Below are positions 1 through 64,000 of a stretch of DNA of 64,000 nt, piece by piece (position 1 is the stretch's first letter; each line of letters starts with the position of its first letter). Source of the DNA: Sphingomonadales bacterium (lineage in GTDB: Bacteria > Pseudomonadota > Alphaproteobacteria > Sphingomonadales > Sphingomonadaceae); assembly GCA_027486895.1 (NCBI GenBank), contig JAIXOE010000019.1, positions 62,001-126,000 of the forward strand, written 5' to 3'. The notes under the pieces were generated by a model. It did no database searches. It was not told the origin of the DNA and saw only the letters and a program-made list of their open reading frames with translations. Made by a program: the position numbers and the translations under genes.

Positions 1-2
1 AG

Positions 3-641
3 CCTGCACAGGCTCAAGCACCGCAGCCTGACGTTGAACGCCCTCAACGCCAACGCGATATCGTGCGCACTGAACGCAGGGACGCAAGCCAAGACGGGCG
101 CTATTATGACCGCAACCGTGATGGCAACCTGGACCGCCAGTGGGACCGCAACCGTGATGGAAATCTCGACCGTAATTGGGACCGGAACCGCGACGGACGC
201 CTAGACCGTCGGCTTGACCGCAATGATGATGAACGCATTGACCGTCGTTATGACCGAAACCGCAATGGCCAGCTGGACCGCCGCGTCGACCGCAACGACG
301 ACAACCGCTTAGACCGGTTGCGTGGCAATGATCGTTGGACCAACAATTGGCGCAATGACCGCCGTTACGATTGGCGCAGCTACCGACAGAGCAACAGCAA
401 TTATTATCGTCCCGGACGCTATTACTCGCCATATCGCGGCCACAACTACAGCCGCATTTCGATCGGATTTTCGCTCGGGTCGGGATATTACGGATCGCGT
501 TACTGGATAAACGATCCCTGGGAATATCGTCTGCCCGCGGCATATGGGACGTACCGTTGGGTTCGCTATTATGACGATGTCTTGTTGGTAGATATCCGCA
601 ACGGCCGTGTCGTTGACGTCATCCGGGATTTCTTCTGGTAA
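3..641 (+). CDS. RcnB-family periplasmic protein with DRNRDG repeats (5'-truncated)
   Basis: The reading frame is open to the left edge of the window, so the true start and any signal peptide lie outside; the GTG at 63 is probably internal. The visible protein begins Pro/Gln/Arg-rich, then carries six 12-residue repeats of the type x-D-R-N-R-D-G-N-L-D-R-x (105-320), an Arg/Tyr/Asn-rich stretch, and a C-terminal domain ending in GYRW-like and DVLLVDIRNGRVVDVI motifs typical of RcnB-like proteins (the nickel/cobalt homeostasis family PF11776, periplasmic). The family assignment rests on that C-terminus; a role in metal homeostasis is not shown here. A strong terminator follows directly, so this is the last gene of its transcript. 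Confidence 0.75.
   Translation, partial: PAQAQAPQPDVERPQRQRDIVRTERRDASQDGRYYDRNRDGNLDRQWDRNRDGNLDRNWDRNRDGRLDRRLDRNDDERIDRRYDRNRNGQLDRRVDRNDDNRLDRLRGNDRWTNNWRNDRRYDWRSYRQSNSNYYRPGRYYSPYRGHNYSRISIGFSLGSGYYGSRYWINDPWEYRLPAAYGTYRWVRYYDDVLLVDIRNGRVVDVIRDFFW
105..320 (+). repeat. Six 36-bp in-frame repeats encoding EF-hand/TSP3-like loops
   Basis: Six consecutive 12-codon units, each with Asp at position 2, Asn at 4, Asp at 6, Gly or acidic/Asn at 7, Leu/Ile at 9 and Asp at 10. The spacing D-x-N-x-D-G-x-L-D resembles calcium-binding loops of EF-hand or thrombospondin type-3 repeats, but interleaved with Arg. The DNA units have diverged, so this is an old protein repeat, not a fresh tandem duplication. 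Confidence 0.8.
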
Positions 642-652
642 GCAGCAATTTC

Positions 653-686
653 AAAGCCCGGGCTATTCCAGTCCGGGCTTTTTTTG
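653..686 (+). terminator. Rho-independent terminator after the RcnB-like gene
   Basis: Inverted repeat AAAGCCCGG ... CCGGGCTTT followed by a run of seven T, eleven bases after the stop codon at 641. A classical intrinsic terminator on the plus strand. Confidence 0.9.
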
Positions 687-745
687 CTTGTAACATCACC
701 TTAAGCTGACCAAGCTCCCGTGCATAACATGGGAGAGGTTTTTTG

Positions 746-2014
746 ATGTTCCGTAATATATTACTCGCTGGCGCAGCTCTTTGCGTTTCAGCGCCTGCCT
801 TGGCTTCAACGCAAGCCATCATCGTCGGCAATCTGGTTCCCGACGCGGCGACCGGTCCAACGGGCCCAGCCGTCATTTTGGTCGAAGACGGACGCATTAA
901 AAATATCGCCAAAGGCACGACCAATCCGTTTCAGGCGGACACAGTTGTTGACCTATCGACCAAAACACTGGTTCCTGGCCTCATTGACCTCCACGTCCAT
1001 TTGACCGGCGACCCCGGTGACGATTTCCGCGACGAAGCCGTTAATCCTGACGAATGGGGCGTCGTCATGGGTGTGAAAAACGCAGCGCTGACCGTCAAAG
1101 CTGGCTTCACGACCGTGCGTGAGGCAGGATCTGCACAAAATACCGGCTTTGTCCTGCGCCGCGGTACAGCGGAAGGTCGCATTGTTGGCCCACGCATTGT
1201 CGCTGCTGGTCCGGCTTTGTCTATTGTCGGCGGGCACGGCGATGTCACTGGCTTTCGCAGCGACGTTCTGGCCGCGCTTGATTCCGGTTTCACCTGTACA
1301 GGTCCCGTCGAATGCGCCGAAAAGGTTCGCAAGTCGTCGAAGGCTGGCGCTGATGTCATCAAGATTACTGCCACCGGCGGCGTTCTCTCACAACAGGGCA
1401 GAGGGTTGGAAGCGCATTTCACGAATGAGGAAATGGTTTCCATCGCCAATACCGCACATTCGCTTGGGCTAAAGGTCATGGCACACGCACATGGCGCCCG
1501 GGGCATTGAGGCAGCGGCCGCAGCTGGCATCGATTCTATCGAACATGGCACATTTGCTGATGAAGCCGCTCTGAAGGTTATGAAGGCCAAAGGCACTGCC
1601 TTGGTCCCGACACTGATGGCACTCGAGGGCGTCCGCGCCCGCCTTGGCAAAGGCATTTACACACCAACTGTAGAGGTCAAAGCAAAGCAGGCGCTTGAAT
1701 TTGCAGGGCGTCAGGTCAAGCTGGCAAAGGCCTTGGGCGTTACTGTCGCCTTTGGCACCGATGCTGGCGTCTTTGAACATGGCAGCAATGCAGGTGAGTT
1801 TGCTCTGCTGGTGAACGCAGGCATGACGCCCACTGAGGCGCTAGCAAGCGCAACGACCGTTGCGGCCAAAACACTTGGCATGGAGAATGATATTGGCCGC
1901 ATCGCCATTGGCTATTCCGCCGACATGGTGGCCGTGAACGAAAATCCGCTGACCAACATCCGCACTCTCGAAAAAGCGGAATGGGTCATGGTAAGAGGAC
2001 GTATCGTTCCGTGA
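746..2014 (+). CDS. Secreted metal-dependent amidohydrolase (Xaa-Pro/Xaa-Arg dipeptidase-like)
   Basis: A 422-residue protein of the amidohydrolase superfamily (imidazolonepropionase-like, Met_dep_hydrolase_A group). A signal peptide (about residues 1-21, ending APALAS) indicates export. Metal-site motifs are complete: HVH at residues 83-85, the bridging Lys in VIKITATGG (about 206), HAHG (247-249), EHGT His (about 267) and FGTDAG Asp (about 339). Such enzymes hydrolyse dipeptides or cyclic amides; the substrate cannot be told from the sequence. ATG 746 is preferred over TTG 743 because of GGGAGAGG at 731-738. The next gene begins 12 bases after the stop, so the two are probably cotranscribed. 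Confidence 0.85.
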   Translation: MFRNILLAGAALCVSAPALASTQAIIVGNLVPDAATGPTGPAVILVEDGRIKNIAKGTTNPFQADTVVDLSTKTLVPGLIDLHVHLTGDPGDDFRDEAVNPDEWGVVMGVKNAALTVKAGFTTVREAGSAQNTGFVLRRGTAEGRIVGPRIVAAGPALSIVGGHGDVTGFRSDVLAALDSGFTCTGPVECAEKVRKSSKAGADVIKITATGGVLSQQGRGLEAHFTNEEMVSIANTAHSLGLKVMAHAHGARGIEAAAAAGIDSIEHGTFADEAALKVMKAKGTALVPTLMALEGVRARLGKGIYTPTVEVKAKQALEFAGRQVKLAKALGVTVAFGTDAGVFEHGSNAGEFALLVNAGMTPTEALASATTVAAKTLGMENDIGRIAIGYSADMVAVNENPLTNIRTLEKAEWVMVRGRIVP

Positions 2015-2026
2015 TTCGGTGATAAG

Positions 2027-2737
2027 ATGCAGACTGATACGCCCACCCAGGAATTCGATTCCAATAATGATCCGGCCAAGCTGTCGCGGATTGGTTCGCA
2101 TGTCACAAAGCGATTGAATGCCAATCCGCTTGTGCAGCCGGTCGAACACCCTGACGCGCAATTATATGTGTATCAGGGCTTTTTGGGTGCGGCGGACTGC
2201 AAAACGCTTATCGCCAAGATTGATGCCGATGCTGTGCCGTCGACATTGTACAAAGGGACCGAGCAAGCGGGCTTCCGGACCAGCTTCAGCTGCCATCTTA
2301 ATCGTTGGGATGCGTTCATCGCCAAAATCGAGGCCCGGATGAGCGACGTTTTAGGCATTGATAACAGCTATGCCGAAACAATGCAGGGGCAGCGTTATCA
2401 AGTTGGTCAGGAGTTTAAGGCGCATCACGACTTCTTTCATCCCAGCCAGAGCTATTGGCTTCAAGAAGGACCGGCAGGCGGGCAACGCAGCTGGACTGCG
2501 ATGATATTTCTCAATGAGCCCGAAGAAGGCGGCACAACCGAATTTCCACATCTTGGGCTTGGCGTGCGGCCACAAGCGGGCATGATGCTCATTTGGAATA
2601 ATGTGAAGCTCGACGGGTCACTGAATTATAAAACGCTGCATACCGGAAAGCCTGTTACGCGCGGCGTGAAGCATGTGATTACAAAATGGTACCGGCAGAA
2701 TAACTGGCTTGAAATCAATACGCAAAAGCCGTCTTAA
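2027..2737 (+). CDS. 2OG-Fe(II) oxygenase, prolyl 4-hydroxylase alpha-subunit-like
   Basis: A 236-residue protein with the jelly-roll dioxygenase signature: His133-x-Asp135 in KAHHDFF, the distal His205 in LHTGKPV and Lys215 ten residues on for 2-oxoglutarate, ending TKWYRQNNW as in bacterial prolyl 4-hydroxylases. These soluble enzymes hydroxylate protein-bound prolines or related substrates using Fe(II), O2 and 2-oxoglutarate. No signal peptide is seen. It lies 12 bases behind the amidohydrolase gene and no Shine-Dalgarno sequence is evident, suggesting translational coupling. The target protein is unknown. Confidence 0.85.
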   Translation: MQTDTPTQEFDSNNDPAKLSRIGSHVTKRLNANPLVQPVEHPDAQLYVYQGFLGAADCKTLIAKIDADAVPSTLYKGTEQAGFRTSFSCHLNRWDAFIAKIEARMSDVLGIDNSYAETMQGQRYQVGQEFKAHHDFFHPSQSYWLQEGPAGGQRSWTAMIFLNEPEEGGTTEFPHLGLGVRPQAGMMLIWNNVKLDGSLNYKTLHTGKPVTRGVKHVITKWYRQNNWLEINTQKPS

Positions 2738-2905
2738 TTGCGGATGCGATACCGTAAGAGATTGCAAATGTTGCATATCGTCTGACACCCATTATCCGCC
2801 GTCTGTCGAATTTATCTTGCGCTAATCAGCCGTGGGGAAGACATCTGTGGCCAGTTGTTCGCTGCATGTTTGTGATGCGTGCGACATAATTTTGGAGAGT
2901 CCCAT

Positions 2906-4714
2906 ATGAAAGTTAGCCCACGCATTCTTCTTCTCGTCAGCGCTGCATTGTTGACGCCATTTGGCGCCGCGCACGCGCAGACAGTGACCGCCGAGGCCAC
3001 TGCCACTGAAAGCCAGCGGCTTGCTGCTTTATTCGCTGCAGACGACGAAGCCAGCCTGAAGCGCAACCCGCTGAACGCAATGTTTCGCGGCGACATGCGC
3101 TATGCTGACCGTTTTGGCGATTTTATCTCCGACGCGTATTTCGACAATGAACGCAGCGCTGCACAGGCCAATCTGGATGGCTTAACAACAATTGACCGCG
3201 CGAAGTTGAGCGACACCGACAAAATCGCGTATGACGTTTATAAGCAGAGCCAACTGGACGCGCTGAAGGGCTTATCCAAAGAAATTATGGATCTGACGGT
3301 TGTTCGTCCGCTGAATCACTTTTTCGGCTTTCACACTTTTTATCCGACCTTCGCCAGTGGGCAGGGTGCGGCGCCGTTCAAGACGGTGCAGGATTACGAA
3401 AACAACCTGAAGCGCCACAAGGAATTCATCGTCCTCATGGACGCCTCGATTAGCCGTTTCCGCCAAGGCATGGCGTCAGGTGTGTTCGAAACGAAGATGA
3501 CGATCAGCAATGTCGTCGACCAGCTCAACACACAGTTGGCGCAAAAGACCGAAGAGTCGCCTTATTATGGGCCGGTATTGAAATTTCCTGCGGATTTCAG
3601 CGATGCGGATAAAGCGCGGCTGACTTCGGAATATCGCGATATAATCGTAAACGGTCTGTACCCCGCCAATGCCCGTCTGCGTGATTTCCTACGCGACAGC
3701 TATTTGCCATTGGCCCGCGAACAGGTTGGATTGTCCGCAATGAAAGGCGGCGAGGGCCTGTATCAATATCTGATCGAGCAAACGACCACCCTTCCGCTGA
3801 AAGCAAACGACATCCACAATTTGGGATTGTCTGAAGTCGCCCGGATCAAATCGGGTATGGAAACCATCAAGAATGAAGTTGGCTTCAAAGGCACCCTGCC
3901 CGAGTTTTTCGAGCATCTGCGTTCGGATCCGAAATTTAAGATGGCGAGCCGCGATGCGCTAACACAGGGTTATTACGACATCGGCAAAAAGGTCGATGCA
4001 ACGATTTCAACGCAGTTCAAATATCTTCCAAAGGCGCCCCTTGAGATTAAGCCTTACGAAGAATTCCGCGAGAAATATGAAGCTGGCGGCAGCTATCAAC
4101 AGGGTACCCCTGATGGATCGCGTCCGGGCACATTTTACTTCAACGCTTATGACCTGCCAAGCCGCACGACGCCTGGCATGACCACGCTTTACCTGCATGA
4201 AGGCGCACCTGGACATCACTTCCAGATCAGCATCGCGCAGGAAAATGAAAAGCTTCCCGCGTTCATGCGTTTTGGCGGCAACACAGCCTATGTCGAAGGT
4301 TGGGCGCTATATTCCGAAACACTCGGTTACGAAATGGGCCTGTTTAAAGACCCATATCAACGCTTTGGAACGCTGTCTGACGAAATGCTGCGCGCCATGC
4401 GCCTGGTCGTCGACACAGGCATCCACAGCAAGGGCTGGACCCGCGAACAGGCAATCGACTACATGCTTGCCAACAGCGATATGGGCAAAACCGACGCCAC
4501 GGCAGAGGTTGAGCGCTACATTGCCATTCCATCACAAGCATTGGCCTATAAAATCGGCGCGCTCACCATCCTGCGCCTGAAAGACAAAGCGAAGAAGGAA
4601 CTTGGCACGAAATTCGACGTGCGCGAATTCCACAATCAGGTTCTGAACACCGGTGCACTGCCGCTGACCGTTCTTGAGAAAAAGATCGACGCCTGGATTG
4701 CAGCGTCGAAGTAA
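2906..4714 (+). CDS. Exported DUF885-family peptidase-like protein
   Basis: A 602-residue protein of the DUF885 family, large exported proteins common in sphingomonads and xanthomonads and thought to be metallopeptidases. The start at ATG 2906 is set by TTGGAGAG at 2892-2899 and by the signal peptide that follows (about residues 1-25, ending AAHAQ). The family hallmark HEGAPGHH (from residue 431) resembles a zincin HExxx site, and YVEGWALYSE follows about 35 residues later, supplying a possible third metal ligand Glu. Length is normal for the family. Catalytic activity is inferred from the motif only. Confidence 0.85.
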   Translation: MKVSPRILLLVSAALLTPFGAAHAQTVTAEATATESQRLAALFAADDEASLKRNPLNAMFRGDMRYADRFGDFISDAYFDNERSAAQANLDGLTTIDRAKLSDTDKIAYDVYKQSQLDALKGLSKEIMDLTVVRPLNHFFGFHTFYPTFASGQGAAPFKTVQDYENNLKRHKEFIVLMDASISRFRQGMASGVFETKMTISNVVDQLNTQLAQKTEESPYYGPVLKFPADFSDADKARLTSEYRDIIVNGLYPANARLRDFLRDSYLPLAREQVGLSAMKGGEGLYQYLIEQTTTLPLKANDIHNLGLSEVARIKSGMETIKNEVGFKGTLPEFFEHLRSDPKFKMASRDALTQGYYDIGKKVDATISTQFKYLPKAPLEIKPYEEFREKYEAGGSYQQGTPDGSRPGTFYFNAYDLPSRTTPGMTTLYLHEGAPGHHFQISIAQENEKLPAFMRFGGNTAYVEGWALYSETLGYEMGLFKDPYQRFGTLSDEMLRAMRLVVDTGIHSKGWTREQAIDYMLANSDMGKTDATAEVERYIAIPSQALAYKIGALTILRLKDKAKKELGTKFDVREFHNQVLNTGALPLTVLEKKIDAWIAASK

Positions 4715-4720
4715 ACTGCG

Positions 4721-4752
4721 CGCTTCCCGGTAAGATCTCTTGCCGGGAAGCG
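4721..4752 (+). terminator. Hairpin after the DUF885 gene, probable terminator
   Basis: Perfect 10-bp inverted repeat CGCTTCCCGG / CCGGGAAGCG with a 12-base loop, seven bases after the stop codon. No T-run follows, so it may be a Rho-assisted or RNA-stabilising hairpin. Confidence 0.5.
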
Positions 4753-4810
4753 AACCGCTTGATTGGTCCCCTGCGTTGATATAGCGCCCCTTGTGAGGGG
4801 GAAATTATTC

Positions 4811-5698
4811 ATGCCAAGTTTTACTGCCAGCCTTGCTGGATTTGTTTTGCGCACAACGGGCTATTACCGCCGGATGTTTACCGGGGGACCGCAGTTCCAA
4901 AAAAACATATTAAAGGTGCGCGCAGCGCCCTCGCCGCGACCAAGCGCAAAGAGCGACCTTGACGTTCGACAGAGCGAGTTTCAGGGCCGAACCGTCTGGC
5001 ACATTGCGCCCAAGGACAAAATGCCCAGTGCGCATATTTTGTTCTGGCACGGTGGCGGTTATGTCTATCCAGCGACAGACATCCACTGGAAATTTCTAAG
5101 TCATATGGCATCGCAACATGGCTGGTCGGTCACTGCTCCGCTATATCCGTTGGCACCCGAGAGTTCGGCCGAGGCCATCACGGCATGGGCAAGCGCATAT
5201 TATGCAATGTACCAAGCTGACATCAAAGGCGCGCCGTTCGTCATGGGTGGCGACTCCGCAGGTGGCGGTTTGACGGCGGCATTGGCACAAATGGCACGCG
5301 ACGGCGCTCAACCACTGCCGGCTGGCTTGGTGCTGATTTGCCCATGGCTCAATCTGGACCCCGCACATCCCGACCAGCAAAAAACGGAACCACGCGACGG
5401 GATATTGACCATCAGCGGCATAGCCGAAGGCGGTACTTTGTACGCAGGCGACTTGCCGCGCACCGATCCAAGGTGCAGCCCAATCTTCGGAAACTGGGAT
5501 GGTCTGCCACCAATTTTGGCCTTTGCGGGCGGCGATGACATCCTGGTCACTGATTCCAGAGCTTTAAAAGCCAAAGTGCCGTCTGTTGATCTCACCGAGC
5601 TTGCGGGCATGATGCACGATTGGCCTATTTTCAGTTTCAGCGAGTCGCGCAAGGCACAGGCCGCGATGGCGGGCTTTGTGGCTCGGGCTGTGACGTAA
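4811..5698 (+). CDS. Alpha/beta hydrolase of the hormone-sensitive lipase/esterase type
   Basis: A 295-residue carboxylesterase-like hydrolase. The oxyanion-hole motif HGGGY is at residues 80-84 and the nucleophile elbow GDSAGGG places the catalytic Ser at about 149; an Asp in GGDDILVTDS and the His of MMHDWPIF complete the triad near the C-terminus. These are HSL/GDSAG family features (short-chain esters, acylated small molecules). ATG 4811 is chosen because GAGGGGG ends nine bases upstream; a longer upstream reading is possible but has no ribosome binding site. No signal peptide is clear, although the N-terminus is hydrophobic. Confidence 0.85.
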   Translation: MPSFTASLAGFVLRTTGYYRRMFTGGPQFQKNILKVRAAPSPRPSAKSDLDVRQSEFQGRTVWHIAPKDKMPSAHILFWHGGGYVYPATDIHWKFLSHMASQHGWSVTAPLYPLAPESSAEAITAWASAYYAMYQADIKGAPFVMGGDSAGGGLTAALAQMARDGAQPLPAGLVLICPWLNLDPAHPDQQKTEPRDGILTISGIAEGGTLYAGDLPRTDPRCSPIFGNWDGLPPILAFAGGDDILVTDSRALKAKVPSVDLTELAGMMHDWPIFSFSESRKAQAAMAGFVARAVT

Positions 5699-5755
5699 CG
5701 CATTTGCGTGGTCGGGTTGGCTGCGATATAAACTGGTTATGAAAATCGACGCACC

Positions 5756-6820
5756 ATGCCGGCGGTAAAAGCAGCCAACCCACGCGAAGTTTTTGCGACC
5801 GATGACTGGCGTGCGATCACGACCTTGTCAGTATGGCGCGGCATCTGGCTCATCATCCATGCGTGGATCATCGTGGCGCTTGCTGCCTTTGGTGGCGCAG
5901 CAGCGTGGAACTATCATTGGTTTGCAGGAATATTGGTGACTCCGCTTGCACTGGCCGTGTTGGGCGGACGCCAGCTTGGACTGTCCATCCTGATGCATGA
6001 CGGCGCGCACGGTCTGTTGCACCCCAATCGCAAAACCAATAACTGGCTTGGGCAATGGCCGTCAGGTGCCGCGACGGGCAGCGACCTTTTCGCCTATCGT
6101 ACCTACCATTTGACGCACCACAAGTTCACGCAGCAAGCTGAGGATCCGGACTTATCGCTTTCTGCGCCTTTTCCGACAAGCCGCGACAGCCTGCGCCGCA
6201 AGTTCATCCGCGATCTAACCGGGCAAACGTTCTTCAAGCAAAGGCGCGCGCAATTCGCGGTGGCTTGGCGCGGTGCAAAAGCCATTCTCAACAGTGAAAG
6301 CGGGGACAGCAAAGCAGACACCGGTGCAGGCCGCGCCCTCAACATGCAAAACAGAACAGGTGTCGACGCGCCAGTGGCCAATGTCGAGGGCGCGAAGACG
6401 ACCGCGCGTACCGTGGGCCGGTTCCTGCTCGTGCAAGTCATATTGCTTGCGGTCTCATTGACCATATGGGGCTGGACACCGTTCTTGCTTTGGCTGGCCG
6501 CGCTCGCCACGACCTTTCAATTGTTCCTGCGCATTCGCAATATTGCCGAGCATGCGTGCACACCGACTGGCAGCGGCGACCCATTTACGCATGCGCGTAC
6601 GACCTATGCCGGTGCCTTGGCGCGGACGACAGTGGCGCCATATTGGGTGAACTATCATAGCGAACATCATCTGTTCATGGGCGTGCCCTGTTACAACTTA
6701 CCAGCGACACACAAGTTGCTTGGCACGGGCGGCTATTATCCGCGCATGACGATATCGCCCAATTATCGGGATGTTTTGCGGCAGGCGATTGACCGGCCTA
6801 AAGCCACCCAGATCGCTTAA
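5756..6820 (+). CDS. Membrane fatty acid desaturase
   Basis: A 354-residue integral membrane di-iron desaturase. The three histidine boxes are present: HDGAH (81-85), HLTHH (118-122) and HSEHH (301-305), separated by hydrophobic segments at about 30-75 and 222-245. The family inserts double bonds in acyl chains of lipids or carotenoid-like substrates; the exact substrate is not readable. The 3' end overlaps the convergent corA gene by 23 bases (6798-6820). Confidence 0.88.
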   Translation: MPAVKAANPREVFATDDWRAITTLSVWRGIWLIIHAWIIVALAAFGGAAAWNYHWFAGILVTPLALAVLGGRQLGLSILMHDGAHGLLHPNRKTNNWLGQWPSGAATGSDLFAYRTYHLTHHKFTQQAEDPDLSLSAPFPTSRDSLRRKFIRDLTGQTFFKQRRAQFAVAWRGAKAILNSESGDSKADTGAGRALNMQNRTGVDAPVANVEGAKTTARTVGRFLLVQVILLAVSLTIWGWTPFLLWLAALATTFQLFLRIRNIAEHACTPTGSGDPFTHARTTYAGALARTTVAPYWVNYHSEHHLFMGVPCYNLPATHKLLGTGGYYPRMTISPNYRDVLRQAIDRPKATQIA

Positions 6821-7766
6821 ACCGGACGAAGAGGGTGACACAAATCGTCGCCATCACCCCGACGATCAGGAAATATCCATATTTCCAGTCAAGCTCGGGC
6901 ATATGTTCGAAGTTCATGCCGTAGATGCCGGCAATGGCGGTCGGGACCGCCAAGATTGCTGCCCATGCCGCCAATTGGCGGGTAATCGCCCCCTGCCTTT
7001 GTTGTTCCAACAACCCGCTGGTTTCAATGACCGACGTCAACGTATCGCGCAGACCCTCTACCCGGTAAACAAGGCGTCGGACATGATCGAGCAGGTCGCG
7101 CATATAGGGATAGATGTTCGCATCAACCTGCGGCAGCTCAAGGTTGATAAAGCGGCTCGTCAAATCCTCTGTCGGACCCAGTATCCGCTGCAACCGGAAT
7201 AATTCGCGTCGCAGCATGAATATCCGACTGGTTTCGGCTGAGCTCAGGAAATTGTCGATTGCGCGCTCTTCCATGATGAGCACTTTTTCTTCCATCACGT
7301 CAGCTAGGTCACCATAGCCGTCGACAATGAAGTCCAATATGGCGTGCAGCACATAGTCGGCGCCTTGCTTCAGCAACCACGGTGTTGCCTCAAGCTGGTC
7401 CCTTATCGGGCTATGCGACCGTTCTGAGCCATGACGCACGGTGATGATAAATTGTCGGCCCATGAAGATGGCAGTGTTGCCGTAGACAATTCGATCGCCT
7501 TCCAGCTTTGGCGTGCGGATCACCAGAAACAGGTGATCGCCATACACGTCGACTTTAGGCAAGTGCTTTGGATCGAGCGCGTCTTCCACCGCAAGCGGAT
7601 GAAGCCCGAAATGGTCCTGCACCCGCTTTAGCGCGCCATCGTCCGGTTCATGCAACCCGATCCAGATGAAATCATTTGGCTGGGTGATGTGCGGGATTGC
7701 TTTAGAGAGGTCTATTTCCTGCGCGACCTTGCCATCATGGTAAAGGCGGGCCGCGATGGTGGTCAT
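6798..7766 (-). CDS. corA: CorA-family Mg2+/divalent cation transporter
   Basis: A 322-residue protein with a long cytoplasmic N-terminal domain and two C-terminal membrane helices. The signature YGMNF is at 282-286, between helix 1 (about 262-281) and helix 2 (about 298-315), followed by a basic tail KRSGWL. CorA channels form pentamers admitting Mg2+ (or, in ZntB relatives, Zn2+ export). The start codon overlaps the stop of lysK (ATGA), so it is translated with the synthetase gene. Confidence 0.9.
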   Translation of the reverse strand: MTTIAARLYHDGKVAQEIDLSKAIPHITQPNDFIWIGLHEPDDGALKRVQDHFGLHPLAVEDALDPKHLPKVDVYGDHLFLVIRTPKLEGDRIVYGNTAIFMGRQFIITVRHGSERSHSPIRDQLEATPWLLKQGADYVLHAILDFIVDGYGDLADVMEEKVLIMEERAIDNFLSSAETSRIFMLRRELFRLQRILGPTEDLTSRFINLELPQVDANIYPYMRDLLDHVRRLVYRVEGLRDTLTSVIETSGLLEQQRQGAITRQLAAWAAILAVPTAIAGIYGMNFEHMPELDWKYGYFLIVGVMATICVTLFVRFKRSGWL

Positions 7767-9328
7767 GCAAGCGCTTCCGCAATCAGCTGACGACTGTTCG
7801 CAATCCCGTACAGCGCGATGAAGCTGCCCATTCGTGGACCAGCGCTTGAACCCAGCAGCGTCTCGTACAGCGCCTTGAACCAGTCACGCAGATTTTCGAA
7901 ACCGCCCTCTTTGCCGATTTCATACACGATATTTTGTATGTCCTCTGCCGTGGCATCTGCAGGCAATTCCGCCAAACGCGCATCAAGCGTTTGCAACGCA
8001 GCAACCTCAACGCCCTCGGGCTTGCGCTTTTGCAAGGTGGGCGCAACGAAGTCGCGGTTGTACGCAAGCGCGATGGGAATAAGCTCGGCCAATTCCGGCG
8101 TATTTTCTGGCGAGACATTGTCGGCATAATTGCCGAGATACGCCCAAACCTGATCCTCGGTTGCGCCTGCGCCCATGACACCAACGAGATTCAGCAACAG
8201 GCCGAATGTGACTGGCGGCTGCCCGCTTGGTACCTGCCCATTGTGGATATGGTGAACCGGGTTGCCCAGCCGTTTCTCAACGGGTTGGTCATGCCATTGC
8301 GCGCGGAACTGGAAATATTCGTCAACGGCTTTAGGCACGACACCCAAATGGAGTTGCTTTGCGCTCTTTGGTTCGCGGAACGCATAAAATGCGACGCTAT
8401 TCTCGGTCCCGTATTTCAGCCAATCCTCAAGCGCGAGGCCATTGCCTTTGGACTTCGAAATCTTCTCGCCCTTTTCGTCGAGGAACATTTCATAAATCAG
8501 GCTTTCGGGCGGACGACCGCCAAGGACACGCGCGATCTTGCCGGATTGTACACCGCTGTCGGTAAGGTCTTTCCCGTACATTTCGTAATCAACGCCAAGC
8601 GCGACCCAGCGCATGGCCCAGTCGACCTTCCACTGAAGCTTCGCCTTGCCGCCAAGAATCGACTGCGTGACAAGGTCGCCGCCATCGTCAAAACGTATCA
8701 GGCCCGCTTCGGCATCGACAACCTCAACCGGCACCTGAAGGACAACACCGGTCTTTTCGCTGATCGGCAGAATTGGTGAATAAGTCGCAGCGCGTTCTTT
8801 GCGCAAGGTCGGCAGCATGATGTCCATAATGCCTTGATAGTTGCGCAGAACGTTTTTCAGCGCAGCGTCAAATGCCCCGCTCTCATATTGCGAGGATGAC
8901 GAGATGAATTCATAGTCAAATTCGAACTGGTCAAGGAAATCGCGCAGCATGGCATTGTTATGCGCGGCAAAGCTTTCGAACTTTTCGAATGGATCGGGGA
9001 TGCGCGACAACGGCTTGCCGAGATGTTCCGTCAACATCGCCTGGTTGGGAACATTGTCCGGCACCTTGCGCAGGCCGTCCATATCATCCGAAAACTCGAT
9101 GAGCCGCGTCGGAGCATCAGACAAAGTGCCAAAGGCATTACGCACCATGGTTGTCCGCAAGACTTCATTGAACGTGCCGATGTGCGGAAGCCCCGAAGGA
9201 CCATAGCCGCATTCAAAGATAATTGCCGCACCGTCCGCCTTGCCATTTGGATAGCGTTTCAGCAAACGCCGCGCCTCTTCATAAGGCCAGGCTTTAGATG
9301 CCATTGCTATATCGCGAAGGTCAGTCAC
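7763..9328 (-). CDS. lysK: Lysyl-tRNA synthetase, class I
   Basis: A 521-residue class I LysRS, the archaeal-type enzyme used by most Alphaproteobacteria instead of class II LysS. The HIGH-like motif is HIGT at 49-52 and the KMSKS motif is KISKSKG at about 290. It charges tRNA-Lys. GTG 9328 is preferred because the N-terminus MTDLRDIA matches what is usual in relatives; ATG 9304 is the alternative. Only 38 bases separate this start from the divergent helicase gene, so both promoters must overlap there or lie inside the genes. corA is coupled downstream. Confidence 0.93.
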   Translation of the reverse strand: MTDLRDIAMASKAWPYEEARRLLKRYPNGKADGAAIIFECGYGPSGLPHIGTFNEVLRTTMVRNAFGTLSDAPTRLIEFSDDMDGLRKVPDNVPNQAMLTEHLGKPLSRIPDPFEKFESFAAHNNAMLRDFLDQFEFDYEFISSSSQYESGAFDAALKNVLRNYQGIMDIMLPTLRKERAATYSPILPISEKTGVVLQVPVEVVDAEAGLIRFDDGGDLVTQSILGGKAKLQWKVDWAMRWVALGVDYEMYGKDLTDSGVQSGKIARVLGGRPPESLIYEMFLDEKGEKISKSKGNGLALEDWLKYGTENSVAFYAFREPKSAKQLHLGVVPKAVDEYFQFRAQWHDQPVEKRLGNPVHHIHNGQVPSGQPPVTFGLLLNLVGVMGAGATEDQVWAYLGNYADNVSPENTPELAELIPIALAYNRDFVAPTLQKRKPEGVEVAALQTLDARLAELPADATAEDIQNIVYEIGKEGGFENLRDWFKALYETLLGSSAGPRMGSFIALYGIANSRQLIAEALA

Positions 9329-9366
9329 GTGTTGCTCTTTCGTTCCAAATACGACTATCAGAAGTT

Positions 9367-12102
9367 ATGGACACTCCCCTAGCCTTTCCTGCGCTCCATG
9401 CAAGCCATGCCGGAATATGGGTCGGGTCCATTAATGTCCAAGTGCAAACGGTTGGGAAAGGCGAAGCGGCTGGCCGTGCCGCCGAAACGCCCATGGTTAT
9501 GCTTAATGCTCCGTTGATTGCACAGCGTCTTGGCTATCCCGATCTATCCGGCCTCGATTTGCTGGAATTGTTTGCCTTTGTTTATCCGGCGCGCTTTGCG
9601 GTACCCACGCCAAAGGGACTGGCAAAGGCGTTGGCCCTTACTCCGCCAACGACAGATCAGGAAGTCCCGCAATTTCTGCTAGTGGCCGCACGCACTTTGC
9701 TTGCCGTTCTGGATGCGCCAGACTGGGCAGAACGCGAAGGTGCGTGGGACGCGGCACAAGCGTTGATGCGGCTGCGCTGGCCTTGGTCAAATCTGATTTT
9801 GTCGCGATTGAAAAAACCTGAAAAGCCCGAACGCTGGCTGTTCAGTCGCCTACCGGAGTGGGAGGAAGCACCACCACGCACGCCGCCACGTGTTGTTACC
9901 CTTGGCGCCGAGGCTGTGCAGCAACGGCTGGCTTCGCTTGTCGGCGGGTCTGCGGAAACACGGCAGGGGCAGCGTGATTTCGCTCAAGCCGCAGCCGAAA
10001 TTTTTGCGCCCCGCGCGCGCAAGGGCGAACCGAATATGCTGCTGGCCGAGGCAGGGACTGGAATTGGCAAGACGCTTGGATATCTTGCACCGGCAAGTCT
10101 TTGGGCGACCGCTGCGGATGGCACAGTATGGATTTCGACCTTCACCAAGGCCTTGCAACGACAATTGGTACGCGAAGCACAGCGCATTTATCCCGACTAT
10201 GAAACGTTCAAATCCAAGGTGGTTGTTCGCAAGGGACGCGAAAATTATCTGTGCCTGCTAAACCTCGAAGATGCTCTGCAAGGCGGATTTGCCGGACGTG
10301 CGGCGATCCTTGCGCATCTCGTGGCGCGATGGGCCGCTTATTCGAATGACGGCGACATGATTGGTGGCGATTTACCCGGCTGGTTGCCAACATTGTTTCG
10401 GCGCAACGGGTCAACTGCACTCACCGACCGGCGCGGCGAGTGTATTTACGCTGGCTGCCCGCATTACAAAAAATGCTTCATTGAACGCGCCGCCCGATCA
10501 TCGATTCAGGCCGAGATTGTGATCGCCAATCATGCGCTGATGATGGTCAATGCCGCGCGCGGTCGTGATGAACTGAACCGCCCAAGCCGTATCATCTTCG
10601 ACGAGGGCCATCATTTGTTCGATGCCGCAGATTCGATGTTTGCGGCGGCACTCACGGGGCAGGAAACGATCGAATTGCGCCGCTGGGTGATTGGCCCGGA
10701 GGGCAAGGCACGTGGCCGACGCCGCGGTTTGTCGGCGCGCCTCGCCGACGTCGCATCCTATGACGAAGAAGGAGGCCTTGCCATCGAGATGGCAAGAGTG
10801 GCCGCAGAAGCGCTGCCCGGCGATGGATGGTTGGCGCGTTTGGCAGAAGGCGCACCGTCGGGACCCATGGAACGGTTTTTGGCTGCCGTTCGGGCGATGG
10901 TGTTTGCCCGCGACGAAACCAACGCCACCGAAGGCGGCTATGGTCTGGAAACCGAACTTGCTGATCCCGACCCCGCCGTCATTGACGCGGCCTCCGATGC
11001 AGCTGTCGCGCTTGAGGCGCTGGCGCGTCCTCTGACGGTACTGGGGCAACGTCTTGAGGCGATGGTGTCCGATCCCCCTGATTGGCTTGACGGCAGCGCC
11101 AGAGCACGCGTTGAGGGCGCTATGGCGAGCTTGAGCTGGCGGATTGATACGGTACGCGCTTGGATTTCCATGTTGGCACGCGCTGTTGGTCCGGTGGACC
11201 CTGAATTTGTCGATTGGCTGGCGATTGACCGGTTCGAAGGTCGCGAAATGGATATGGGCATGCACCGGCGCTGGCTAGACCCAATGAAACCCGTTGCTGA
11301 TATCGTCCTGAAACCAAGCCATGGTGTTCTTGCCACATCGGCAACTTTGCGTAGCGGCGGCGACTGGAAAAACGCTGAGGCACGCACTGGCGCGCTGCAT
11401 CTGGATAAACCGGCTACGCATTTCTCGGCCATAAGCCCATTTGATTACACAGCGCAGGCGGAAGTCCTGATCGTGACCGATATCAAAAAAGGCGATGCTG
11501 CGGCGTTGGCAGGAGCCTATGCCGCCCTCATTACGGCATCGGGCGGCGGCGTCCTTGGCCTGTTTACCGCAATCCGGCGTTTGCGATCAACCTATGCGCG
11601 CATCGCTGACAGGCTAGCCCGTGATGGCCTGCCGCTGTACGCCCAGCATGTCGACCCGATTGATACAGGCACGCTGGTCGATATATTTCGCGATGATCCG
11701 CACGCCAGCCTGCTGGGCACCGATGCCTTGCGCGATGGAGTAGATGTCCCCGGACATTCGCTGCGCCTTGTCATCATGGAACAGATCCCGTGGCCGCGTC
11801 CGGACATATTACACCGCGCCCGCCGCCTCAAAAATGGCGGCATCGATTTTGATGATCGCATCATTCGCGCAAAAATGGCGCAGGCATTTGGACGCCTTAT
11901 CCGCAGCGCGGGCGACAAGGGACATTTTGTTATGCTCTCTTCTGCAGTACCCAGCCGACTGTTGTCGGCATTTCCACCGGGAACGCCTGTGCGCCGAGTA
12001 ACTTTGGCCGAAGCAGTCGCTTCTGTGAAAACAGGTCTTTCGCCAGATGATAAATTGCGGCAGGACACCAAAATTAGTCTCGATGAAAGCAACCCGATTT
12101 GA
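9367..12102 (+). CDS. DinG/XPD-like Fe-S ATP-dependent DNA helicase
   Basis: A 911-residue superfamily 2 helicase. Walker A EAGTGIGKT lies at about 227-235 and the Walker B box DEGHH at about 411-415. Four cysteines at about 296, 359, 364 and 370 sit where XPD/DinG proteins bind a 4Fe-4S cluster. Later motifs include ATSATLR and LGTDALRDGVD..G, with the LHRARR helicase motif VI region. Such enzymes unwind R-loops, forks or other repair intermediates. The first 200 residues are not recognised. The following gene begins within the stop codon (TTGA), so three genes 9367-13162 form one translationally linked run. Confidence 0.88.
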   Translation: MDTPLAFPALHASHAGIWVGSINVQVQTVGKGEAAGRAAETPMVMLNAPLIAQRLGYPDLSGLDLLELFAFVYPARFAVPTPKGLAKALALTPPTTDQEVPQFLLVAARTLLAVLDAPDWAEREGAWDAAQALMRLRWPWSNLILSRLKKPEKPERWLFSRLPEWEEAPPRTPPRVVTLGAEAVQQRLASLVGGSAETRQGQRDFAQAAAEIFAPRARKGEPNMLLAEAGTGIGKTLGYLAPASLWATAADGTVWISTFTKALQRQLVREAQRIYPDYETFKSKVVVRKGRENYLCLLNLEDALQGGFAGRAAILAHLVARWAAYSNDGDMIGGDLPGWLPTLFRRNGSTALTDRRGECIYAGCPHYKKCFIERAARSSIQAEIVIANHALMMVNAARGRDELNRPSRIIFDEGHHLFDAADSMFAAALTGQETIELRRWVIGPEGKARGRRRGLSARLADVASYDEEGGLAIEMARVAAEALPGDGWLARLAEGAPSGPMERFLAAVRAMVFARDETNATEGGYGLETELADPDPAVIDAASDAAVALEALARPLTVLGQRLEAMVSDPPDWLDGSARARVEGAMASLSWRIDTVRAWISMLARAVGPVDPEFVDWLAIDRFEGREMDMGMHRRWLDPMKPVADIVLKPSHGVLATSATLRSGGDWKNAEARTGALHLDKPATHFSAISPFDYTAQAEVLIVTDIKKGDAAALAGAYAALITASGGGVLGLFTAIRRLRSTYARIADRLARDGLPLYAQHVDPIDTGTLVDIFRDDPHASLLGTDALRDGVDVPGHSLRLVIMEQIPWPRPDILHRARRLKNGGIDFDDRIIRAKMAQAFGRLIRSAGDKGHFVMLSSAVPSRLLSAFPPGTPVRRVTLAEAVASVKTGLSPDDKLRQDTKISLDESNPI

Positions 12103-12644
12103 CGTTCACGCTTACATTATTTCGCCATGCAAAATCGAGCTGGGATGACTCAGTTCCGCGGGACTTTGACCGGCCGTTGAACAAGCGCGGCGAGAAGGCT
12201 GCGATCACCATGGGAACATGGGTAAAGCGCAACGGCCTCGTTTTCGACCATGTCGTTGCCAGCCCTGCTGTGCGGGTGATTGAGACTATTGACCAGTTTG
12301 TGAAGGGCACCGGCGGTCGTATGGACCCGCATTGGGACCGCCGCATTTACCTGGCATCATCCGCAACGTTGATGGATGTGTTGCGCGATCAGTCCGATGA
12401 ACATAAAAACCTGCTTATGGTCGGGCACAATCCCGGCATGGAAGATCTCGTTTTCGATCTTTGCCCCGATGACGGCAAATCGCCATTGCGTGATCTGGTT
12501 TGGGAAAAATATCCCACCGCAGCCATCGCTCGCGTGGAATTGAGCATCGAACATTGGGCAGACGTGGAACGTTTGTGCGGGCAACTGACACATTTCACCC
12601 GACCACGCGATCTCGATCCCGACCTTGGTCCCGAAGACGAATGA
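12099..12644 (+). CDS. sixA: SixA-like histidine phosphatase
   Basis: A 181-residue phosphohistidine phosphatase-like protein of the histidine phosphatase superfamily. The catalytic RHAKSSWDD begins at residue 9 (His10), a second conserved region VVASPAVR follows at about 51-58, and the second catalytic His is in LMVGHNPGME. In E. coli SixA removes phosphate from the PTS-Ntr phosphocarrier NPr; a PtsP enzyme is encoded at 31907. The start is an unusual TTG overlapping the helicase stop (TTGA); no later start would keep the RHAK motif. Confidence 0.85.
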   Translation: MTFTLTLFRHAKSSWDDSVPRDFDRPLNKRGEKAAITMGTWVKRNGLVFDHVVASPAVRVIETIDQFVKGTGGRMDPHWDRRIYLASSATLMDVLRDQSDEHKNLLMVGHNPGMEDLVFDLCPDDGKSPLRDLVWEKYPTAAIARVELSIEHWADVERLCGQLTHFTRPRDLDPDLGPEDE

Positions 12645-13162
12645 CACCGATAATCTGGCGTAAAGCAGACGCGAGTGACGCAGATGCGCTGGCGCTTCTT
12701 GGAGCAGCCACCTTTCTTGCGACCTTTGCCTTTGACCATCCCGGCCAACCGCTCATCGAACATTTGCGTACCGAACACAGCCCGGAATATTATGCCGATG
12801 CGTTGGCGCAACCCGCTGTCGATATCGTGATCGGTGAAACGCCACTCGGGGCACCTGTGGGCTACGCCATGATTACCCCGCCGTCGCACGCGGACCTGCA
12901 ACAGGACGGCGATATTGAGTTAAAGCGCATTTATTTGCTTGGGCCGTGGCAGGGTGGCGGGAACGGCAGGAAATTGCTGGAGCAAGCTTTTACGATCGCG
13001 GCCGAGCGCGGCGCAAAACGCATGCTGTTAGCGGTGTACGAAAACAATGATCGCGCGGTCGCTTTTTACGAGCGCGCCGGTTTTGCGCCCATTGGAGAGA
13101 CCGTTTTCATGGTCGGGGCCGTTGCGTTTCGCGATATGGTTTACGCACGGATGCTGGACTAA
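12641..13162 (+). CDS. GNAT family N-acetyltransferase
   Basis: A 173-residue acetyltransferase. The acetyl-CoA binding segment is ELKRIYLLGPWQGGGNGRKL (about residues 92-111), with the expected R/Q-x-x-G-x-G/A pattern represented by WQGGGNG, followed by ENNDRAVAFYERAGF typical of motif B. The substrate is not known. The start ATG overlaps the SixA stop (ATGA). The convergent merR gene ends two bases after this stop. Confidence 0.82.
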   Translation: MTPIIWRKADASDADALALLGAATFLATFAFDHPGQPLIEHLRTEHSPEYYADALAQPAVDIVIGETPLGAPVGYAMITPPSHADLQQDGDIELKRIYLLGPWQGGGNGRKLLEQAFTIAAERGAKRMLLAVYENNDRAVAFYERAGFAPIGETVFMVGAVAFRDMVYARMLD

Positions 13163-13164
13163 GC

Positions 13165-13524
13165 TTAGGCGGCAGCAAGTGCGGATGCGAGCCTATCGCG
13201 GATGGCCCGAAGCGCGGAAACATCAACCTGTGTAACAGACGGAGCGGGGGCTATTGAAGCAATTGGCGCCGAAGCAGGAACGTCACCTGTTTCCAAAAAC
13301 CGCCTGGCACCCTTAACCGTATATCCCTCACTGTAGAGCAGCCGATGGATATTGTGCAGCAACGCTACGTCATCCGGGCGATATAGCCGGCGTCCACCAG
13401 CACGCGTCAATGGCTTAAGCATCGGGAATTGCTCTTCCCAATAACGCAAAATATGCGTGCGTACGCCCAAAATCTCAGCCATCTCGCCAATTGTTCGAAA
13501 TGCGTCCGCCGATTTTTGAACCAT
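13165..13524 (-). CDS. MerR-family transcriptional regulator
   Basis: A 119-residue protein with a MerR winged helix-turn-helix: [20 protein letters not shown] is followed by [10 protein letters not shown] and the RRLYRPDDV wing. The C-terminal half is short and Ala/Pro-rich without metal-binding cysteines, so it is not a classical metal sensor. It lies six bases after ihfA in a conserved sphingomonad/alphaproteobacterial order (rpmF-plsX-fabH-ihfA-merR), where its role is not established. Confidence 0.9.
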
Positions 13525-13530
13525 GATGGG

Positions 13531-13821
13531 CTATTTGACCTTTTGACGCATGCCTTGGCTGGCCCGAAATGTAAGGACCCGACGCGGCGTTATGGGCACT
13601 TCAACTCCCGTTTTGGGGTTACGCCCTACACGCTGGCCTTTGTCACGCAAAACAAACGTTCCAAAACCGGATATTTTTACATTTTCACCATCAAGTAAAG
13701 CTGTCGTCATATGATCAAGTATGGATTCAATCATTGCCGCTGCGTCAGCGCGCGACAAACCAATTTGGCGATTGAGAATTTCCGCCAGATCGGCGCGAGT
13801 TAAAGTTCCTGCGTCTGCCAT
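13531..13821 (-). CDS. ihfA: Integration host factor subunit alpha
   Basis: A 96-residue HU/IHF DNA-bending protein. [19 protein letters not shown] at the N-terminus and the beta-arm region [12 protein letters not shown] with the intercalating Pro69 are diagnostic for IHF-alpha rather than HU. It would pair with IhfB encoded elsewhere. It is followed at six bases by merR and preceded by fabH (87-base gap). Confidence 0.95.
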
Positions 13822-13908
13822 TTACCGTCTCCGGATGTGCGACCACCCCTAATAGCAACAACATACAGTAGAATTCAGAATTGTAAAACGGCGATCGTGG
13901 ATAATCGC

Positions 13909-14877
13909 CTATATTCGAATGACTGATGCGCCCCATGTAAAACCGCCACCCATTGCCTCGATGACAATGACGTCGCCAGCCTTTATCCGACCGTCACGCA
14001 CCGCAACATCAAGAGCGAGGGGAACAGAAGCGGCCGAGGTATTGGCATGCTGGTCGACCGTTAGCACAACCTTGTTAGGGTCAAGCCCAAGCTTCTTGGC
14101 TGTCGCTTCAATGATGCGGGCATTCGCCTGATGCGGCACGACCCAATCGACATCCGCAGCGGTGAGTTCAGCTTCCGCGAGCACTTCATGAAGCACGCTG
14201 GTCAGGTTTGTTACCGCGTGCCGAAACACTTCGCGGCCTTTCATGCGTAATTTGCCGACCGTACCCGTCGTCGATGGACCGCCATCGACATATAATAATT
14301 CATTGTGTTGGCCGTCGGCATGCAGCTTGGTGGCCAAGGCACCCCGGGTGCCAACTTCGCCCGACAGCACGACTGCGCCCGCACCATCCCCGAAAAGAAC
14401 GCATGTTGTGCGATCTTCCCAGTCCAAGATGCGGCTGAATGTTTCTGCACCAATCACTAGGGCATTGCGCGCCGACCCTGCGCGGATCATGCTTTCCGCT
14501 ACAGAAAATGCGTAAAGGAATCCCGAACATACCGCAGCAACATCAAAAGCGACGCCGCCATTACAGCCGAGCGCGTGCTGAACGATGGTTGCCGAGGCAG
14601 GGAATGTTTGGTCCGGCGTGGCTGTCGCCAAGATAATCAGATCAATGTCTGCAGCGGCCATATTAGCTGCTTGAAGCGCGTTACGCGACGCCTCTATCGC
14701 TAGGCTGGATGTTGTTTCATCGGGCTCAGCAATGTGGCGGAATTTGATACCAGTGCGCTCGGTAATCCATTCGTCCGTGGTGTCGACTTTAGCGGCAAGT
14801 TCGGCGTTCGATACGCGATTGCGCGGAAGCGCTGACCCTGTGCCTTTGATAACGGCATGAAGGGCCGCAACTGTCAT
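13909..14877 (-). CDS. fabH: Beta-ketoacyl-ACP synthase III
   Basis: A 322-residue condensing enzyme that starts fatty acid synthesis by joining acetyl-CoA with malonyl-ACP. The catalytic triad is visible: Cys117 in AAVCSGF, His249 in VPHQANARI and Asn279 in QHANTSAAS. Length is normal. The start ATG overlaps the plsX stop (ATGA), the usual plsX-fabH coupling. Confidence 0.97.
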
Positions 14878-15899
14878 TCTGCTTGTACCCGCGCCAGATC
14901 TTGCGTGATGCGCGCCGTAATATCTTCTTCCACCAGCCGAGCCGCAACTTCCACGGCATTGGCCACCCCCTTAACGGTCGCACTTCCGTGGCTTTTTACC
15001 ACGACACCATTCAGCCCCATGAAAACCGCGCCGTTGTGGTTGTTGGGATCAAGGTGATGGCGCAGCAACTCTGTCGCGGGGCGCGAAACCAGAAAGCCGA
15101 ATTTGGACCGCACGGAGCTTGTGAAGGCACGACGAAGGAGATCCGTTACGAACCGGGCAGTGCCCTCAATGGACTTAAGCGCGATATTTCCAGTAAAACC
15201 ATCGCACACCACAACATCGCATTCGCCGCGATTGATTTTGTCCGCCTCGACAAATCCCTGAAAGTCCATGTGGAGGCCTGTCGCATTGCGTAAATGCAGG
15301 GCAGCATCGCGCAACTGCTCGGTGCCCTTCATTTCTTCAGTGCCGATGTTCAAAAGACGAACCCGCGGGCGGTCAAAACCAAAGATGATGCGCGAATAGG
15401 CGGCACCCATAATGGCGAACTGTACCAGATTTTTCGCTTCACACTCGGTATTTGCGCCGAGATCGAGCATCACTACGTCAGTGTCTTCAAGCGTCGGTAA
15501 TAGCGCAGAGAGCGCCGGCCGGTCGATACCGGGCATTGTGCGTAAGGCCAGTTTCGCAGTCGCCATCAAGGCGCCGGTGTTGCCCGCGCTGACAGCAGCG
15601 CTGGCTTGCCCGGTTTTTACGGCATTTATCGCCATGCCCATCGAGCTGGTCTTGGCCTTGCGCAAGGCTGCACTGACCTTGTCGTCCGCCGTCACGACGT
15701 CGTCGGTATGGAGAATCTCGGAGGCAGCGCGCAGATTGGGGTGTTTATCAAGCGCCGCCTTGATGCGGGCTTCATCCCCAACCAACAGAAAGTTGAAACT
15801 TTCGTGCCGGTGCCGCGCCAACGCCGCACCTGCAATCATAACAGGTACGCCCTCGTCACCGCCCATCGCGTCTATGGCGATACGCGGTTTCATGGACAC
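14874..15899 (-). CDS. plsX: Phosphate acyltransferase PlsX
   Basis: A 341-residue enzyme converting acyl-ACP to acyl-phosphate for phosphatidic acid synthesis. The N-terminus [12 protein letters not shown] and internal [10 protein letters not shown] are hallmarks. GTG 15899 is chosen because GAAGGAG lies eight bases upstream; ATG 15893 would be 14 bases away. It stands 23 bases behind rpmF and overlaps fabH. Confidence 0.96.
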
Positions 15900-15922
15900 C
15901 TATTATTCTCCTTCAGGAAGGA

Positions 15923-16099
15923 TCAGGCGACTGCCACCACTTCGCGGCCATTGTAATGACCACAAGCATCACACAAGTGATGCGGGCGCTTCAGTTCACC
16001 GCAGTTTGCACATTCTTGATACGCTGCAACAGTGAGCGAATCATGGCTGCGACGCATGCCGCGCTTCGAAGGGGATGTTTTTCTTTTGGGGACAGCCAT
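15923..16099 (-). CDS. rpmF: 50S ribosomal protein L32
   Basis: A 58-residue protein read directly from the sequence: it begins [20 protein letters not shown] and contains a zinc ribbon CANC at 30-33 and CDAC at 43-46. This is the zinc-binding form of L32. It heads the rpmF-plsX-fabH-ihfA-merR run. Confidence 0.97.
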
Positions 16100-16296
16100 C
16101 TCGGCACCTGTTCCATTTCAAAATCAATAAGTTCTAGGTCATGCTAGGCGAAAGAGGTGGTCGTGGCAAGCAATCGCCAGAATCAGCCTAAGTCAACCGC
16201 ACATGTCTGTGTGAGCGGCGCGCTATACTTCTTTTTCTGTGCTTTGCAACCCGTGAGATAGCAGATAAGCAGCCAAAACGAACAGGGAGAGTATAT

Positions 16297-16695
16297 ATGT
16301 TGAGTTTACCCGTAACCCTCACCATCGCCGCAGGCGCAGCTTTGGTGAACATTTGGCTCATGATACGCTGTGGCCAAGCACGGACCAAAGAAAGCGTCTC
16401 GATTGGTGATGGCGGCAACGAATTTGTTATCCGCCGCATGCGTGCCCATGCCAATTTTGTCGAGAGCGCTCCATTTATCTTGGTCCTGATTGCCGCGCTG
16501 GAGGCAACAGGCGGCACCAACAATTGGTTATGGGGTCTCGGCATCGTTTACATCTTGGGCCGGCTTGCGCATGGCTTGGGCATGGATGGCGGCACATTGG
16601 GTAAAGGGCGCATGGTCGGAACGCTGACCACCATGCTGACGCTGCTTGGGCTCGCAGGATGGGCCCTAACTCGCGTTTACGCAGCGGTGCTTTAA
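16297..16695 (+). CDS. MAPEG-family membrane protein
   Basis: A 132-residue four-helix membrane protein of the MAPEG family (microsomal glutathione S-transferase-like). Typical elements are RMRAHANFVESAPF at about 48-61 and LGRLAHGLGM at about 87-96. Bacterial members are of uncertain substrate. AGGGAGAG at about 16284-16291 supports ATG 16297. It converges on the metallo-beta-lactamase gene with a one-base gap. Confidence 0.9.
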   Translation: MLSLPVTLTIAAGAALVNIWLMIRCGQARTKESVSIGDGGNEFVIRRMRAHANFVESAPFILVLIAALEATGGTNNWLWGLGIVYILGRLAHGLGMDGGTLGKGRMVGTLTTMLTLLGLAGWALTRVYAAVL

Positions 16696-16696
16696 C

Positions 16697-17383
16697 TCAA
16701 CGCGCAGCCAGCACGTCATCAGCGACGAACGCATTATGTTGGCGCTCGTAACCGAACTGGCTGGTTGGTCCGTGACCGGGGATGAAGGTAACATCATCCC
16801 CCAACGGCCATAGCTTTGTCGTAATCGCATTGATGAGATCTGCGTGGTTCCCGCGTGGAAAATCGGTGCGACCGATCGAGCCTTGAAACAAAACGTCACC
16901 GACGATTGCAAGGCGGCTGGGCGCGTGATGAAAAATCACGTGCCCCGGCGTATGTCCGGGGCAATGAATAACATCGAGCGTTAGGTTGCCGACGGTCACT
17001 GTGTCACCGTCCACCAGCCAACGGTCTGGTTCGAAGGTCTGTGCTTCCATACCCCAGCGCGGCCCGTCATCGTCGAGCTGAGCAATCCAGAAGCGGTCAT
17101 CTTCATGCGGCCCCTCAATCGGCAGGCCCAATTCTTTTGCGAGCATTCCCGCCTGACCGCAGTGGTCGAGATGACCATGAGTCACCAGAAGCTTTTCAAG
17201 CTCAACCCCCGTCTGCGCCACGGCAGCTTTCAGCTTATCCAGATCACCGCCCGGGTCGACAAGCGCCCCTTTGTTGGTTTCGGTACACCAAAATAGCGTA
17301 CAATTTTGCTGAAGCGGCGTCACCGGAATGATCGCGGCTTTCAGTGGCGGGGTTTTGGTTGCGGCAGATGTGACGTTCGACAT
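16697..17383 (-). CDS. Metallo-beta-lactamase fold hydrolase (glyoxalase II-like)
   Basis: A 228-residue soluble hydrolase. The metal motif THGHLDHCG places His69, His71, Asp73 and His74; HCPGHTPGH supplies His144, and an Asp in VGDVLFQGS the bridging ligand. The pattern fits hydroxyacylglutathione hydrolase-like MBL proteins (YcbL type), which act on thioesters. The exact substrate is not known. Confidence 0.87.
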   Translation of the reverse strand: MSNVTSAATKTPPLKAAIIPVTPLQQNCTLFWCTETNKGALVDPGGDLDKLKAAVAQTGVELEKLLVTHGHLDHCGQAGMLAKELGLPIEGPHEDDRFWIAQLDDDGPRWGMEAQTFEPDRWLVDGDTVTVGNLTLDVIHCPGHTPGHVIFHHAPSRLAIVGDVLFQGSIGRTDFPRGNHADLINAITTKLWPLGDDVTFIPGHGPTSQFGYERQHNAFVADDVLAAR

Positions 17384-17423
17384 GCGACACTATGTGGCCG
17401 ACTCAGTGGAGCGAGGCAAGCCT

Positions 17424-18059
17424 TCAGAGCCGGCGCCCTGCCCAGACCACCCGGCCGACAACAGTTACAGTTGCGCCGTCAACATCTGGCCAGTCAGGAT
17501 AGTTCGGGTTGTCAGAAAGCACCGAAAGCCGACCGCGCGGGCCCTTCGCGAGACGTTTAACCATCAACACATCGTCAAGCCGGATAACATGTATGCCATC
17601 ACGCACCGCTTGGGCAGAGGCGCGGTTGTCGACCATGATATCATCGCCATGGCTGAGTGTGGGCGACATCGATTCACCATCAACGCGGATGAGAGAGAGC
17701 TTCGCCGGATCAAGCCCCATCCTCCGCAGCCACTTTTCATCAAAACCGATCTTGCCGGCAAGCGCTTCTCCATCATGGATAGCGCCCGCACCGGCAGAAG
17801 CGCCGACAGCCAATTTCGGAATGAGGCGAATCCCTGAAGTCACCTCAGCGGCTGACGATTTGCCAAGCAACGCCTCATCGACTCCAAAATATCGCGCCAA
17901 TATGCCCCGCTCGGTTTCGGGCAATTTTTTGGGTGTACCTCGCTTTATAAACTGCTGAATATACGCCGAATTTCGACCTACAAGCTTCGACAAGCCAGCG
18001 AAATCATCACCGCTTTCCAAAATGAGCCGCTCCAAAGCAGCTCTTGGCTCTTCCTCCAT
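17424..18059 (-). CDS. S24-family LexA/CI-like autocleaving repressor
   Basis: A 211-residue regulator with an N-terminal HTH (about residues 18-58, FAGLSKLVGRNSAYIQQFI) and a C-terminal S24 peptidase domain. The catalytic Ser is in VDGESMSP (Ser130) and the Lys in VLMVKRLAKG (Lys168); an Ala-Gly pair at 89-90 in VGASAGAG is a plausible LexA/CI-type self-cleavage site. ATG 18059 is favoured over ATG 18065 because GGAGGG at 18066-18071 abuts the latter but is six bases from the former. It is divergent from a Cro-sized HTH gene, with palindromes and an SOS box in between. No other phage genes are seen nearby. Confidence 0.88.
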   Translation of the reverse strand: MEEEPRAALERLILESGDDFAGLSKLVGRNSAYIQQFIKRGTPKKLPETERGILARYFGVDEALLGKSSAAEVTSGIRLIPKLAVGASAGAGAIHDGEALAGKIGFDEKWLRRMGLDPAKLSLIRVDGESMSPTLSHGDDIMVDNRASAQAVRDGIHVIRLDDVLMVKRLAKGPRGRLSVLSDNPNYPDWPDVDGATVTVVGRVVWAGRRL

Positions 18060-18086
18060 CGTCATCCCTCCGGTTCGGTTGGAAAT

Positions 18087-18117
18087 ATCCTAGACTTGTA
18101 GGATTTATCCTATCAAG
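18087..18117. promoter_or_regulatory. Overlapping palindromic operators between the S24 repressor and HTH genes
   Basis: ATCCTA-GACTTG-TAGGAT (18087-18104) is a perfect 6-bp inverted repeat with a 6-base spacer. It overlaps a second, longer imperfect palindrome, CTTGTAGGAT-TT-ATCCTATCAAG (18095-18117). The TAGGAT half-site thus occurs three times in alternating orientation. Location 28 bases from the repressor start suggests autoregulation; binding is inferred. Confidence 0.6.
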
Positions 18118-18120
18118 TTT

Positions 18121-18135
18121 GTTCTATATTTGTTC
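18121..18135. promoter_or_regulatory. SOS box (GTTC-N7-GTTC)
   Basis: GTTC TATATTT GTTC matches exactly the alphaproteobacterial LexA consensus GTTC-N7-GTTC. It is embedded in a perfect 9-bp direct repeat TTTGTTCTA at 18118-18126 and 18129-18137 (period 11, one helical turn). It lies 47 bases before the HTH gene start at 18183 and 61 bases from the S24 repressor start. Confidence 0.7.
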
Positions 18136-18182
18136 TAACTGATTCGGGCAAGCTAATCCGGGTCGATCTTGGAGGAGACGTT

Positions 18183-18386
18183 ATGCACATCAAGCGCCTG
18201 ATTGAACGGTTTCTGCGTGATGAGGGCCTACCTCCAACCAAGTTTGGACGCTTGGCAGCGCGTGATCCTCGACTCGTGCTCGACATCAGAATGGGGCGTG
18301 AAATCCGACCCGAAATGGAGGAAAAGCTGAGGGAATTTATGGGCAGCTACAGCGGGAAATCAGACGCGCAAACGAGTGAACGATGA
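18183..18386 (+). CDS. Small Cro-like HTH protein
   Basis: A 67-residue protein made of a single predicted helix-turn-helix: LPPTKFGRLAARDPRLVLDI with FGR-A-DP-L spacing as in XRE/Cro-like domains, then GREIRPEMEEKLREFM. GGAGGAG at about 18171-18177 gives a strong ribosome binding site for ATG 18183. It is divergent from the S24 repressor and shares its operator/SOS box region; its stop overlaps the next start (ATGA). Function as a DNA-binding antagonist is inferred from size, fold and position. Confidence 0.75.
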   Translation: MHIKRLIERFLRDEGLPPTKFGRLAARDPRLVLDIRMGREIRPEMEEKLREFMGSYSGKSDAQTSER

Positions 18387-18688
18387 TGATGTACCAAACA
18401 TCGTCCCGTCAGCTTGTTCGCGCGCTTCAGGCTTTAATGCCCACGGCAATCATCGCCATATTGCATGAACGCCCTTGGCATAGCCTTACATTTTGCGGAG
18501 CCCAAACATGTCTTTCCGTTATGTTGCCTGAAAACGCCGAACAACTGCGTTCGACCATCGCACGGCAGCTAGAAGACCATGAATTTTCTCTGCCGGGTCA
18601 GTTGGTGGCAGACATCGCTATAACAGAGACAGCGATACTCGACGGCAAATACCGCCTGATTGTGGACGCGCTATTGCTAGATGACTAG
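18383..18688 (+). CDS. Unknown 101-residue protein, cotranscribed with the Cro-like gene
   Basis: Not recognised. The protein starts at three successive ATG codons (18383, 18386, 18389), the first overlapping the upstream stop. It is soluble by composition, with two Cys near residue 40 (FCGAQTCLS), a Leu-rich first third and an acidic end LLLDD. Its stop overlaps the convergent gene at 18685 by four bases (CTAG). Its place behind an SOS box suggests DNA-damage induction. Confidence 0.7.
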   Translation: MMMYQTSSRQLVRALQALMPTAIIAILHERPWHSLTFCGAQTCLSVMLPENAEQLRSTIARQLEDHEFSLPGQLVADIAITETAILDGKYRLIVDALLLDD

Positions 18689-19689
18689 CGCGCACCTGCA
18701 TTGATACGATGAAGCGTGGCCAGCGCTGCTGCAAGCGCAGAATCAATGTTGTCGTCTTGCACTGCAACCGTTGGAACTGCTTCCAAAGCCGGACGACGCA
18801 TTGGACGGAATTCGGCCACTGTTGCTTCGGGTTCGGGTTCGGGTTCGGGTTCAGCGACCGAAAAACTTGCCGGTTCCACAATTGCATCACTGGGCTCGTC
18901 TGCATTTTTGGCATCGGCCAACAAGTCGGCAGCGACAGCCTCCAATTCCGCCAACTTTTGGCGGCGCAAGGCAACGGCAGTTTCCAACTGGGCAACCATC
19001 TCAGCGATGCTTGGCTGCGAATCGGCAGCAAAAGATGAAGCTAAGGGCGCGGAGATTGAAGGCTCTGGGGTTCCAGGTTCTGATGCCAGAACCGGTACTT
19101 CCGGTTCAGCAGCTTCCGAAACGGCCTCAACCAATTGTTCTGGCTCTTGCGGCGTCTGCGCGTCCACCAAATGCTTTTCGGAAAGTTCAAGTGTGGGCAA
19201 ATCTTGCGACGCGAATAGCGGCCGCCGCGCCGGAGCGTCGGGGTGCACATCACCCACACGTAATTTGGGTAGGTCACCAAGCTCTCGAATATCATCAGCG
19301 CTTTTGTTCCAAGGCATCTTTGCAAGTAACGTCTTGGCGATGTCGCCTCCCTGCTGCTTGGCTGCGCCTAATAGTCCGCTGGCTTTGTTGGTCGGTTGGG
19401 CCACCGCCGCTTCCGCGCGCAAAAGCAGATAGGACAAGACTGCCAGCATTATTGCCCCTGCTGAAAATGCGATCAATGCACGCGCGGTATCGCCCAGTGG
19501 TGCCTTGGCCGCAGGTACCAACTCGGAAAGCCCCGACGAACCTGCGATACCCTCAAGCAGAGAAACGGGAAGGAGCATCGTGGTCACCGCAGCCAACGCT
19601 GCGCCAACCATCGCTATTGCAAGCGCACGTGCTTGGCTGTTGGGTAAAAAGCTACGCATTCTCGGTCCTGCTTTTAAGCCAAGCCTCAT
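18685..19689 (-). CDS. Membrane protein with Glu-Pro repeat, next to exosortase-type glycosyltransferase
   Basis: A 334-residue protein of unknown function. Two hydrophobic segments (about residues 21-46 and 68-90) anchor it; the remaining 240 residues form an acidic, Ala/Pro-rich region with a predicted helical/coiled part (SIAEMVAQLETAVALRRQKL, about 226-245) and an EPEPEPEP tract encoded by a hexanucleotide repeat. Its ATG overlaps the stop of the glycosyltransferase gene (ATGA), so it likely belongs to the same exopolysaccharide unit. Confidence 0.75.
   Translation of the reverse strand: MRLGLKAGPRMRSFLPNSQARALAIAMVGAALAAVTTMLLPVSLLEGIAGSSGLSELVPAAKAPLGDTARALIAFSAGAIMLAVLSYLLLRAEAAVAQPTNKASGLLGAAKQQGGDIAKTLLAKMPWNKSADDIRELGDLPKLRVGDVHPDAPARRPLFASQDLPTLELSEKHLVDAQTPQEPEQLVEAVSEAAEPEVPVLASEPGTPEPSISAPLASSFAADSQPSIAEMVAQLETAVALRRQKLAELEAVAADLLADAKNADEPSDAIVEPASFSVAEPEPEPEPEATVAEFRPMRRPALEAVPTVAVQDDNIDSALAAALATLHRINAGAR
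18826..18852. repeat. Hexanucleotide microsatellite (TTCGGG)4TTC
   Basis: Four and a half perfect copies of TTCGGG, read on the minus strand as Glu-Pro codons. Being six bases long, gain or loss of a unit would change protein length by two residues without a frameshift. Confidence 0.9.
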
Positions 19690-20909
19690 GCGGCTTTGGC
19701 GGTTCCATTTTGCTGTAGCAGCGAATGGTAAACAGGATCGTAACGATAGATATTGGTTTGCCAGTTACGCTCGGTCTCGACGAAGTGGCGTGCCCGCTGT
19801 CGCATTGCGTCCCACTGGTCGCGGCTGTGAAGAAGCGAATCTAGAGACGCTGCAATTGCGGACGGATCGTCAGCTGTAAACAACGTCCCCGTATGACCAT
19901 GCCGGATCAGTTCCTTGTGACCACCAACATCGGAAGCCGCCACCAATCGCCCCTGCGCCATCGCTTCCAGTGGCTTGAGCGGGGTGACAAGGTCCGTCAG
20001 GCGCATGCGCTTGCGCGGGTACGCCAATATGTCGACCAGGCTATAATAACGCTCCACTTCGTCATGCGAAACACGGCCAACAAAGTGAATACGATGCGAT
20101 GCGGTCGAAGCTTTGGATTGCGCACGCAAGGCGTCCTCCATGGGGCCGCCCCCGACGAGCAAAAGATGTGCGTTTGTTTGCATGAGCGGCATTGCATTTA
20201 TGAGGTCGTCAAGCCCCTCATAATCATAAAAGCTGCCAATATATCCAATGACGTCGGCACCATCGAGACCCAGACCGTTGACGAGATCAGCATCGGCTGG
20301 CGCTGGCGTTCCGAACATGTCCATGTCCACGCCATTGGGTGACACGGTTATTTTGGACGCCGAAACACCGCGGCACATAAGATCCTGTTTTAATCCTTCG
20401 CAGATCACCGAGATGGCATCTGCGTTGCGCACGACATGGTTTTCCAAGCCGCGCGTTAGGCGATAGCGAAGCGACCCCTCACTTCCCGTGCCATTGCCAA
20501 CGGCGGCGTCTTCCCAAAATGCGCGTATTTCGTACACCAAAGGAACGCCCAGTTTCCGCGAAGCACGCAGCGCGGCCATCCCGTTAAGGGCGGGCGAGTG
20601 CGCATGCAAAATATCAAACGGCCAGCGCGCATGTAGTTCGACAATAGCATCCGCCAAGGCTGATACCTCCTGCCATTCACGCAGCGGGCTTGGTGATGCG
20701 ATATCCGCGATTGTGCGATGAAAGCAAAGCCCCTCGACATTCTGCGACAATGCATCGGGCTTTTGTCCGTGTTGGTACTGGCGCACGCCAGTTATGCCCG
20801 CGACGTCCCACCCGGCGGCTTGCTGCGCCTTCAATATGGCACGGGTGCGGAACGTATATCCGCTGTGAAGCGGAAGGCTATGGTCAAGGACGTGAAGGAT
20901 GCGCGACAT
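19686..20909 (-). CDS. Exosortase-A-associated group 1 glycosyltransferase
   Basis: A 407-residue GT-B fold, GT4-type glycosyltransferase. The N-terminus ILHVLDHSLPLHSGYTFRTR is characteristic of the PEP-CTERM/exosortase A-associated family (TIGR04063 type). The donor-binding C-terminal half has PNGVDMDMF, GYIGSFYDYEGL and the E-x7-E-like segment PLKPLEAMAQGRLVAASDVG. It would add a sugar during exopolysaccharide assembly at the cytoplasmic face. It is divergent from the O-glycosylation ligase gene and coupled to the downstream membrane protein. Confidence 0.87.
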   Translation of the reverse strand: MSRILHVLDHSLPLHSGYTFRTRAILKAQQAAGWDVAGITGVRQYQHGQKPDALSQNVEGLCFHRTIADIASPSPLREWQEVSALADAIVELHARWPFDILHAHSPALNGMAALRASRKLGVPLVYEIRAFWEDAAVGNGTGSEGSLRYRLTRGLENHVVRNADAISVICEGLKQDLMCRGVSASKITVSPNGVDMDMFGTPAPADADLVNGLGLDGADVIGYIGSFYDYEGLDDLINAMPLMQTNAHLLLVGGGPMEDALRAQSKASTASHRIHFVGRVSHDEVERYYSLVDILAYPRKRMRLTDLVTPLKPLEAMAQGRLVAASDVGGHKELIRHGHTGTLFTADDPSAIAASLDSLLHSRDQWDAMRQRARHFVETERNWQTNIYRYDPVYHSLLQQNGTAKAA

Positions 20910-20996
20910 AGCTGATTATTATGACGAAAAAGGATTAACGCGACGTCAACTGGTGCAACCTATAGACCTTAGCACAACTATATTTGGGCAAGCAGC

Positions 20997-21176
20997 GTGA
21001 TCGACAATTTCTCCATATTATTGAGCCATGCCCTGCTGGCAGTGGCGATATGGATTCTGATGAACCGGGCTGATCTCGACGTCGAAGAACTACCCGCCCC
21101 TGATGAAGAGCCGACGGGCTTTGGTCGCCAAATCAAGCGCAAGCAATCCGTTAAGGTGAGGCCGGACGATGCGTGA
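20997..21176 (+). CDS. Small 59-residue membrane protein, candidate
   Basis: A short open frame starting at GTG 20997 and overlapping the ligase start by eight bases. It has one hydrophobic segment (about residues 6-22, SILLSHALLAVAIWILM) then an acidic stretch (DLDVEELPAPDEEP) and a basic tail (RQIKRKQSVKVRP), i.e. a plausible single-pass protein. The overlap with the next start and the absence of another gene in this interval support it; the ribosome binding site is weak. Confidence 0.5.
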   Translation: MIDNFSILLSHALLAVAIWILMNRADLDVEELPAPDEEPTGFGRQIKRKQSVKVRPDDA

Positions 21177-22542
21177 TCTGGTCTTCGTTGGATATATCGC
21201 GCTCATCATGCTGATGGCGTTCAAGCGGCCATTTCTGTTTACGTTGGTCTATGCCTATGTCGACATCGTATCGCCGCAACGGCTGAGCTATTTCCTGCTC
21301 AATTCCATCCCGTTGTCCTTGATATTGTTCGCATTGGCGTTTCTCGGCTTCATGGTCAGCGATGATAAAAAGGATGTGCGCGTGTCGCCACGCTGGTTCC
21401 TGCTCATCTTGCTGCTTGGCTATTGCGGCTACACCACGACGGTCGCGGTCGAACCCGTGGCAGCGCTCGAAAAGTGGAACTGGGTATGGAAGGCGCTCGT
21501 GTTTGCCTCATTCATGCCGCTGACTTTGCGCACCAAATTGCGGATTGAGGCGACGATCTTAACGATGGTTCTGTGCGCGTCCGCGCTGATCGTCACTGGT
21601 GGCATTAAAACCGCAGCAGGTGGCGGTGGATATGGGTCGCTTGTTATTTTGGTCGACGACAATAGCGGGCTATTTGAAGGCAGCATCATTTCGTGCGTTG
21701 CCATCACGATCATTCCTTTAATCCTATGGCTGGCCAAACATGGCACCATATTCAAACCGGATTGGAAAGTGCGGATTTACGCCGCTGCATTAATTTTTGC
21801 GTGCCTCCTCATTCCGGTGGGAACGCAGGCCAGAACGGGCATCGTCTGCATCGCGGTATTGGGGATACTTCTGCTGCGCTACGCCCGCCATCGTATGTTG
21901 TACCTTGGCGCCGTGGCGGTCATCGGGTTGGTGGCATTGCCGTTTTTACCATCCAGTTTCACGCAGCGCGCAGATACCATCAAAAATTACAAGGCTGACG
22001 AATCCGCATCGACGCGCTTGGCGGTTTGGGCATGGACATGGGAATATGTGAAAGAACATCCCATGGGTGGGGGCTTTGACGTATATCGGCAGAATCGTAT
22101 TCGATATGACATCACAAATTCGGGAAAGCCGGGCGAGGCACCTGTACCTGACGCACCAGATGTCAAAGAAATCGTCGATGAAGGCCGCGCATTTCACTCA
22201 AGCTATTTTGAAATGCTCGGCGAGCAGGGCTTCCCCGGCCTTATCATGTGGCTGATTATCCACATTGGAGGCGTATGGAGAATGGAAGCGATTTCCCGAA
22301 TGTATCGGAAACGTAACAGGCCCGAAGAAGCGTGGGTGGCACCTTTGGCGACCGCATTGCAAAGCAGTCAGATCATCTATCTTGTGGGATCGCTGTTTGT
22401 CGGGATTGCGTTCCAAACCTTCTTCTACATGCTGATCGCAGTGCAGATCAGTTTCGACACATATTTGACTCGGCGACGCAAGGAAGCGGCTTGGCGTCCT
22501 ATCAAAAACCGGCGTCTGCAAAACGAATATTCCGCCACCTAA
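21169..22542 (+). CDS. Putative O-glycosylation ligase, exosortase A system-associated
   Basis: A 457-residue polytopic protein with about ten hydrophobic segments and a large periplasmic loop near residues 275-345. It resembles the Wzy/O-antigen ligase (WaaL) superfamily, in particular the exosortase-A-associated ligase (TIGR03097 type): MRDLVFVGYIALIMLMAFKR at the start, Y-A-Y-V-D-I-V-S-P-Q, and AFHSSYFEMLGEQG in the loop. It likely polymerises or transfers lipid-linked glycan in the periplasm. No exosortase or PEP-CTERM protein is in the window. Confidence 0.87.
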   Translation: MRDLVFVGYIALIMLMAFKRPFLFTLVYAYVDIVSPQRLSYFLLNSIPLSLILFALAFLGFMVSDDKKDVRVSPRWFLLILLLGYCGYTTTVAVEPVAALEKWNWVWKALVFASFMPLTLRTKLRIEATILTMVLCASALIVTGGIKTAAGGGGYGSLVILVDDNSGLFEGSIISCVAITIIPLILWLAKHGTIFKPDWKVRIYAAALIFACLLIPVGTQARTGIVCIAVLGILLLRYARHRMLYLGAVAVIGLVALPFLPSSFTQRADTIKNYKADESASTRLAVWAWTWEYVKEHPMGGGFDVYRQNRIRYDITNSGKPGEAPVPDAPDVKEIVDEGRAFHSSYFEMLGEQGFPGLIMWLIIHIGGVWRMEAISRMYRKRNRPEEAWVAPLATALQSSQIIYLVGSLFVGIAFQTFFYMLIAVQISFDTYLTRRRKEAAWRPIKNRRLQNEYSAT

Positions 22543-22614
22543 CCGCAGCTGGTTTTCAAGGCCACAGCGCGCCGAAAGGTTGTTATGCGGCGCATTCGAC
22601 CTTACACATAAAAT

Positions 22615-23775
22615 ATGACAGCAAAATCAGTAACGGTAATCCAGCGCATTCAACCAGACGCGGTAATTCCACGCATCCAATATTATTGGGATACGACGGC
22701 GACATGGGTTCAGGGCAATATATTTGAACTGGGCATTGCAGTTATCGCAGCAATTGTTGTTTTCCTTGCACTCAGCTGGCTGAAACGGATTGCTTCCAAA
22801 ATTGCGCGTGAAAGCGAGCATCGTGCGCAAGTGAAATCGATCGTCGCGCGCACCTTGGCGCGCACCAGCAAGTTTTTCCGGGTCATGGTTTCGATTGAGT
22901 TGGTGAACCAAATTGCGAATGCTCCTGCGACGCTTACCCACGCCATCGATATTTTATTCACCATCGCAATCGTGGTCCAAGTGGCGATCTGGCTCCGCGA
23001 AATTATATTGGGCCTGATCGAGCGTCGGGCTGGCGAAGGGCTTCACGAACATGAGACCCTTCAAAGCGCGATGGTATTAATCCGGCTTCTGGTCAGCTTT
23101 GCATTGTTTGCCGTTGCCGCCATTGTCATACTCGACAATCTCGGCGTGAACGTCACTGGCCTTGTTGCCGGTCTGGGCGTTGGCGGCATTGCCATTGGCC
23201 TTGCCGCCCAAGGGATTTTCTCCGACCTGTTTGCTGCCATTTCCATCATTTTCGATAAGCCATTCCGCCGCGGTGACACGGTTTCTTATGACAATACAAT
23301 TGCCAGAGTCGAAGTCATTGGAATGAAAAGCACAAGGCTGCGTGCACTGACGGGTGAGGAAAAGATAATCTCGAACAGCAAGTTGCTCGAGAAGGAAATT
23401 ACCAACAACACGCTGACGCTCTACCGCCGCGTCACCTTCGTCCTGACACTCGTATACCAAACGCCGCCTGCCCTTGCAAAGCGGATACCGGAAATTTTGC
23501 GCGAAGTCGTCGAAAGCAATGGCGCCCAATTTATCCGTGCAGGTTTCAATAACTTCGCCGCAAGCTCGCTCGATTTCCATCTCGTCTTCGATATCGAAAG
23601 CGATGATGTAGAAGATATGTTTCAGGCGAGGCACGCCATCGGCATTGCCATCATCGACCGATTTGCAAGCGAAGGCATTTTCTTTGCCTATCCCACACAA
23701 ACGACATTCACTGCAGCGCCCGATGGCCATATGGTCATGCCCTATGCGCCGCCCGTTCCTGCGCCCAAAGCGTGA
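22615..23775 (+). CDS. MscS-type mechanosensitive ion channel
   Basis: A 386-residue small-conductance channel. Membrane helices at about 40-60, 105-125 and 150-200 end in the pore-lining helix VAGLGVGGIAIGLAAQGI with Gly/Ala packing typical of MscS TM3, followed by IFDKPFRRGDTV and the beta domain. It releases solutes on hypo-osmotic shock. No Shine-Dalgarno is obvious before ATG 22615; it follows the ligase gene at 72 bases. Confidence 0.88.
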   Translation: MTAKSVTVIQRIQPDAVIPRIQYYWDTTATWVQGNIFELGIAVIAAIVVFLALSWLKRIASKIARESEHRAQVKSIVARTLARTSKFFRVMVSIELVNQIANAPATLTHAIDILFTIAIVVQVAIWLREIILGLIERRAGEGLHEHETLQSAMVLIRLLVSFALFAVAAIVILDNLGVNVTGLVAGLGVGGIAIGLAAQGIFSDLFAAISIIFDKPFRRGDTVSYDNTIARVEVIGMKSTRLRALTGEEKIISNSKLLEKEITNNTLTLYRRVTFVLTLVYQTPPALAKRIPEILREVVESNGAQFIRAGFNNFAASSLDFHLVFDIESDDVEDMFQARHAIGIAIIDRFASEGIFFAYPTQTTFTAAPDGHMVMPYAPPVPAPKA

Positions 23776-23789
23776 TTCGTAGATGTTCG

Positions 23790-23816
23790 GTTACGGCGGC
23801 ACAAGCTTGCCGTAAC
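23790..23816 (+). terminator. Hairpin after the MscS gene, weak terminator candidate
   Basis: Inverted repeat GTTACGGC / GCCGTAAC with an 11-base loop, 15 bases after the stop. No T-run follows, so termination is uncertain. Confidence 0.35.
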
Positions 23817-23891
23817 GGCAAATCGCCGGGGCTTGTATTGGACGTTCGAAACCGCCACGGTGCGGCCAAATAGTTTGCAGGAGAGACACCC

Positions 23892-24350
23892 ATGACCACT
23901 ATTACCCCAGCGGAATTCGCGACTAAGGTCGGCGAAAAAATCGGCACTTCGGAATGGATTTTGGTTGATCAGGACATGATCAACAAATTTGCTGACGCAA
24001 CCGGTGACCACCAGTTCATCCATATCAACGAAGAGATGGCAAAGATGACACCTTTTGGTGGTACCATCGCGCATGGATTTCTGACATTGTCGCTCTTTCC
24101 CGTCCTTAGCGCAAAGTCCGATTGCCCCAAGATTGAAGGCGTCAAAATGGGCGTCAATTATGGTGGCAACAAGACCCGTTTTCTTGCGCCTGTCCGCTCA
24201 GGCAAGCGGGTGCGCGGTCATTTCAAACTCCTTGAACTCGTCGAAAAACGTCCGGGCCAGTGGCAGCAGACGCTTGAATTCACGGTCGAGATTGAGGGTG
24301 AAGACAAACCAGCACTTCAGGCTGAATGGATCAGCCAGTTTTTCGTATAA
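23892..24350 (+). CDS. MaoC-family (R)-specific enoyl-CoA hydratase-like protein
   Basis: A 152-residue hot-dog fold hydratase. The catalytic motif is FADATGDHQFIHINEE with Asp39 and His44, followed by FGGTIAHGFLTLSL. It hydrates trans-enoyl-CoA to (R)-3-hydroxyacyl-CoA, feeding PHA synthesis or unusual acyl chains. GCAGGAGAG before ATG 23892 sets the start. A thiolase gene follows after 24 bases. Confidence 0.88.
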   Translation: MTTITPAEFATKVGEKIGTSEWILVDQDMINKFADATGDHQFIHINEEMAKMTPFGGTIAHGFLTLSLFPVLSAKSDCPKIEGVKMGVNYGGNKTRFLAPVRSGKRVRGHFKLLELVEKRPGQWQQTLEFTVEIEGEDKPALQAEWISQFFV

Positions 24351-24374
24351 TTTTCAATTCAAGGAACCATTTCC

Positions 24375-25553
24375 ATGCGTGACGCAGTAATCGTATCAAC
24401 CGCCCGTACCGCCATCGGCAAAGCCTATCGCGGCGGGTTTAACGCAACGCTCGGGCCAACGCTCGGCAGCCACTCGTTGAAGGCCGCTGTTGAGCGCGCC
24501 GGTATTGAGGGCGGCGAAATTGACGACGTCCTTTGGGGCTCGGCGCTTCAGCAGGGTACGCAGGGCGGCAATCTTGCACGTCAGGTTGCGTTGCGGGCTG
24601 GCTTGCCGATTTCTGTTTCTGGCATGACAATGGATCGCCAATGTTCGTCGGGTCTGATGTCCATTGCCACTGCAGCAAAGCAAATCATCGTCGACAATGT
24701 CGATGTGATGGCAGCCGGTGGTCAAGACTCCATCTCGCTGGTGCAGACCAAGGAAATGCGCGTTCAAGCCGACCCTGAATTGGTCGCCATGCACAATTCG
24801 ATTTACATGCCGATGCTTCAAACTGCTGAAGTCGTTGCCAAGCGCTACAATATCAGCCGCGATGCGATGGACGAATACGCCCTGCAATCGCAACAGCGCA
24901 CCGCAGCTGGCCAAGCAGCCGGTTATTTCGATGCCGAAATCGTACCTGTAACCACGATGATGAATGTCGTGAACAAGGAAACTGGCGAAGTCAGCCAGAA
25001 AGAAGTGACCATTGCCAAGGATGAAGGCAATCGCGCGGATACGCAGCTCGCCGGTCTTCAGGGTCTTCAGCCTGTTCTTGGCCCTGACATGACCATCACT
25101 GCCGGTAACGCGAGCCAATTGTCCGACGGTTCTTCGGCATCCATCTTGATGGAAGCCAAGGTTGCCGAGAAAAAGGGTCTGAACCCGCTCGGCCGTTATG
25201 TCGGCATGGCGGTTGCAGGCACAGAACCAGACGAAATGGGCATTGGCCCTGTGTTCGCAATTCCAAAATTGCTTCAGCGCTTTGGCCTGAAGATGGACGA
25301 CATCGGTATCTGGGAATTGAACGAAGCATTTGCAGTGCAAGTTCTGTACTGCCGCGACAAGCTTGGCATTCCAAACGAATTGCTGAACGTCAATGGCGGA
25401 TCGATCTCGATTGGTCACCCTTATGGTATGACTGGCGCACGTTGCACAGGCCATGCCTTGATCGAAGGCAAGCGTCGCGGTGCAAAATATGGCGTCGTCA
25501 CAATGTGTGTTGGCGGCGGCATGGGCGCAGCCGGCCTTTTTGAAATCTTCTAA
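24375..25553 (+). CDS. Thiolase, acetyl-CoA C-acyltransferase
   Basis: A 392-residue thiolase of beta-oxidation or acetoacetyl-CoA type. The acyl-accepting Cys90 lies in MDRQCSSGL, His348 in [10 protein letters not shown] and the second Cys378 in MCVGGGMG. Length is normal. Biosynthetic versus degradative direction cannot be decided; the upstream MaoC and downstream ABM and flavin-type genes suggest fatty acyl catabolism. Confidence 0.92.
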
Positions 25554-25573
25554 GAACGAGACGGAGCAGCCGC

Positions 25574-25867
25574 ATGTCAGCTATTGGAGTCATCGCAACT
25601 TTAACCGTCACCGATGGTAAGAACGAAGCCTTTGAGGCTGTGTTTGCAGAGCTTGCGGCTGCCGTTCGGGCCAATGAACCGGGGAACGTATTCTATACGT
25701 TGACCCGGTCACGGTCGAACCCTCAAGTTTACAAAGTGCTTGAGCAATATGTCGATCAGGATGCCCTGAAAACGCATGGCAGCAGCGACTATTTCAAGGC
25801 GGCTGGCGCGAAGCTGGCGCCCTGTCTCGCTGGAGCACCCGAAGTCGAGTATCTTGATGCAGTCTAA
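25574..25867 (+). CDS. Antibiotic biosynthesis monooxygenase (ABM) domain protein
   Basis: A 97-residue dimeric alpha/beta barrel protein: GVIATLTVTDGKNEAFEAVF then NEPGNVFYTLTRS and LEQYVDQDALKTHGSSDYF. Family members act as small cofactor-free monooxygenases or aldehyde/quinol detoxifiers. It follows the thiolase by 20 bases and is likely in the same transcript. Substrate unknown. Confidence 0.85.
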   Translation: MSAIGVIATLTVTDGKNEAFEAVFAELAAAVRANEPGNVFYTLTRSRSNPQVYKVLEQYVDQDALKTHGSSDYFKAAGAKLAPCLAGAPEVEYLDAV

Positions 25868-25952
25868 CGGCGCGAGATAGCATTAAGTCTCAAACCACAG
25901 GAACACCTTCGGACATCGCTTGTTTCCATCACGAACCAATTGGAGTGATGAC

Positions 25953-26456
25953 ATGGCAAGTGAAACCGAAATTAAGGAAAAATTCTGGAAGTCCCTGAAG
26001 TCGGACATGACAATGTTTCTCGGCTTGGCTGAGGGTGGGGACGGTCACGCGCGCCCCATGACGGCGCAGTTGGACGAAGACGGCTTTCAGGACGACTTGT
26101 ATCAGGGGCCGATCTGGTTTTTTACGTCGCGCTCAGGCGAGTTGTATCAGCAAATTGGTTCAGGTGGTCGAGCGATGGCGCATTTCGCGTCAAAGGGGCA
26201 TGATATCTGGGCAACCGTCCATGGCAACCTTTCCCAATCAACGGACCGCGATGTGATTGATCGTCTTTGGAACCGTTTCGTTGCGGCTTGGTATGAAGGC
26301 GGCAAGAATGATCCAGATATCGCGCTGATACGCTTGGACCCGGAGAATGCCGAAATCTGGATTGACGCGTCAAGCATGGTCGCTGGCGTCAAAATGTTGC
26401 TCGGCATGGATCCTAAGCAGGATTACAAGAACAAGGTGGCGCAGGTCGCTTTGTAG
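25953..26456 (+). CDS. PNPOx-like flavin-binding general stress protein
   Basis: A 167-residue pyridoxamine-5'-phosphate-oxidase-like split barrel, with KSDMTMFLGLAEG, PIWFFTSRSGELY and HFASKGHDIWATVHGNL. Similar to bacterial general-stress flavin/F420-binding proteins of the YdaG type. ATG 25953 is chosen over upstream codons because GGAG at 25942-25945 is seven bases away. It ends four bases before the convergent epimerase. Confidence 0.82.
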   Translation: MASETEIKEKFWKSLKSDMTMFLGLAEGGDGHARPMTAQLDEDGFQDDLYQGPIWFFTSRSGELYQQIGSGGRAMAHFASKGHDIWATVHGNLSQSTDRDVIDRLWNRFVAAWYEGGKNDPDIALIRLDPENAEIWIDASSMVAGVKMLLGMDPKQDYKNKVAQVAL

Positions 26457-26460
26457 TCAA

Positions 26461-27450
26461 TCATTCTGCGGGCATTACAATATAGCCGCCCTCAAAGTGA
26501 AATCCATCAGGCCGATCGTGCGCAAGCAGGGCCGGCCCGTCGAGGTCAACCCATTCAACAGCCTGCGCCAAAACAAAGGCAGGCTGAATGCCAAGGCTTG
26601 TCGATAACATGCACCCCACCATGCTTTGCAAGCCAGCATCCTTTGCAGCCGCCAGAAGCGCTATGCCCTCGGTAAGGCCTCCTGCCTTATCCAGCTTTAT
26701 GTTCACGCCCTGATACAGACCCGCCAGCCGGGTGACATCTTGCGCGGTGTGGCAGCTTTCATCGGCAAAAATGGGAAGCGGTGCGCTGATGTCGGCGAGC
26801 GCGGCATCATTGCCCGCCGGCAATGGCTGTTCGATGAGCGCGACCCCCAGATTCTTAAGTGCTTCAGCCTCGGCAGCGATATCAATCGCGCCCCAACTTT
26901 CATTGGCATCTACGATAATATCGGCTTTTGGCGCGCCGGAACGGACAGCCGCAACGCGGTCCCGGTCAGCCTCGCCATTTATCTTCAACTTTAGCAGGGT
27001 ATATCCATTCTGCGCCGCGACCCGCGCATCGGCCTGCATCGTCTCCGGCGTGCCCAATGATATCGTAAATGCTGTTCTCAGCGGCGCGGGGGGCGATTTC
27101 ATGCCCAAATGGTCTGATAGTGACACGCCGGCTTGCTTTGCCTCCAAGTCCCACAAGGCGCAATCCAGCGCGTTGCGCGCGGCGCCAGCCGAGAGCACAG
27201 ACTGTATTATTTCTCGCGCCGAGCGCGCCGTCTTATCCCGCAGCAGGTCAATAATACGCTCGACCTGCCCAAGGCATTTTTCTGCGGTTTCTCCGCAATA
27301 ATATATGGCAGTGCCTTCGCCATAGCCGATGTGTTGGCCGTCGCTGGCTGCGACCACCAGCAGGTCCACATATTCCTTTGCACCGCGCGCAATGATAAAC
27401 TGGCCAGCGACCGGCCAACGCTCAACTGTGGCAGTGATTTGCAACGTCAT
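26461..27450 (-). CDS. Dipeptide (L-Ala-D/L-Glu) epimerase, enolase superfamily
   Basis: A 329-residue enolase-superfamily racemase, muconate lactonizing subgroup. Catalytic Lys156 lies in KLKI, metal ligands Asp181 (VDANES), Glu207 (IEQPLP) and Asp230 (ADESCH), and the second Lys252 in NIKLDKAGG. This pattern is typical of YcjG-like L-Ala-D/L-Glu epimerases in murein peptide recycling. The start ATG 27450 lies 83 bases downstream of the PHA depolymerase stop on the same strand. Confidence 0.85.
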   Translation of the reverse strand: MTLQITATVERWPVAGQFIIARGAKEYVDLLVVAASDGQHIGYGEGTAIYYCGETAEKCLGQVERIIDLLRDKTARSAREIIQSVLSAGAARNALDCALWDLEAKQAGVSLSDHLGMKSPPAPLRTAFTISLGTPETMQADARVAAQNGYTLLKLKINGEADRDRVAAVRSGAPKADIIVDANESWGAIDIAAEAEALKNLGVALIEQPLPAGNDAALADISAPLPIFADESCHTAQDVTRLAGLYQGVNIKLDKAGGLTEGIALLAAAKDAGLQSMVGCMLSTSLGIQPAFVLAQAVEWVDLDGPALLAHDRPDGFHFEGGYIVMPAE

Positions 27451-27533
27451 AACAGAGACATGGCATGAAACAGCGCCGCGCCAAAGTGGTTAAAGCAACC
27501 CGCTGATCCATTCAGTTGTCGGGATGAATGAAC

Positions 27534-28769
27534 CTAGCCGTTGTGGCTGACGATCCAGTCTTCCACCACAGGTGCAATCTTTTCGCGCCATTTGCTGCCA
27601 TTGAAGATACCATAATGGCCAACTTCAGGCGCCATATGATATTTCTTGAGCGCATCAGGCAAAGCGGTTGCAATGTTGAGTGCAGCTTTGGTTTGTCCCA
27701 GACCACTAATGTCATCCCGCTCACCTTCGATAGCGAGCAGTCCGATGTCTTTGATCGCACCGGGATCAACGAGCTTGCCGCGATAGTTGAATTCGCCCTT
27801 GGGCAACAAATGACGCTGAAATACCGTGTCCACCGTCTGCAGGTAGAATTCGGCCGTCATGTCGCAGACGGAGCGATATTCGTCGTAAAATTCCTTGTGC
27901 CGATCCGCGCCCTCGCCGTCACCTTTGACGAGGTCCGAGAACATCGACCAATGGCTGATCATATGGTTGCCCAGATTCATCGACATGAAGCCTGAGAGCT
28001 GGAGAAAGCCTGGATATACCCGCCGGCCCGACCCTTTATAATAAGGCGGAACGGTCGCAATAACGTTTTGCACAAACCAATCATGCGGGCGCTGCGTGGC
28101 GTGGTCGTTCACGGCAGTCGGCGCTTCGCGGGTGTCGATTGGCCCGCCCATCATCGTCAAAGTGCGCGGGCGCAGCGGATGGTCCTTCGCGCTCATAACC
28201 GCAGCCGCTGCATAAGCAGGAACGGAAGGCTGACACACTGCCAACATATGCGCACCCCGTCCGCCAGCATCGGGACCAATGAATTCAAGCCATTCAATGA
28301 GATAATCGATGTAGGTTTCGAGATCGAACCCACCGCCCGTCAACGGAACATCGCGCGCATCTTTCCAATCCGTAATGTAGACATCATGCGTTGGAATCAT
28401 GCGCTCGACAGTGCCGCGCAAAAGTGTCGCAAAGTGGCCCGACATCGGCGCACAAATGAGCAACCGGGGCTTCGCGCTGCTGCCTTCATATACGAAGCGT
28501 TTCAGCTGCCCAAAGGGCTTGCGCGCCATATTCTCTTCTTGAACGGGTAGCGTCTTGCCATCAACGATTACGCTGTCCAAACCGAACGCAGGCTTTCCGC
28601 GTGGCAAGACCGAATGCGCGAAAACATCCAATGCCGACGCCGCAATTGGTGCAAGACCGCCTACACTAAACGGTCCAGTTAAATTCTTGAGCACATCTGC
28701 CTGCGCCTGCGCAATTTTTCCCGCACCTGCTAACCAGCTCCGCTGAATATCATAACCGGTATAAAGCAT
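27534..28769 (-). CDS. phaZ: Intracellular polyhydroxyalkanoate depolymerase
   Basis: A 411-residue PHA depolymerase of the intracellular PhaZ1 class. The active-site Cys is in LAVCQPSVPA (Cys179) and plausible Asp and His partners are in IEGERDDISG and VGHYGIFNG, as in the Cys-Asp-His triad known for Ralstonia PhaZa1. It mobilises stored PHB in the cytoplasm. ATG 28769 is favoured (AAGGA seven bases upstream) over TTG 28775. No PHA synthase is in the window. Confidence 0.9.
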   Translation of the reverse strand: MLYTGYDIQRSWLAGAGKIAQAQADVLKNLTGPFSVGGLAPIAASALDVFAHSVLPRGKPAFGLDSVIVDGKTLPVQEENMARKPFGQLKRFVYEGSSAKPRLLICAPMSGHFATLLRGTVERMIPTHDVYITDWKDARDVPLTGGGFDLETYIDYLIEWLEFIGPDAGGRGAHMLAVCQPSVPAYAAAAVMSAKDHPLRPRTLTMMGGPIDTREAPTAVNDHATQRPHDWFVQNVIATVPPYYKGSGRRVYPGFLQLSGFMSMNLGNHMISHWSMFSDLVKGDGEGADRHKEFYDEYRSVCDMTAEFYLQTVDTVFQRHLLPKGEFNYRGKLVDPGAIKDIGLLAIEGERDDISGLGQTKAALNIATALPDALKKYHMAPEVGHYGIFNGSKWREKIAPVVEDWIVSHNG

Positions 28770-28920
28770 GTGCAATCCTTAAAATTCTTTCTGGGGGCCC
28801 GCAAAACGGGCCGTTCTTGCGGCAGGCATAAGCTTTTATTGTGCATTGCACCATAAAAAAGTTAATTCGTTTTCCTGTCTGCAATTGTGAGTGTCGCGGC
28901 GCACTGCTAGGCGACAGGGC

Positions 28921-30747
28921 ATGAATGAAACATCCGCAGATTTGCAAAGCGCTAACGTCTCTTCCGCTCCAGCCGATACGGCAGAGACAGCCAAACCAGC
29001 GAATGTCAAAAAGCTTGGGAATCTGCGTATGGTTTGGCACCATGCCTCTGCCTATCCCAAGCAAATCATGTTTGCTTTGCTCGCGCTCACCGTTGCTGCA
29101 CTTGCTACGCTGGCCATCCCTGCAGGTTTCCGGTTGGTTATCGATCGTGGATTTGCCGCCGGAGGTGACTCTTCGGATATTGCCCGCTGGTTCGAATATC
29201 TTCTGATAATCGTGGCCGTGATGGCCATCGCCACTGCGTTTCGCTTTTACTTTGTGTCCTGGCTTGGGGAGCGCACTGTTGCGGACATCCGGCTTGCCGT
29301 GAACCGCAACCTTTTGCGCCAGAGTCCCGCCTTTTTCGAACATAACCGTCCAGCGGAAATCGCCAGCCGCATGACAAGCGATACCGCGGTTATCGAACAG
29401 GTGGTCGGCACAACGGTATCGGTCGCGCTTCGCAACATCGTAATGGGCATCGGCGGCGTCGTATATTTGTTCACGCTTGCACCACAGTTGGCCATTGGCC
29501 TTTTGATTGCCATTCCGGTCATCGTCCTGCCTATCGTATTGATTGGCCGAAAATTGCAGTCAGCCTCTCGGGCGAGCCAGGACCGGATTGCCGACGTTGG
29601 AGCAATGGTTTCGGAAACACTTGGCGCCATGCGCATTGTTCAAGCCTTTGGCCAAGAGGGACGCGAAGGCGAACGATTTAGCGGTAGCGTCGAAGCTACC
29701 TTCAGCACCGCCAAGAAGCGCATTCGCCTGCGTGCATTTATGACCGCAATCGTGATGGCCCTCATTTTCAGCGCGATCACATTGCTGATGTGGAAGGGCG
29801 CAATCGATGTGGTCGAAGGCCGATTGACCGGCGGCACTATTGCAGCGTTTGTGCTTACCGGAGGTCTGGTAGCCGGCGCGTTTGGCGCTCTGACAGAAGT
29901 CTATGGCGATTTGGTGCGCGGCGCAGGCGCGTCAGGACGTCTCGCTGAACTTCTCGCGGCAGAACCAAATATCGCTCCGCCCGCCAAGCCCATTGCGTTG
30001 CCAACTCCGCCGCGCGGCCAGCTCGAGTTTCAAAATGTTGGTTTTCGCTATCCCACGCGCCCTGAAGTGTCAGCGCTCGACAATTTCAGCCTGAAGGTAA
30101 GCCCCGGCGAAACTGTTGCCGTTGTCGGTCCATCAGGCGCGGGCAAATCGACACTATTCCAACTGGCACAACGGTTTTATGATCCGGAAACGGGCGCCAT
30201 CCGTATAGACGGCGTGGCACTCACCAGCGCTGATCCTGCGGAAGTCAGGGCGCGCATGGCCTATGTCCCGCAAGAGACGGTACTGTTCGCATCTTCAGCC
30301 CGCGACAATTTGCGTTACGGCAACTGGTTGGCGGATGATGATGCGATTTGGGCAGCGGCCGAACAGGCCAATGCCGCCAACTTCCTGCGAGAACTTCCCC
30401 AAGGGCTCGACACATATCTAGGCGAAGGTGGAGCCAGACTTTCGGGTGGGCAGCGTCAGCGGATCGCTATCGCTCGAGCTGTACTGCGGCAAGCGCCCAT
30501 CTTGTTACTGGACGAAGCGACGAGCGCGCTGGATGCTGAAAGCGAACGTCTTGTTCAGGACGCACTCGACCTGCTGATGAAGGATCGCACGACAATCGTC
30601 ATTGCCCACCGTTTGGCGACGGTCCGGTCTGCTGACCGTATCATTGTGATGGATCAGGGTAAGATAGTTGAAGAGGGCGACCATGCCACGCTGAGCGCAG
30701 CGGGTGGATTATATGCCCGTCTCGCTAGTCTGCAATTTGACGCTTAA
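28921..30747 (+). CDS. ABC exporter, fused membrane and ATPase domains (MsbA/lipid-A-like)
   Basis: A 608-residue half transporter. The N-terminal membrane domain (about residues 40-320, six helices) is followed by the ATPase: Walker A VGPSGAGKST (about 401-410), signature LSGGQRQ (about 507-513) and Walker B LLLDEATSALD (about 527-537), then the H-loop VIAHRL. It probably forms a homodimer exporting a lipid or hydrophobic compound. ATG 28921 is chosen as the start of the recognisable sequence; a weakly supported GTG lies 30 bases upstream. Its stop overlaps the convergent rcdA-like gene. Confidence 0.88.
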   Translation: MNETSADLQSANVSSAPADTAETAKPANVKKLGNLRMVWHHASAYPKQIMFALLALTVAALATLAIPAGFRLVIDRGFAAGGDSSDIARWFEYLLIIVAVMAIATAFRFYFVSWLGERTVADIRLAVNRNLLRQSPAFFEHNRPAEIASRMTSDTAVIEQVVGTTVSVALRNIVMGIGGVVYLFTLAPQLAIGLLIAIPVIVLPIVLIGRKLQSASRASQDRIADVGAMVSETLGAMRIVQAFGQEGREGERFSGSVEATFSTAKKRIRLRAFMTAIVMALIFSAITLLMWKGAIDVVEGRLTGGTIAAFVLTGGLVAGAFGALTEVYGDLVRGAGASGRLAELLAAEPNIAPPAKPIALPTPPRGQLEFQNVGFRYPTRPEVSALDNFSLKVSPGETVAVVGPSGAGKSTLFQLAQRFYDPETGAIRIDGVALTSADPAEVRARMAYVPQETVLFASSARDNLRYGNWLADDDAIWAAAEQANAANFLRELPQGLDTYLGEGGARLSGGQRQRIAIARAVLRQAPILLLDEATSALDAESERLVQDALDLLMKDRTTIVIAHRLATVRSADRIIVMDQGKIVEEGDHATLSAAGGLYARLASLQFDA

Positions 30748-31193
30748 AAAGACGCGCGCAGACGGTCGCGCATGGCGTGTGGTTCAGATGCGTGCGAGAT
30801 AGGCGTGCGCATTTTTTCGCTGAACCTTTGAAGCCGGTAATATAATTCTTCACTCGCGCCGATCAGGGCCTGCGCTTCTAATGGAAATTGCAACACGAGC
30901 GGTCCATCGCTGGCGGGCGCATAGCCCAAGTTCCTAGCTTCGTTTTGCGCGTCGCTCTCGGATATTTCGCCAGCCCGCACAGCCTTTTGATTCAACAGCC
31001 ATGCAATGCTGTGCATCAGGCGCGTGGTAACTTTCAGAGACTCGCAAGAGAATGCGACCGAAATTTCTGGAGCCAACTGCCCCGCATCATGACTGCGGTC
31101 AAAGCACGCGCGCGCTTCATCGGCGAGCAGCATTGCTTCGGTGTATAGCGAATCCAGCAATAAAGGGGTCAGTTCAAGTCGTGCGTTGCTCAT
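30744..31193 (-). CDS. rcdA: DUF1465 protein, RcdA-like
   Basis: A 149-residue helical protein of the DUF1465 family, whose Caulobacter member RcdA is an adaptor that helps ClpXP destroy CtrA during the cell cycle. Recognisable parts are LLLDSLYTEAMLLADEARACF, VTTRLMHSIAWLLNQKAVRAG and LPLEAQ-like FPLEAQALIGASEELYYR. Function here is by family. It converges on the ABC exporter with a four-base overlap (30744-30747). Confidence 0.83.
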   Translation of the reverse strand: MSNARLELTPLLLDSLYTEAMLLADEARACFDRSHDAGQLAPEISVAFSCESLKVTTRLMHSIAWLLNQKAVRAGEISESDAQNEARNLGYAPASDGPLVLQFPLEAQALIGASEELYYRLQRFSEKMRTPISHASEPHAMRDRLRASF

Positions 31194-31317
31194 AGCGTTT
31201 TATGGCACGCCCTAAGACCAGATGTTAGTGTAAACGATCCCATAGCGGCAACATATTACGGCTGTGCCGGTATGGAACGGTCGCCGCGCAATTGTGAACG
31301 TTAAAGGCGGGAACGGG

Positions 31318-31515
31318 TCAGGCGATGATGTCCGGCACAAGCTGGTCTTCAAGGCGCATGATTCGGTCTTTCAATATCAGCTTCTTCTTTTTCAGACGCG
31401 CAATCTGAAGCTGATCAATGACCGATTGCATGGTCAGCGCCATGATGGCGTCATCCAAGTCGCGATGCTCAATCTTAAGTTGTTCAAGCTGCTGCTGGTA
31501 GCCGTCATCGTTCAT
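31318..31515 (-). CDS. DUF465 (YdcH-like) small protein
   Basis: A 65-residue coiled-coil protein: LEQLKIEHRDLDDAIMAL then LQIARLKKKKLILKDRIMRL. The family is small, highly charged and helical, of unknown function. ATG 31515 (MNDDGYQQQ) is chosen from the family N-terminus, with AGAAGGGGG just upstream; an in-frame ATG at 31566 would add 17 residues. A second DUF465 gene is on the other strand 170 bases away. Confidence 0.8.
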   Translation of the reverse strand: MNDDGYQQQLEQLKIEHRDLDDAIMALTMQSVIDQLQIARLKKKKLILKDRIMRLEDQLVPDIIA

Positions 31516-31685
31516 ACCCCCTTCTAACCAGAGTCGTGCAAACAAGTCATCGTTAAAAGCGGGCATGATCGCGGGGGTATGTTTTGGACGCGCGCCAAAC
31601 GGATAATTATCGGCAAGACTCGCGCGACAATTCGTGATTTACTTTCGTTGTTGGACCACCGAGTCTCACACTGAAGGAGAATGAT

Positions 31686-31856
31686 GTGAATGTTAATCAT
31701 CTGTCCGCACTTCGTAGCAAACATGCTGATCTTGAGCAAAAGCTGGAGCACGAAGAAAACAGACCCTTTCCTGATACCAACATCATATTGAGCCTGAAGA
31801 AGCAGAAGCTACATCTTAAGGACGTACTTATGCAGGAGTCAGCCTTAACTGGTTGA
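31686..31856 (+). CDS. Second DUF465 (YdcH-like) small protein
   Basis: A 56-residue protein read directly: it starts at GTG 31686 behind AAGGAG, and contains HLSALRSKHADLEQKLEHEE and IILSLKKQKLHLKDVL, the DUF465 pattern of two helices with a basic LKKQKLxLKD core. It is related to, but clearly different from, the divergent 31515 gene. PtsP begins 50 bases downstream. Confidence 0.8.
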   Translation: MNVNHLSALRSKHADLEQKLEHEENRPFPDTNIILSLKKQKLHLKDVLMQESALTG

Positions 31857-31906
31857 CTGAGAATATTTTCAAGTGGGGTATCGCTTGCCTTTTGTGTCTC
31901 TGCTAG

Positions 31907-34180
31907 ATGGGACCTATGGAAAGCGCTACCCGTTCTGCCCGAAACATCCTGACTGGTCTTCACGAAGTGATGGCCTCGCGAAACCACGCGCAGGGCAAGC
32001 TGAACCATGTGGTCAATATCATTGGCGAAGCGCTGTCGAGCGAAGTGTGCTCGATATATCTGTTGCGCGATGGGGCGCTTGAGTTGTTTGCGACGCGCGG
32101 ATTGAACGAGGCAGCTGTCCACGTCACCAGGCTTGGCTTGGGCGAAGGCCTTGTCGGCACGATCGCAGAGAATGTGGAAACGCTGAACCTGGACGAGGCC
32201 GCAGCGCATCCTAATTTCCGTTATGTGCCGGAAACAGGCGAAGAACGCTTTCACAGCTTTGCAGGCGTTCCGATTGTACGTTCCGAACGCGCGGTTGGCG
32301 TATTGGCGGTGCAGCACGTTGAACCGCGAAAATATGAAGAAGTCGAAATCGAGGCGCTTCAAACCGTGGCGATGGTTCTGTCGGAACTGATCGCCAACGC
32401 GGACCTCATCGACGAACCGAGTACGCGTGGTGGCAACGAAACCGGCACCATTAGTCTCACAGGGCTCCCGCTCGTAAAGGGTGCGGCGGCTGGTGTTGCT
32501 ATTTTCCATCAGCCCAATGTCCGCATCGAGCATACTGTCGCCGAGGATGTGGAGGCCGAGCGCCAGCGCGTCTATTCCGCATTCGATAAAATGCGCGAAC
32601 AAATTGACCGCATGGCCAGCCAAATTGATTTCGGCACCGGTGGCGAGCATGAAGAGGTCATCGCGACCTATAAGATGTTTGCATATGACGAAGGCTGGAG
32701 CCGCCGTATCAACGAGGCAATCGATAGCGGCCTGACAGCCGAAGCAGCTATTGAACGCGTCCAGCAACGCACGCGCATGCGTATGCGACAGATTGACGAT
32801 GCGCTTCTGGCTGACCGCATGCATGATCTTGAGGATCTCTCAAACCGGTTGCTGCGGATTGTATCAGGTCAGATGAGTACCGCTGCCCAACTGGGTCTGA
32901 AAAAAGACTCGATCCTGATTGCGCGCAACTTGGGTCCGGCCGAGCTGCTGGAATATGACAAAAGACGGCTGCGCGGCGTGGTGCTTGAAGAAGGTTCACT
33001 GACTGCGCACGTCGTTATCGTCGCCCGCGCGATGGGCATTCCTGTGCTGGGCCGCGTCCAAGGTATTCGCCACAAGGTGCGCGACGGAGACATGCTCCTG
33101 CTTAACGCAGACGAAAAAAGCGTCATCGTCAGGCCATCCGCGGCTGCCGAGGAGCTTTTCCAGCATGATTTGGTCGATCGGCAAAAGAAAAAAGCGCGCT
33201 ACGCTGCGATGCGTGACGCAGCATCGGTCACTAAGGATGATGTGCCGGTCACGTTAATGATCAATGCCGGGTTGCGCGATGATATGTCGGCCTTGGCAAC
33301 CACCGGCGCCGAAGGTGTCGGCCTGTTCCGCACTGAGTTCCAGTTTCTGATTTCTGCTACGCTTCCCCAACGTGAGCGGCAGCAGCGTTTTTATCGCGAT
33401 GTCATTGAAGCGGCGGGCGACAAACCGGTTATTTTTCGCACGCTTGATATTGGTGGCGACAAAGCGCTGCCTTATTTGAAAGACGAAACGAGCGAAGAAG
33501 AAAATCCCGCCTTGGGTTGGCGCGCTCTGCGCCTGTCTTTAGACCATGCTGGACTCATGAAGGCGCAGGCTCGCGCACTTATCGAGGCGTCCGCAGGCCG
33601 CACACTGAACGTTATGTTTCCGATGGTGTCCGAGCCGTGGGAATTCGATGCGGCGCGCGCAATATTCGAAGGCCAAATGGAATTTCTGGGTCGGCAGAAA
33701 AAAAGGGTGCCGTCAAAAATCCGCTACGGGGCGATGCTTGAGGTTCCGGCGCTGGCTGAAACGCTCGATATTCTTTTGCCCAAAATCGATTTTCTGTCGA
33801 TTGGTACAAATGATCTTACTCAGTTCCTGTTTGCGGCTGATCGCGCAGATCCGCGCCTTGCCGAGAGGTACGACTGGCTAAGTCCCGCCATTTTGCGTTT
33901 CATTCGACGCGTTGTCCAGACAACTGATGGCTATCCCGTTGACGTCGCGGTGTGTGGCGAAATGGGTGGACGGACACTTGAAGCGCTCGCGTTGATTGGC
34001 TTGGGTATCCATCGCTTGTCGATCACGCCAGCCGCTGTGGGCCCCATAAAAGCGATGGTGCGCTCGACAAACCATGCGGACATTCGCAACAAGATGGATG
34101 AGCTACTCAAAAATCCCGCCGGGAATTTGCGTGAGGAGCTCGCGCTATGGGCGGCGAACCAAGGCATTGAAACTGGCTAA
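31907..34180 (+). CDS. ptsP: PTS-Ntr enzyme I (EI-Ntr) with GAF domain
   Basis: A 757-residue phosphoenolpyruvate-protein phosphotransferase. An N-terminal GAF domain (about 25-165) senses nitrogen status (glutamine) in the family. The phospho-His is in SLTAHVVIVARAMGIP (His368), the PEP site has GVGLFRTEFQFL and RTLDIGGDKALPY, and the Cys acid of VAVCGEMGG is near residue 685. It passes phosphate to NPr and EIIA-Ntr. A SixA-like phosphohistidine phosphatase is encoded at 12099. Confidence 0.94.
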   Translation: MGPMESATRSARNILTGLHEVMASRNHAQGKLNHVVNIIGEALSSEVCSIYLLRDGALELFATRGLNEAAVHVTRLGLGEGLVGTIAENVETLNLDEAAAHPNFRYVPETGEERFHSFAGVPIVRSERAVGVLAVQHVEPRKYEEVEIEALQTVAMVLSELIANADLIDEPSTRGGNETGTISLTGLPLVKGAAAGVAIFHQPNVRIEHTVAEDVEAERQRVYSAFDKMREQIDRMASQIDFGTGGEHEEVIATYKMFAYDEGWSRRINEAIDSGLTAEAAIERVQQRTRMRMRQIDDALLADRMHDLEDLSNRLLRIVSGQMSTAAQLGLKKDSILIARNLGPAELLEYDKRRLRGVVLEEGSLTAHVVIVARAMGIPVLGRVQGIRHKVRDGDMLLLNADEKSVIVRPSAAAEELFQHDLVDRQKKKARYAAMRDAASVTKDDVPVTLMINAGLRDDMSALATTGAEGVGLFRTEFQFLISATLPQRERQQRFYRDVIEAAGDKPVIFRTLDIGGDKALPYLKDETSEEENPALGWRALRLSLDHAGLMKAQARALIEASAGRTLNVMFPMVSEPWEFDAARAIFEGQMEFLGRQKKRVPSKIRYGAMLEVPALAETLDILLPKIDFLSIGTNDLTQFLFAADRADPRLAERYDWLSPAILRFIRRVVQTTDGYPVDVAVCGEMGGRTLEALALIGLGIHRLSITPAAVGPIKAMVRSTNHADIRNKMDELLKNPAGNLREELALWAANQGIETG

Positions 34181-34236
34181 ATTGCGTGATTTCTCGAAGG
34201 TAAAAAGTTGTAATCGCCGTTGACTTTATCTGGAAG

Positions 34237-35085
34237 ATGACCATTGTTTGCAAAGCTGCACAAAGAGGCGGAAAAAAACGGGTCGTGGAGATTGCAGTGG
34301 ACTTAATACCTTCTGTCGACGAAGTGCACGGAACCGTGGGTAGCCAGCTAAAAGCAGGCCGCGAACGGATGGGTCTAAGTGTTTCCGATATCGCTGCCAA
34401 AACACGCGTGCCGACTCGCCATCTCGAGTCTATCGAGCAGTCGGATTATGACGCTCTCCCGGGTCAAACATACACACTCGGCTTTGCGCGATCCTACGCA
34501 AATGTTGTCGAAATGGATGCCGCCGCAATAAGTGACGCTCTGCGTCTGGAATTGGCGCAAAGTGGCCATGAAGGCTATCAGGCACCGCTTCAGAATTACG
34601 AACCGGCTGACCCTGCGCGTGTACCTTCAAAAACACTCGCATGGACGTCCGCCGCAATCGCGGTGATTGCGCTGGTCGCATATGTAATTTTCAGAAGCCT
34701 GACACTCACAGACGCTGCGCCAGCCGAGACATCAGTAGCTGCGCCGACCGCAGTTAAGGCAGCCGCCACAGCGCCAATCGCACCTCTATCGGGAAATACC
34801 GCTGACGTCGTCATCACCGCAACCGACAATGCATGGGTCAAAATTTATGACGCCGATGACAAGCGGCTGTTCGAAAAGGAAATGGTAGCAGGCGACAGTT
34901 TTACTGTGCCGCGAGATGCCAACAAGCCTATGATTGTGACAGGTCGCCCTCAAGCGCTTGCAGTTACCGTGGGCGGGAAAGCCATTCCACCGCTTGGAAC
35001 GCCGGATAAAACAATTGCTGACGTCGGCGTGAGCGCCGACGAATTGCTTGCACGCAAGCCCGCTGCCGCCGCTCCTGCTGAGTAA
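34237..35085 (+). CDS. RodZ-like HTH membrane protein
   Basis: A 282-residue protein with an N-terminal XRE-type HTH (about residues 36-95: GSQLKAGRERMGLSVSDIAA then IEQSDYDALPGQTYTLGFAR), one membrane helix (about 134-152, AIAVIALVAYVIF) and a periplasmic DUF4115-like domain (ITATDNAWVKIYD, FTVPRD). RodZ links MreB to the envelope to keep rod shape. The exact start is uncertain: ATG 34237 or a GTG near 34285. It precedes cpoB. Confidence 0.82.
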   Translation: MTIVCKAAQRGGKKRVVEIAVDLIPSVDEVHGTVGSQLKAGRERMGLSVSDIAAKTRVPTRHLESIEQSDYDALPGQTYTLGFARSYANVVEMDAAAISDALRLELAQSGHEGYQAPLQNYEPADPARVPSKTLAWTSAAIAVIALVAYVIFRSLTLTDAAPAETSVAAPTAVKAAATAPIAPLSGNTADVVITATDNAWVKIYDADDKRLFEKEMVAGDSFTVPRDANKPMIVTGRPQALAVTVGGKAIPPLGTPDKTIADVGVSADELLARKPAAAAPAE

Positions 35086-35194
35086 ATCTCGATAAAAGCA
35101 GGTTTTCTTTGCACCGAAATGGTGTGATGGGTCTTTATTGCGTTGGTCTAGTCAGCTATACGTTGAAACTTGTAAGTATAAGGGGAGAGACCCA

Positions 35195-36109
35195 ATGAAT
35201 TTTCGGCTCGCTTTGTTTAGCGGCGCAGCATTTGCACTCAGCGCTTCAGCAGTTGCGCAGGATGCAAATATTGACGGACGCGTAGGCAAGCTTGAGAAGG
35301 AAATGCGCGCTGTCCAGCGTCAGGTCTTTCCTGCAGGTGCCGGCAAATTTGTCGAGCCTGACATCCAGTCACCAACAGGCACGAAACCAGCGACCGCTTC
35401 GACGACCTCGGCCACAGCCGACCTGTTGGTGCGCGTTGATGCATTGGAAGCACAGCTGGCCATACTGACGGGTCAGGTAGAGCAGCAGGGCAACAATATG
35501 CGCGGCGTCGAAGCCCGTTTGAAAATATTGGAAACGCAGCAAGCCACGCCACAGCCTGCAACGCCTGCAAGCATCTTGCCTGCTGCGGCATCTGTACCTG
35601 CAGCTATCGCCGTCAAACCAAAACCGGTCGTTGCCGCAACCAAGCCTGTGGCTACCGCAGCTAAGCCAAGTGCGTCGCGCGTCGCCGCTGTCGCAGCAAT
35701 CGAGCGGCCAGCAACAGGTGACGCGTTCGAAGATGGCTACAATTACGGATACAGATTGTGGGAAGCGAAATTCTTCCCTGAATCGCAGGTGACGCTCGAA
35801 GAAACCATCAGCAAATATCCAAAGCACAAACGCGCAAGCTTCGCGCGCAATCTGCTCGGACGGGCCTGGCTCGACGACAAAAAGCCTGCAACCGCCGTCA
35901 AGATTTTCTACGATAACTACAAGGCAGACCCTCGCGGGGAGCGTGCGCCCGACAGTCTGTTCTTCTTGGGGTCAGCTTTAACTGACCTCGGCAAAACAGC
36001 TGAGGCGTGCGAAGCTTATGGGGAGCTTGCAAAGGCTTATCCCGATGTGGCCAGCGGTCGTTTGGCGGAGCGCGTCACTGCCGGTAAAACACGCGCGAAG
36101 TGCAAGTAA
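35195..36109 (+). CDS. cpoB: Tol-Pal system protein CpoB (YbgF)
   Basis: A 304-residue periplasmic protein. A signal peptide ends SAVAQ (about residue 22), then a coiled coil (INGRVGKLEKEMRAV-like, here DGRVGKLEKEMRAVQ), an Ala/Pro/Lys-rich linker, and three TPR-like repeats in the last 120 residues (AFEDGYNYGYRLWEAKFFPE onward). CpoB coordinates outer-membrane constriction with peptidoglycan synthesis. ATG 35195 follows GGGGAGAG. It overlaps tilS by ten bases. Confidence 0.88.
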   Translation: MNFRLALFSGAAFALSASAVAQDANIDGRVGKLEKEMRAVQRQVFPAGAGKFVEPDIQSPTGTKPATASTTSATADLLVRVDALEAQLAILTGQVEQQGNNMRGVEARLKILETQQATPQPATPASILPAAASVPAAIAVKPKPVVAATKPVATAAKPSASRVAAVAAIERPATGDAFEDGYNYGYRLWEAKFFPESQVTLEETISKYPKHKRASFARNLLGRAWLDDKKPATAVKIFYDNYKADPRGERAPDSLFFLGSALTDLGKTAEACEAYGELAKAYPDVASGRLAERVTAGKTRAKCK

Positions 36110-37047
36110 CCCTCGACCCTGCGCTTCTCGACCGTTTTAATGGCGCGTTAAATGCGCTGCATGTTTCCGGAAGCGCACGCATATTGTGCGCGGTTTCCGG
36201 TGGACCCGATAGCCTAGCCCTGCTGCTGTTGTTGCACGAAGCTATGCCTGGTCGCGTAGTCGCTGCGACCGTCGACCATCGTTTGCGGTCAGAATCTGCC
36301 GAAGAAGCGCAATATGTGCAGCGTATTTGCCAAGGCATGCATGTGCCGCACGTCATTTTGTCGCCCGCGGAAAAAATAAGCGGGAATATTCAATCGGCGG
36401 CGCGAACGGCGCGATACACTTTGTTGGCGCAGGCGGCACAACAGCATGATTGTGGTTATATCGCTACTGCTCACCATGCCGACGATCAGCTTGAGACCGT
36501 ATTGATGCGGCTCTCGCGTGGCAGCGGCGTTGACGGGCTATCCGCCATCCGGTCAACGAATGGGAATATTCTGCGCCCCTTGTTGGGGTTCACGAAAGAC
36601 GAGTTGATCGCCATCTGCACGAACGCAGGGCTGGATCCGGTGAAAGACCCGAGCAACGAAAATAGCGACTTTGAACGCGTTGCAATGCGCAATTGGTTGG
36701 CAAGTACAGCCCACCCCTTTCGTGCCGATCGCGCTGCACGCACCGCCAACGCACTGGCAGATGCCTCGGAAGCGCTAAATTGGATGACCGAATTGCTCAC
36801 GCAAGAGAGGGTACAGCGCGATACGGACGCCGTCATGTGCGATATGCGCGCCGTTCCGCGCGAGATACAACGCCGTTTGCTCATATATTGCTTGAGGCTT
36901 CTGCAGGCCGATCTTGCCCCGCGCGGCGAAGCGATTGACCGCCTGCTATTGGAACTTTCGGAGGGACGGACGGCCAGCATGGGTCAAATCAAATGCGAAG
37001 GCGGCGAACATTGGCGATTTACCATCGCACCGGCGCGGCGGAACTAA
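36100..37047 (+). CDS. tilS: tRNA(Ile)-lysidine synthase
   Basis: A 315-residue PP-loop ATPase that converts C34 of tRNA-Ile(CAU) to lysidine. The PP-loop SGGPDS is at 33-38, with VDHRLRSES after it and [16 protein letters not shown] further on. GTG 36100 overlaps the cpoB stop. The usual C-terminal extension is short. It is followed by ftsH, the common alphaproteobacterial order. Confidence 0.93.
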
Positions 37048-37157
37048 GTTTACGCCGACCGGAATTTTGCCAATCCCTATATTGTCATTCACATAATCGC
37101 CCCTACATTGGACAGGTATCTCTGCGCATTTGGCGCGGGGCTCAGATCAAGGCAGTG

Positions 37158-39107
37158 ATGATGAACGACGAACAGGAACCGAAAAGCAACCCGATGCTGC
37201 GTAACATGGCCATCTGGTCAGCAATCATTGTGGCGCTTCTACTCGTCGCCTCGATTTTCAGCGGTTCATCTGCGCCGACCAACGGCATCACCTATTCGTC
37301 ATTCCGCGACAAGGTTGAAGCGGGCGAAGTCAAATCTGTTGCCGTCTCGCCTGATCGTATCAGCGGCAAACTTCAAAATGACGAAACGTTCGTCACCGTG
37401 CCGCTTCCAAATGATTCTAGCCTCCCTCCATTGCTCCTTGAAAAGGGCGTAGTGGTCGAAGCGAAAGCAGAAGAACAACCAAGCCTGCTGCTGATCCTCG
37501 TGTATCAGGCACTGCCATTCCTGCTCATCTTGGGCATCGCGTTCTTCGTTTTGCGTCAAATGCAGAAGGGCGGCGGCGCTGGCGGAGCCATGGGCTTTGG
37601 CAAGTCGAAAGCCAAGCTGCTGACGGAAAAGCATGGCAAGGTCACTTTCGAAGATGTGGCCGGTATTGATGAAGCGCGTGAAGAGCTTCAGGAAATCGTC
37701 GAGTTTTTGAAGGATCCGCATAAGTTCAGCCGTCTGGGTGGGAAAATTCCAAAGGGCGCATTGCTTGTTGGTTCGCCAGGCACAGGTAAGACGTTGCTCG
37801 CACGCGCTATTGCGGGTGAAGCAGGCGTTCCATTCTTCTCGATTTCAGGATCGGACTTCGTTGAAATGTTCGTCGGCGTTGGCGCAAGCCGCGTGCGCGA
37901 TATGTTTGAACAGGCCAAGAAGAACGCACCATGCATCGTCTTCATCGACGAAATTGACGCTGTCGGACGCAGCCGTGGCGCTGGCCTTGGCAACCAGAAT
38001 GACGAGCGCGAACAGACGCTGAACCAGCTTCTGGTCGAAATGGATGGCTTTGAGGCAAATGAAGGCATCATCATCGTTGCCGCCACGAACCGGCCTGACG
38101 TACTTGACCCTGCCCTACTTCGTCCAGGTCGCTTCGACCGTCAGGTTGTCGTGCCTCGGCCAGACATTGATGGCCGCGTGAAGATACTCGAAGTGCATAT
38201 GAAGAAAGTGCCATTGGCACCTGATGTTGATGGCCGAGTTATCGCACGCGGTACGCCCGGCTTCTCCGGCGCTGACCTCGCAAACCTCGTGAACGAAGCT
38301 GCCTTGTTGGCTGCACGCCGCGGCAAGCGCCTCGTTGCCATGCGCGAATTTGAGGACGCCAAAGACAAGGTGATGATGGGCACAGAACGCAAGTCCATGG
38401 TCATGACCGAAGACGAAAAGAAGATGACCGCGTATCATGAAGCTGGACACGCGCTTGTTTCAATCCATGAAGCAGCATCGGATCCAATCCATAAAGCGAC
38501 GATCATACCGCGCGGCCGCGCGCTGGGGATGGTCATGCGTTTGCCGGAGCGTGATAACTACAGCTACCACCGCGACAAAATGCACGCCAACCTCTCGGTG
38601 TCGATGGGTGGCCGCGTGGCAGAAGAGTTGATCTTCGGTTACGAAAAAGTCAGCTCAGGCGCGTCAAGCGATATCCAATATGCCACCAGCCTTGCGCGTG
38701 ACATGGTTACCCAGTGGGGCATGTCAGACGAGATGGGCCCGCTGCAATATGAAGAGCGGCAGGAAGGTTATCTTGGCTACGGCTCATCGCAGCGATCGGC
38801 CATGTCAGACGAAACAGCGCGAAAGATTGACGCTGAAATCCGGAAACTGGTCGAGGGCGGACATAAGCGTGCGACGGACCTTTTGAAGAAGCACGACAAG
38901 CAGCTCCATCTTTTGGCAAATGCGCTGTTGGAATTCGAAACGCTGTCCGGCGATGAGATCAAGCAGCTGCTTGAAACCGGCAAGTTCGAACGTGATGATG
39001 GCAAGGTTGCCCAGCCGTCATCCATCCCGACCGTTGGTACAGCCATTCCAAAGGCAGGTCGTCGCAAATCTTCCCCAGTAGGTGACGTAACGCCGCAAGG
39101 CGCCTAA
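37158..39107 (+). CDS. ftsH: ATP-dependent zinc metalloprotease FtsH
   Basis: A 649-residue membrane AAA protease. Two membrane helices flank the periplasmic domain (about residues 17-35 and 113-135); Walker A SPGTGKT at about 206-212, Walker B FIDEID, second region of homology, and the zinc site HEAGH at 427-431. It degrades misfolded membrane and regulatory proteins, e.g. LpxC. The start is ATG 37158 or 37161 behind AAGG at 37149; no upstream signal supports a longer protein. Confidence 0.97.
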
Positions 39108-39173
39108 CTTTCATCTTTGCATGGGAACCTCGACGCTCTAGTCTGGTTGACGAGAGAGTTGAGGTCGCAAAAC

Positions 39174-39533
39174 ATGAAATTCGCTGTGCTCGTCGCCAGT
39201 GGCGCGCTGCTGTGCGCCGTTCCTTCCCAAGCCATGGATGCGGAAACCTTCTATGTGAAGGCGCTTGCCCTCAAGAAGAAGGGGATGGGCGCAGTATTCT
39301 CAAAAGAACTCAAACCGATGGCGCGATTATTTGAAGCGGCGGCCGATTCGGTAAAGGCAGAAAATGAACAGGCGCGCGTTGCGGGTAAGGCGTTGTTCTG
39401 CGCGCCTAAAAAATATCGCTTAACTGCCGAGCAATTTCTGGGCGAGTTCGCGCGTATTCCTAAAGAGCGCCGGCGCATTCAAACCGTTCGCGATGCGTGG
39501 CGAGAGATCGTCATCCGCCGTTTCCCTTGTTAA
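39174..39533 (+). CDS. Small secreted protein, Rap1a/Tai-like (paralogue A)
   Basis: A 119-residue protein with a signal peptide (about 1-20, ending PSQA), a helical region FYVKALALKKKGMGAVFSKE and two cysteines: FCAPKKYR and the C-terminal RRFPC. The layout (one Cys mid-protein, P-x-x-R-x...A, terminal FPC) resembles the Rap1a/Tai immunity-protein family; not proven. Similar in length and pattern to the gene at 39619, so the two are an old duplication. No T6SS effector is nearby. Confidence 0.7.
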   Translation: MKFAVLVASGALLCAVPSQAMDAETFYVKALALKKKGMGAVFSKELKPMARLFEAAADSVKAENEQARVAGKALFCAPKKYRLTAEQFLGEFARIPKERRRIQTVRDAWREIVIRRFPC

Positions 39534-39618
39534 ATTGAAACTACCCGCAGCCTATTTCGATTGCATTCATATGCTTTAGCCATAACTATCCTCCACATCG
39601 CACGGGAGGATATTCAAA

Positions 39619-39999
39619 TTGAACCGAAATTCTGTGATTCTTGTGGCAACAGCGCTGCTGGTCGCGGCGCCAATTGCGGCCGCCCCCGGTGATATGAGCG
39701 TCAGCGCATTCCTCGCAAAAGCCGATGCCCTGAAAGCGAAGGGCATTTTGGCCCTCGGCTCTTCGGACATTAAGCTGCTCCAATCCGAAGGCAAAGCAGC
39801 TGGCGCAGCGTATCGAAAGCGGATCAAGGCAGATTTGGCGCAGAAGCGGCCTCCCCATAGCTGTCCACCTGCAAAAGCCACAGTGAAGTCTGATGAATTT
39901 ATCGCGCATTTGCGGACTTATCCGGCTTCTGCACGGTCCGGAACATCGGTCACGACCGCAACGGCCGATTTCATGAAGAAGCGCTATCCCTGCACATAA
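39619..39999 (+). CDS. Small secreted protein, Rap1a/Tai-like (paralogue B)
   Basis: A 126-residue paralogue of the preceding protein: signal peptide (about 1-22, ending IAAA), FLAKADALKAKGILAL, mid-protein SCPPAK and terminal KKRYPCT. GGGAGGA at 39604-39610 points to TTG 39619 as the start, eight bases away; no ATG lies near. The two proteins align over about 98 residues with conserved KA-ALK-KG, C-P-K and (R/K)R(F/Y)PC. Confidence 0.7.
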   Translation: MNRNSVILVATALLVAAPIAAAPGDMSVSAFLAKADALKAKGILALGSSDIKLLQSEGKAAGAAYRKRIKADLAQKRPPHSCPPAKATVKSDEFIAHLRTYPASARSGTSVTTATADFMKKRYPCT

Positions 40000-40019
40000 C
40001 CAGCCGGAGCAGAGCCGCT

Positions 40020-40652
40020 ATGCCAATCTATTGCGACGAATCCGGCGGGGTCGGGCGCGGTGTCATGACCTTGGCAGCTGTTTCCATCGAAGCTGAATTT
40101 GCCGATGCCGTATTGAGCAGGTTTCGGGAGATTACCGGGTTAGTCGGCGAGCTGAAGGGCAGCCGGATTGATCTTGCCGAGCGCGGCCTGTTATTCGAAC
40201 TGTTGGAACGTGGTGTATGGGCAGCAACCGTCGGGATCGCGATATCGGCACTCACGCCGGACAGCGGCCAAGATCGCGGCGATCATGACATCGCCATCTA
40301 CGCGCAGTTGCTTGAAGATGTCGTCGGCGCGATGCTTCCCGCGGGTTATGGCTGTACCAATATATTCATAGATGATGGCCGCTATGGCCCTGAAACGCTG
40401 GCATTGGTGCGCAAGGATATTGCGGCGATTGTCGGCCCCTGCGGTCAGGCACAAATGGAACTTAGCCACCGCTTGCCCGGCCTGCAAATTGCGGATGTCA
40501 TCGCAAATACATTTTTCAACCGAGCGATGGTAACGCCAAGACAGGCGCGCATGGCAGCCATTGTTGCGCCTTATCTGGAACGCGACCAAATTCGCCTGCG
40601 TATATTATCAGGTAGCGCCCAGACCGATGATGAGCATGGTGAAGAGCGTTAA
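40020..40652 (+). CDS. DUF3800-family protein
   Basis: A 210-residue protein with the DUF3800 signature: YCDESG at the start and a nuclease-like pattern of acidic residues (FIDDGRYG, LPGLQIADVIAN near residue 160). DUF3800 proteins have an RNase H-like fold prediction and occur in mobile and defence contexts, but no partner is seen here. Its 3' end overlaps the convergent DUF3667 gene by 45 bases (40608-40652). Confidence 0.72.
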   Translation: MPIYCDESGGVGRGVMTLAAVSIEAEFADAVLSRFREITGLVGELKGSRIDLAERGLLFELLERGVWAATVGIAISALTPDSGQDRGDHDIAIYAQLLEDVVGAMLPAGYGCTNIFIDDGRYGPETLALVRKDIAAIVGPCGQAQMELSHRLPGLQIADVIANTFFNRAMVTPRQARMAAIVAPYLERDQIRLRILSGSAQTDDEHGEER

Positions 40653-41876
40653 CGCAGTCATTGCGAAAAAGCTTAAAACGCACATCCGCCAAGCCGCCCC
40701 GAAACGCGACGTTTCATAAGCATGATGCAGCTGCCTGTACATGTGGATGGGCGGATAAAACGCGAGCAGCAAACCGCCGATCGCGCCTAAGCCTATGTTG
40801 ATAAGCACCGCGCAAATGATGCCGAGCAGCATCATGAAAGTAATCGAATAGGTCACGAACACCGCATGGTCGAACATTTTGAACCGGCGCCGCCAAAAAA
40901 AGAGGAGCCAGACAAAGGGCACCGATATTGGTATCAGCGACCAGCTATATTTATAGGCGTTGGATTGAATCTTATAGAGCAGGAGTTGCGGATTTTTCAT
41001 GCCCGTTTTCACCGCGTTGTTCAGCGTGTCCACGCCCGGAAATTCTAGGTCGGTAAAGTTCCAGTCTGAATTTTCTTCAAAGCTGTTTTCCAGACCACCC
41101 GCGGCCGTACTCACCACGCGTGCTGCTATTTTCGCGTCACGCAATTCGTCTTCCAGCTTCTTGGTCGGCTGGCCAGTCTTGCGTGCCTCCTCAATGCTGG
41201 TTTCCAGTCGCGCAATGTCCGCGTCAATTTTGCGGCGCTCCGAAAGGAACTTTTCATTGGCTATTTCCATTTGCCGCAATTCCCGGCCACGGCCATCTTC
41301 CAGACTTTGCATCAGCTTCCGATTGCGGGCGATCTTGGAATTGATGCGCTCCATATCCCCGGGTTCCGCCGAGGCAGAAGCCTTTTTCTCCGCTTCCAAC
41401 GCGGCGATGATGTCCTGCAGATCTTTGCGGTCCGACTGATAATCCTTCCGGACCGATTCAAGTGTTTCAGGGGAAGTTACCGACGATGCGCCATGTGGCA
41501 CCAGCCAGTTAAAGGTCGCAAAAGTAAGGAAGACAGCAAAGAGGAACAACGCTAGCGGCGAGACAAATTTGGCCCGTTCGCCATGGACATAACGGCGCGT
41601 CAAATCCCCCGGCTTCCAGAACAGCATGGGCAAGGTACGCCATATCTTGCCGTCAAAATGCAGCACACTGTGCAAGATATCATGGCCGAACTCATGCAGG
41701 GTCCTGTGCACATGCGCCTTCTGTCCGCAATTATGGCAATGCGCACCCATCAGTGCCGCGCCGCAGTTCAGGCAAAGCTTTTGCGTGCCGCGACCTTCAC
41801 CTGCAGCAGGCTCGACGGCGCGGGCAAGCGTCGCACCTGTCATGATATCTGCTGCCCCTGCCAATTCACCCACCAT
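40608..41876 (-). CDS. DUF3667 membrane protein with zinc ribbon and coiled coil
   Basis: A 422-residue protein. A zinc ribbon CLNCGAALMGAHCHNCGQ (about 35-52) precedes the DUF3667 region HEFGHDILHSVLHFDGK and PGDLTRRYVHGERAKFVSPL, then a membrane helix (about 110-128), a long charged coiled coil (about 140-255, ESVRKDYQSDRKDLQDII and similar) and further helices at about 310-420. Function unknown. Its transcript may start just after rpoZ, from which it is separated by a terminator. Confidence 0.8.
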   Translation of the reverse strand: MVGELAGAADIMTGATLARAVEPAAGEGRGTQKLCLNCGAALMGAHCHNCGQKAHVHRTLHEFGHDILHSVLHFDGKIWRTLPMLFWKPGDLTRRYVHGERAKFVSPLALFLFAVFLTFATFNWLVPHGASSVTSPETLESVRKDYQSDRKDLQDIIAALEAEKKASASAEPGDMERINSKIARNRKLMQSLEDGRGRELRQMEIANEKFLSERRKIDADIARLETSIEEARKTGQPTKKLEDELRDAKIAARVVSTAAGGLENSFEENSDWNFTDLEFPGVDTLNNAVKTGMKNPQLLLYKIQSNAYKYSWSLIPISVPFVWLLFFWRRRFKMFDHAVFVTYSITFMMLLGIICAVLINIGLGAIGGLLLAFYPPIHMYRQLHHAYETSRFGAAWRMCVLSFFAMTALTLFTMLIIGLGAT

Positions 41877-41916
41877 GTAGACGGTGTATCAAGACTGGTC
41901 GGCTTTGCCAAAAAGA

Positions 41917-41941
41917 AAAGGCCCGGACGAACCGGGCCTTT
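41917..41941 (-). terminator. Intrinsic terminator after rpoZ
   Basis: Perfect 10-bp stem AAAGGCCCGG / CCGGGCCTTT with a 5-base loop. On the minus strand it is followed by TTTTCTTTTT-like sequence, 24 bases after the rpoZ stop. Confidence 0.88.
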
Positions 41942-41965
41942 GGAACGCTATCGATGAAAACCGAA

Positions 41966-42310
41966 TTACCGGTCGTAATCGCGCTGCATGCCTGCACCAC
42001 GAGCTGGCGCAGCCGCCGTGAGCCGAAGCGCTTCTGCCGAAAGGCTGATCGAACCGACTTCATCGGCTTCTTCATCCTCATCCACCTGAACCTTCTGAAG
42101 CGACTGCACGAGGCCTTCTTTCAACTGGTCTGGACGAACGGTTTCTTCAGCGATCTCGCGCAAAGCCACAACCGGATTTTTATCGCGGTCACGATCAACT
42201 GTCAGTTCGGCACCACCAGCGATTTCACGCGCGCGTTCTGCGGCGAGTAATACGAGGTCAAACCGGTTGGTGACCTTGTCGATGCAATCTTCAACAGTAA
42301 CGCGTGCCAT
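41966..42310 (-). CDS. rpoZ: RNA polymerase omega subunit
   Basis: A 114-residue omega subunit. [20 protein letters not shown] and [10 protein letters not shown] at the N-terminus are diagnostic; the C-terminal half is acidic ([10 protein letters not shown]) and then Ala-rich, as in alphaproteobacterial omegas. It assists assembly of RNA polymerase and may bind ppGpp. AGGAG sits at 42318-42322 before ATG 42310. A terminator follows. Confidence 0.96.
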
Positions 42311-42429
42311 ATTGGCTCCTGATTCTTCGTAATTTCGGGAAGTTGCACGCGCCTAGAGACAACCGGCTAAAATGTCAATGAAAAGGGCAGGCAGCTTGCC
42401 GTAAGCGATGCAAAGCGGTAACTCGGGTT

Positions 42430-43614
42430 ATGGCAACGCAATCAGGCAACCCCGGGTTCCCCGGAAAGCAGTTTCAGGTTGCGGGCCACCAGCTCCATCT
42501 GGTTCACGCCCCGAACGACAGATTTGATGCCGTGTTGCGCCTGATCGCGGTGGCCGAACAATCAATCCAGATGTTCTTCTACATGTTTGCCGACGACTCG
42601 GCTGGACGTGATGTGCGCACGGCGTTGGTAGAGGCGGCCAATCGCGGTGTGCAGGTCCAATTGATCATCGACAGCTTTGGTTCTGCCGATATCAGCGACC
42701 GTTTCTTTGATGAACTGACGAACGCCGGCGGAAACTATCATTGTTTTAGCACCCGCAAGGGATTGGGCTATATCATCCGCAATCATCAGAAAATCCTGAT
42801 AGCAGATGGCAAGCACGCGCTGGTGGGTGGCTTCAACATCACCGATCAGTATTTCGGGCGATCAGGCGATGGAAAGGACTGGGAAGATTTGGGTGTCGTC
42901 ATATCTGGCCCTGAAGTAACGAGGCTGGCGCGCTACTTCGACGAAATGGCAAGCACTTCCGTCGACGGAACGGTGCGCTATCGTAAAATCCGGTCGATTA
43001 TCCAGCAATGGCGACCGGGCATAGGGGAAGTCCAATGGCTGTTGGGGGGACCGACAAACCGGATCTCGCCTTGGGCGCTAACGTTCAAGCGTTCGTTGGA
43101 GGTTGGCAAAAAGTTCGACATTGTGTCCGCCTATTTTTCCCCATCACAAACGATATTGCGCCGATTGGCGAGGGTATCGAAGCGAAACAAAGGGTCGCGC
43201 ATCATCATGGCCGGCAAAACCGACAATGGGGCGACCATTCCGGCTGCACGATTGCTATATCGTTACCTGCTGCGGCGCAGGACGAAGATTTACGAATTCC
43301 AGCCGCGCCGCCTGCATATGAAGCTCATGGTCATTGATGATGCGGTCTATATTGGGTCTGCAAATCTTGATGTCCGCAGCATGTTCATCAATCTCGAGAT
43401 CATGGTCCGCATTAAAGATGAGACACTGGCAATTTATATGCGCACATTGATCGACGAATTGGTTGGACAATCCGAAGAACAAACCCCCGTGCTGCTGAAC
43501 GCACGCGACAATATTTGGACCCGCTTCAAGGCCGCATTTGCATATTTTCTTGTGAATTCGGTGGATTACACCATCGGCCGACGGATCAAGTTCAGCCTGC
43601 TTCGGAACCGGTAA
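42430..43614 (+). CDS. Phospholipase D-family protein (cardiolipin synthase-like)
   Basis: A 394-residue enzyme with two HKD motifs: His119-x-Lys121-x4-Asp126 in NHQKILIADG, and a second HMKLMVID with His296, Lys298 and Asp303. The family forms cardiolipin from phosphatidylglycerol or hydrolyses phospholipids; there is no clear membrane helix at the N-terminus, unlike E. coli Cls. It ends directly beside a phospholipid-methyltransferase-like gene on the other strand. Confidence 0.85.
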   Translation: MATQSGNPGFPGKQFQVAGHQLHLVHAPNDRFDAVLRLIAVAEQSIQMFFYMFADDSAGRDVRTALVEAANRGVQVQLIIDSFGSADISDRFFDELTNAGGNYHCFSTRKGLGYIIRNHQKILIADGKHALVGGFNITDQYFGRSGDGKDWEDLGVVISGPEVTRLARYFDEMASTSVDGTVRYRKIRSIIQQWRPGIGEVQWLLGGPTNRISPWALTFKRSLEVGKKFDIVSAYFSPSQTILRRLARVSKRNKGSRIIMAGKTDNGATIPAARLLYRYLLRRRTKIYEFQPRRLHMKLMVIDDAVYIGSANLDVRSMFINLEIMVRIKDETLAIYMRTLIDELVGQSEEQTPVLLNARDNIWTRFKAAFAYFLVNSVDYTIGRRIKFSLLRNR

Positions 43615-44241
43615 TTATTCTTTCCAACCCCAAAAAAGGTGGCACGGAAGGATATTCCAAAGTTCATATCCACTATCAATTTTGCGGAAATGTGGCGTCA
43701 TAAAATCGCGCGCGCGGGCGCGGAACTGGTACACCAAAAATGCGCCGCCCCGACGAATAGCTTTTGCTGTTTCCGCTGCAATCACTGGCCCAAGATTGTT
43801 GGGTAATGTCGAGAAAGGGAGGCCTGACAAGATATAGTCAGCATGCTCGAAACCGAACTGGTTGATAATCTGGTTCACGTCGGCTGCGGACCCATGGACA
43901 GCGATAAAGCGGCTGTCGCGGATCGTGCGGCGCAAATAGTCGATGAAATCTTCATTCAGGTCGATAACCAACAATGTCGCGTCGGGACGCATGCGGTCCA
44001 GCACGGGCTGGCAAAATGTGCCAATACCCGGTCCATATTCAACGAACAGCTTGGTATTGTCCCAATCGACCGGCGCGAGCATCTTTTTTACTGTCTTGGA
44101 TGACGACGGGATGATCGAACCGACCATCACGGGGTGTTTGATAAAGCCCTTGAAAAAAATGCCCCACGGTCCGAAAAAACGGCTGACCCGGCTTTTTATG
44201 CGGTCAATCACCGTCGTTTTCGTCATTGTAGAAAATGTCAT
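43615..44241 (-). CDS. Phospholipid N-methyltransferase-like SAM methyltransferase
   Basis: About 208 residues from ATG 44241 (other starts at 44280 or 44226 are possible). Motif I VEYGPGIGTF, VIDLNEDFIDYL and the SGLPFSTLP substrate-side motif match the PmtA/KsgA-like class of Rossmann methyltransferases that make phosphatidylcholine precursors. FFKGFIKHPVMVGSIIPSSS near the N-terminus is typical of this class. Adjacent to the phospholipase D-like gene with no gap. Confidence 0.8.
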   Translation of the reverse strand: MTFSTMTKTTVIDRIKSRVSRFFGPWGIFFKGFIKHPVMVGSIIPSSSKTVKKMLAPVDWDNTKLFVEYGPGIGTFCQPVLDRMRPDATLLVIDLNEDFIDYLRRTIRDSRFIAVHGSAADVNQIINQFGFEHADYILSGLPFSTLPNNLGPVIAAETAKAIRRGGAFLVYQFRARARDFMTPHFRKIDSGYELWNILPCHLFWGWKE

Positions 44242-44373
44242 ACGATCGGTCCGGGGAGAGTTGTTACGAATTTGTGACATTCGCAAATCGAGGCTATTTA
44301 TGCAACTGCGTTAAGCAATAATCTGTTCCACTCCGCTTGCATTGACTGACATATCGGGCCTAATGCCGCCGGC

Positions 44374-44697
44374 ATGGCTAAGCTTCCTCGTGGAACAATC
44401 TCAGTGATTTTCGTGGCGCAGCGAACCGATGCTGACGCAGCGGGCTATGCAGGCGCAGCCGCGCTAATGGAGACGCTGGCTGCGCAACAGGAGGGGTATA
44501 TCGCGATGGATTCGGTGCGGGGGTCAGACGGGCTTGGTATAACAGTCAGTTATTGGACAAATGAAGCCAGCGCCAAAGCATGGCGCGATCACCCTGAACA
44601 TATCGCTATCCGCAATTCAGGACGCGATCTTTGGTACAGTGACTACAGCCTGCACGTCGCCGAAGTAACGCGCAGCTATGATTGGGAAAAACCATGA
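44374..44697 (+). CDS. ABM domain protein, second copy
   Basis: A 107-residue dimeric barrel protein: ISVIFVAQRTDADAAGYAGA then GYIAMDSVRGSDGLGITVSY and AKAWRDHPEHIAI. Resembles antibiotic biosynthesis monooxygenase/heme-degrading-type small oxygenases. Its stop overlaps the MFS start by four bases (ATGA), a coupling that suggests a shared task such as handling a transported compound. Confidence 0.82.
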   Translation: MAKLPRGTISVIFVAQRTDADAAGYAGAAALMETLAAQQEGYIAMDSVRGSDGLGITVSYWTNEASAKAWRDHPEHIAIRNSGRDLWYSDYSLHVAEVTRSYDWEKP

Positions 44698-45998
44698 GCG
44701 CAGTTCAGGCCATACCCAATAGCAGGGTCGTCGTTCTATTCCTTGTCATGCTCGTTGCCGCTGCCGGCAATACAGCGATGCAATCAGCCCTGCCCGCTAT
44801 CGCAAGCGAACTGGATATGCCCGACGTACTGGTGAGCCTGGCGTTTAGCTGGTCTGCACTTTTGTGGGTCATCACGGCACCCAAATGGGCGCGCTTGTCC
44901 GACCGTAGGGGCCGGAAACAATTGATGAGTGTCGGCATTATAGGTTTCATCTCATCGATGGGCCTTTGCGGCCTGGTCCTGTGGTTGGGCCTTGCAGGGC
45001 TGATTGGTCCTGTCGTCACATTTGTACTCTTTGCTATCTTCCGCAGCCTTTATGGCGGTTTTGGCTCCGCTGCGCCGCCCGCTGTCCAAGCCTATGTCGC
45101 GGCACGAACCGAACGTGCCGAACGAACGAAAGCATTGTCGATGCTTGCATCGTCGTTTGGCGTGGGCACGGTCATAGGGCCCGCCACCGCGCATTATTTG
45201 CTGTTCCCACCCTTTGGGCTTGCCGGCCCGCTGATTATGTTCGCAGCCTTTGGTGTCGCTGTCCTGATTGCCCTGCATGTGCAGTTGCCGAATGATACCC
45301 CGCGCTTTGCCGCGCGCGGTTCGGTTGCGGCCTACCCTAATTCTGCGTCCATGAACGCGCTCGACAGCGAAGACGTCGACGGCGAAGCGCTTGGCTCCGT
45401 GCCCGATGCCGAAGTCCGCTTGCCATGGCGCGATGAAAGAATGGCCTCTTGGCTGATTGCGGGCCTGATTGGCGGTCACGCCCAAGCCATCATCCTTGGC
45501 GTTGTCGGCTTCCTTGTGCGCGACCGCCTTGGGCTTCATGATCGCCCTTGGGAAGCGGTGCAAGCAAGTGGATCCGTCATGCTCATCGGCGCGATGGCAA
45601 CGTTGTTGGCGCAATGGGGACTCATCCCGATATTGTCGCTTGCCGCGCGCAGTTCAGTACTTTTGGGCTCGATCCTTGCACTCATTGGCACGATATTGAC
45701 GGGCGTAAGTCAGGATTTTTACGGCATCAGCACGGGCTTTGCGATTGCGTCATTGGGCTTTGGATTGTTTCGCCCCGGCTTCACGGCTGGCGCGTCACTC
45801 GCGGTTAGACGGCACGAGCAAGGCGATGTCGCTGGCAAAATCGCATCAATCAACGGCGCTGCCTATATTTTTGCACCCGCAGTCGGCGTGGCCCTATTCA
45901 ACTGGTGGGAGCCAGCAACATTCATCCTCATCGCTGCCTCATTGGTCTTTCTGATCCTTTGGGGCCGGCGGTCGTTGATTGTTCCCGCCGACGTTTAA
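44694..45998 (+). CDS. MFS drug-resistance-type transporter
   Basis: A 434-residue 12-helix transporter of the major facilitator superfamily (TCR/DHA1-like). The loop-2 motif WARLSDRRGRKQLM matches the A motif G-x-x-x-D-R-x-G-R-R. A central hydrophilic loop separates the two bundles (about residues 205-240). Substrate unknown. Start ATG 44694 overlaps the ABM stop. Confidence 0.85.
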   Translation: MSAVQAIPNSRVVVLFLVMLVAAAGNTAMQSALPAIASELDMPDVLVSLAFSWSALLWVITAPKWARLSDRRGRKQLMSVGIIGFISSMGLCGLVLWLGLAGLIGPVVTFVLFAIFRSLYGGFGSAAPPAVQAYVAARTERAERTKALSMLASSFGVGTVIGPATAHYLLFPPFGLAGPLIMFAAFGVAVLIALHVQLPNDTPRFAARGSVAAYPNSASMNALDSEDVDGEALGSVPDAEVRLPWRDERMASWLIAGLIGGHAQAIILGVVGFLVRDRLGLHDRPWEAVQASGSVMLIGAMATLLAQWGLIPILSLAARSSVLLGSILALIGTILTGVSQDFYGISTGFAIASLGFGLFRPGFTAGASLAVRRHEQGDVAGKIASINGAAYIFAPAVGVALFNWWEPATFILIAASLVFLILWGRRSLIVPADV

Positions 45999-46084
45999 GG
46001 CGCATCCGCCATCATCATTGCGTCCCGGCATTAAACGTCGTTCCGAACATTGCGACGGGCGCACGCAGATTTTACGCAAAAAAA

Positions 46085-46104
46085 GGGCCGACTGAAGTCG
46101 ACCC
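46085..46104 (-). terminator. Orphan minus-strand terminator in the 45999-46303 intergenic region
   Basis: On the minus strand GGGTCGACT-TC-AGTCGGCCC forms a nine-base-pair arm with one G-U pair and is followed by TTTTTTTGCG. No minus-strand gene lies upstream of it: the neighbours are both plus-strand. It may close an antisense or small RNA, or serve the MFS gene poorly in the plus direction, where a mismatch and no T-run occur. The remaining 305-base interval (45999-46303) shows no convincing gene. Confidence 0.6.
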
Positions 46105-46186
46105 TGAAAAAGTCTTTAGGAGAGGATGCCTATAAGGCTTTTCCCGTATGGCGGTATTTCATTTTTTGTGCAAGTGCGAACAGTGC

Positions 46187-46217
46187 AATACCAGTTGCAT
46201 ATCATGCAACCGGTATT
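46187..46217. promoter_or_regulatory. 14-bp palindrome upstream of the LysR gene
   Basis: AATACCAGTTGCAT-ATC-ATGCAACCGGTATT is an inverted repeat of 14 bases with one mismatch and a 3-base spacer, 87 bases before the LysR start. Its core GTTGCAT-ATC-ATGCAAC is perfect. Likely an operator, for the LysR protein itself or a MarR/TetR-like regulator elsewhere. Confidence 0.6.
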
Positions 46218-46303
46218 TATAAGATTATACTGAATTCTGCGGCATTTGTACGATCGCAGAATCAAACCATTTTTGTTGCGGTGCGACAAAATAAGGAGAT
46301 GAC

Positions 46304-47179
46304 ATGCGCAGATTGCCCCCATTACGATCATTGGAAGCCTTTTTGCGCGTCGCCAAATTGGGTTCAGCAAAAGCTGCGGCCAGTGAACTGGCCTTGTCTC
46401 CTCCTGCCTTGAGCCGCCGCATTAAAGCGCTTGAAGACTTTATCGGCAAATCGCTGTTTGACCGCCGGGCCCAAGCCATGGTGATTAATGCCGACGGTGA
46501 AATGCTGCTGGCTGCCGTCGAGCCCGCAATGGATGCGATGGCTGAAGCTGTTGAAGAACTCGCTGGCCGTGGCGGCGAATATCGCCTCCGCCTCGGCTTG
46601 CTTCCGCTTTTCGGTTCACAGCGCCTCATTCCGCGTCTACCCGAATTGCGCAAAGCGTTCCCGAAATTGCATATCGACGTAGATACCTCCGGCCATGCAG
46701 AAAACCTTTTGGGCGATGTGATTGACGCTGCCATTATTATCGCTGCCGAAGTCGACCCAAAACTTTACAGCGTCCGCCTCGATCGCAACCTTGTCTATGC
46801 CATTGCCTCGGAACAGTGGGCCAAGGAGCACAGCGTGCAAAAGCCAGAAGATTTGGCGAAGCATACGGTCATGGTCCATAGCGATATGCCCATGATCTTC
46901 GATGCCTGGCGTCAGGCTATGGGCGTGCCCCGTTTGAAACCAGCCGCGATCGATAGTCTGGATAGCGGCGCGCTTATGCTTGAGGCTGCGGCCAATGGGC
47001 TGGGCGTTGCAATCATGCACGGAAGCCATTTTTCCGATGCCCGCGACCCGCGCCTCACGCGTCTTTTTAATACAGAGGTCGAAAGCCCCTACAGCTACTG
47101 GTTCGTCTGCCGGCCGCGCGCTCTGAAGCAGCGGGCCGTCAAAATATTCCATGATTGGCTGTTAAAATCCGGCGTATAA
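46304..47179 (+). CDS. LysR-family transcriptional regulator
   Basis: A 291-residue regulator. N-terminal HTH: RSLEAFLRVAKLGSAKAAAS and SPPALSRRIKALE (about residues 8-44), of the GcvA-like kind; the rest is a substrate-binding domain (about 92-288). AAGGAG at 46293-46298 sets ATG 46304. The gene stands alone with its own palindrome upstream and a terminator after it; the regulated target is unclear, perhaps the ABM-MFS pair. Confidence 0.88.
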   Translation: MRRLPPLRSLEAFLRVAKLGSAKAAASELALSPPALSRRIKALEDFIGKSLFDRRAQAMVINADGEMLLAAVEPAMDAMAEAVEELAGRGGEYRLRLGLLPLFGSQRLIPRLPELRKAFPKLHIDVDTSGHAENLLGDVIDAAIIIAAEVDPKLYSVRLDRNLVYAIASEQWAKEHSVQKPEDLAKHTVMVHSDMPMIFDAWRQAMGVPRLKPAAIDSLDSGALMLEAAANGLGVAIMHGSHFSDARDPRLTRLFNTEVESPYSYWFVCRPRALKQRAVKIFHDWLLKSGV

Positions 47180-47183
47180 AAAG

Positions 47184-47201
47184 GGGCCGGAAATCCGGCC
47201 C
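47184..47201 (+). terminator. Hairpin terminator after the LysR gene
   Basis: Perfect 7-bp stem GGGCCGG / CCGGCCC with an AAAT loop, five bases after the stop; followed by ACTTTATG rather than a full T-run. Confidence 0.7.
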
Positions 47202-47398
47202 ACTTTATGCTTATCGTTACCCTATCAGCTGCTTTTGCACGTCTGCGCGCCATTGCCCGCAAGCTTTACGTTAATTTGCCTCCGCTGCCATCCTGTCTCA
47301 GTGTGACTGTGTTGTGACGCATATGAGGGGCGAAGCGCAGAGATATTTCGATAGAGCGAACACTTGACCCATCGCTCACCCGACGTCATTGCAGATTG

Positions 47399-47638
47399 AT
47401 GACTGACGACGTTGCTGAAATGAATTTCGAACAGGCGCTGCGCGCGCTTGAGGATATCGTCCACAAGCTGGAGAGCGGTGAAGCGCCGCTTGATGAATCC
47501 ATTGCTCTGTATGAACGCGGAAACACGTTGCGGGCGCTGTGCCAGCAACGGCTCGATATGGCAAAGGCCCGGATTGAAGCGATAACGCTTGGACCTGACG
47601 GTGCGCCGACGGGCACCACATCGTTCGACGCTGGATGA
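47399..47638 (+). CDS. xseB: Exodeoxyribonuclease VII small subunit
   Basis: A 79-residue helical protein with NFEQALRALEDIVHKLESGE and ESIALYERGNTLRALCQQRL, the XseB signature. It partners XseA to degrade single-stranded DNA. ATG 47399 is chosen over TTG 47396. Its stop overlaps the ispA start (ATGA), a common xseB-ispA arrangement. Confidence 0.93.
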   Translation: MTDDVAEMNFEQALRALEDIVHKLESGEAPLDESIALYERGNTLRALCQQRLDMAKARIEAITLGPDGAPTGTTSFDAG

Positions 47639-48549
47639 GCATGATGTCCGAGGTATCGACATCTTCGTTGCTTCAAGATTCGCTCGCTGAGATTGCAGCA
47701 GATGTCGATCAAGAATTCGATACGCTGCTGCAATTGCCCGGAGACGCACGCGACCGTTTATATGCAGCTATGCGGCATGCAACGATTGGCGGCGGCAAAC
47801 GCCTTCGCCCGTTGTTGGTTACGGCCACTGCCGCGTTGTTCAATGTTGACCGCAAAACGGCCCTGCGCGTTGGTACGGCCGTCGAGGCGATCCACGTCTA
47901 TTCACTGGTGCATGACGACCTGCCATGCATGGATGATGACGATCTCCGCCGCGGCAAACCCACCGTGCACCGTGCTTTCGACGAAGCCACTGCCGTATTG
48001 GCCGGTGACTCGCTTCATGCTCTCGCCTTTGAAATCTTGGCCAATCCAAATACCCATGGCGACCCGTTTGTCCGTGGAGAATTGGTCTCAACGCTAGCGC
48101 TTGCCAGCGGCCCTGAAGGCATGGCCGGCGGCCAGATGATGGACATTGAAGCCGAGAACGCAGCATTCGATTTGCAAACGGTCATGCGCCTGCAGGCGTT
48201 GAAAACCGGCGCGCTTATTGCCGCAAGCGTTGAGATGGGCGCCATTTTGGGCCACATCCCGCCCGAAGGCCGCACGCATTTGCGTGGCTATGCACGCGAC
48301 ATTGGCCTCGCCTTTCAAATTGCCGATGACATTTTGGACGTCGAGGGTGACCCGGAATTGGCTGGGAAAGCGCTTCAAAAAGATGCCGAGGCCGGCAAAG
48401 GAACATTTGTGTCGCTGATGGGGCTCGAACGGGCCAAGCAACAGGCGGAAATGCTGGTCCAGCAAGCCAATGACTATCTATCGATTTATGGCGCAGAGGC
48501 AGATTTGTTGCGCGCTATTGCAAATTACATCACGGAAAGAGATCGCTGA
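47635..48549 (+). CDS. ispA: Farnesyl diphosphate synthase
   Basis: A 304-residue polyprenyl synthetase. The first Asp-rich motif DDLPCMDDDDLRRG is at 94-107 and the second, ADDILDVEGD, at about 235-244. It condenses IPP with DMAPP/GPP to make C15 diphosphate for undecaprenol, quinone and carotenoid synthesis. It overlaps xseB upstream and coaD downstream. Confidence 0.93.
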   Translation: MSMMSEVSTSSLLQDSLAEIAADVDQEFDTLLQLPGDARDRLYAAMRHATIGGGKRLRPLLVTATAALFNVDRKTALRVGTAVEAIHVYSLVHDDLPCMDDDDLRRGKPTVHRAFDEATAVLAGDSLHALAFEILANPNTHGDPFVRGELVSTLALASGPEGMAGGQMMDIEAENAAFDLQTVMRLQALKTGALIAASVEMGAILGHIPPEGRTHLRGYARDIGLAFQIADDILDVEGDPELAGKALQKDAEAGKGTFVSLMGLERAKQQAEMLVQQANDYLSIYGAEADLLRAIANYITERDR

Positions 48550-49058
48550 TGACCCACCGGATTGGCGTATATCCCGGAACTTTTGACCCCATCACCTTGG
48601 GCCATATGGACATCATCCGGCGCGGCGCAAAGCTTGTAGATGAACTCATCATCGGCGTCACCACCAACGCCTCGAAATCGCCGATGTTCGCAGATGAAGA
48701 GCGTATCGCGATGGTCGAGCGCGAAGTTGCGACAATCGGCGCAGGGCATATTCGCGTTGTCGGATTCAATTCATTGCTAATGGACTTTGCTGAAGCACAA
48801 GGCGCAAGCACCGTCATTCGCGGCATTCGCGGCGTCACTGATTTCGAATATGAATATCAACTCACGGGCATGAACCGGCAACTGAATGACCGCGTCGAGA
48901 CGCTGTTTCTGATGGCAGACGTATCGCTTCAGCCAATCGCTTCACGTTTGGTGAAGGAAATCGCGATGTATGGCGGCGAAATTGGCAAGTTCGTAACGCC
49001 TACGATCCGCGACGAAGTTGTGGCGCGCGTTCAGCTATTGGGCGGCAAAACGAAATAG
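48549..49058 (+). CDS. coaD: Phosphopantetheine adenylyltransferase
   Basis: A 169-residue nucleotidyltransferase that makes dephospho-CoA. GVYPGTFDPITLGHMDIIRR includes the T/H-x-G-H motif at 16-19, and VIRGIRGVTDFEYEYQL and YGGEIGKFVTP follow. Its start shares one base with the ispA stop (TGATG). Length is normal. Confidence 0.96.
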   Translation: MTHRIGVYPGTFDPITLGHMDIIRRGAKLVDELIIGVTTNASKSPMFADEERIAMVEREVATIGAGHIRVVGFNSLLMDFAEAQGASTVIRGIRGVTDFEYEYQLTGMNRQLNDRVETLFLMADVSLQPIASRLVKEIAMYGGEIGKFVTPTIRDEVVARVQLLGGKTK

Positions 49059-49073
49059 TTTTTTAGCTGGGCG

Positions 49074-49577
49074 TTACACCCCCCTGCGCCGTTTCCGTTC
49101 CGCAGGAGGCGGTGGGGGCGGCAGTTCAAGATATTCCTCCGGCACATATATCGCGTAAGTTGCCAAACGGATCTCATGCACGAATTGAAACAGGCAAGCC
49201 GAGAGCAACGCCAACGCCAGCATGAATACGGCTACCGCTATCCAAGCTGCGGAAAAATTGGTGAGCCCCATCACGAACAGTACAACGATCATGATGCACA
49301 CCGATATGGCGGACAAAACCGCACATAATATCGATGATCCCACCACGCGCATGCGTTTCTCAATAATACGCAGTTCGGTCACAACACGATCATGCGCTTG
49401 CCCTTCGGTCTCGGCATATTGCCGTTGCAGATCGCGCGACCGGTCAACAATGCGCGACAGACGGCCCGTGAGTACATTGAGAAGGCTGCCCACCGCAACC
49501 AGCAAGAACGCTGGCGTCAACGCCGTTTGCAAAACGGAAATGACCGCTGCCAGATCCGGGCCGAACTTATCGTCCAT
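49074..49577 (-). CDS. DUF2721 membrane protein
   Basis: A 167-residue protein of the DUF2721 family: helices at about 16-38, 85-105 and 112-132, with GRLSRIVDRSRDLQ between the first and second. The tail ELPPPPPPAERKRRRGV holds six consecutive prolines, a stalling sequence that should need EF-P. Function unknown. It overlaps the acyl-CoA ligase end by 11 bases and is probably cotranscribed behind it. Confidence 0.83.
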   Translation of the reverse strand: MDDKFGPDLAAVISVLQTALTPAFLLVAVGSLLNVLTGRLSRIVDRSRDLQRQYAETEGQAHDRVVTELRIIEKRMRVVGSSILCAVLSAISVCIMIVVLFVMGLTNFSAAWIAVAVFMLALALLSACLFQFVHEIRLATYAIYVPEEYLELPPPPPPAERKRRRGV

Positions 49578-51126
49578 TTTGCAATTCTGCCGCCAATGTC
49601 CGTAAATCAGTTTTCAGCAATTTGCCGATATGGCTGCGGGGCATTTCGTCGATTGGATAGAGGACCGAAATTCGCTGGGTTTTACCGAGCTGCCTGTTCA
49701 CCCGTTCCAAAATAGCTTCGGGCGTACTGCTGGCTTCGGGATGCAGCCGCACAAAGCCGACTGGGGTCTCGCCCCATGCTTCCGACGGCATACCCACGAC
49801 CGCAGCCTCGGCGACTTCGGCTTGCTCCTCCAACAGTTCCTCAAGGTCTTTGGGATAGATATTAAATCCGCCGGAGATGATCATGTCTTTGGCGCGCCCG
49901 ACGATGGAGACAAAGCCGTCCTCATCGACAATTCCGATATCGCCGGTTTTAAGCCAGATATTGCCCTCTTCGTCGCGCCATTCCATTTCGCGCGTTTTTT
50001 CCGGCTGGTTCTTATATCCCGACATCATGGTTGGTGAGCGGCCGGTTAAAACGCCCTTTGATCCAGCCGGGAGCCGATTGTCGTCGTCATCGAGGACGAT
50101 GAGTTCATGCCCCGTCACCGGTTGGCCAACGGTATGTAACTTGTCGGGGAAATTATGTGCCTGCAGCATGCAGACGACCCCGCCCTCGGTCATGCCATAA
50201 ATTTCGACGAGGCCGCCGGGCCAGCGCTTGACGACATCGGCCTTTAACTCAGCCGGGAAAGGCGCGCTGGTGCAGAATTTGATGATGAAGCTCGAAAGAT
50301 CATAAGTCCCAAAACCTTCATGCGCCATGAGCCGCTGATATTGCACAGGAACCAGCATCGTATGCGTTGTCCGGTCAGCCTGCGTATATTCGAGGTAACC
50401 CGTGACATCGAATTTATCCATAATCCGCGCAAATCCGCCATGGCACATGGTGGGCAGGAACACCGCGAGCGTGGTGTTCGAATATAAGGGCGTTGATACC
50501 AGCGACCGGGTGTCACTATTGTAAATGGATTTGAAACCGCCCGCCATCTGGTGCCAGCGCATGGCGTGCGAATGAATGATGCCCTTTGGCGTACCTGTCG
50601 TTCCGCTCGAATAGATGATGTTGAACGGGTCCGTTGGCGCTGGCTCCGCTGCAGCGAACGTCGCACCTTCTTCAGCCATCCAGGCATGCAAGCTTGGGTG
50701 TTCTGCTGCAGCATCATCCAGAATGACAATGCGCACATCGCCCAATTCTATTCCCGCGAGCTCGGTCAGTTTTGCTGCATCGACAAATAAGTGCATCGCA
50801 CCAGAGTCGCGCAACATGGCGGACAGTTGGGCCGGCGTGGCTGAAGTCGTCAGCGGCGCAGCGCAGCCACCTGCGCGGACTGCGGCAAGATATACGAGCG
50901 CGTAGTTGATGTTGCTCATGCCCAAAATGGCCACGGCCTGACCATGCTGAAGGCCATCGCGCTGAAGCTGGGCTGCAATGCGTGACGTCAGCCGCGCAAC
51001 CTCGCTCCAGGAAATTGCAGCGTTCTTGTCAGCGAGCGCTAGCGCCTCGGGTTTTTCTTCACCCCAAGCACCGATGAGTGCGCCAAAATCACCAAAGGTC
51101 TTTTCCAGTTCAGTCTCGATATTCAT
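49567..51126 (-). CDS. Acyl-CoA ligase (class I AMP-forming)
   Basis: A 519-residue adenylate-forming enzyme. The P-loop YSSGTTGTPKG is at 172-182, IYGMTEGG is the A5 motif, WLKTGDIGIVDEDGF and GRAKDMIISGG the hinge region, and the catalytic Lys is in HIGKLLKTDL near the end. It activates a carboxylic acid to the CoA thioester; chain length is unknown. Divergent from gyrB across 193 bases. Confidence 0.9.
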   Translation of the reverse strand: MNIETELEKTFGDFGALIGAWGEEKPEALALADKNAAISWSEVARLTSRIAAQLQRDGLQHGQAVAILGMSNINYALVYLAAVRAGGCAAPLTTSATPAQLSAMLRDSGAMHLFVDAAKLTELAGIELGDVRIVILDDAAAEHPSLHAWMAEEGATFAAAEPAPTDPFNIIYSSGTTGTPKGIIHSHAMRWHQMAGGFKSIYNSDTRSLVSTPLYSNTTLAVFLPTMCHGGFARIMDKFDVTGYLEYTQADRTTHTMLVPVQYQRLMAHEGFGTYDLSSFIIKFCTSAPFPAELKADVVKRWPGGLVEIYGMTEGGVVCMLQAHNFPDKLHTVGQPVTGHELIVLDDDDNRLPAGSKGVLTGRSPTMMSGYKNQPEKTREMEWRDEEGNIWLKTGDIGIVDEDGFVSIVGRAKDMIISGGFNIYPKDLEELLEEQAEVAEAAVVGMPSEAWGETPVGFVRLHPEASSTPEAILERVNRQLGKTQRISVLYPIDEMPRSHIGKLLKTDLRTLAAELQNGR

Positions 51127-51169
51127 TACGCTTCTTGCCTACCCCTCAGATGTTTCACGCATGATTTAG

Positions 51170-53905
<2,736 letters not shown>

Positions 53906-53987
53906 GCGCAAAGTTTGTGCAAACTATCGTTTCGTAAATTGGCAGCCTGCAACGCTTTCGGTAACCCACGCGTCTTGGGGGACTATC

Positions 53988-54353
53988 ATGCACAAACATA
54001 ACTATCTTGCGCTCGCGCTGATGGCCTTGCCGGTCTTGGCGCAGGCTGGCGACAGCCGTGTCGAAATCGGCACGGGATTGGCCAGCTATTATGGCGCCGA
54101 GCTCAACGGAAATCGCACGGCCAGCGGAGAGCGTTTTGACCCAAATGCGATGACTGCGGCACATCGGACCTTATCCTTTGGCACCCGGGTGGCGGTCACC
54201 AATCTCGCCAATGGTCAGGAAGTGGTTGTGCGCGTCAACGACCGCGGACCATGGGGCAAGGCACGCATCATGGATCTGTCTTATGCAGCGGCCAAACAGA
54301 TCGGAATGCACCGCAGCGGTACCGCTAGGATCAAGCTGGAGTTGCTCGATTAA
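53988..54353 (+). CDS. rlpA: RlpA-like septal ring lytic transglycosylase
   Basis: A 121-residue exported protein with a signal peptide (about 1-20, ending LAQA) and a single double-psi beta-barrel domain: GLASYYGAELNGNRTASGER, GTRVAVTNLANG and VVVRVNDRGPW, matching RlpA (naked glycan cleavage at the septum). No SPOR domain, so a short RlpA. GGGG at 53977-53980 precedes ATG 53988. Overlaps the convergent ygfZ by four bases. Confidence 0.85.
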   Translation: MHKHNYLALALMALPVLAQAGDSRVEIGTGLASYYGAELNGNRTASGERFDPNAMTAAHRTLSFGTRVAVTNLANGQEVVVRVNDRGPWGKARIMDLSYAAAKQIGMHRSGTARIKLELLD

Positions 54354-55072
54354 GCGAGCGCCGCCCGCTGCCAGTCTGGCAGATTAATTGCCACCAAATC
54401 TTCTACGCGGCGCAACTCCACCGACTTACCGAGTTCGGGATAGACGCACCGTTGCCGGCCTTCGTCAGCTTGCTCCAATGGGACCACTACCAGCCGTCGA
54501 TTGACCTTCTGCCGCCAGTTCATACGCGCGGTGTTCTCCTGTCCGACATAACATCCCTTGGTGAATGATACCCCGTGCAGTTCTGCGGCATTCGCTTCAA
54601 GCCACAATGTCTGTTCGCTGCCCAGTTCATTTACGCCCTCGGTGATGCCCAAACCAAGGCGCTGTGCACGGAAGTCTGCGCTCACATCAACATCATCGGC
54701 AACAGTAACCCCGAGCCAGCGTGTCCCGAGTTCGGGATGGCGTGGGTCGGAACTGCCTTCGCCTTTCCAGAACACGCCACATGTCGGATCGACGGCAATG
54801 GTGATTTTCCGGCGTAACCGATACATGGACAGTCTGCGGACCAATGCTTCTGCTTGCGTGCCTTCGCAATCGATAAGTACATCAACGCCATCTGCCCACA
54901 GGATGAAATCGAACAGCGCCTTACCCTGCGGACTAAGCAAGCCCGCCCATAAGGGCATCTCTGCCGCGGTGTCCTGAGTCACCAGCCCCTGCAAAAATTG
55001 GCGCACATCCTCGCCGGCTTCGGTGGACGACAGACGGATAACGCAACGATCGAACAGACGGGTGTTTGGCAT
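54350..55072 (-). CDS. ygfZ: Folate-binding Fe-S cluster protein YgfZ
   Basis: A 240-residue GcvT-like protein aiding iron-sulfur enzyme repair. The family motif KGCYVGQE (about 170-177) carries the conserved Cys, and LFDRCVIRLSSTEAGEDVRQ is at the N-terminus. Shorter than E. coli YgfZ (326) as usual in Alphaproteobacteria. Divergent from pyrC with a 38-base gap. Confidence 0.87.
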   Translation of the reverse strand: MPNTRLFDRCVIRLSSTEAGEDVRQFLQGLVTQDTAAEMPLWAGLLSPQGKALFDFILWADGVDVLIDCEGTQAEALVRRLSMYRLRRKITIAVDPTCGVFWKGEGSSDPRHPELGTRWLGVTVADDVDVSADFRAQRLGLGITEGVNELGSEQTLWLEANAAELHGVSFTKGCYVGQENTARMNWRQKVNRRLVVVPLEQADEGRQRCVYPELGKSVELRRVEDLVAINLPDWQRAALA

Positions 55073-55110
55073 AGGTGACAGATAGGGGGACAGGCGCTTA
55101 AAGGGAAGCC

Positions 55111-56154
55111 ATGACCGACCAGACGATTCTTACGATCCGCCGCCCCGATGATTGGCATCTCCATTTTCGCGACGGCGCAGCCATGCGCAGCGTGGTCCCG
55201 TTTACAGCAAAGCAGTTTGCCCGCGCTATTGTTATGCCCAATCTGTCGCCGCCTGTTACAACCGTTGAAGCTGGCGCGGCCTATCGTGAGCGGATTTTGG
55301 CAGCAGTACCAGCGGGCGTCACCTTTACCCCGCTGATGACCGCCTATCTTACGGACGCGACCGACGGGAATGAACTTGCGCGCGGACACGCTGAAGGCGT
55401 GTTTACGGCGGCAAAGCTTTACCCGGCGCATGCAACCACTGGAAGCGCGCATGGCGTTACGAATGTGGCCAATATCATGCCCGCGCTTGAACATATGGCG
55501 CAGATCGGGATGCCGCTGCTTATTCACGGCGAAGTCACAGACTCGCACGTCGATATCTTTGACCGCGAAGCTGTCTTCATCGAACAGACGCTGTCGAAGC
55601 TGGTGCGCGATCTGCCCGAGCTCAAGATCGTGTTTGAACATATCACCACCGCGGATGCCGTGGCTTTTGTTGATGCCAGCGGTCCCAACATCGCAGCGAC
55701 GATCACGCCACAACATTTGCACATCAACCGTAACGCCATGTTTGCAGGCGGCATCCGTCCGCATGCGTACTGCCTTCCTGTCGCCAAGCGTGAAGTGCAC
55801 CGGCTCGCGCTCCGTAAGGCAGCGACATCGGGTCATGCCAAATATTTTCTTGGCACCGACAGCGCGCCGCATGACAAATCCGCCAAGGAAAGCGCGTGCG
55901 GTTGCGCGGGCATCTTCAACGCGCCTTACGCCTTGGAAAGCTACGCCGCCGTCTTTGAAGAAGAAGGCGCGCTCGACAAGTTTGAAGCATTTGCTTCGGA
56001 AAATGGCCCGCGTTTCTATGGCCTGCCGCTGAACGAGGAACGCATAACACTGGAACGCGCCGATATAGTCGTTCCGGAATTGCTCGCGCTGGAAGGGCTT
56101 GATGTTGTGCCATTCCACGCAGGGGAAAGTTTGCGCTGGCGTTTAAAAGCTTAA
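55111..56154 (+). CDS. pyrC: Dihydroorotase
   Basis: A 347-residue class II dihydroorotase of pyrimidine synthesis. The binuclear zinc site is complete: HLH at 16-18, carboxylated Lys102 in AAKLYPA, His139 in LIHGEV, His177 in FEHITT and Asp250 in GTDSAPH. Length is normal. Ends four bases inside the convergent rarD gene. Confidence 0.95.
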
Positions 56155-57047
56155 GCTTTTGAGGCCCTGTAGGTTTTGATCGCGTCAGCACAGAAAATCG
56201 CGATGCTGACCCATATCAATATGAAGCACGCAATCTTAGTTGTGCTGAGCGGTTCGCCATAGGCAAATACGCCCAGCAAGAAAGCAATGGACGGCGCGAT
56301 ATATTGCACAAAGCCCAGACTGGCATAGCTCATCCGGCGGGCGGCAGTCGCGAACATGAGCAATGGGATCGCAGTGATGGCGCCTGCCAATATCAGCAAG
56401 CCTGACGTCGTTACATCATCCCCGAATCCGCCACCGCCAACTTGCGCGAAATAGAACACCGCGCCCAGCGCCAGTGGCGCCAGCAACGTCGTTTCAATCG
56501 CAAGGCCTGGAACAGAGCCGACAGGCGTTATCTTGCGGATAAGGCCATAAAGACCAAAGCTGAAGGCGAGCGAAATTGACACCCACAATGTATCGAGCGC
56601 ATCACCAATGAGAATCGCAACGCCAATGGCGGCAACGGCAACGGCAACCATCTGAAGCGGACGCAATCTCTCGCCGAGAAACAGGCGCCCCAGCAAGACA
56701 TTCACCAACGGATTGAGATAATAGCCAAGGCTCGCTGCCAATATGTGATCGGTGGAAACCGCCCAAATATAGATCAGCCAATTCACGGCGATTAGGGTGG
56801 CGGAGGCGAGCAAATTGCGAAGATGCGCCTTGTGCCGGAAAATAGCGGCATATTCGCCAAGTTGTTTACGAAAAGCCAAAATAACGAGCAGCAGCGGGAT
56901 GGACCACAATATACGCTGTGCAACCACCGCGATTGGCGAAACATGGCTCAACAGCTTGAAGTAGACGGGCACGAAGCCCCAGATTAGATATGCCGAAATG
57001 GCGTAAGGCAAGCCACTTGGCTGCGCGGTGTCAGTTTTGTCTGTCAT
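56151..57047 (-). CDS. rarD: EamA-family permease RarD
   Basis: A 298-residue ten-helix transporter of the drug/metabolite superfamily. [19 protein letters not shown] starts the first helix, and the second repeat includes [20 protein letters not shown], the RarD pattern. Chloramphenicol sensitivity is linked to the family name; transported substrate unknown. Convergent with pyrC. Confidence 0.85.
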
Positions 57048-57074
57048 GTGTTTGGCTCAGGCTTCGCGTGGGGA

Positions 57075-57296
57075 TCAGATGATCCCGCCCCCGATCCAGA
57101 GGCGCAGAGCACAAATGGCCACGACTACGAGGCAGAAGTTTCTGCCACTGTTCTTTTCCGAGGCGAAGCCAAAGGCAGCGCCCACGCCAGCAATCAAAAT
57201 AATGAGCCAGTTTAGCCATCCAAGCAACGGGATGAACCCGATGATTGCCAAGACAAGTGCAATAAGACCAAACAGAAAAGCGAGGATATTTGCCAT
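57075..57296 (-). CDS. Small two-helix membrane protein
   Basis: A 73-residue, strongly hydrophobic protein: LAFLFGLIALVLAIIGFIPL and LIILIAGVGAAFGFA helices and a third near LVVVAICALRLW. No family recognised with certainty. It stands 27 bases before the rarD start on the same strand. The ribosome binding site is weak. Confidence 0.6.
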   Translation of the reverse strand: MANILAFLFGLIALVLAIIGFIPLLGWLNWLIILIAGVGAAFGFASEKNSGRNFCLVVVAICALRLWIGGGII

Positions 57297-57385
57297 AGGC
57301 TGACTGTGGCGGGTTTTTCAGCATGTGGCAAGCAAAGCCAGCCTTTCCAGGCGCTGCCCCGAATATCGCGATATGCAAATGACAA

Positions 57386-57415
57386 GAGGCTCAGCCTGTT
57401 ACCAGACTGAGCCTC
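57386..57415 (-). terminator. Terminator after the Tyr/Arg-rich secreted protein gene
   Basis: Perfect 9-bp stem GAGGCTCAG / CTGAGCCTC with a 12-base loop, 25 bases after the stop at 57441 in the minus direction, followed by TTGTCATTTG. Confidence 0.65.
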
Positions 57416-57440
57416 ATTGCCCCCACGAGCGGTTAAAAAC

Positions 57441-58031
57441 TTAGCGCCACTGATCCAGTCCGCTGTAGTCGATGTCCACAACGCGGCCACGTTCTACATA
57501 GCAGGTGAACCGGCCTTTATCGTAGCCACGCTGATAGGCGTTGCGGTCGTAGCGGTCATAACGGTCGCCCTGATTATAACGATCAGAACCATAGCCGCTG
57601 TCGTAGTTGCGGCCACGCGAGCCATCTTGCACAACGACATTACCTTTTACGCGATAACCAGAGCTAGTCCGTTCAATGCTGCGCACCTGCGTCACGTCGG
57701 AACGGCTATATCCATTTGCCCACCGCTCAACACTGGTGACGCACTGGTTTACAGCGGCGCGGCTGCTACCGCCGCGATTGTCGTAATTATAGCCTGCACG
57801 GTTATAATCATAACGGTCGTCATAGCTGTAGCGATCGTCGCGGCGATTGTTGCCGCTAGAAAGCACAGCGGCAATACCACCAAGCACCACCGCTCCAGCA
57901 ATGATCTCGCCGGCACTGATGCCATCGCGGTCGCGGTCATAGCGGTCACGCGCTTGCGCTGGAACGGATACGCTGACCAAAGCTGCGGCAGCAGCTCCAG
58001 CGCCAAGCAAACTTTTGGTCATGAAATTCAT
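57441..58031 (-). CDS. Tyr/Asp/Arg-rich exported protein
   Basis: A 196-residue protein of sphingomonad type and unknown function. A signal peptide (about 1-27, ending PAQA) is followed by YDRDRDG and ISAGEIIAGAVVLGGIAAVL, a hydrophobic anchor-like stretch, then an Arg/Asp/Tyr/Asn-rich region and a final domain with two Cys (NQCVTSVERWANGYSRSDV and FTCYVERGRVVDIDY). AAGGAG sets ATG 58031. The RDRDG composition recalls the protein at the left end. Confidence 0.78.
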   Translation of the reverse strand: MNFMTKSLLGAGAAAAALVSVSVPAQARDRYDRDRDGISAGEIIAGAVVLGGIAAVLSSGNNRRDDRYSYDDRYDYNRAGYNYDNRGGSSRAAVNQCVTSVERWANGYSRSDVTQVRSIERTSSGYRVKGNVVVQDGSRGRNYDSGYGSDRYNQGDRYDRYDRNAYQRGYDKGRFTCYVERGRVVDIDYSGLDQWR

Positions 58032-58157
58032 CTTCGTTCTCCTTGAACCGGCGCAGCTATTCTGTGCCGATAGAGAGCAAATATGCGATTCGAGTTGAGC
58101 GGATGCTGAATTGACTTGTCAGCATCCGTTCATCTAAATCATCATTTTCATGAACAA

Positions 58158-60374
58158 TTATTCGGTCAGCGTGAGCCCGGTCCACTTTGCGAGAAACGCA
58201 TAAATGTCAGAATATTCGTCAATCACCTTGTCGGTCGGCTTGCCTGAACCATGGCCTGCGCGGCTTTCGATACGTATAATCTTCGGCTTGTTGCCGGTGT
58301 CTGCAGCCTGCAGGGCAGAGATATATTTGAAGCTATGCCCGGGAACCACACGGTCATCGGTATCCGCAGTCGAAACGATGACAGCTGGATATTCGACGCC
58401 TGATTTGATGTTGTGATAGGGTGAATAGGTCATCTGCATTTTGAAGTCGGCTTCCTTGCTAGGGTAGCCATAATCATCGACCCAATAGCGGCCAGCCGTA
58501 AAGCGGTCGAAGCGCACCATGTCCATCACGCCCACTGCGGCATGTCCCGCAGCGAACAAGTCGGGACGCTGGTTCACAACTGCACCGATCAGCAATCCGC
58601 CATTGGACCGCCCCTCAATGGCAATCTTGCCCTTGGCCGAAACACCGCTTGAAATCAGATATTCAGCAGCCGCGGCAAAATCATCAAACACGTTTTGTTT
58701 GTTCATCAAGCGACCAGCGTCATGCCATGGCTTTCCATATTCGCCGCCACCACGAATATTGGCGAGGGCGAACACGCCGCCGGATTGCAACCAAGCCATG
58801 CGCGTTGGCGAATATGTCGGTGTCTGCGAAATGTTGAACCCGCCATAGGAATAGAGCAACGTCGGCGCGCCCTTCGACAGATCGAGATCTTTCTTGTGCA
58901 CGATGAACATCGGTATTTTCGTGCCATCCTTTGACGGATAAAATACCTGCTCAACCGAAAAGTCCGCTGGGTTGAAGCTTAATTTAGGTTGGGCGAATGG
59001 CGACGAAGCACCGGTCTTGCTGTCGAACCGATATACCGCGCCTGGCTGATTGAAGCTGGAGAAACCGTAAAATGTTTCCGGATCACCCGGCGTTCCAGAA
59101 AATCCGCTGGCTGTCCCGATCGCGTTAAGCTTGATTTCCTGAACGGGCTGACCAGCAAGGTCCGTCATCAGGGCCATAGATTTGGCGTCTTTGATATATG
59201 ACAGGATGAGGCGGTTGCCGACAATCTGCGCGCGCGATAACGTCTCGGCGCGTTCGGGTACGACATCGACGAAGTCATAGCCTTCCCCCATGCACACATT
59301 GTCAGGACTGGTTTGATCTTCGCAAGGAATACGATTGAGTATCTTGGCTTTAAGATCAACCGCAACGACCTTCAGCTTTGGTGCGCCCTTATTTGTTGTG
59401 AACCAAAGCGTGTTGCCCATGCCTTCGATAAGGCCCCAGTCATGCTCAAGACCCGTGACGAGCGGCTGGGGTTTCCATGTTGGCTTTTTGCCAAGCGCCA
59501 TGACGTGCAGCTCATATTTCTCATCGGTACCCGAAGACGTCGTTATGACTGCCCACTTGCCGTCGTGAGTCACTTGCGCGCTATGCCCATATTCGGGCTT
59601 GTCCGGCGTTGCATATATTGCCTTGTCTTCCGACTGGGGCGTGCCGATTTTGTGGTAATATATGGTCTGGTTATAGTTCAGCTGCTGGAATGCGGCGCCT
59701 TCTTTTGGCTCCGAAAAGCGCGAGTATAAAAACCCGTCATTGCCGACCCAGCTTATGTTGGTGAATTTCGCCCAGTTGATTTCGTCGGCCAGTACCTTGC
59801 CCGTAACGGTGTCGAGGACTTTGATCGTCCGCCAGTCCGAACCACCATCCTGAATGGCATAGGCCAGAAGTTTGCCATTTTTCGATGGGACCCAGCTATC
59901 GAGCGCAGTGGCGCCGTCTTTCGCCCATAGATTGGGATCGATCAAAATGCGGTCGGCGCCAGTCAGTCCCTTGCGCACATACAAAACGGACTGGTTCTGC
60001 AAGCCGTCATTCTTTGTGAAGAAATAATAGCCGCCCGCTTTTTCGGGAAGGCCGAAACGCTCATAATCGAAAAGCTTCTTCATACGCTCGGCGAGCACTT
60101 TCTTGCCGGGCAATGTTTCCAGATATGCGTCCGTAACGGCATTCTGCGCCTTCACCCATTCAGCGACTTCCGGATTGACGCGTACATCGTCTTCAAGCCA
60201 GCGGTAGGGATCGGCAACTTTTACGCCGAATTGTTCCTCGACGACATTGACAGTTTTGGTCTGCGGATAGGTCAATTTGACTTCGGCATCGGTGGCAGCT
60301 GAATCTTGGGCCATGGCGACCGACGAAATCGGCGACATCATGACGGCTGCCCCAACCAAAAATACACTTCGCAT
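58158..60374 (-). CDS. Prolyl oligopeptidase (S9A), exported
   Basis: A 738-residue serine peptidase with a signal peptide (about 1-22, ending VAMAQ). An N-terminal beta-propeller precedes the hydrolase domain: nucleophile Ser in GRSNGGLL (about 590), Asp in TADTDDRV (about 675) and His in SRAGHGSGKP (about 707). It cleaves short peptides after Pro in the periplasm. A membrane-anchored winged-helix regulator gene lies 112 bases upstream on the same strand. Confidence 0.92.
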   Translation of the reverse strand: MRSVFLVGAAVMMSPISSVAMAQDSAATDAEVKLTYPQTKTVNVVEEQFGVKVADPYRWLEDDVRVNPEVAEWVKAQNAVTDAYLETLPGKKVLAERMKKLFDYERFGLPEKAGGYYFFTKNDGLQNQSVLYVRKGLTGADRILIDPNLWAKDGATALDSWVPSKNGKLLAYAIQDGGSDWRTIKVLDTVTGKVLADEINWAKFTNISWVGNDGFLYSRFSEPKEGAAFQQLNYNQTIYYHKIGTPQSEDKAIYATPDKPEYGHSAQVTHDGKWAVITTSSGTDEKYELHVMALGKKPTWKPQPLVTGLEHDWGLIEGMGNTLWFTTNKGAPKLKVVAVDLKAKILNRIPCEDQTSPDNVCMGEGYDFVDVVPERAETLSRAQIVGNRLILSYIKDAKSMALMTDLAGQPVQEIKLNAIGTASGFSGTPGDPETFYGFSSFNQPGAVYRFDSKTGASSPFAQPKLSFNPADFSVEQVFYPSKDGTKIPMFIVHKKDLDLSKGAPTLLYSYGGFNISQTPTYSPTRMAWLQSGGVFALANIRGGGEYGKPWHDAGRLMNKQNVFDDFAAAAEYLISSGVSAKGKIAIEGRSNGGLLIGAVVNQRPDLFAAGHAAVGVMDMVRFDRFTAGRYWVDDYGYPSKEADFKMQMTYSPYHNIKSGVEYPAVIVSTADTDDRVVPGHSFKYISALQAADTGNKPKIIRIESRAGHGSGKPTDKVIDEYSDIYAFLAKWTGLTLTE

Positions 60375-60486
60375 ATTATCATTTCCCCAACTCTCGAAAT
60401 TTCTGTCATCGGACTATATCGTCCATACTTGAACGCCAACTATTCCCGCTGTCGCCCGCAAGAATATTTCGCATTTTCGTCGAAAA

Positions 60487-61554
60487 TCAATCACCGCGTT
60501 GCCGCTGCGCCAACAATATAGCAGCCGTTATTCCTGCGGCTAACAGCATGCTTTCAAGACCACCGGTGACGATCTGGCTGATGGGTCCGAAACCCGTTTC
60601 GCCGAAGAAGCCGCCGATTTGGTCAAACCGCAGCCGCGATTGGGGAAGAAGCCGGGCCAGCTCATATATGCTTCCCCCAAGCAGCCGGCCGCCGGCCAAG
60701 ACAATGCCGACCCCGGCAATTGCTCCGGCGGAGGCGGCGGGTAATATTGCGAACCGAAGAGGCATGTCGGGCATCTGCCGTCGACCAAGCCATACGCCAA
60801 GCCCGACTGAGGCACCAATCGCCGCTCCTTCCAGTGCGCCGGTGATTTGGGTGGGTGATTGACCAAGCACCAGATTAAATGCGTCCAACCCAAGCAGCTT
60901 CACAATACCGCCAACCAGAAAACCCCCCGCCGCGGCGCCGGCCATAGTTGCGGACCAACGGGCTGACTTCCAAAGGCCGACCAAAGCGATTCCGAAACTG
61001 ACACCCGCTGCGCCAAGCAATGCTACAAGTATCGTAATGGCTGTCAGGACGAGTACGATAGATGCCGCGCCCGAACCGGAAGCCATTGGCTGCGATGCAC
61101 CCGCAAATCCGTAGAAAAGCCCGCCAAGCAGTCCCGCCAGCCCACCACCGACAACGCCCGCACCGCCAAGCGCCCAAAATGTCGCCCAGTCGGTCGTGGT
61201 ATCAGTGGCTTGAGAATTAATGGGTGCCGACACAGCATTGCCTTCGACAGCAGCGATAAAGCGATAACCATGCTTCGGCACGGTCTCGATAAACATCGGC
61301 CGCGTTGCGTCGTCCTCAAGGACACGGCGCAGGCTGCGAATACATTGCGTGAGTGCTTCGTCAGTTACGGGAACGCCGCGCCACACATCATCCATGAACC
61401 GGTCTTTGGACACGAGCGCGCCAGCATTGGTGACCAGCAGGACAAGCGCATCGAAATAACGGCTGGATACATCCACCACAGTGCCGTCGCAGTGCAGACG
61501 TCGGCTATCGACCTGAAGCGTGAAGCGGCCGAACCGAAAGCTATCTGATTTCAT
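60487..61554 (-). CDS. Polytopic membrane protein with N-terminal winged-helix domain
   Basis: A 355-residue protein. Residues 1-105 form an OmpR/ToxR/CadC-type winged helix (LQVDSRRLHCDGTVVDVSSR, VPVTDEALTQCIRSLRRVL, IETVPKHGYRFIA). The rest is unusual: not one helix and a periplasmic sensor as in CadC, but about six Gly/Ala-rich membrane segments (about 127-350) with short loops. A membrane-bound regulator is inferred; target and signal unknown, possibly the S9 peptidase gene next to it. Confidence 0.8.
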   Translation of the reverse strand: MKSDSFRFGRFTLQVDSRRLHCDGTVVDVSSRYFDALVLLVTNAGALVSKDRFMDDVWRGVPVTDEALTQCIRSLRRVLEDDATRPMFIETVPKHGYRFIAAVEGNAVSAPINSQATDTTTDWATFWALGGAGVVGGGLAGLLGGLFYGFAGASQPMASGSGAASIVLVLTAITILVALLGAAGVSFGIALVGLWKSARWSATMAGAAAGGFLVGGIVKLLGLDAFNLVLGQSPTQITGALEGAAIGASVGLGVWLGRRQMPDMPLRFAILPAASAGAIAGVGIVLAGGRLLGGSIYELARLLPQSRLRFDQIGGFFGETGFGPISQIVTGGLESMLLAAGITAAILLAQRQRGD

Positions 61555-61685
61555 ATTTCACCAAATGCTCATGTCCTGCCCATGCCCGCAATATCGCGAC
61601 GTTCTTTGTGCATAGCCTCCAATCGGTGGAAAGGGCAATCTCATGACGCACACTGCTCTATCGATCACAAACACCCTAAAACGAA

Positions 61686-61717
61686 AAAGGGCGGCACCCT
61701 ATCGGATACCGCCCTTT
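61686..61717 (-). terminator. Terminator of the ribosomal-protein operon
   Basis: 9-bp stem AAAGGGCGG / CCGCCCTTT with a 14-base loop, followed on the minus strand by CCGCCCTTTTTCGTTTT-like T-rich sequence, 25 bases past the rplQ stop. Confidence 0.9.
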
Positions 61718-61741
61718 AGAAACTCTTTAAGCGAAACGCGC

Positions 61742-62155
61742 TTATTCAGCGTCGTCCAATACTTCGACTGGTCCGCTGTCTTGACCCTTGGCGTCGACGT
61801 TGCGGTCAACGAGTTCGATAACGCCCATTGGTGCAGCGTCCGAACCACGGAAGCCAGCCTTGATCACGCGGCTGTAACCACCACTGCGGTCAGCATAGCG
61901 CGTTGCCAGTTCGTCAAACAACTTTACCAGCTGCTTGTCGTCCATCAAACGGCTCATCGCGAGACGACGGTTGGACAAGCCCCCCTTCTTCGCAAGCGTG
62001 ATCAGCTTTTCGATGTAAGGACGCAGTTCCTTCGCCTTTGGCAAAGTCGTCTTGATCTGTTCGTGCTTGATAAGCGACGCTGCCATGTTGCGAAGCATCG
62101 CGGTACGGTGCGACGTGGTACGTTGCAGCTTACGGTGGCCAACTTTATGGCGCAT
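61742..62155 (-). CDS. rplQ: 50S ribosomal protein L17
   Basis: A 137-residue ribosomal protein. [20 protein letters not shown] at the N-terminus is diagnostic; [20 protein letters not shown] follows. The C-terminal part is acidic as in related Alphaproteobacteria. AAAGGA precedes ATG 62155. It is separated from rpoA by 170 bases with a hairpin. Confidence 0.98.
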
Positions 62156-62293
62156 ATTTCATTCCTTTCTTGCCGACCCTTCCGGGCGGGAAACCGGTTC
62201 CCACTTTCCCTGAAGGGATCGGTCGTTCGTAGGGGGTCCGTGTCAGGTAACCCGATCCAGGCCTGTTAAGGGTGGCCCTTTGCCCTGTAACAA

Positions 62294-62318
62294 TGGGCCA
62301 AAGCATTGCTTCGGCCCA
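62294..62318 (-). other. Strong hairpin between rpoA and rplQ
   Basis: TGGGCCAAAGC-ATT-GCTTCGGCCCA forms an 11-bp stem (one G-U on the minus strand) with a 3-base loop, eight bases after the rpoA stop. On the minus strand TTGTTACAG follows, a poor T-run. It may attenuate, process or stabilise the rpoA-rplQ transcript. Confidence 0.6.
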
Positions 62319-62325
62319 TATATTC

Positions 62326-63387
62326 TTATCCGAGCAGTTCCTGCTCAAGCTTCTTAGCCATCTCTTCGATATTCTCGGGCGGCCAGCCTGGGATGTCCAT
62401 GCCGAGACGCAGACCCATCGACGACAGTACTTCCTTGATTTCGTTCAGCGACTTGCGACCGAAATTAGGCGTACGCAGCATTTCGGCTTCGCTCTTTTGA
62501 ACGAGGTCGCCGATGTAGATGATGTTGTCGTTCTTGAGGCAGTTTGCGCTGCGGACCGACAATTCCAACTCGTCGACTTTCTTGAGAAGATAACGGTTGA
62601 GCTGGTTTGCATCCGATTCTTCCGAAGACGCAGATGGTGCAGCCATGCCGATCATTGGCGACGATGCAGCCATCGAATCTTCGAAGTGGACGAAAACTTG
62701 CAACTGGTCCTGTAGAATGCGTGCGGCATAAGCCACTGCGTCTTCAGGGGTTACAGTGCCGTCGGTTTCGATAGTCAGCGAAAGCTTGTCATAGTCAAGT
62801 TCTTGACCGATGCGCGCATTATCAACCTTGTAAGCAACCTGACGTACAGGCGAATACAGGCTATCGACCGGAATAAGGCCAATTGGCGCATCTGCTGGAC
62901 GATTGGCAACTGCAGGAACATAGCCCTTGCCGCTGTCGGCAGTGATTTCCATGTTGAGCGTCGCACCATCGTCGAGATGGCAGATCACGAGGTCAGGGTT
63001 CATCACTTGGATGTCGCCCGAAACAGCGATGTCACCAGCGGTTACCGCGCCGGGGCCAGTTGCCGAAAGCTGAAGACGCTTTGGACCTTCGCCCTCCATC
63101 TTCAACGCAACTTGCTTGATGTTCAAAACGATGTCGGTGACATCTTCACGCACGCCAGCAAGTGACGAGAATTCGTGCAACACGTTTTCGATTTTGATCG
63201 ATGTGATCGCTGCGCCCTGCAACGATGAGAGCAATACGCGACGCAGCGCGTTGCCGAGAGTCAAACCAAAGCCACGCTCAAGCGGCTCTGCAACAAAAAT
63301 TGCCTTGCGCTTCGCATCGCTACCTGACTTGAGTTCAAGTGCGTTGGGCTTTTTCAGTTCCTGCCAGTTCTTAATATTGACGGACAT
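62326..63387 (-). CDS. rpoA: RNA polymerase alpha subunit
   Basis: A 353-residue alpha subunit. The N-terminal dimerisation domain includes [20 protein letters not shown] and [18 protein letters not shown]; the C-terminal DNA-binding domain has [20 protein letters not shown] and [15 protein letters not shown] 63387 follows AAGGGG; an upstream reading without a binding site is rejected. In the rpsM-rpsK-rpoA-rplQ order. Confidence 0.98.
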
Positions 63388-63487
63388 GGATTTCCCCTTG
63401 GGTTTTGCGGGACCGGCAATTTGGTGCACCGTGCCGGTTCGCGGGTAAAAGAAGGAACGACTGACCAGCCGCCCCTGAAACGAATGC

Positions 63488-63877
63488 TTAGACGCGCCGA
63501 CGCTTGGAAGGACGGACGCCATTGTGCGGGATTGATGTCACGTCGCGAATCGAGGTGATGGTGAAACCAACTGCCTGCAATGCGCGAAGTGCCGATTCAC
63601 GACCCGAACCAGGACCCTTAACTTCGACTTCAAGCGTACGAACGCCATGTTCAGCGGCCTTCTTGCCTGCGTCTTCTGCTGCAACCTGTGCTGCATAAGG
63701 CGTCGACTTGCGGCTGCCCTTGAAACCCATGGTTCCTGCGGATGACCAGCTGATCGCGTTGCCCTGGGCATCGGTGATCGTGATCATGGTGTTGTTGAAG
63801 CTGGCATTGACGTGTGCGACGCCTGCCGAAATATTTTTACGCTCCCGCTTTTTAATGCGTTGTGGTTCGCGTGCCAT
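63488..63877 (-). CDS. rpsK: 30S ribosomal protein S11
   Basis: A 129-residue S11. [20 protein letters not shown] and the C-terminal [18 protein letters not shown] are diagnostic. AGGA about ten bases upstream of ATG 63877. It lies between rpsM and rpoA. Confidence 0.98.
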
Positions 63878-63934
63878 ATAATGTGTATCCTATTCGAAAA
63901 TGCGAAGAAAAAATAATCAGGCAAAAGCCAGTGA

Positions 63935-64000
63935 TTACTTCTTCTTGCCCGCGATTGCCTTGGACTTGCCCTTACGGGTGCGCGCATTGGTATGCGTACG
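63935..64000 (-). CDS. rpsM: 30S ribosomal protein S13, C-terminal fragment
   Basis: The last 21 codons of rpsM: RTHTNARTRKGKSKAIAGKK then a final Lys and a TAA stop at 63935-63937. The gene continues beyond the right edge. Basic tail and position before rpsK confirm it. Confidence 0.95.
   Translation of the reverse strand, partial: RTHTNARTRKGKSKAIAGKKK

Follow-up and report, generated by a model that had tools for sequence, protein, structure and literature searches.

Why does a regulatory switch of the phage CI/Cro type sit among housekeeping genes in a bacterial genome, and what does it control? The question is raised by three genes within a 64,000-nucleotide stretch of DNA (the whole stretch analysed, here called the window). 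The original prediction, a reading of the sequence alone, had seen in them either a domesticated phage-type switch wired to the SOS response or the last trace of an integrated element.

Layout of the locus

The three genes, referred to as the trio, encode an S24 repressor, a small helix-turn-helix (HTH) protein and a third protein, THR (Table 1). The reading frames are as first described: the HTH gene is divergent from the S24 gene and coupled to the THR gene, which it overlaps by 4 bases (ATGA). A divergent repressor and a Cro-sized HTH gene around a shared operator region make up the CI/Cro layout. Domain and PHROG searches of six flanking ORFs detected no phage structural or integration gene, in agreement with the claim that phage genes are absent from either side; two of these housekeeping ORFs (MAPEG and MBL-fold) do match PHROG families, but none of the structural or integration kind.

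Table 1. Features of the trio locus, in window coordinates
Feature	Position	Strand	Basis
S24/LexA-CI-type repressor, 213 aa, with Ser, Lys and Ala-Gly as in self-cleaving repressors	17424-18065	-	PF00717, PHROG 4, conserved catalytic residues
Operator, inverted repeat TCCTA-N6-TAGGA (TCCTAGACTTGTAGGA); family form TCCTAGACAAGTAGGA	18088-18103		sequence and family comparison
Possible third half-site ATCCTA beside the operator	18107-18112		sequence; candidate half-site
SOS (LexA) box GTTCTATATTTGTTC, alphaproteobacterial type GTTC-N7-GTTC	18121-18135	+	pattern match; same kind of box before lexA
HTH protein, 67 aa, Cro-sized	18183-18386	+	matches in 110 of 119 family genomes; structure model; insertions in relatives
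THR, 101 aa, start overlapping the HTH stop (ATGA), predicted tail-terminator-like fold	18383-18688	+	family search, structure model, VIA-align

The closest known systems include the CI-type S24 switches of temperate phages. Over its whole length, the S24 repressor is 32-33% identical to the repressors of two of them, those from Rhodobacter phage RcapNL and Pseudomonas phage MP22, and in such switches, as here, a Cro-sized HTH gene lies divergently across the operator. Unlike the phage switches, the trio lies outside a prophage, has an additional LexA box, is retained throughout the window's family, and carries in its operon a protein with a predicted tail-terminator fold.

The trio in related genomes

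Several samples of relatives were compared. Of 119 genomes of the window's family, evenly drawn, 112 have a match to the S24 protein, 110 to the HTH protein and 87 to THR, which evolves fast. The THR figure comes from a single-sequence search; a THR profile also detected the protein in one genome (G091) that is absent from the single-sequence matches listed. From 93 family loci, 64 non-redundant S24/HTH intergenic regions were extracted, and in 60 of these 64 pairs THR adjoins the HTH gene (by profile, part of the loci having been fetched through THR). A second sample was taken from named GTDB genomes in a scan that used THR; it consists of the best 80 loci of 293 relatives, all picked by THR, and includes Erythrobacter, Qipengyuania, Croceicoccus and Citromicrobium. 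The whole trio is found in 74 of these best 80 loci. Two of the other six are cut by contig ends, three have insertions between operator and HTH gene, and one is without a recognisable HTH gene. It had been proposed to check whether the genes stay together in relatives or occur singly; in both samples they stay together.

The S24 repressor

The S24 protein matches PF00717 (Peptidase_S24; 5.6e-16) and, over residues 11-212, PHROG 4, "transcriptional repressor" (7.6e-37), a match that covers the repressor-type N-terminus. The Ala-Gly pair (residues 91-92), Ser132 and Lys170 are all found in the window's protein, as had been claimed, and they are conserved across 151 relatives, 73 of them from the family set and 78 from the named set. 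All 151 have the Ala, Gly and Ser, and the Lys is kept in 149 (73/73 family, 76/78 named), the other two being gaps. By its domain, its N-terminus and its catalytic residues, the protein belongs with the LexA/CI-type repressors, and self-cleavage is predicted.

The sole promoter-like match of the region (18116-18087, minus strand) is not above chance. It runs leftward through the operator, and so the repressor may control its own gene.

The operator and the SOS box

Both elements that had been claimed for the intergenic region, a palindrome and an exact SOS box, are present. The string CCTAGACAAGT is kept in 73 of the 74 named trio loci and in 54 of the 64 family regions; for TCCTA-N6-TAGGA the figures are 71/74 and 54/64. 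We infer that the inverted repeat is bound by the S24 protein. In the whole of the window's own genome it occurs in two places, the operator and a position immediately after a gene read as a peptidyl-prolyl isomerase. This one further site is not operator-like, and a wider S24 regulon was rejected on that ground and on the copy number in the family. The family form of the operator (at most one mismatch) is present in 84 of the 119 family genomes, and in a larger family draw the operator site is found in 256 of 347 genomes. Since 82 of those 84 genomes have a single copy, the repressor seems to serve mainly this one locus, and it looks from the sequence comparison like a dedicated regulator.

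Boxes of the form GTTC-N7-GTTC are expected 1.75 times by chance in the 64-kb window and two were found, so that the single box of the locus is weak evidence when taken alone. The second exact match, at 38010-38024 on the minus strand, is what chance predicts. Of the 74 named trio loci, 44 contain an exact SOS box, whereas 200 dinucleotide shuffles gave 0.365 on average and never more than 3. The distance to the operator string is exactly 24 nt for each of the 44 boxes, and each reads GAAC-N7-GAAC. This number of boxes at one spacing, set against a shuffle mean of 0.4, is the reason for accepting the SOS box as real. The box of the window differs from the 44 in reading GTTC and in lying 32 nt from the operator. 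Exact boxes are also present in 22 of the 64 family regions; they are absent from 42 of the 64 family regions and 30 of the 74 named loci. A second repressor operator that would replace the SOS box, which the alignments had suggested, was rejected, as its strict pattern occurs in 3 of 64 family regions (all of them box-less) and in none of the 74 named loci. In the window's own genome, the gene read as lexA (L001) is preceded by two boxes of this kind. By the LexA box in its promoter region, the trio would be a member of the SOS regulon, and induction by DNA damage is predicted.

The HTH protein

No Pfam, NCBIfam or PHROG family was matched by the HTH protein. Its predicted structure (pLDDT 84) has weak fold matches: the best row is a ribosome-bound chain (E 0.46), with no row below that value, and HipB comes next (0.52). 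The 434 repressor and 434 Cro are also among these weak matches, with TM of about 0.6. The possibility that the protein is a relative of the N-terminal domain of the S24 repressor was rejected, as a profile comparison showed no relation. In a class-wide draw, the HTH domain was matched in 25 of 289 genomes, four of them in the window's family. Of the 16 loci examined from outside the family, at least 5 have the HTH gene facing an S24 gene. In four genomes outside the family (G192, G301, G401 and G403; loci L160, L164, L165 and L170), the domain appears as two adjoining matches in one open frame.

The third protein and its fold

The THR sequence gives little to go on. Its sole family row in the Pfam, NCBIfam and PHROG searches is an NCBIfam match at chance level (E 0.023), far under the cut-off, and no Pfam, PHROG or PDB sequence match names a terminator. 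The AlphaFold2 model, made from 44 sequences, is a confident alpha-beta-beta-alpha-beta-beta fold (pLDDT 84.3, pTM 0.71). A Foldseek search of the PDB with this model returned nothing below E 0.001, although most of the rows at the top are tail terminators or neck parts related to them. VIA-align was then run on 998 chains from the Foldseek rows. The top 12 by Z (8.7-10.8) are tail-terminator, cap, neck, connector or GTA chains, and the alignments to them cover 92-98 of the 101 residues of THR. Individual Z values are 10.8 (Listeria antigen B, a monocin part), 10.4 (monocin cap), 10.3 (the GTA particle chain 6tba_4A), 9.9 (T5 p142), 9.3 (a SaPI1 neck chain), 8.8 (lambda gpU) and 8.4 (Mu). Among unrelated chains, collagenases reach 8.7 and ribosomal S6 variants 8.2. 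Against viral predicted structures, the THR model matches a tail completion protein with an E of 5.7e-5.

Together, the model and the alignments provide good support for the view that THR likely has a tail-terminator fold. Its function is a separate matter, since proteins that share a fold need not share a function. The predicted fold is common to THR and to phage tail terminators (lambda gpU, T5 p142, the monocin cap protein, 6tba_4A); unlike them, THR has no sequence match to the group, lies outside a structural gene cluster and stands behind an SOS box.

Relatives of THR are also carried by phages. In a set of phage contigs (L379-L386, L251, L274 and L276), they lie upstream of terminase genes; some of these contigs have an HNH gene downstream of the THR relative, and some have an HTH relative. 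One HNH and one terminase domain were confirmed among them. Since such relatives occur in phages, near terminase genes, THR can also live in a phage.

Insertion of Mu-like prophages into the operon

When viral contigs were searched with the HTH alignment, 37 gave a match, several of them with the trio bordering a Mu-like phage. In G505 and G499, the S24 gene, the operator and the HTH gene are on one side of a phage of about 38-40 kb and THR is on the other. In G026, a single contig taken as circular, the trio is split likewise by a phage of about 36 kb. The transposase of this phage has Mu transposase and Mu DNA-binding domains, and its portal protein belongs to the Mu portal family; a minor head protein and a DNA transposition protein are also encoded. 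When compared with phage records, the transposase matches distant phages only, the best at 30% identity over part of the protein. The transposase is present in 6 of the 347 family genomes, and three of these (G026, G526 and G661) have the phage within the trio. In G099, the transposase-bearing phage is on a different contig from the trio; in G680, the trio is absent within the 80 kb fetched around the phage; and G711 is a fragment, with no trio on the contig of the better transposase match.

Five of the exact junctions have 5-bp target duplications: GCCAA (G026), ATCGA (G526), TCGAG (G661), CAGCG (G509) and CCGAA (G499); no target duplication was found at the G505 junctions. An identical junction string occurs in G510 and G526, which probably contain the same prophage. 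A second route, through the portal protein, gave 38 portal-bearing viral contigs, of which 13 have pieces of the trio at a phage end. Both query contigs are counted among the 13, as is at least one pair of near-identical contigs (L319/L320). The 38 contigs were scanned at the portal-side end only, save L310 and L312, and most of the others seem to be trimmed at the phage end. Three Mu-like phages (L310, L311 and L312, from G501, G499 and G500, respectively) have an internal, weaker HTH-domain match, which was not counted as trio.

The distance from the operator to the phage end could be measured in 12 insertions. At the start of the HTH gene, where Mu-like prophages enter within the first codons, it is 86, 88, 109, 111 and 118 bp; at the HTH end or the THR start it is 292, 310, 313, 315, 317, 317 and 366 bp. 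The operator and the first third of THR thus bracket all 12 insertions, which fall in zones of 86-118 or 292-366 bp. These cases were chosen because operator and phage end were on the same piece, so that the intact operator in all 12 is not an independent observation. The position of the insertions implies that loss of the promoter-linked THR is common to all of them; the HTH gene is intact in several. A further insertion (L327) lies in the middle of the HTH gene. Both orientations of the phage are seen. In addition, an IS1595-type transposase with passenger genes lies between operator and HTH gene in L199 (the same as G104 and L358), L202 and L229, with the IS1595 domains confirmed in L202 and L229, and the spot therefore attracts more than phages. 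That the trio operon is an insertion hotspot for Mu-like prophages is well supported; estimates of what random insertion would give presuppose independent events and a target of 1 kb, and they indicate orders of magnitude only. Both the hotspot and the tail-terminator fold of THR, which came from genome and structure comparison, go beyond what the original prediction had read from the sequence.

The possibility that THR is a copy of the inserted phages' own terminator was rejected, as no significant match was found in two of those prophages.

A similar hotspot has been described in Citromicrobium. According to the available part of the report on the Mu-like phage phiA (PMC12486242), all 24 lysogens, parental and newly made, had the phage in a single unnamed hypothetical gene, within a zone of 40 bp, while replicative transposition of phiA was chromosome-wide. 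As far as that text goes, the likeness to the insertions seen here consists in a Mu-like phage, a related host and a very narrow zone within a hypothetical gene. Since host group, phage type and zone width agree, the target of phiA is suspected to be the HTH gene of the trio, which by this analogy is a guess. The Citromicrobium loci of the named sample (L223 and L243) are not among the six incomplete trios.

A possible SOS-released anti-phage module

The explanation put first here, and put tentatively, is that the trio is an SOS-released anti-phage module that would act on tail assembly and is silenced by prophage insertion. A self-cleaving S24 repressor would sit on its dedicated operator between its own gene and the HTH-THR operon, and LexA, through the SOS box, would be a second lock in many species including that of the window. 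Upon DNA damage, both locks would be lifted by the RecA filament, and the HTH protein and THR would be released. The HTH protein probably acts on the switch in the manner of Cro. THR would interfere with the assembly of tails of a resident or incoming phage, such that few virions leave the damaged or infected cell, and Mu-like prophages would escape by inserting into the HTH gene or the start of THR, which cuts THR off from its promoter. A fuller version, which must be considered doubtful, is that of a family-wide, SOS-triggered anti-prophage module in which a mimic of the tail terminator caps or poisons tails and in which transposable phages have evolved a targeted integration that breaks the module.

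The conservation of the trio, the operator and the SOS box, the fold of THR and the repeated insertions are consistent with the module, and a precedent is provided by Tab. In the portion of the work available (PMC10884400), Tab is a small protein that blocks the tail assembly of Mu-like phages via the tape measure. A second tail-directed defence, Tai, acts on the central tail fibre according to the available text of PMC11364771. By these descriptions, THR would resemble Tab and Tai as a small protein acting on phage tails, its own action being proposed. The genomic places are also comparable, as far as described in PMC10884400, in that the Tab gene sits between terminase genes and phage-borne relatives of THR lie upstream of them. 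The word "terminator" is absent from the main texts on Tab (PMC10884400) and Tai (PMC11364771). No sequence family supports a defence role for THR or the trio, a PADLOC search without a match included, and among the titles and abstract openings listed by literature searches no paper on the trio was found. Other observations weigh against the module as well: the insertion zones are narrow, exact SOS boxes are absent from many trio loci, an insertion in the trio is seen in only three of the six transposase-bearing genomes, and phages themselves carry relatives of THR.

The insertions can also be read from the side of the phage. It is possible, if somewhat doubtful, that the trio is an SOS switch with some other cellular job and that Mu-like phages use it as a safe target, THR having no part in defence; the integration machinery would then prefer the spot through DNA shape, transcription or an operator-bound protein. 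Zones this narrow are explained at least as well by a transposition machinery that chooses its target as by selection for the loss of THR. The occurrence of both phage orientations, the IS1595-type elements between operator and HTH gene in three named loci, and the 40-bp zone used by phiA in 24 lysogens of Citromicrobium (PMC12486242, as far as available) point the same way. Against this reading, there are two separate zones in different hosts with one shared outcome, the loss of promoter-linked THR, and the predicted fold of a phage tail part would be an odd coincidence in a protein with an unrelated job.

If the anti-phage module is real, the defence would act on virion assembly and be set off when prophages are induced, not when a phage enters the cell, and the targeted insertion of prophages would be a visible counter-measure to it. 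It might also explain why a Mu-like phage, which is expected to insert at random, always hit one short zone in Citromicrobium. Even without a defence role, a transposable phage with a narrow target in an SOS-linked operon is unusual, and it can be tested in culturable Citromicrobium and Qipengyuania.

A possible relation to gene transfer agents

The presence of 6tba_4A among the best fold matches of THR (Z 10.3) raises another possibility, namely that THR serves a GTA or other phage-like particle of the host as a spare or regulatory tail terminator under SOS control, the S24/HTH pair being its switch. The logic would be comparable to that of RogA, which the available text of PMC9632790 describes as a LexA-like repressor of gafYZ and the GTA genes in Caulobacter that is without catalytic residues. 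Compared by that description, RogA and the S24 protein are alike in being chromosomal S24-type repressors with a phage-derived output. They differ in that RogA lacks the catalytic residues and targets gafYZ, whereas Ser, Lys and Ala-Gly are conserved in the S24 protein of the trio, and this difference, together with the absence of a structural gene among the six flanking ORFs tested, makes a GTA role unlikely.

By distribution, an identity of the two small proteins with GafY and GafZ seems doubtful: THR was found in 5 of 385 genomes of a class-wide draw, all five in the window's family, and homologs of GafZ are said, in the available text of PMC9632790, to be spread over the alphaproteobacteria.

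Selection and neighbourhood

For pairs with dS of 0.1-0.9, the median dN/dS is 0.33 for S24, 0.30 for HTH and 0.40 for THR, and the highest values of single pairs are 0.78, 1.33 and 0.86, respectively. By these estimates, the genes of the trio are under purifying selection. Of 20 neighbourhoods of 16-18 kb, 9 contain a relative of the MBL-fold gene, 8 one of plsX (presumably the gene that gives the FA_synthesis match) and 6 one of the MAPEG gene; the neighbourhood is therefore only partly shared between genera.

That the trio is what remains of an old prophage in decay, serving no function now, is very improbable: its repressor and THR have phage-like relatives or folds, and related S24 repressors and relatives of THR are indeed carried by phages, but retention throughout the family, purifying selection, a conserved operator and a partly shared neighbourhood strongly disfavour decay. 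Of the two possibilities in the original prediction, the remnant of an integrated element is not supported, in view of the selection and the neighbourhood, and the domesticated phage-type switch wired to SOS gains from the conserved genes, operator and catalytic residues and from the positioned LexA box. The switch itself is well supported, and on comparative grounds the trio is a resident, vertically kept, predicted SOS switch, not a prophage remnant.

A second S24/HTH pair

The window's own genome has a second divergent S24/HTH pair, at about 11009-11909 of contig C42 (L002), which is among the four family pairs without THR. Its S24 protein is 50% identical to that of the window, and it has a similar operator and an exact SOS box. 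The pair lies downstream of an AAA_30 gene with a TraI_2B match just under the cut-off, read as a conjugative relaxase, and the same switch may also be carried by mobile elements.
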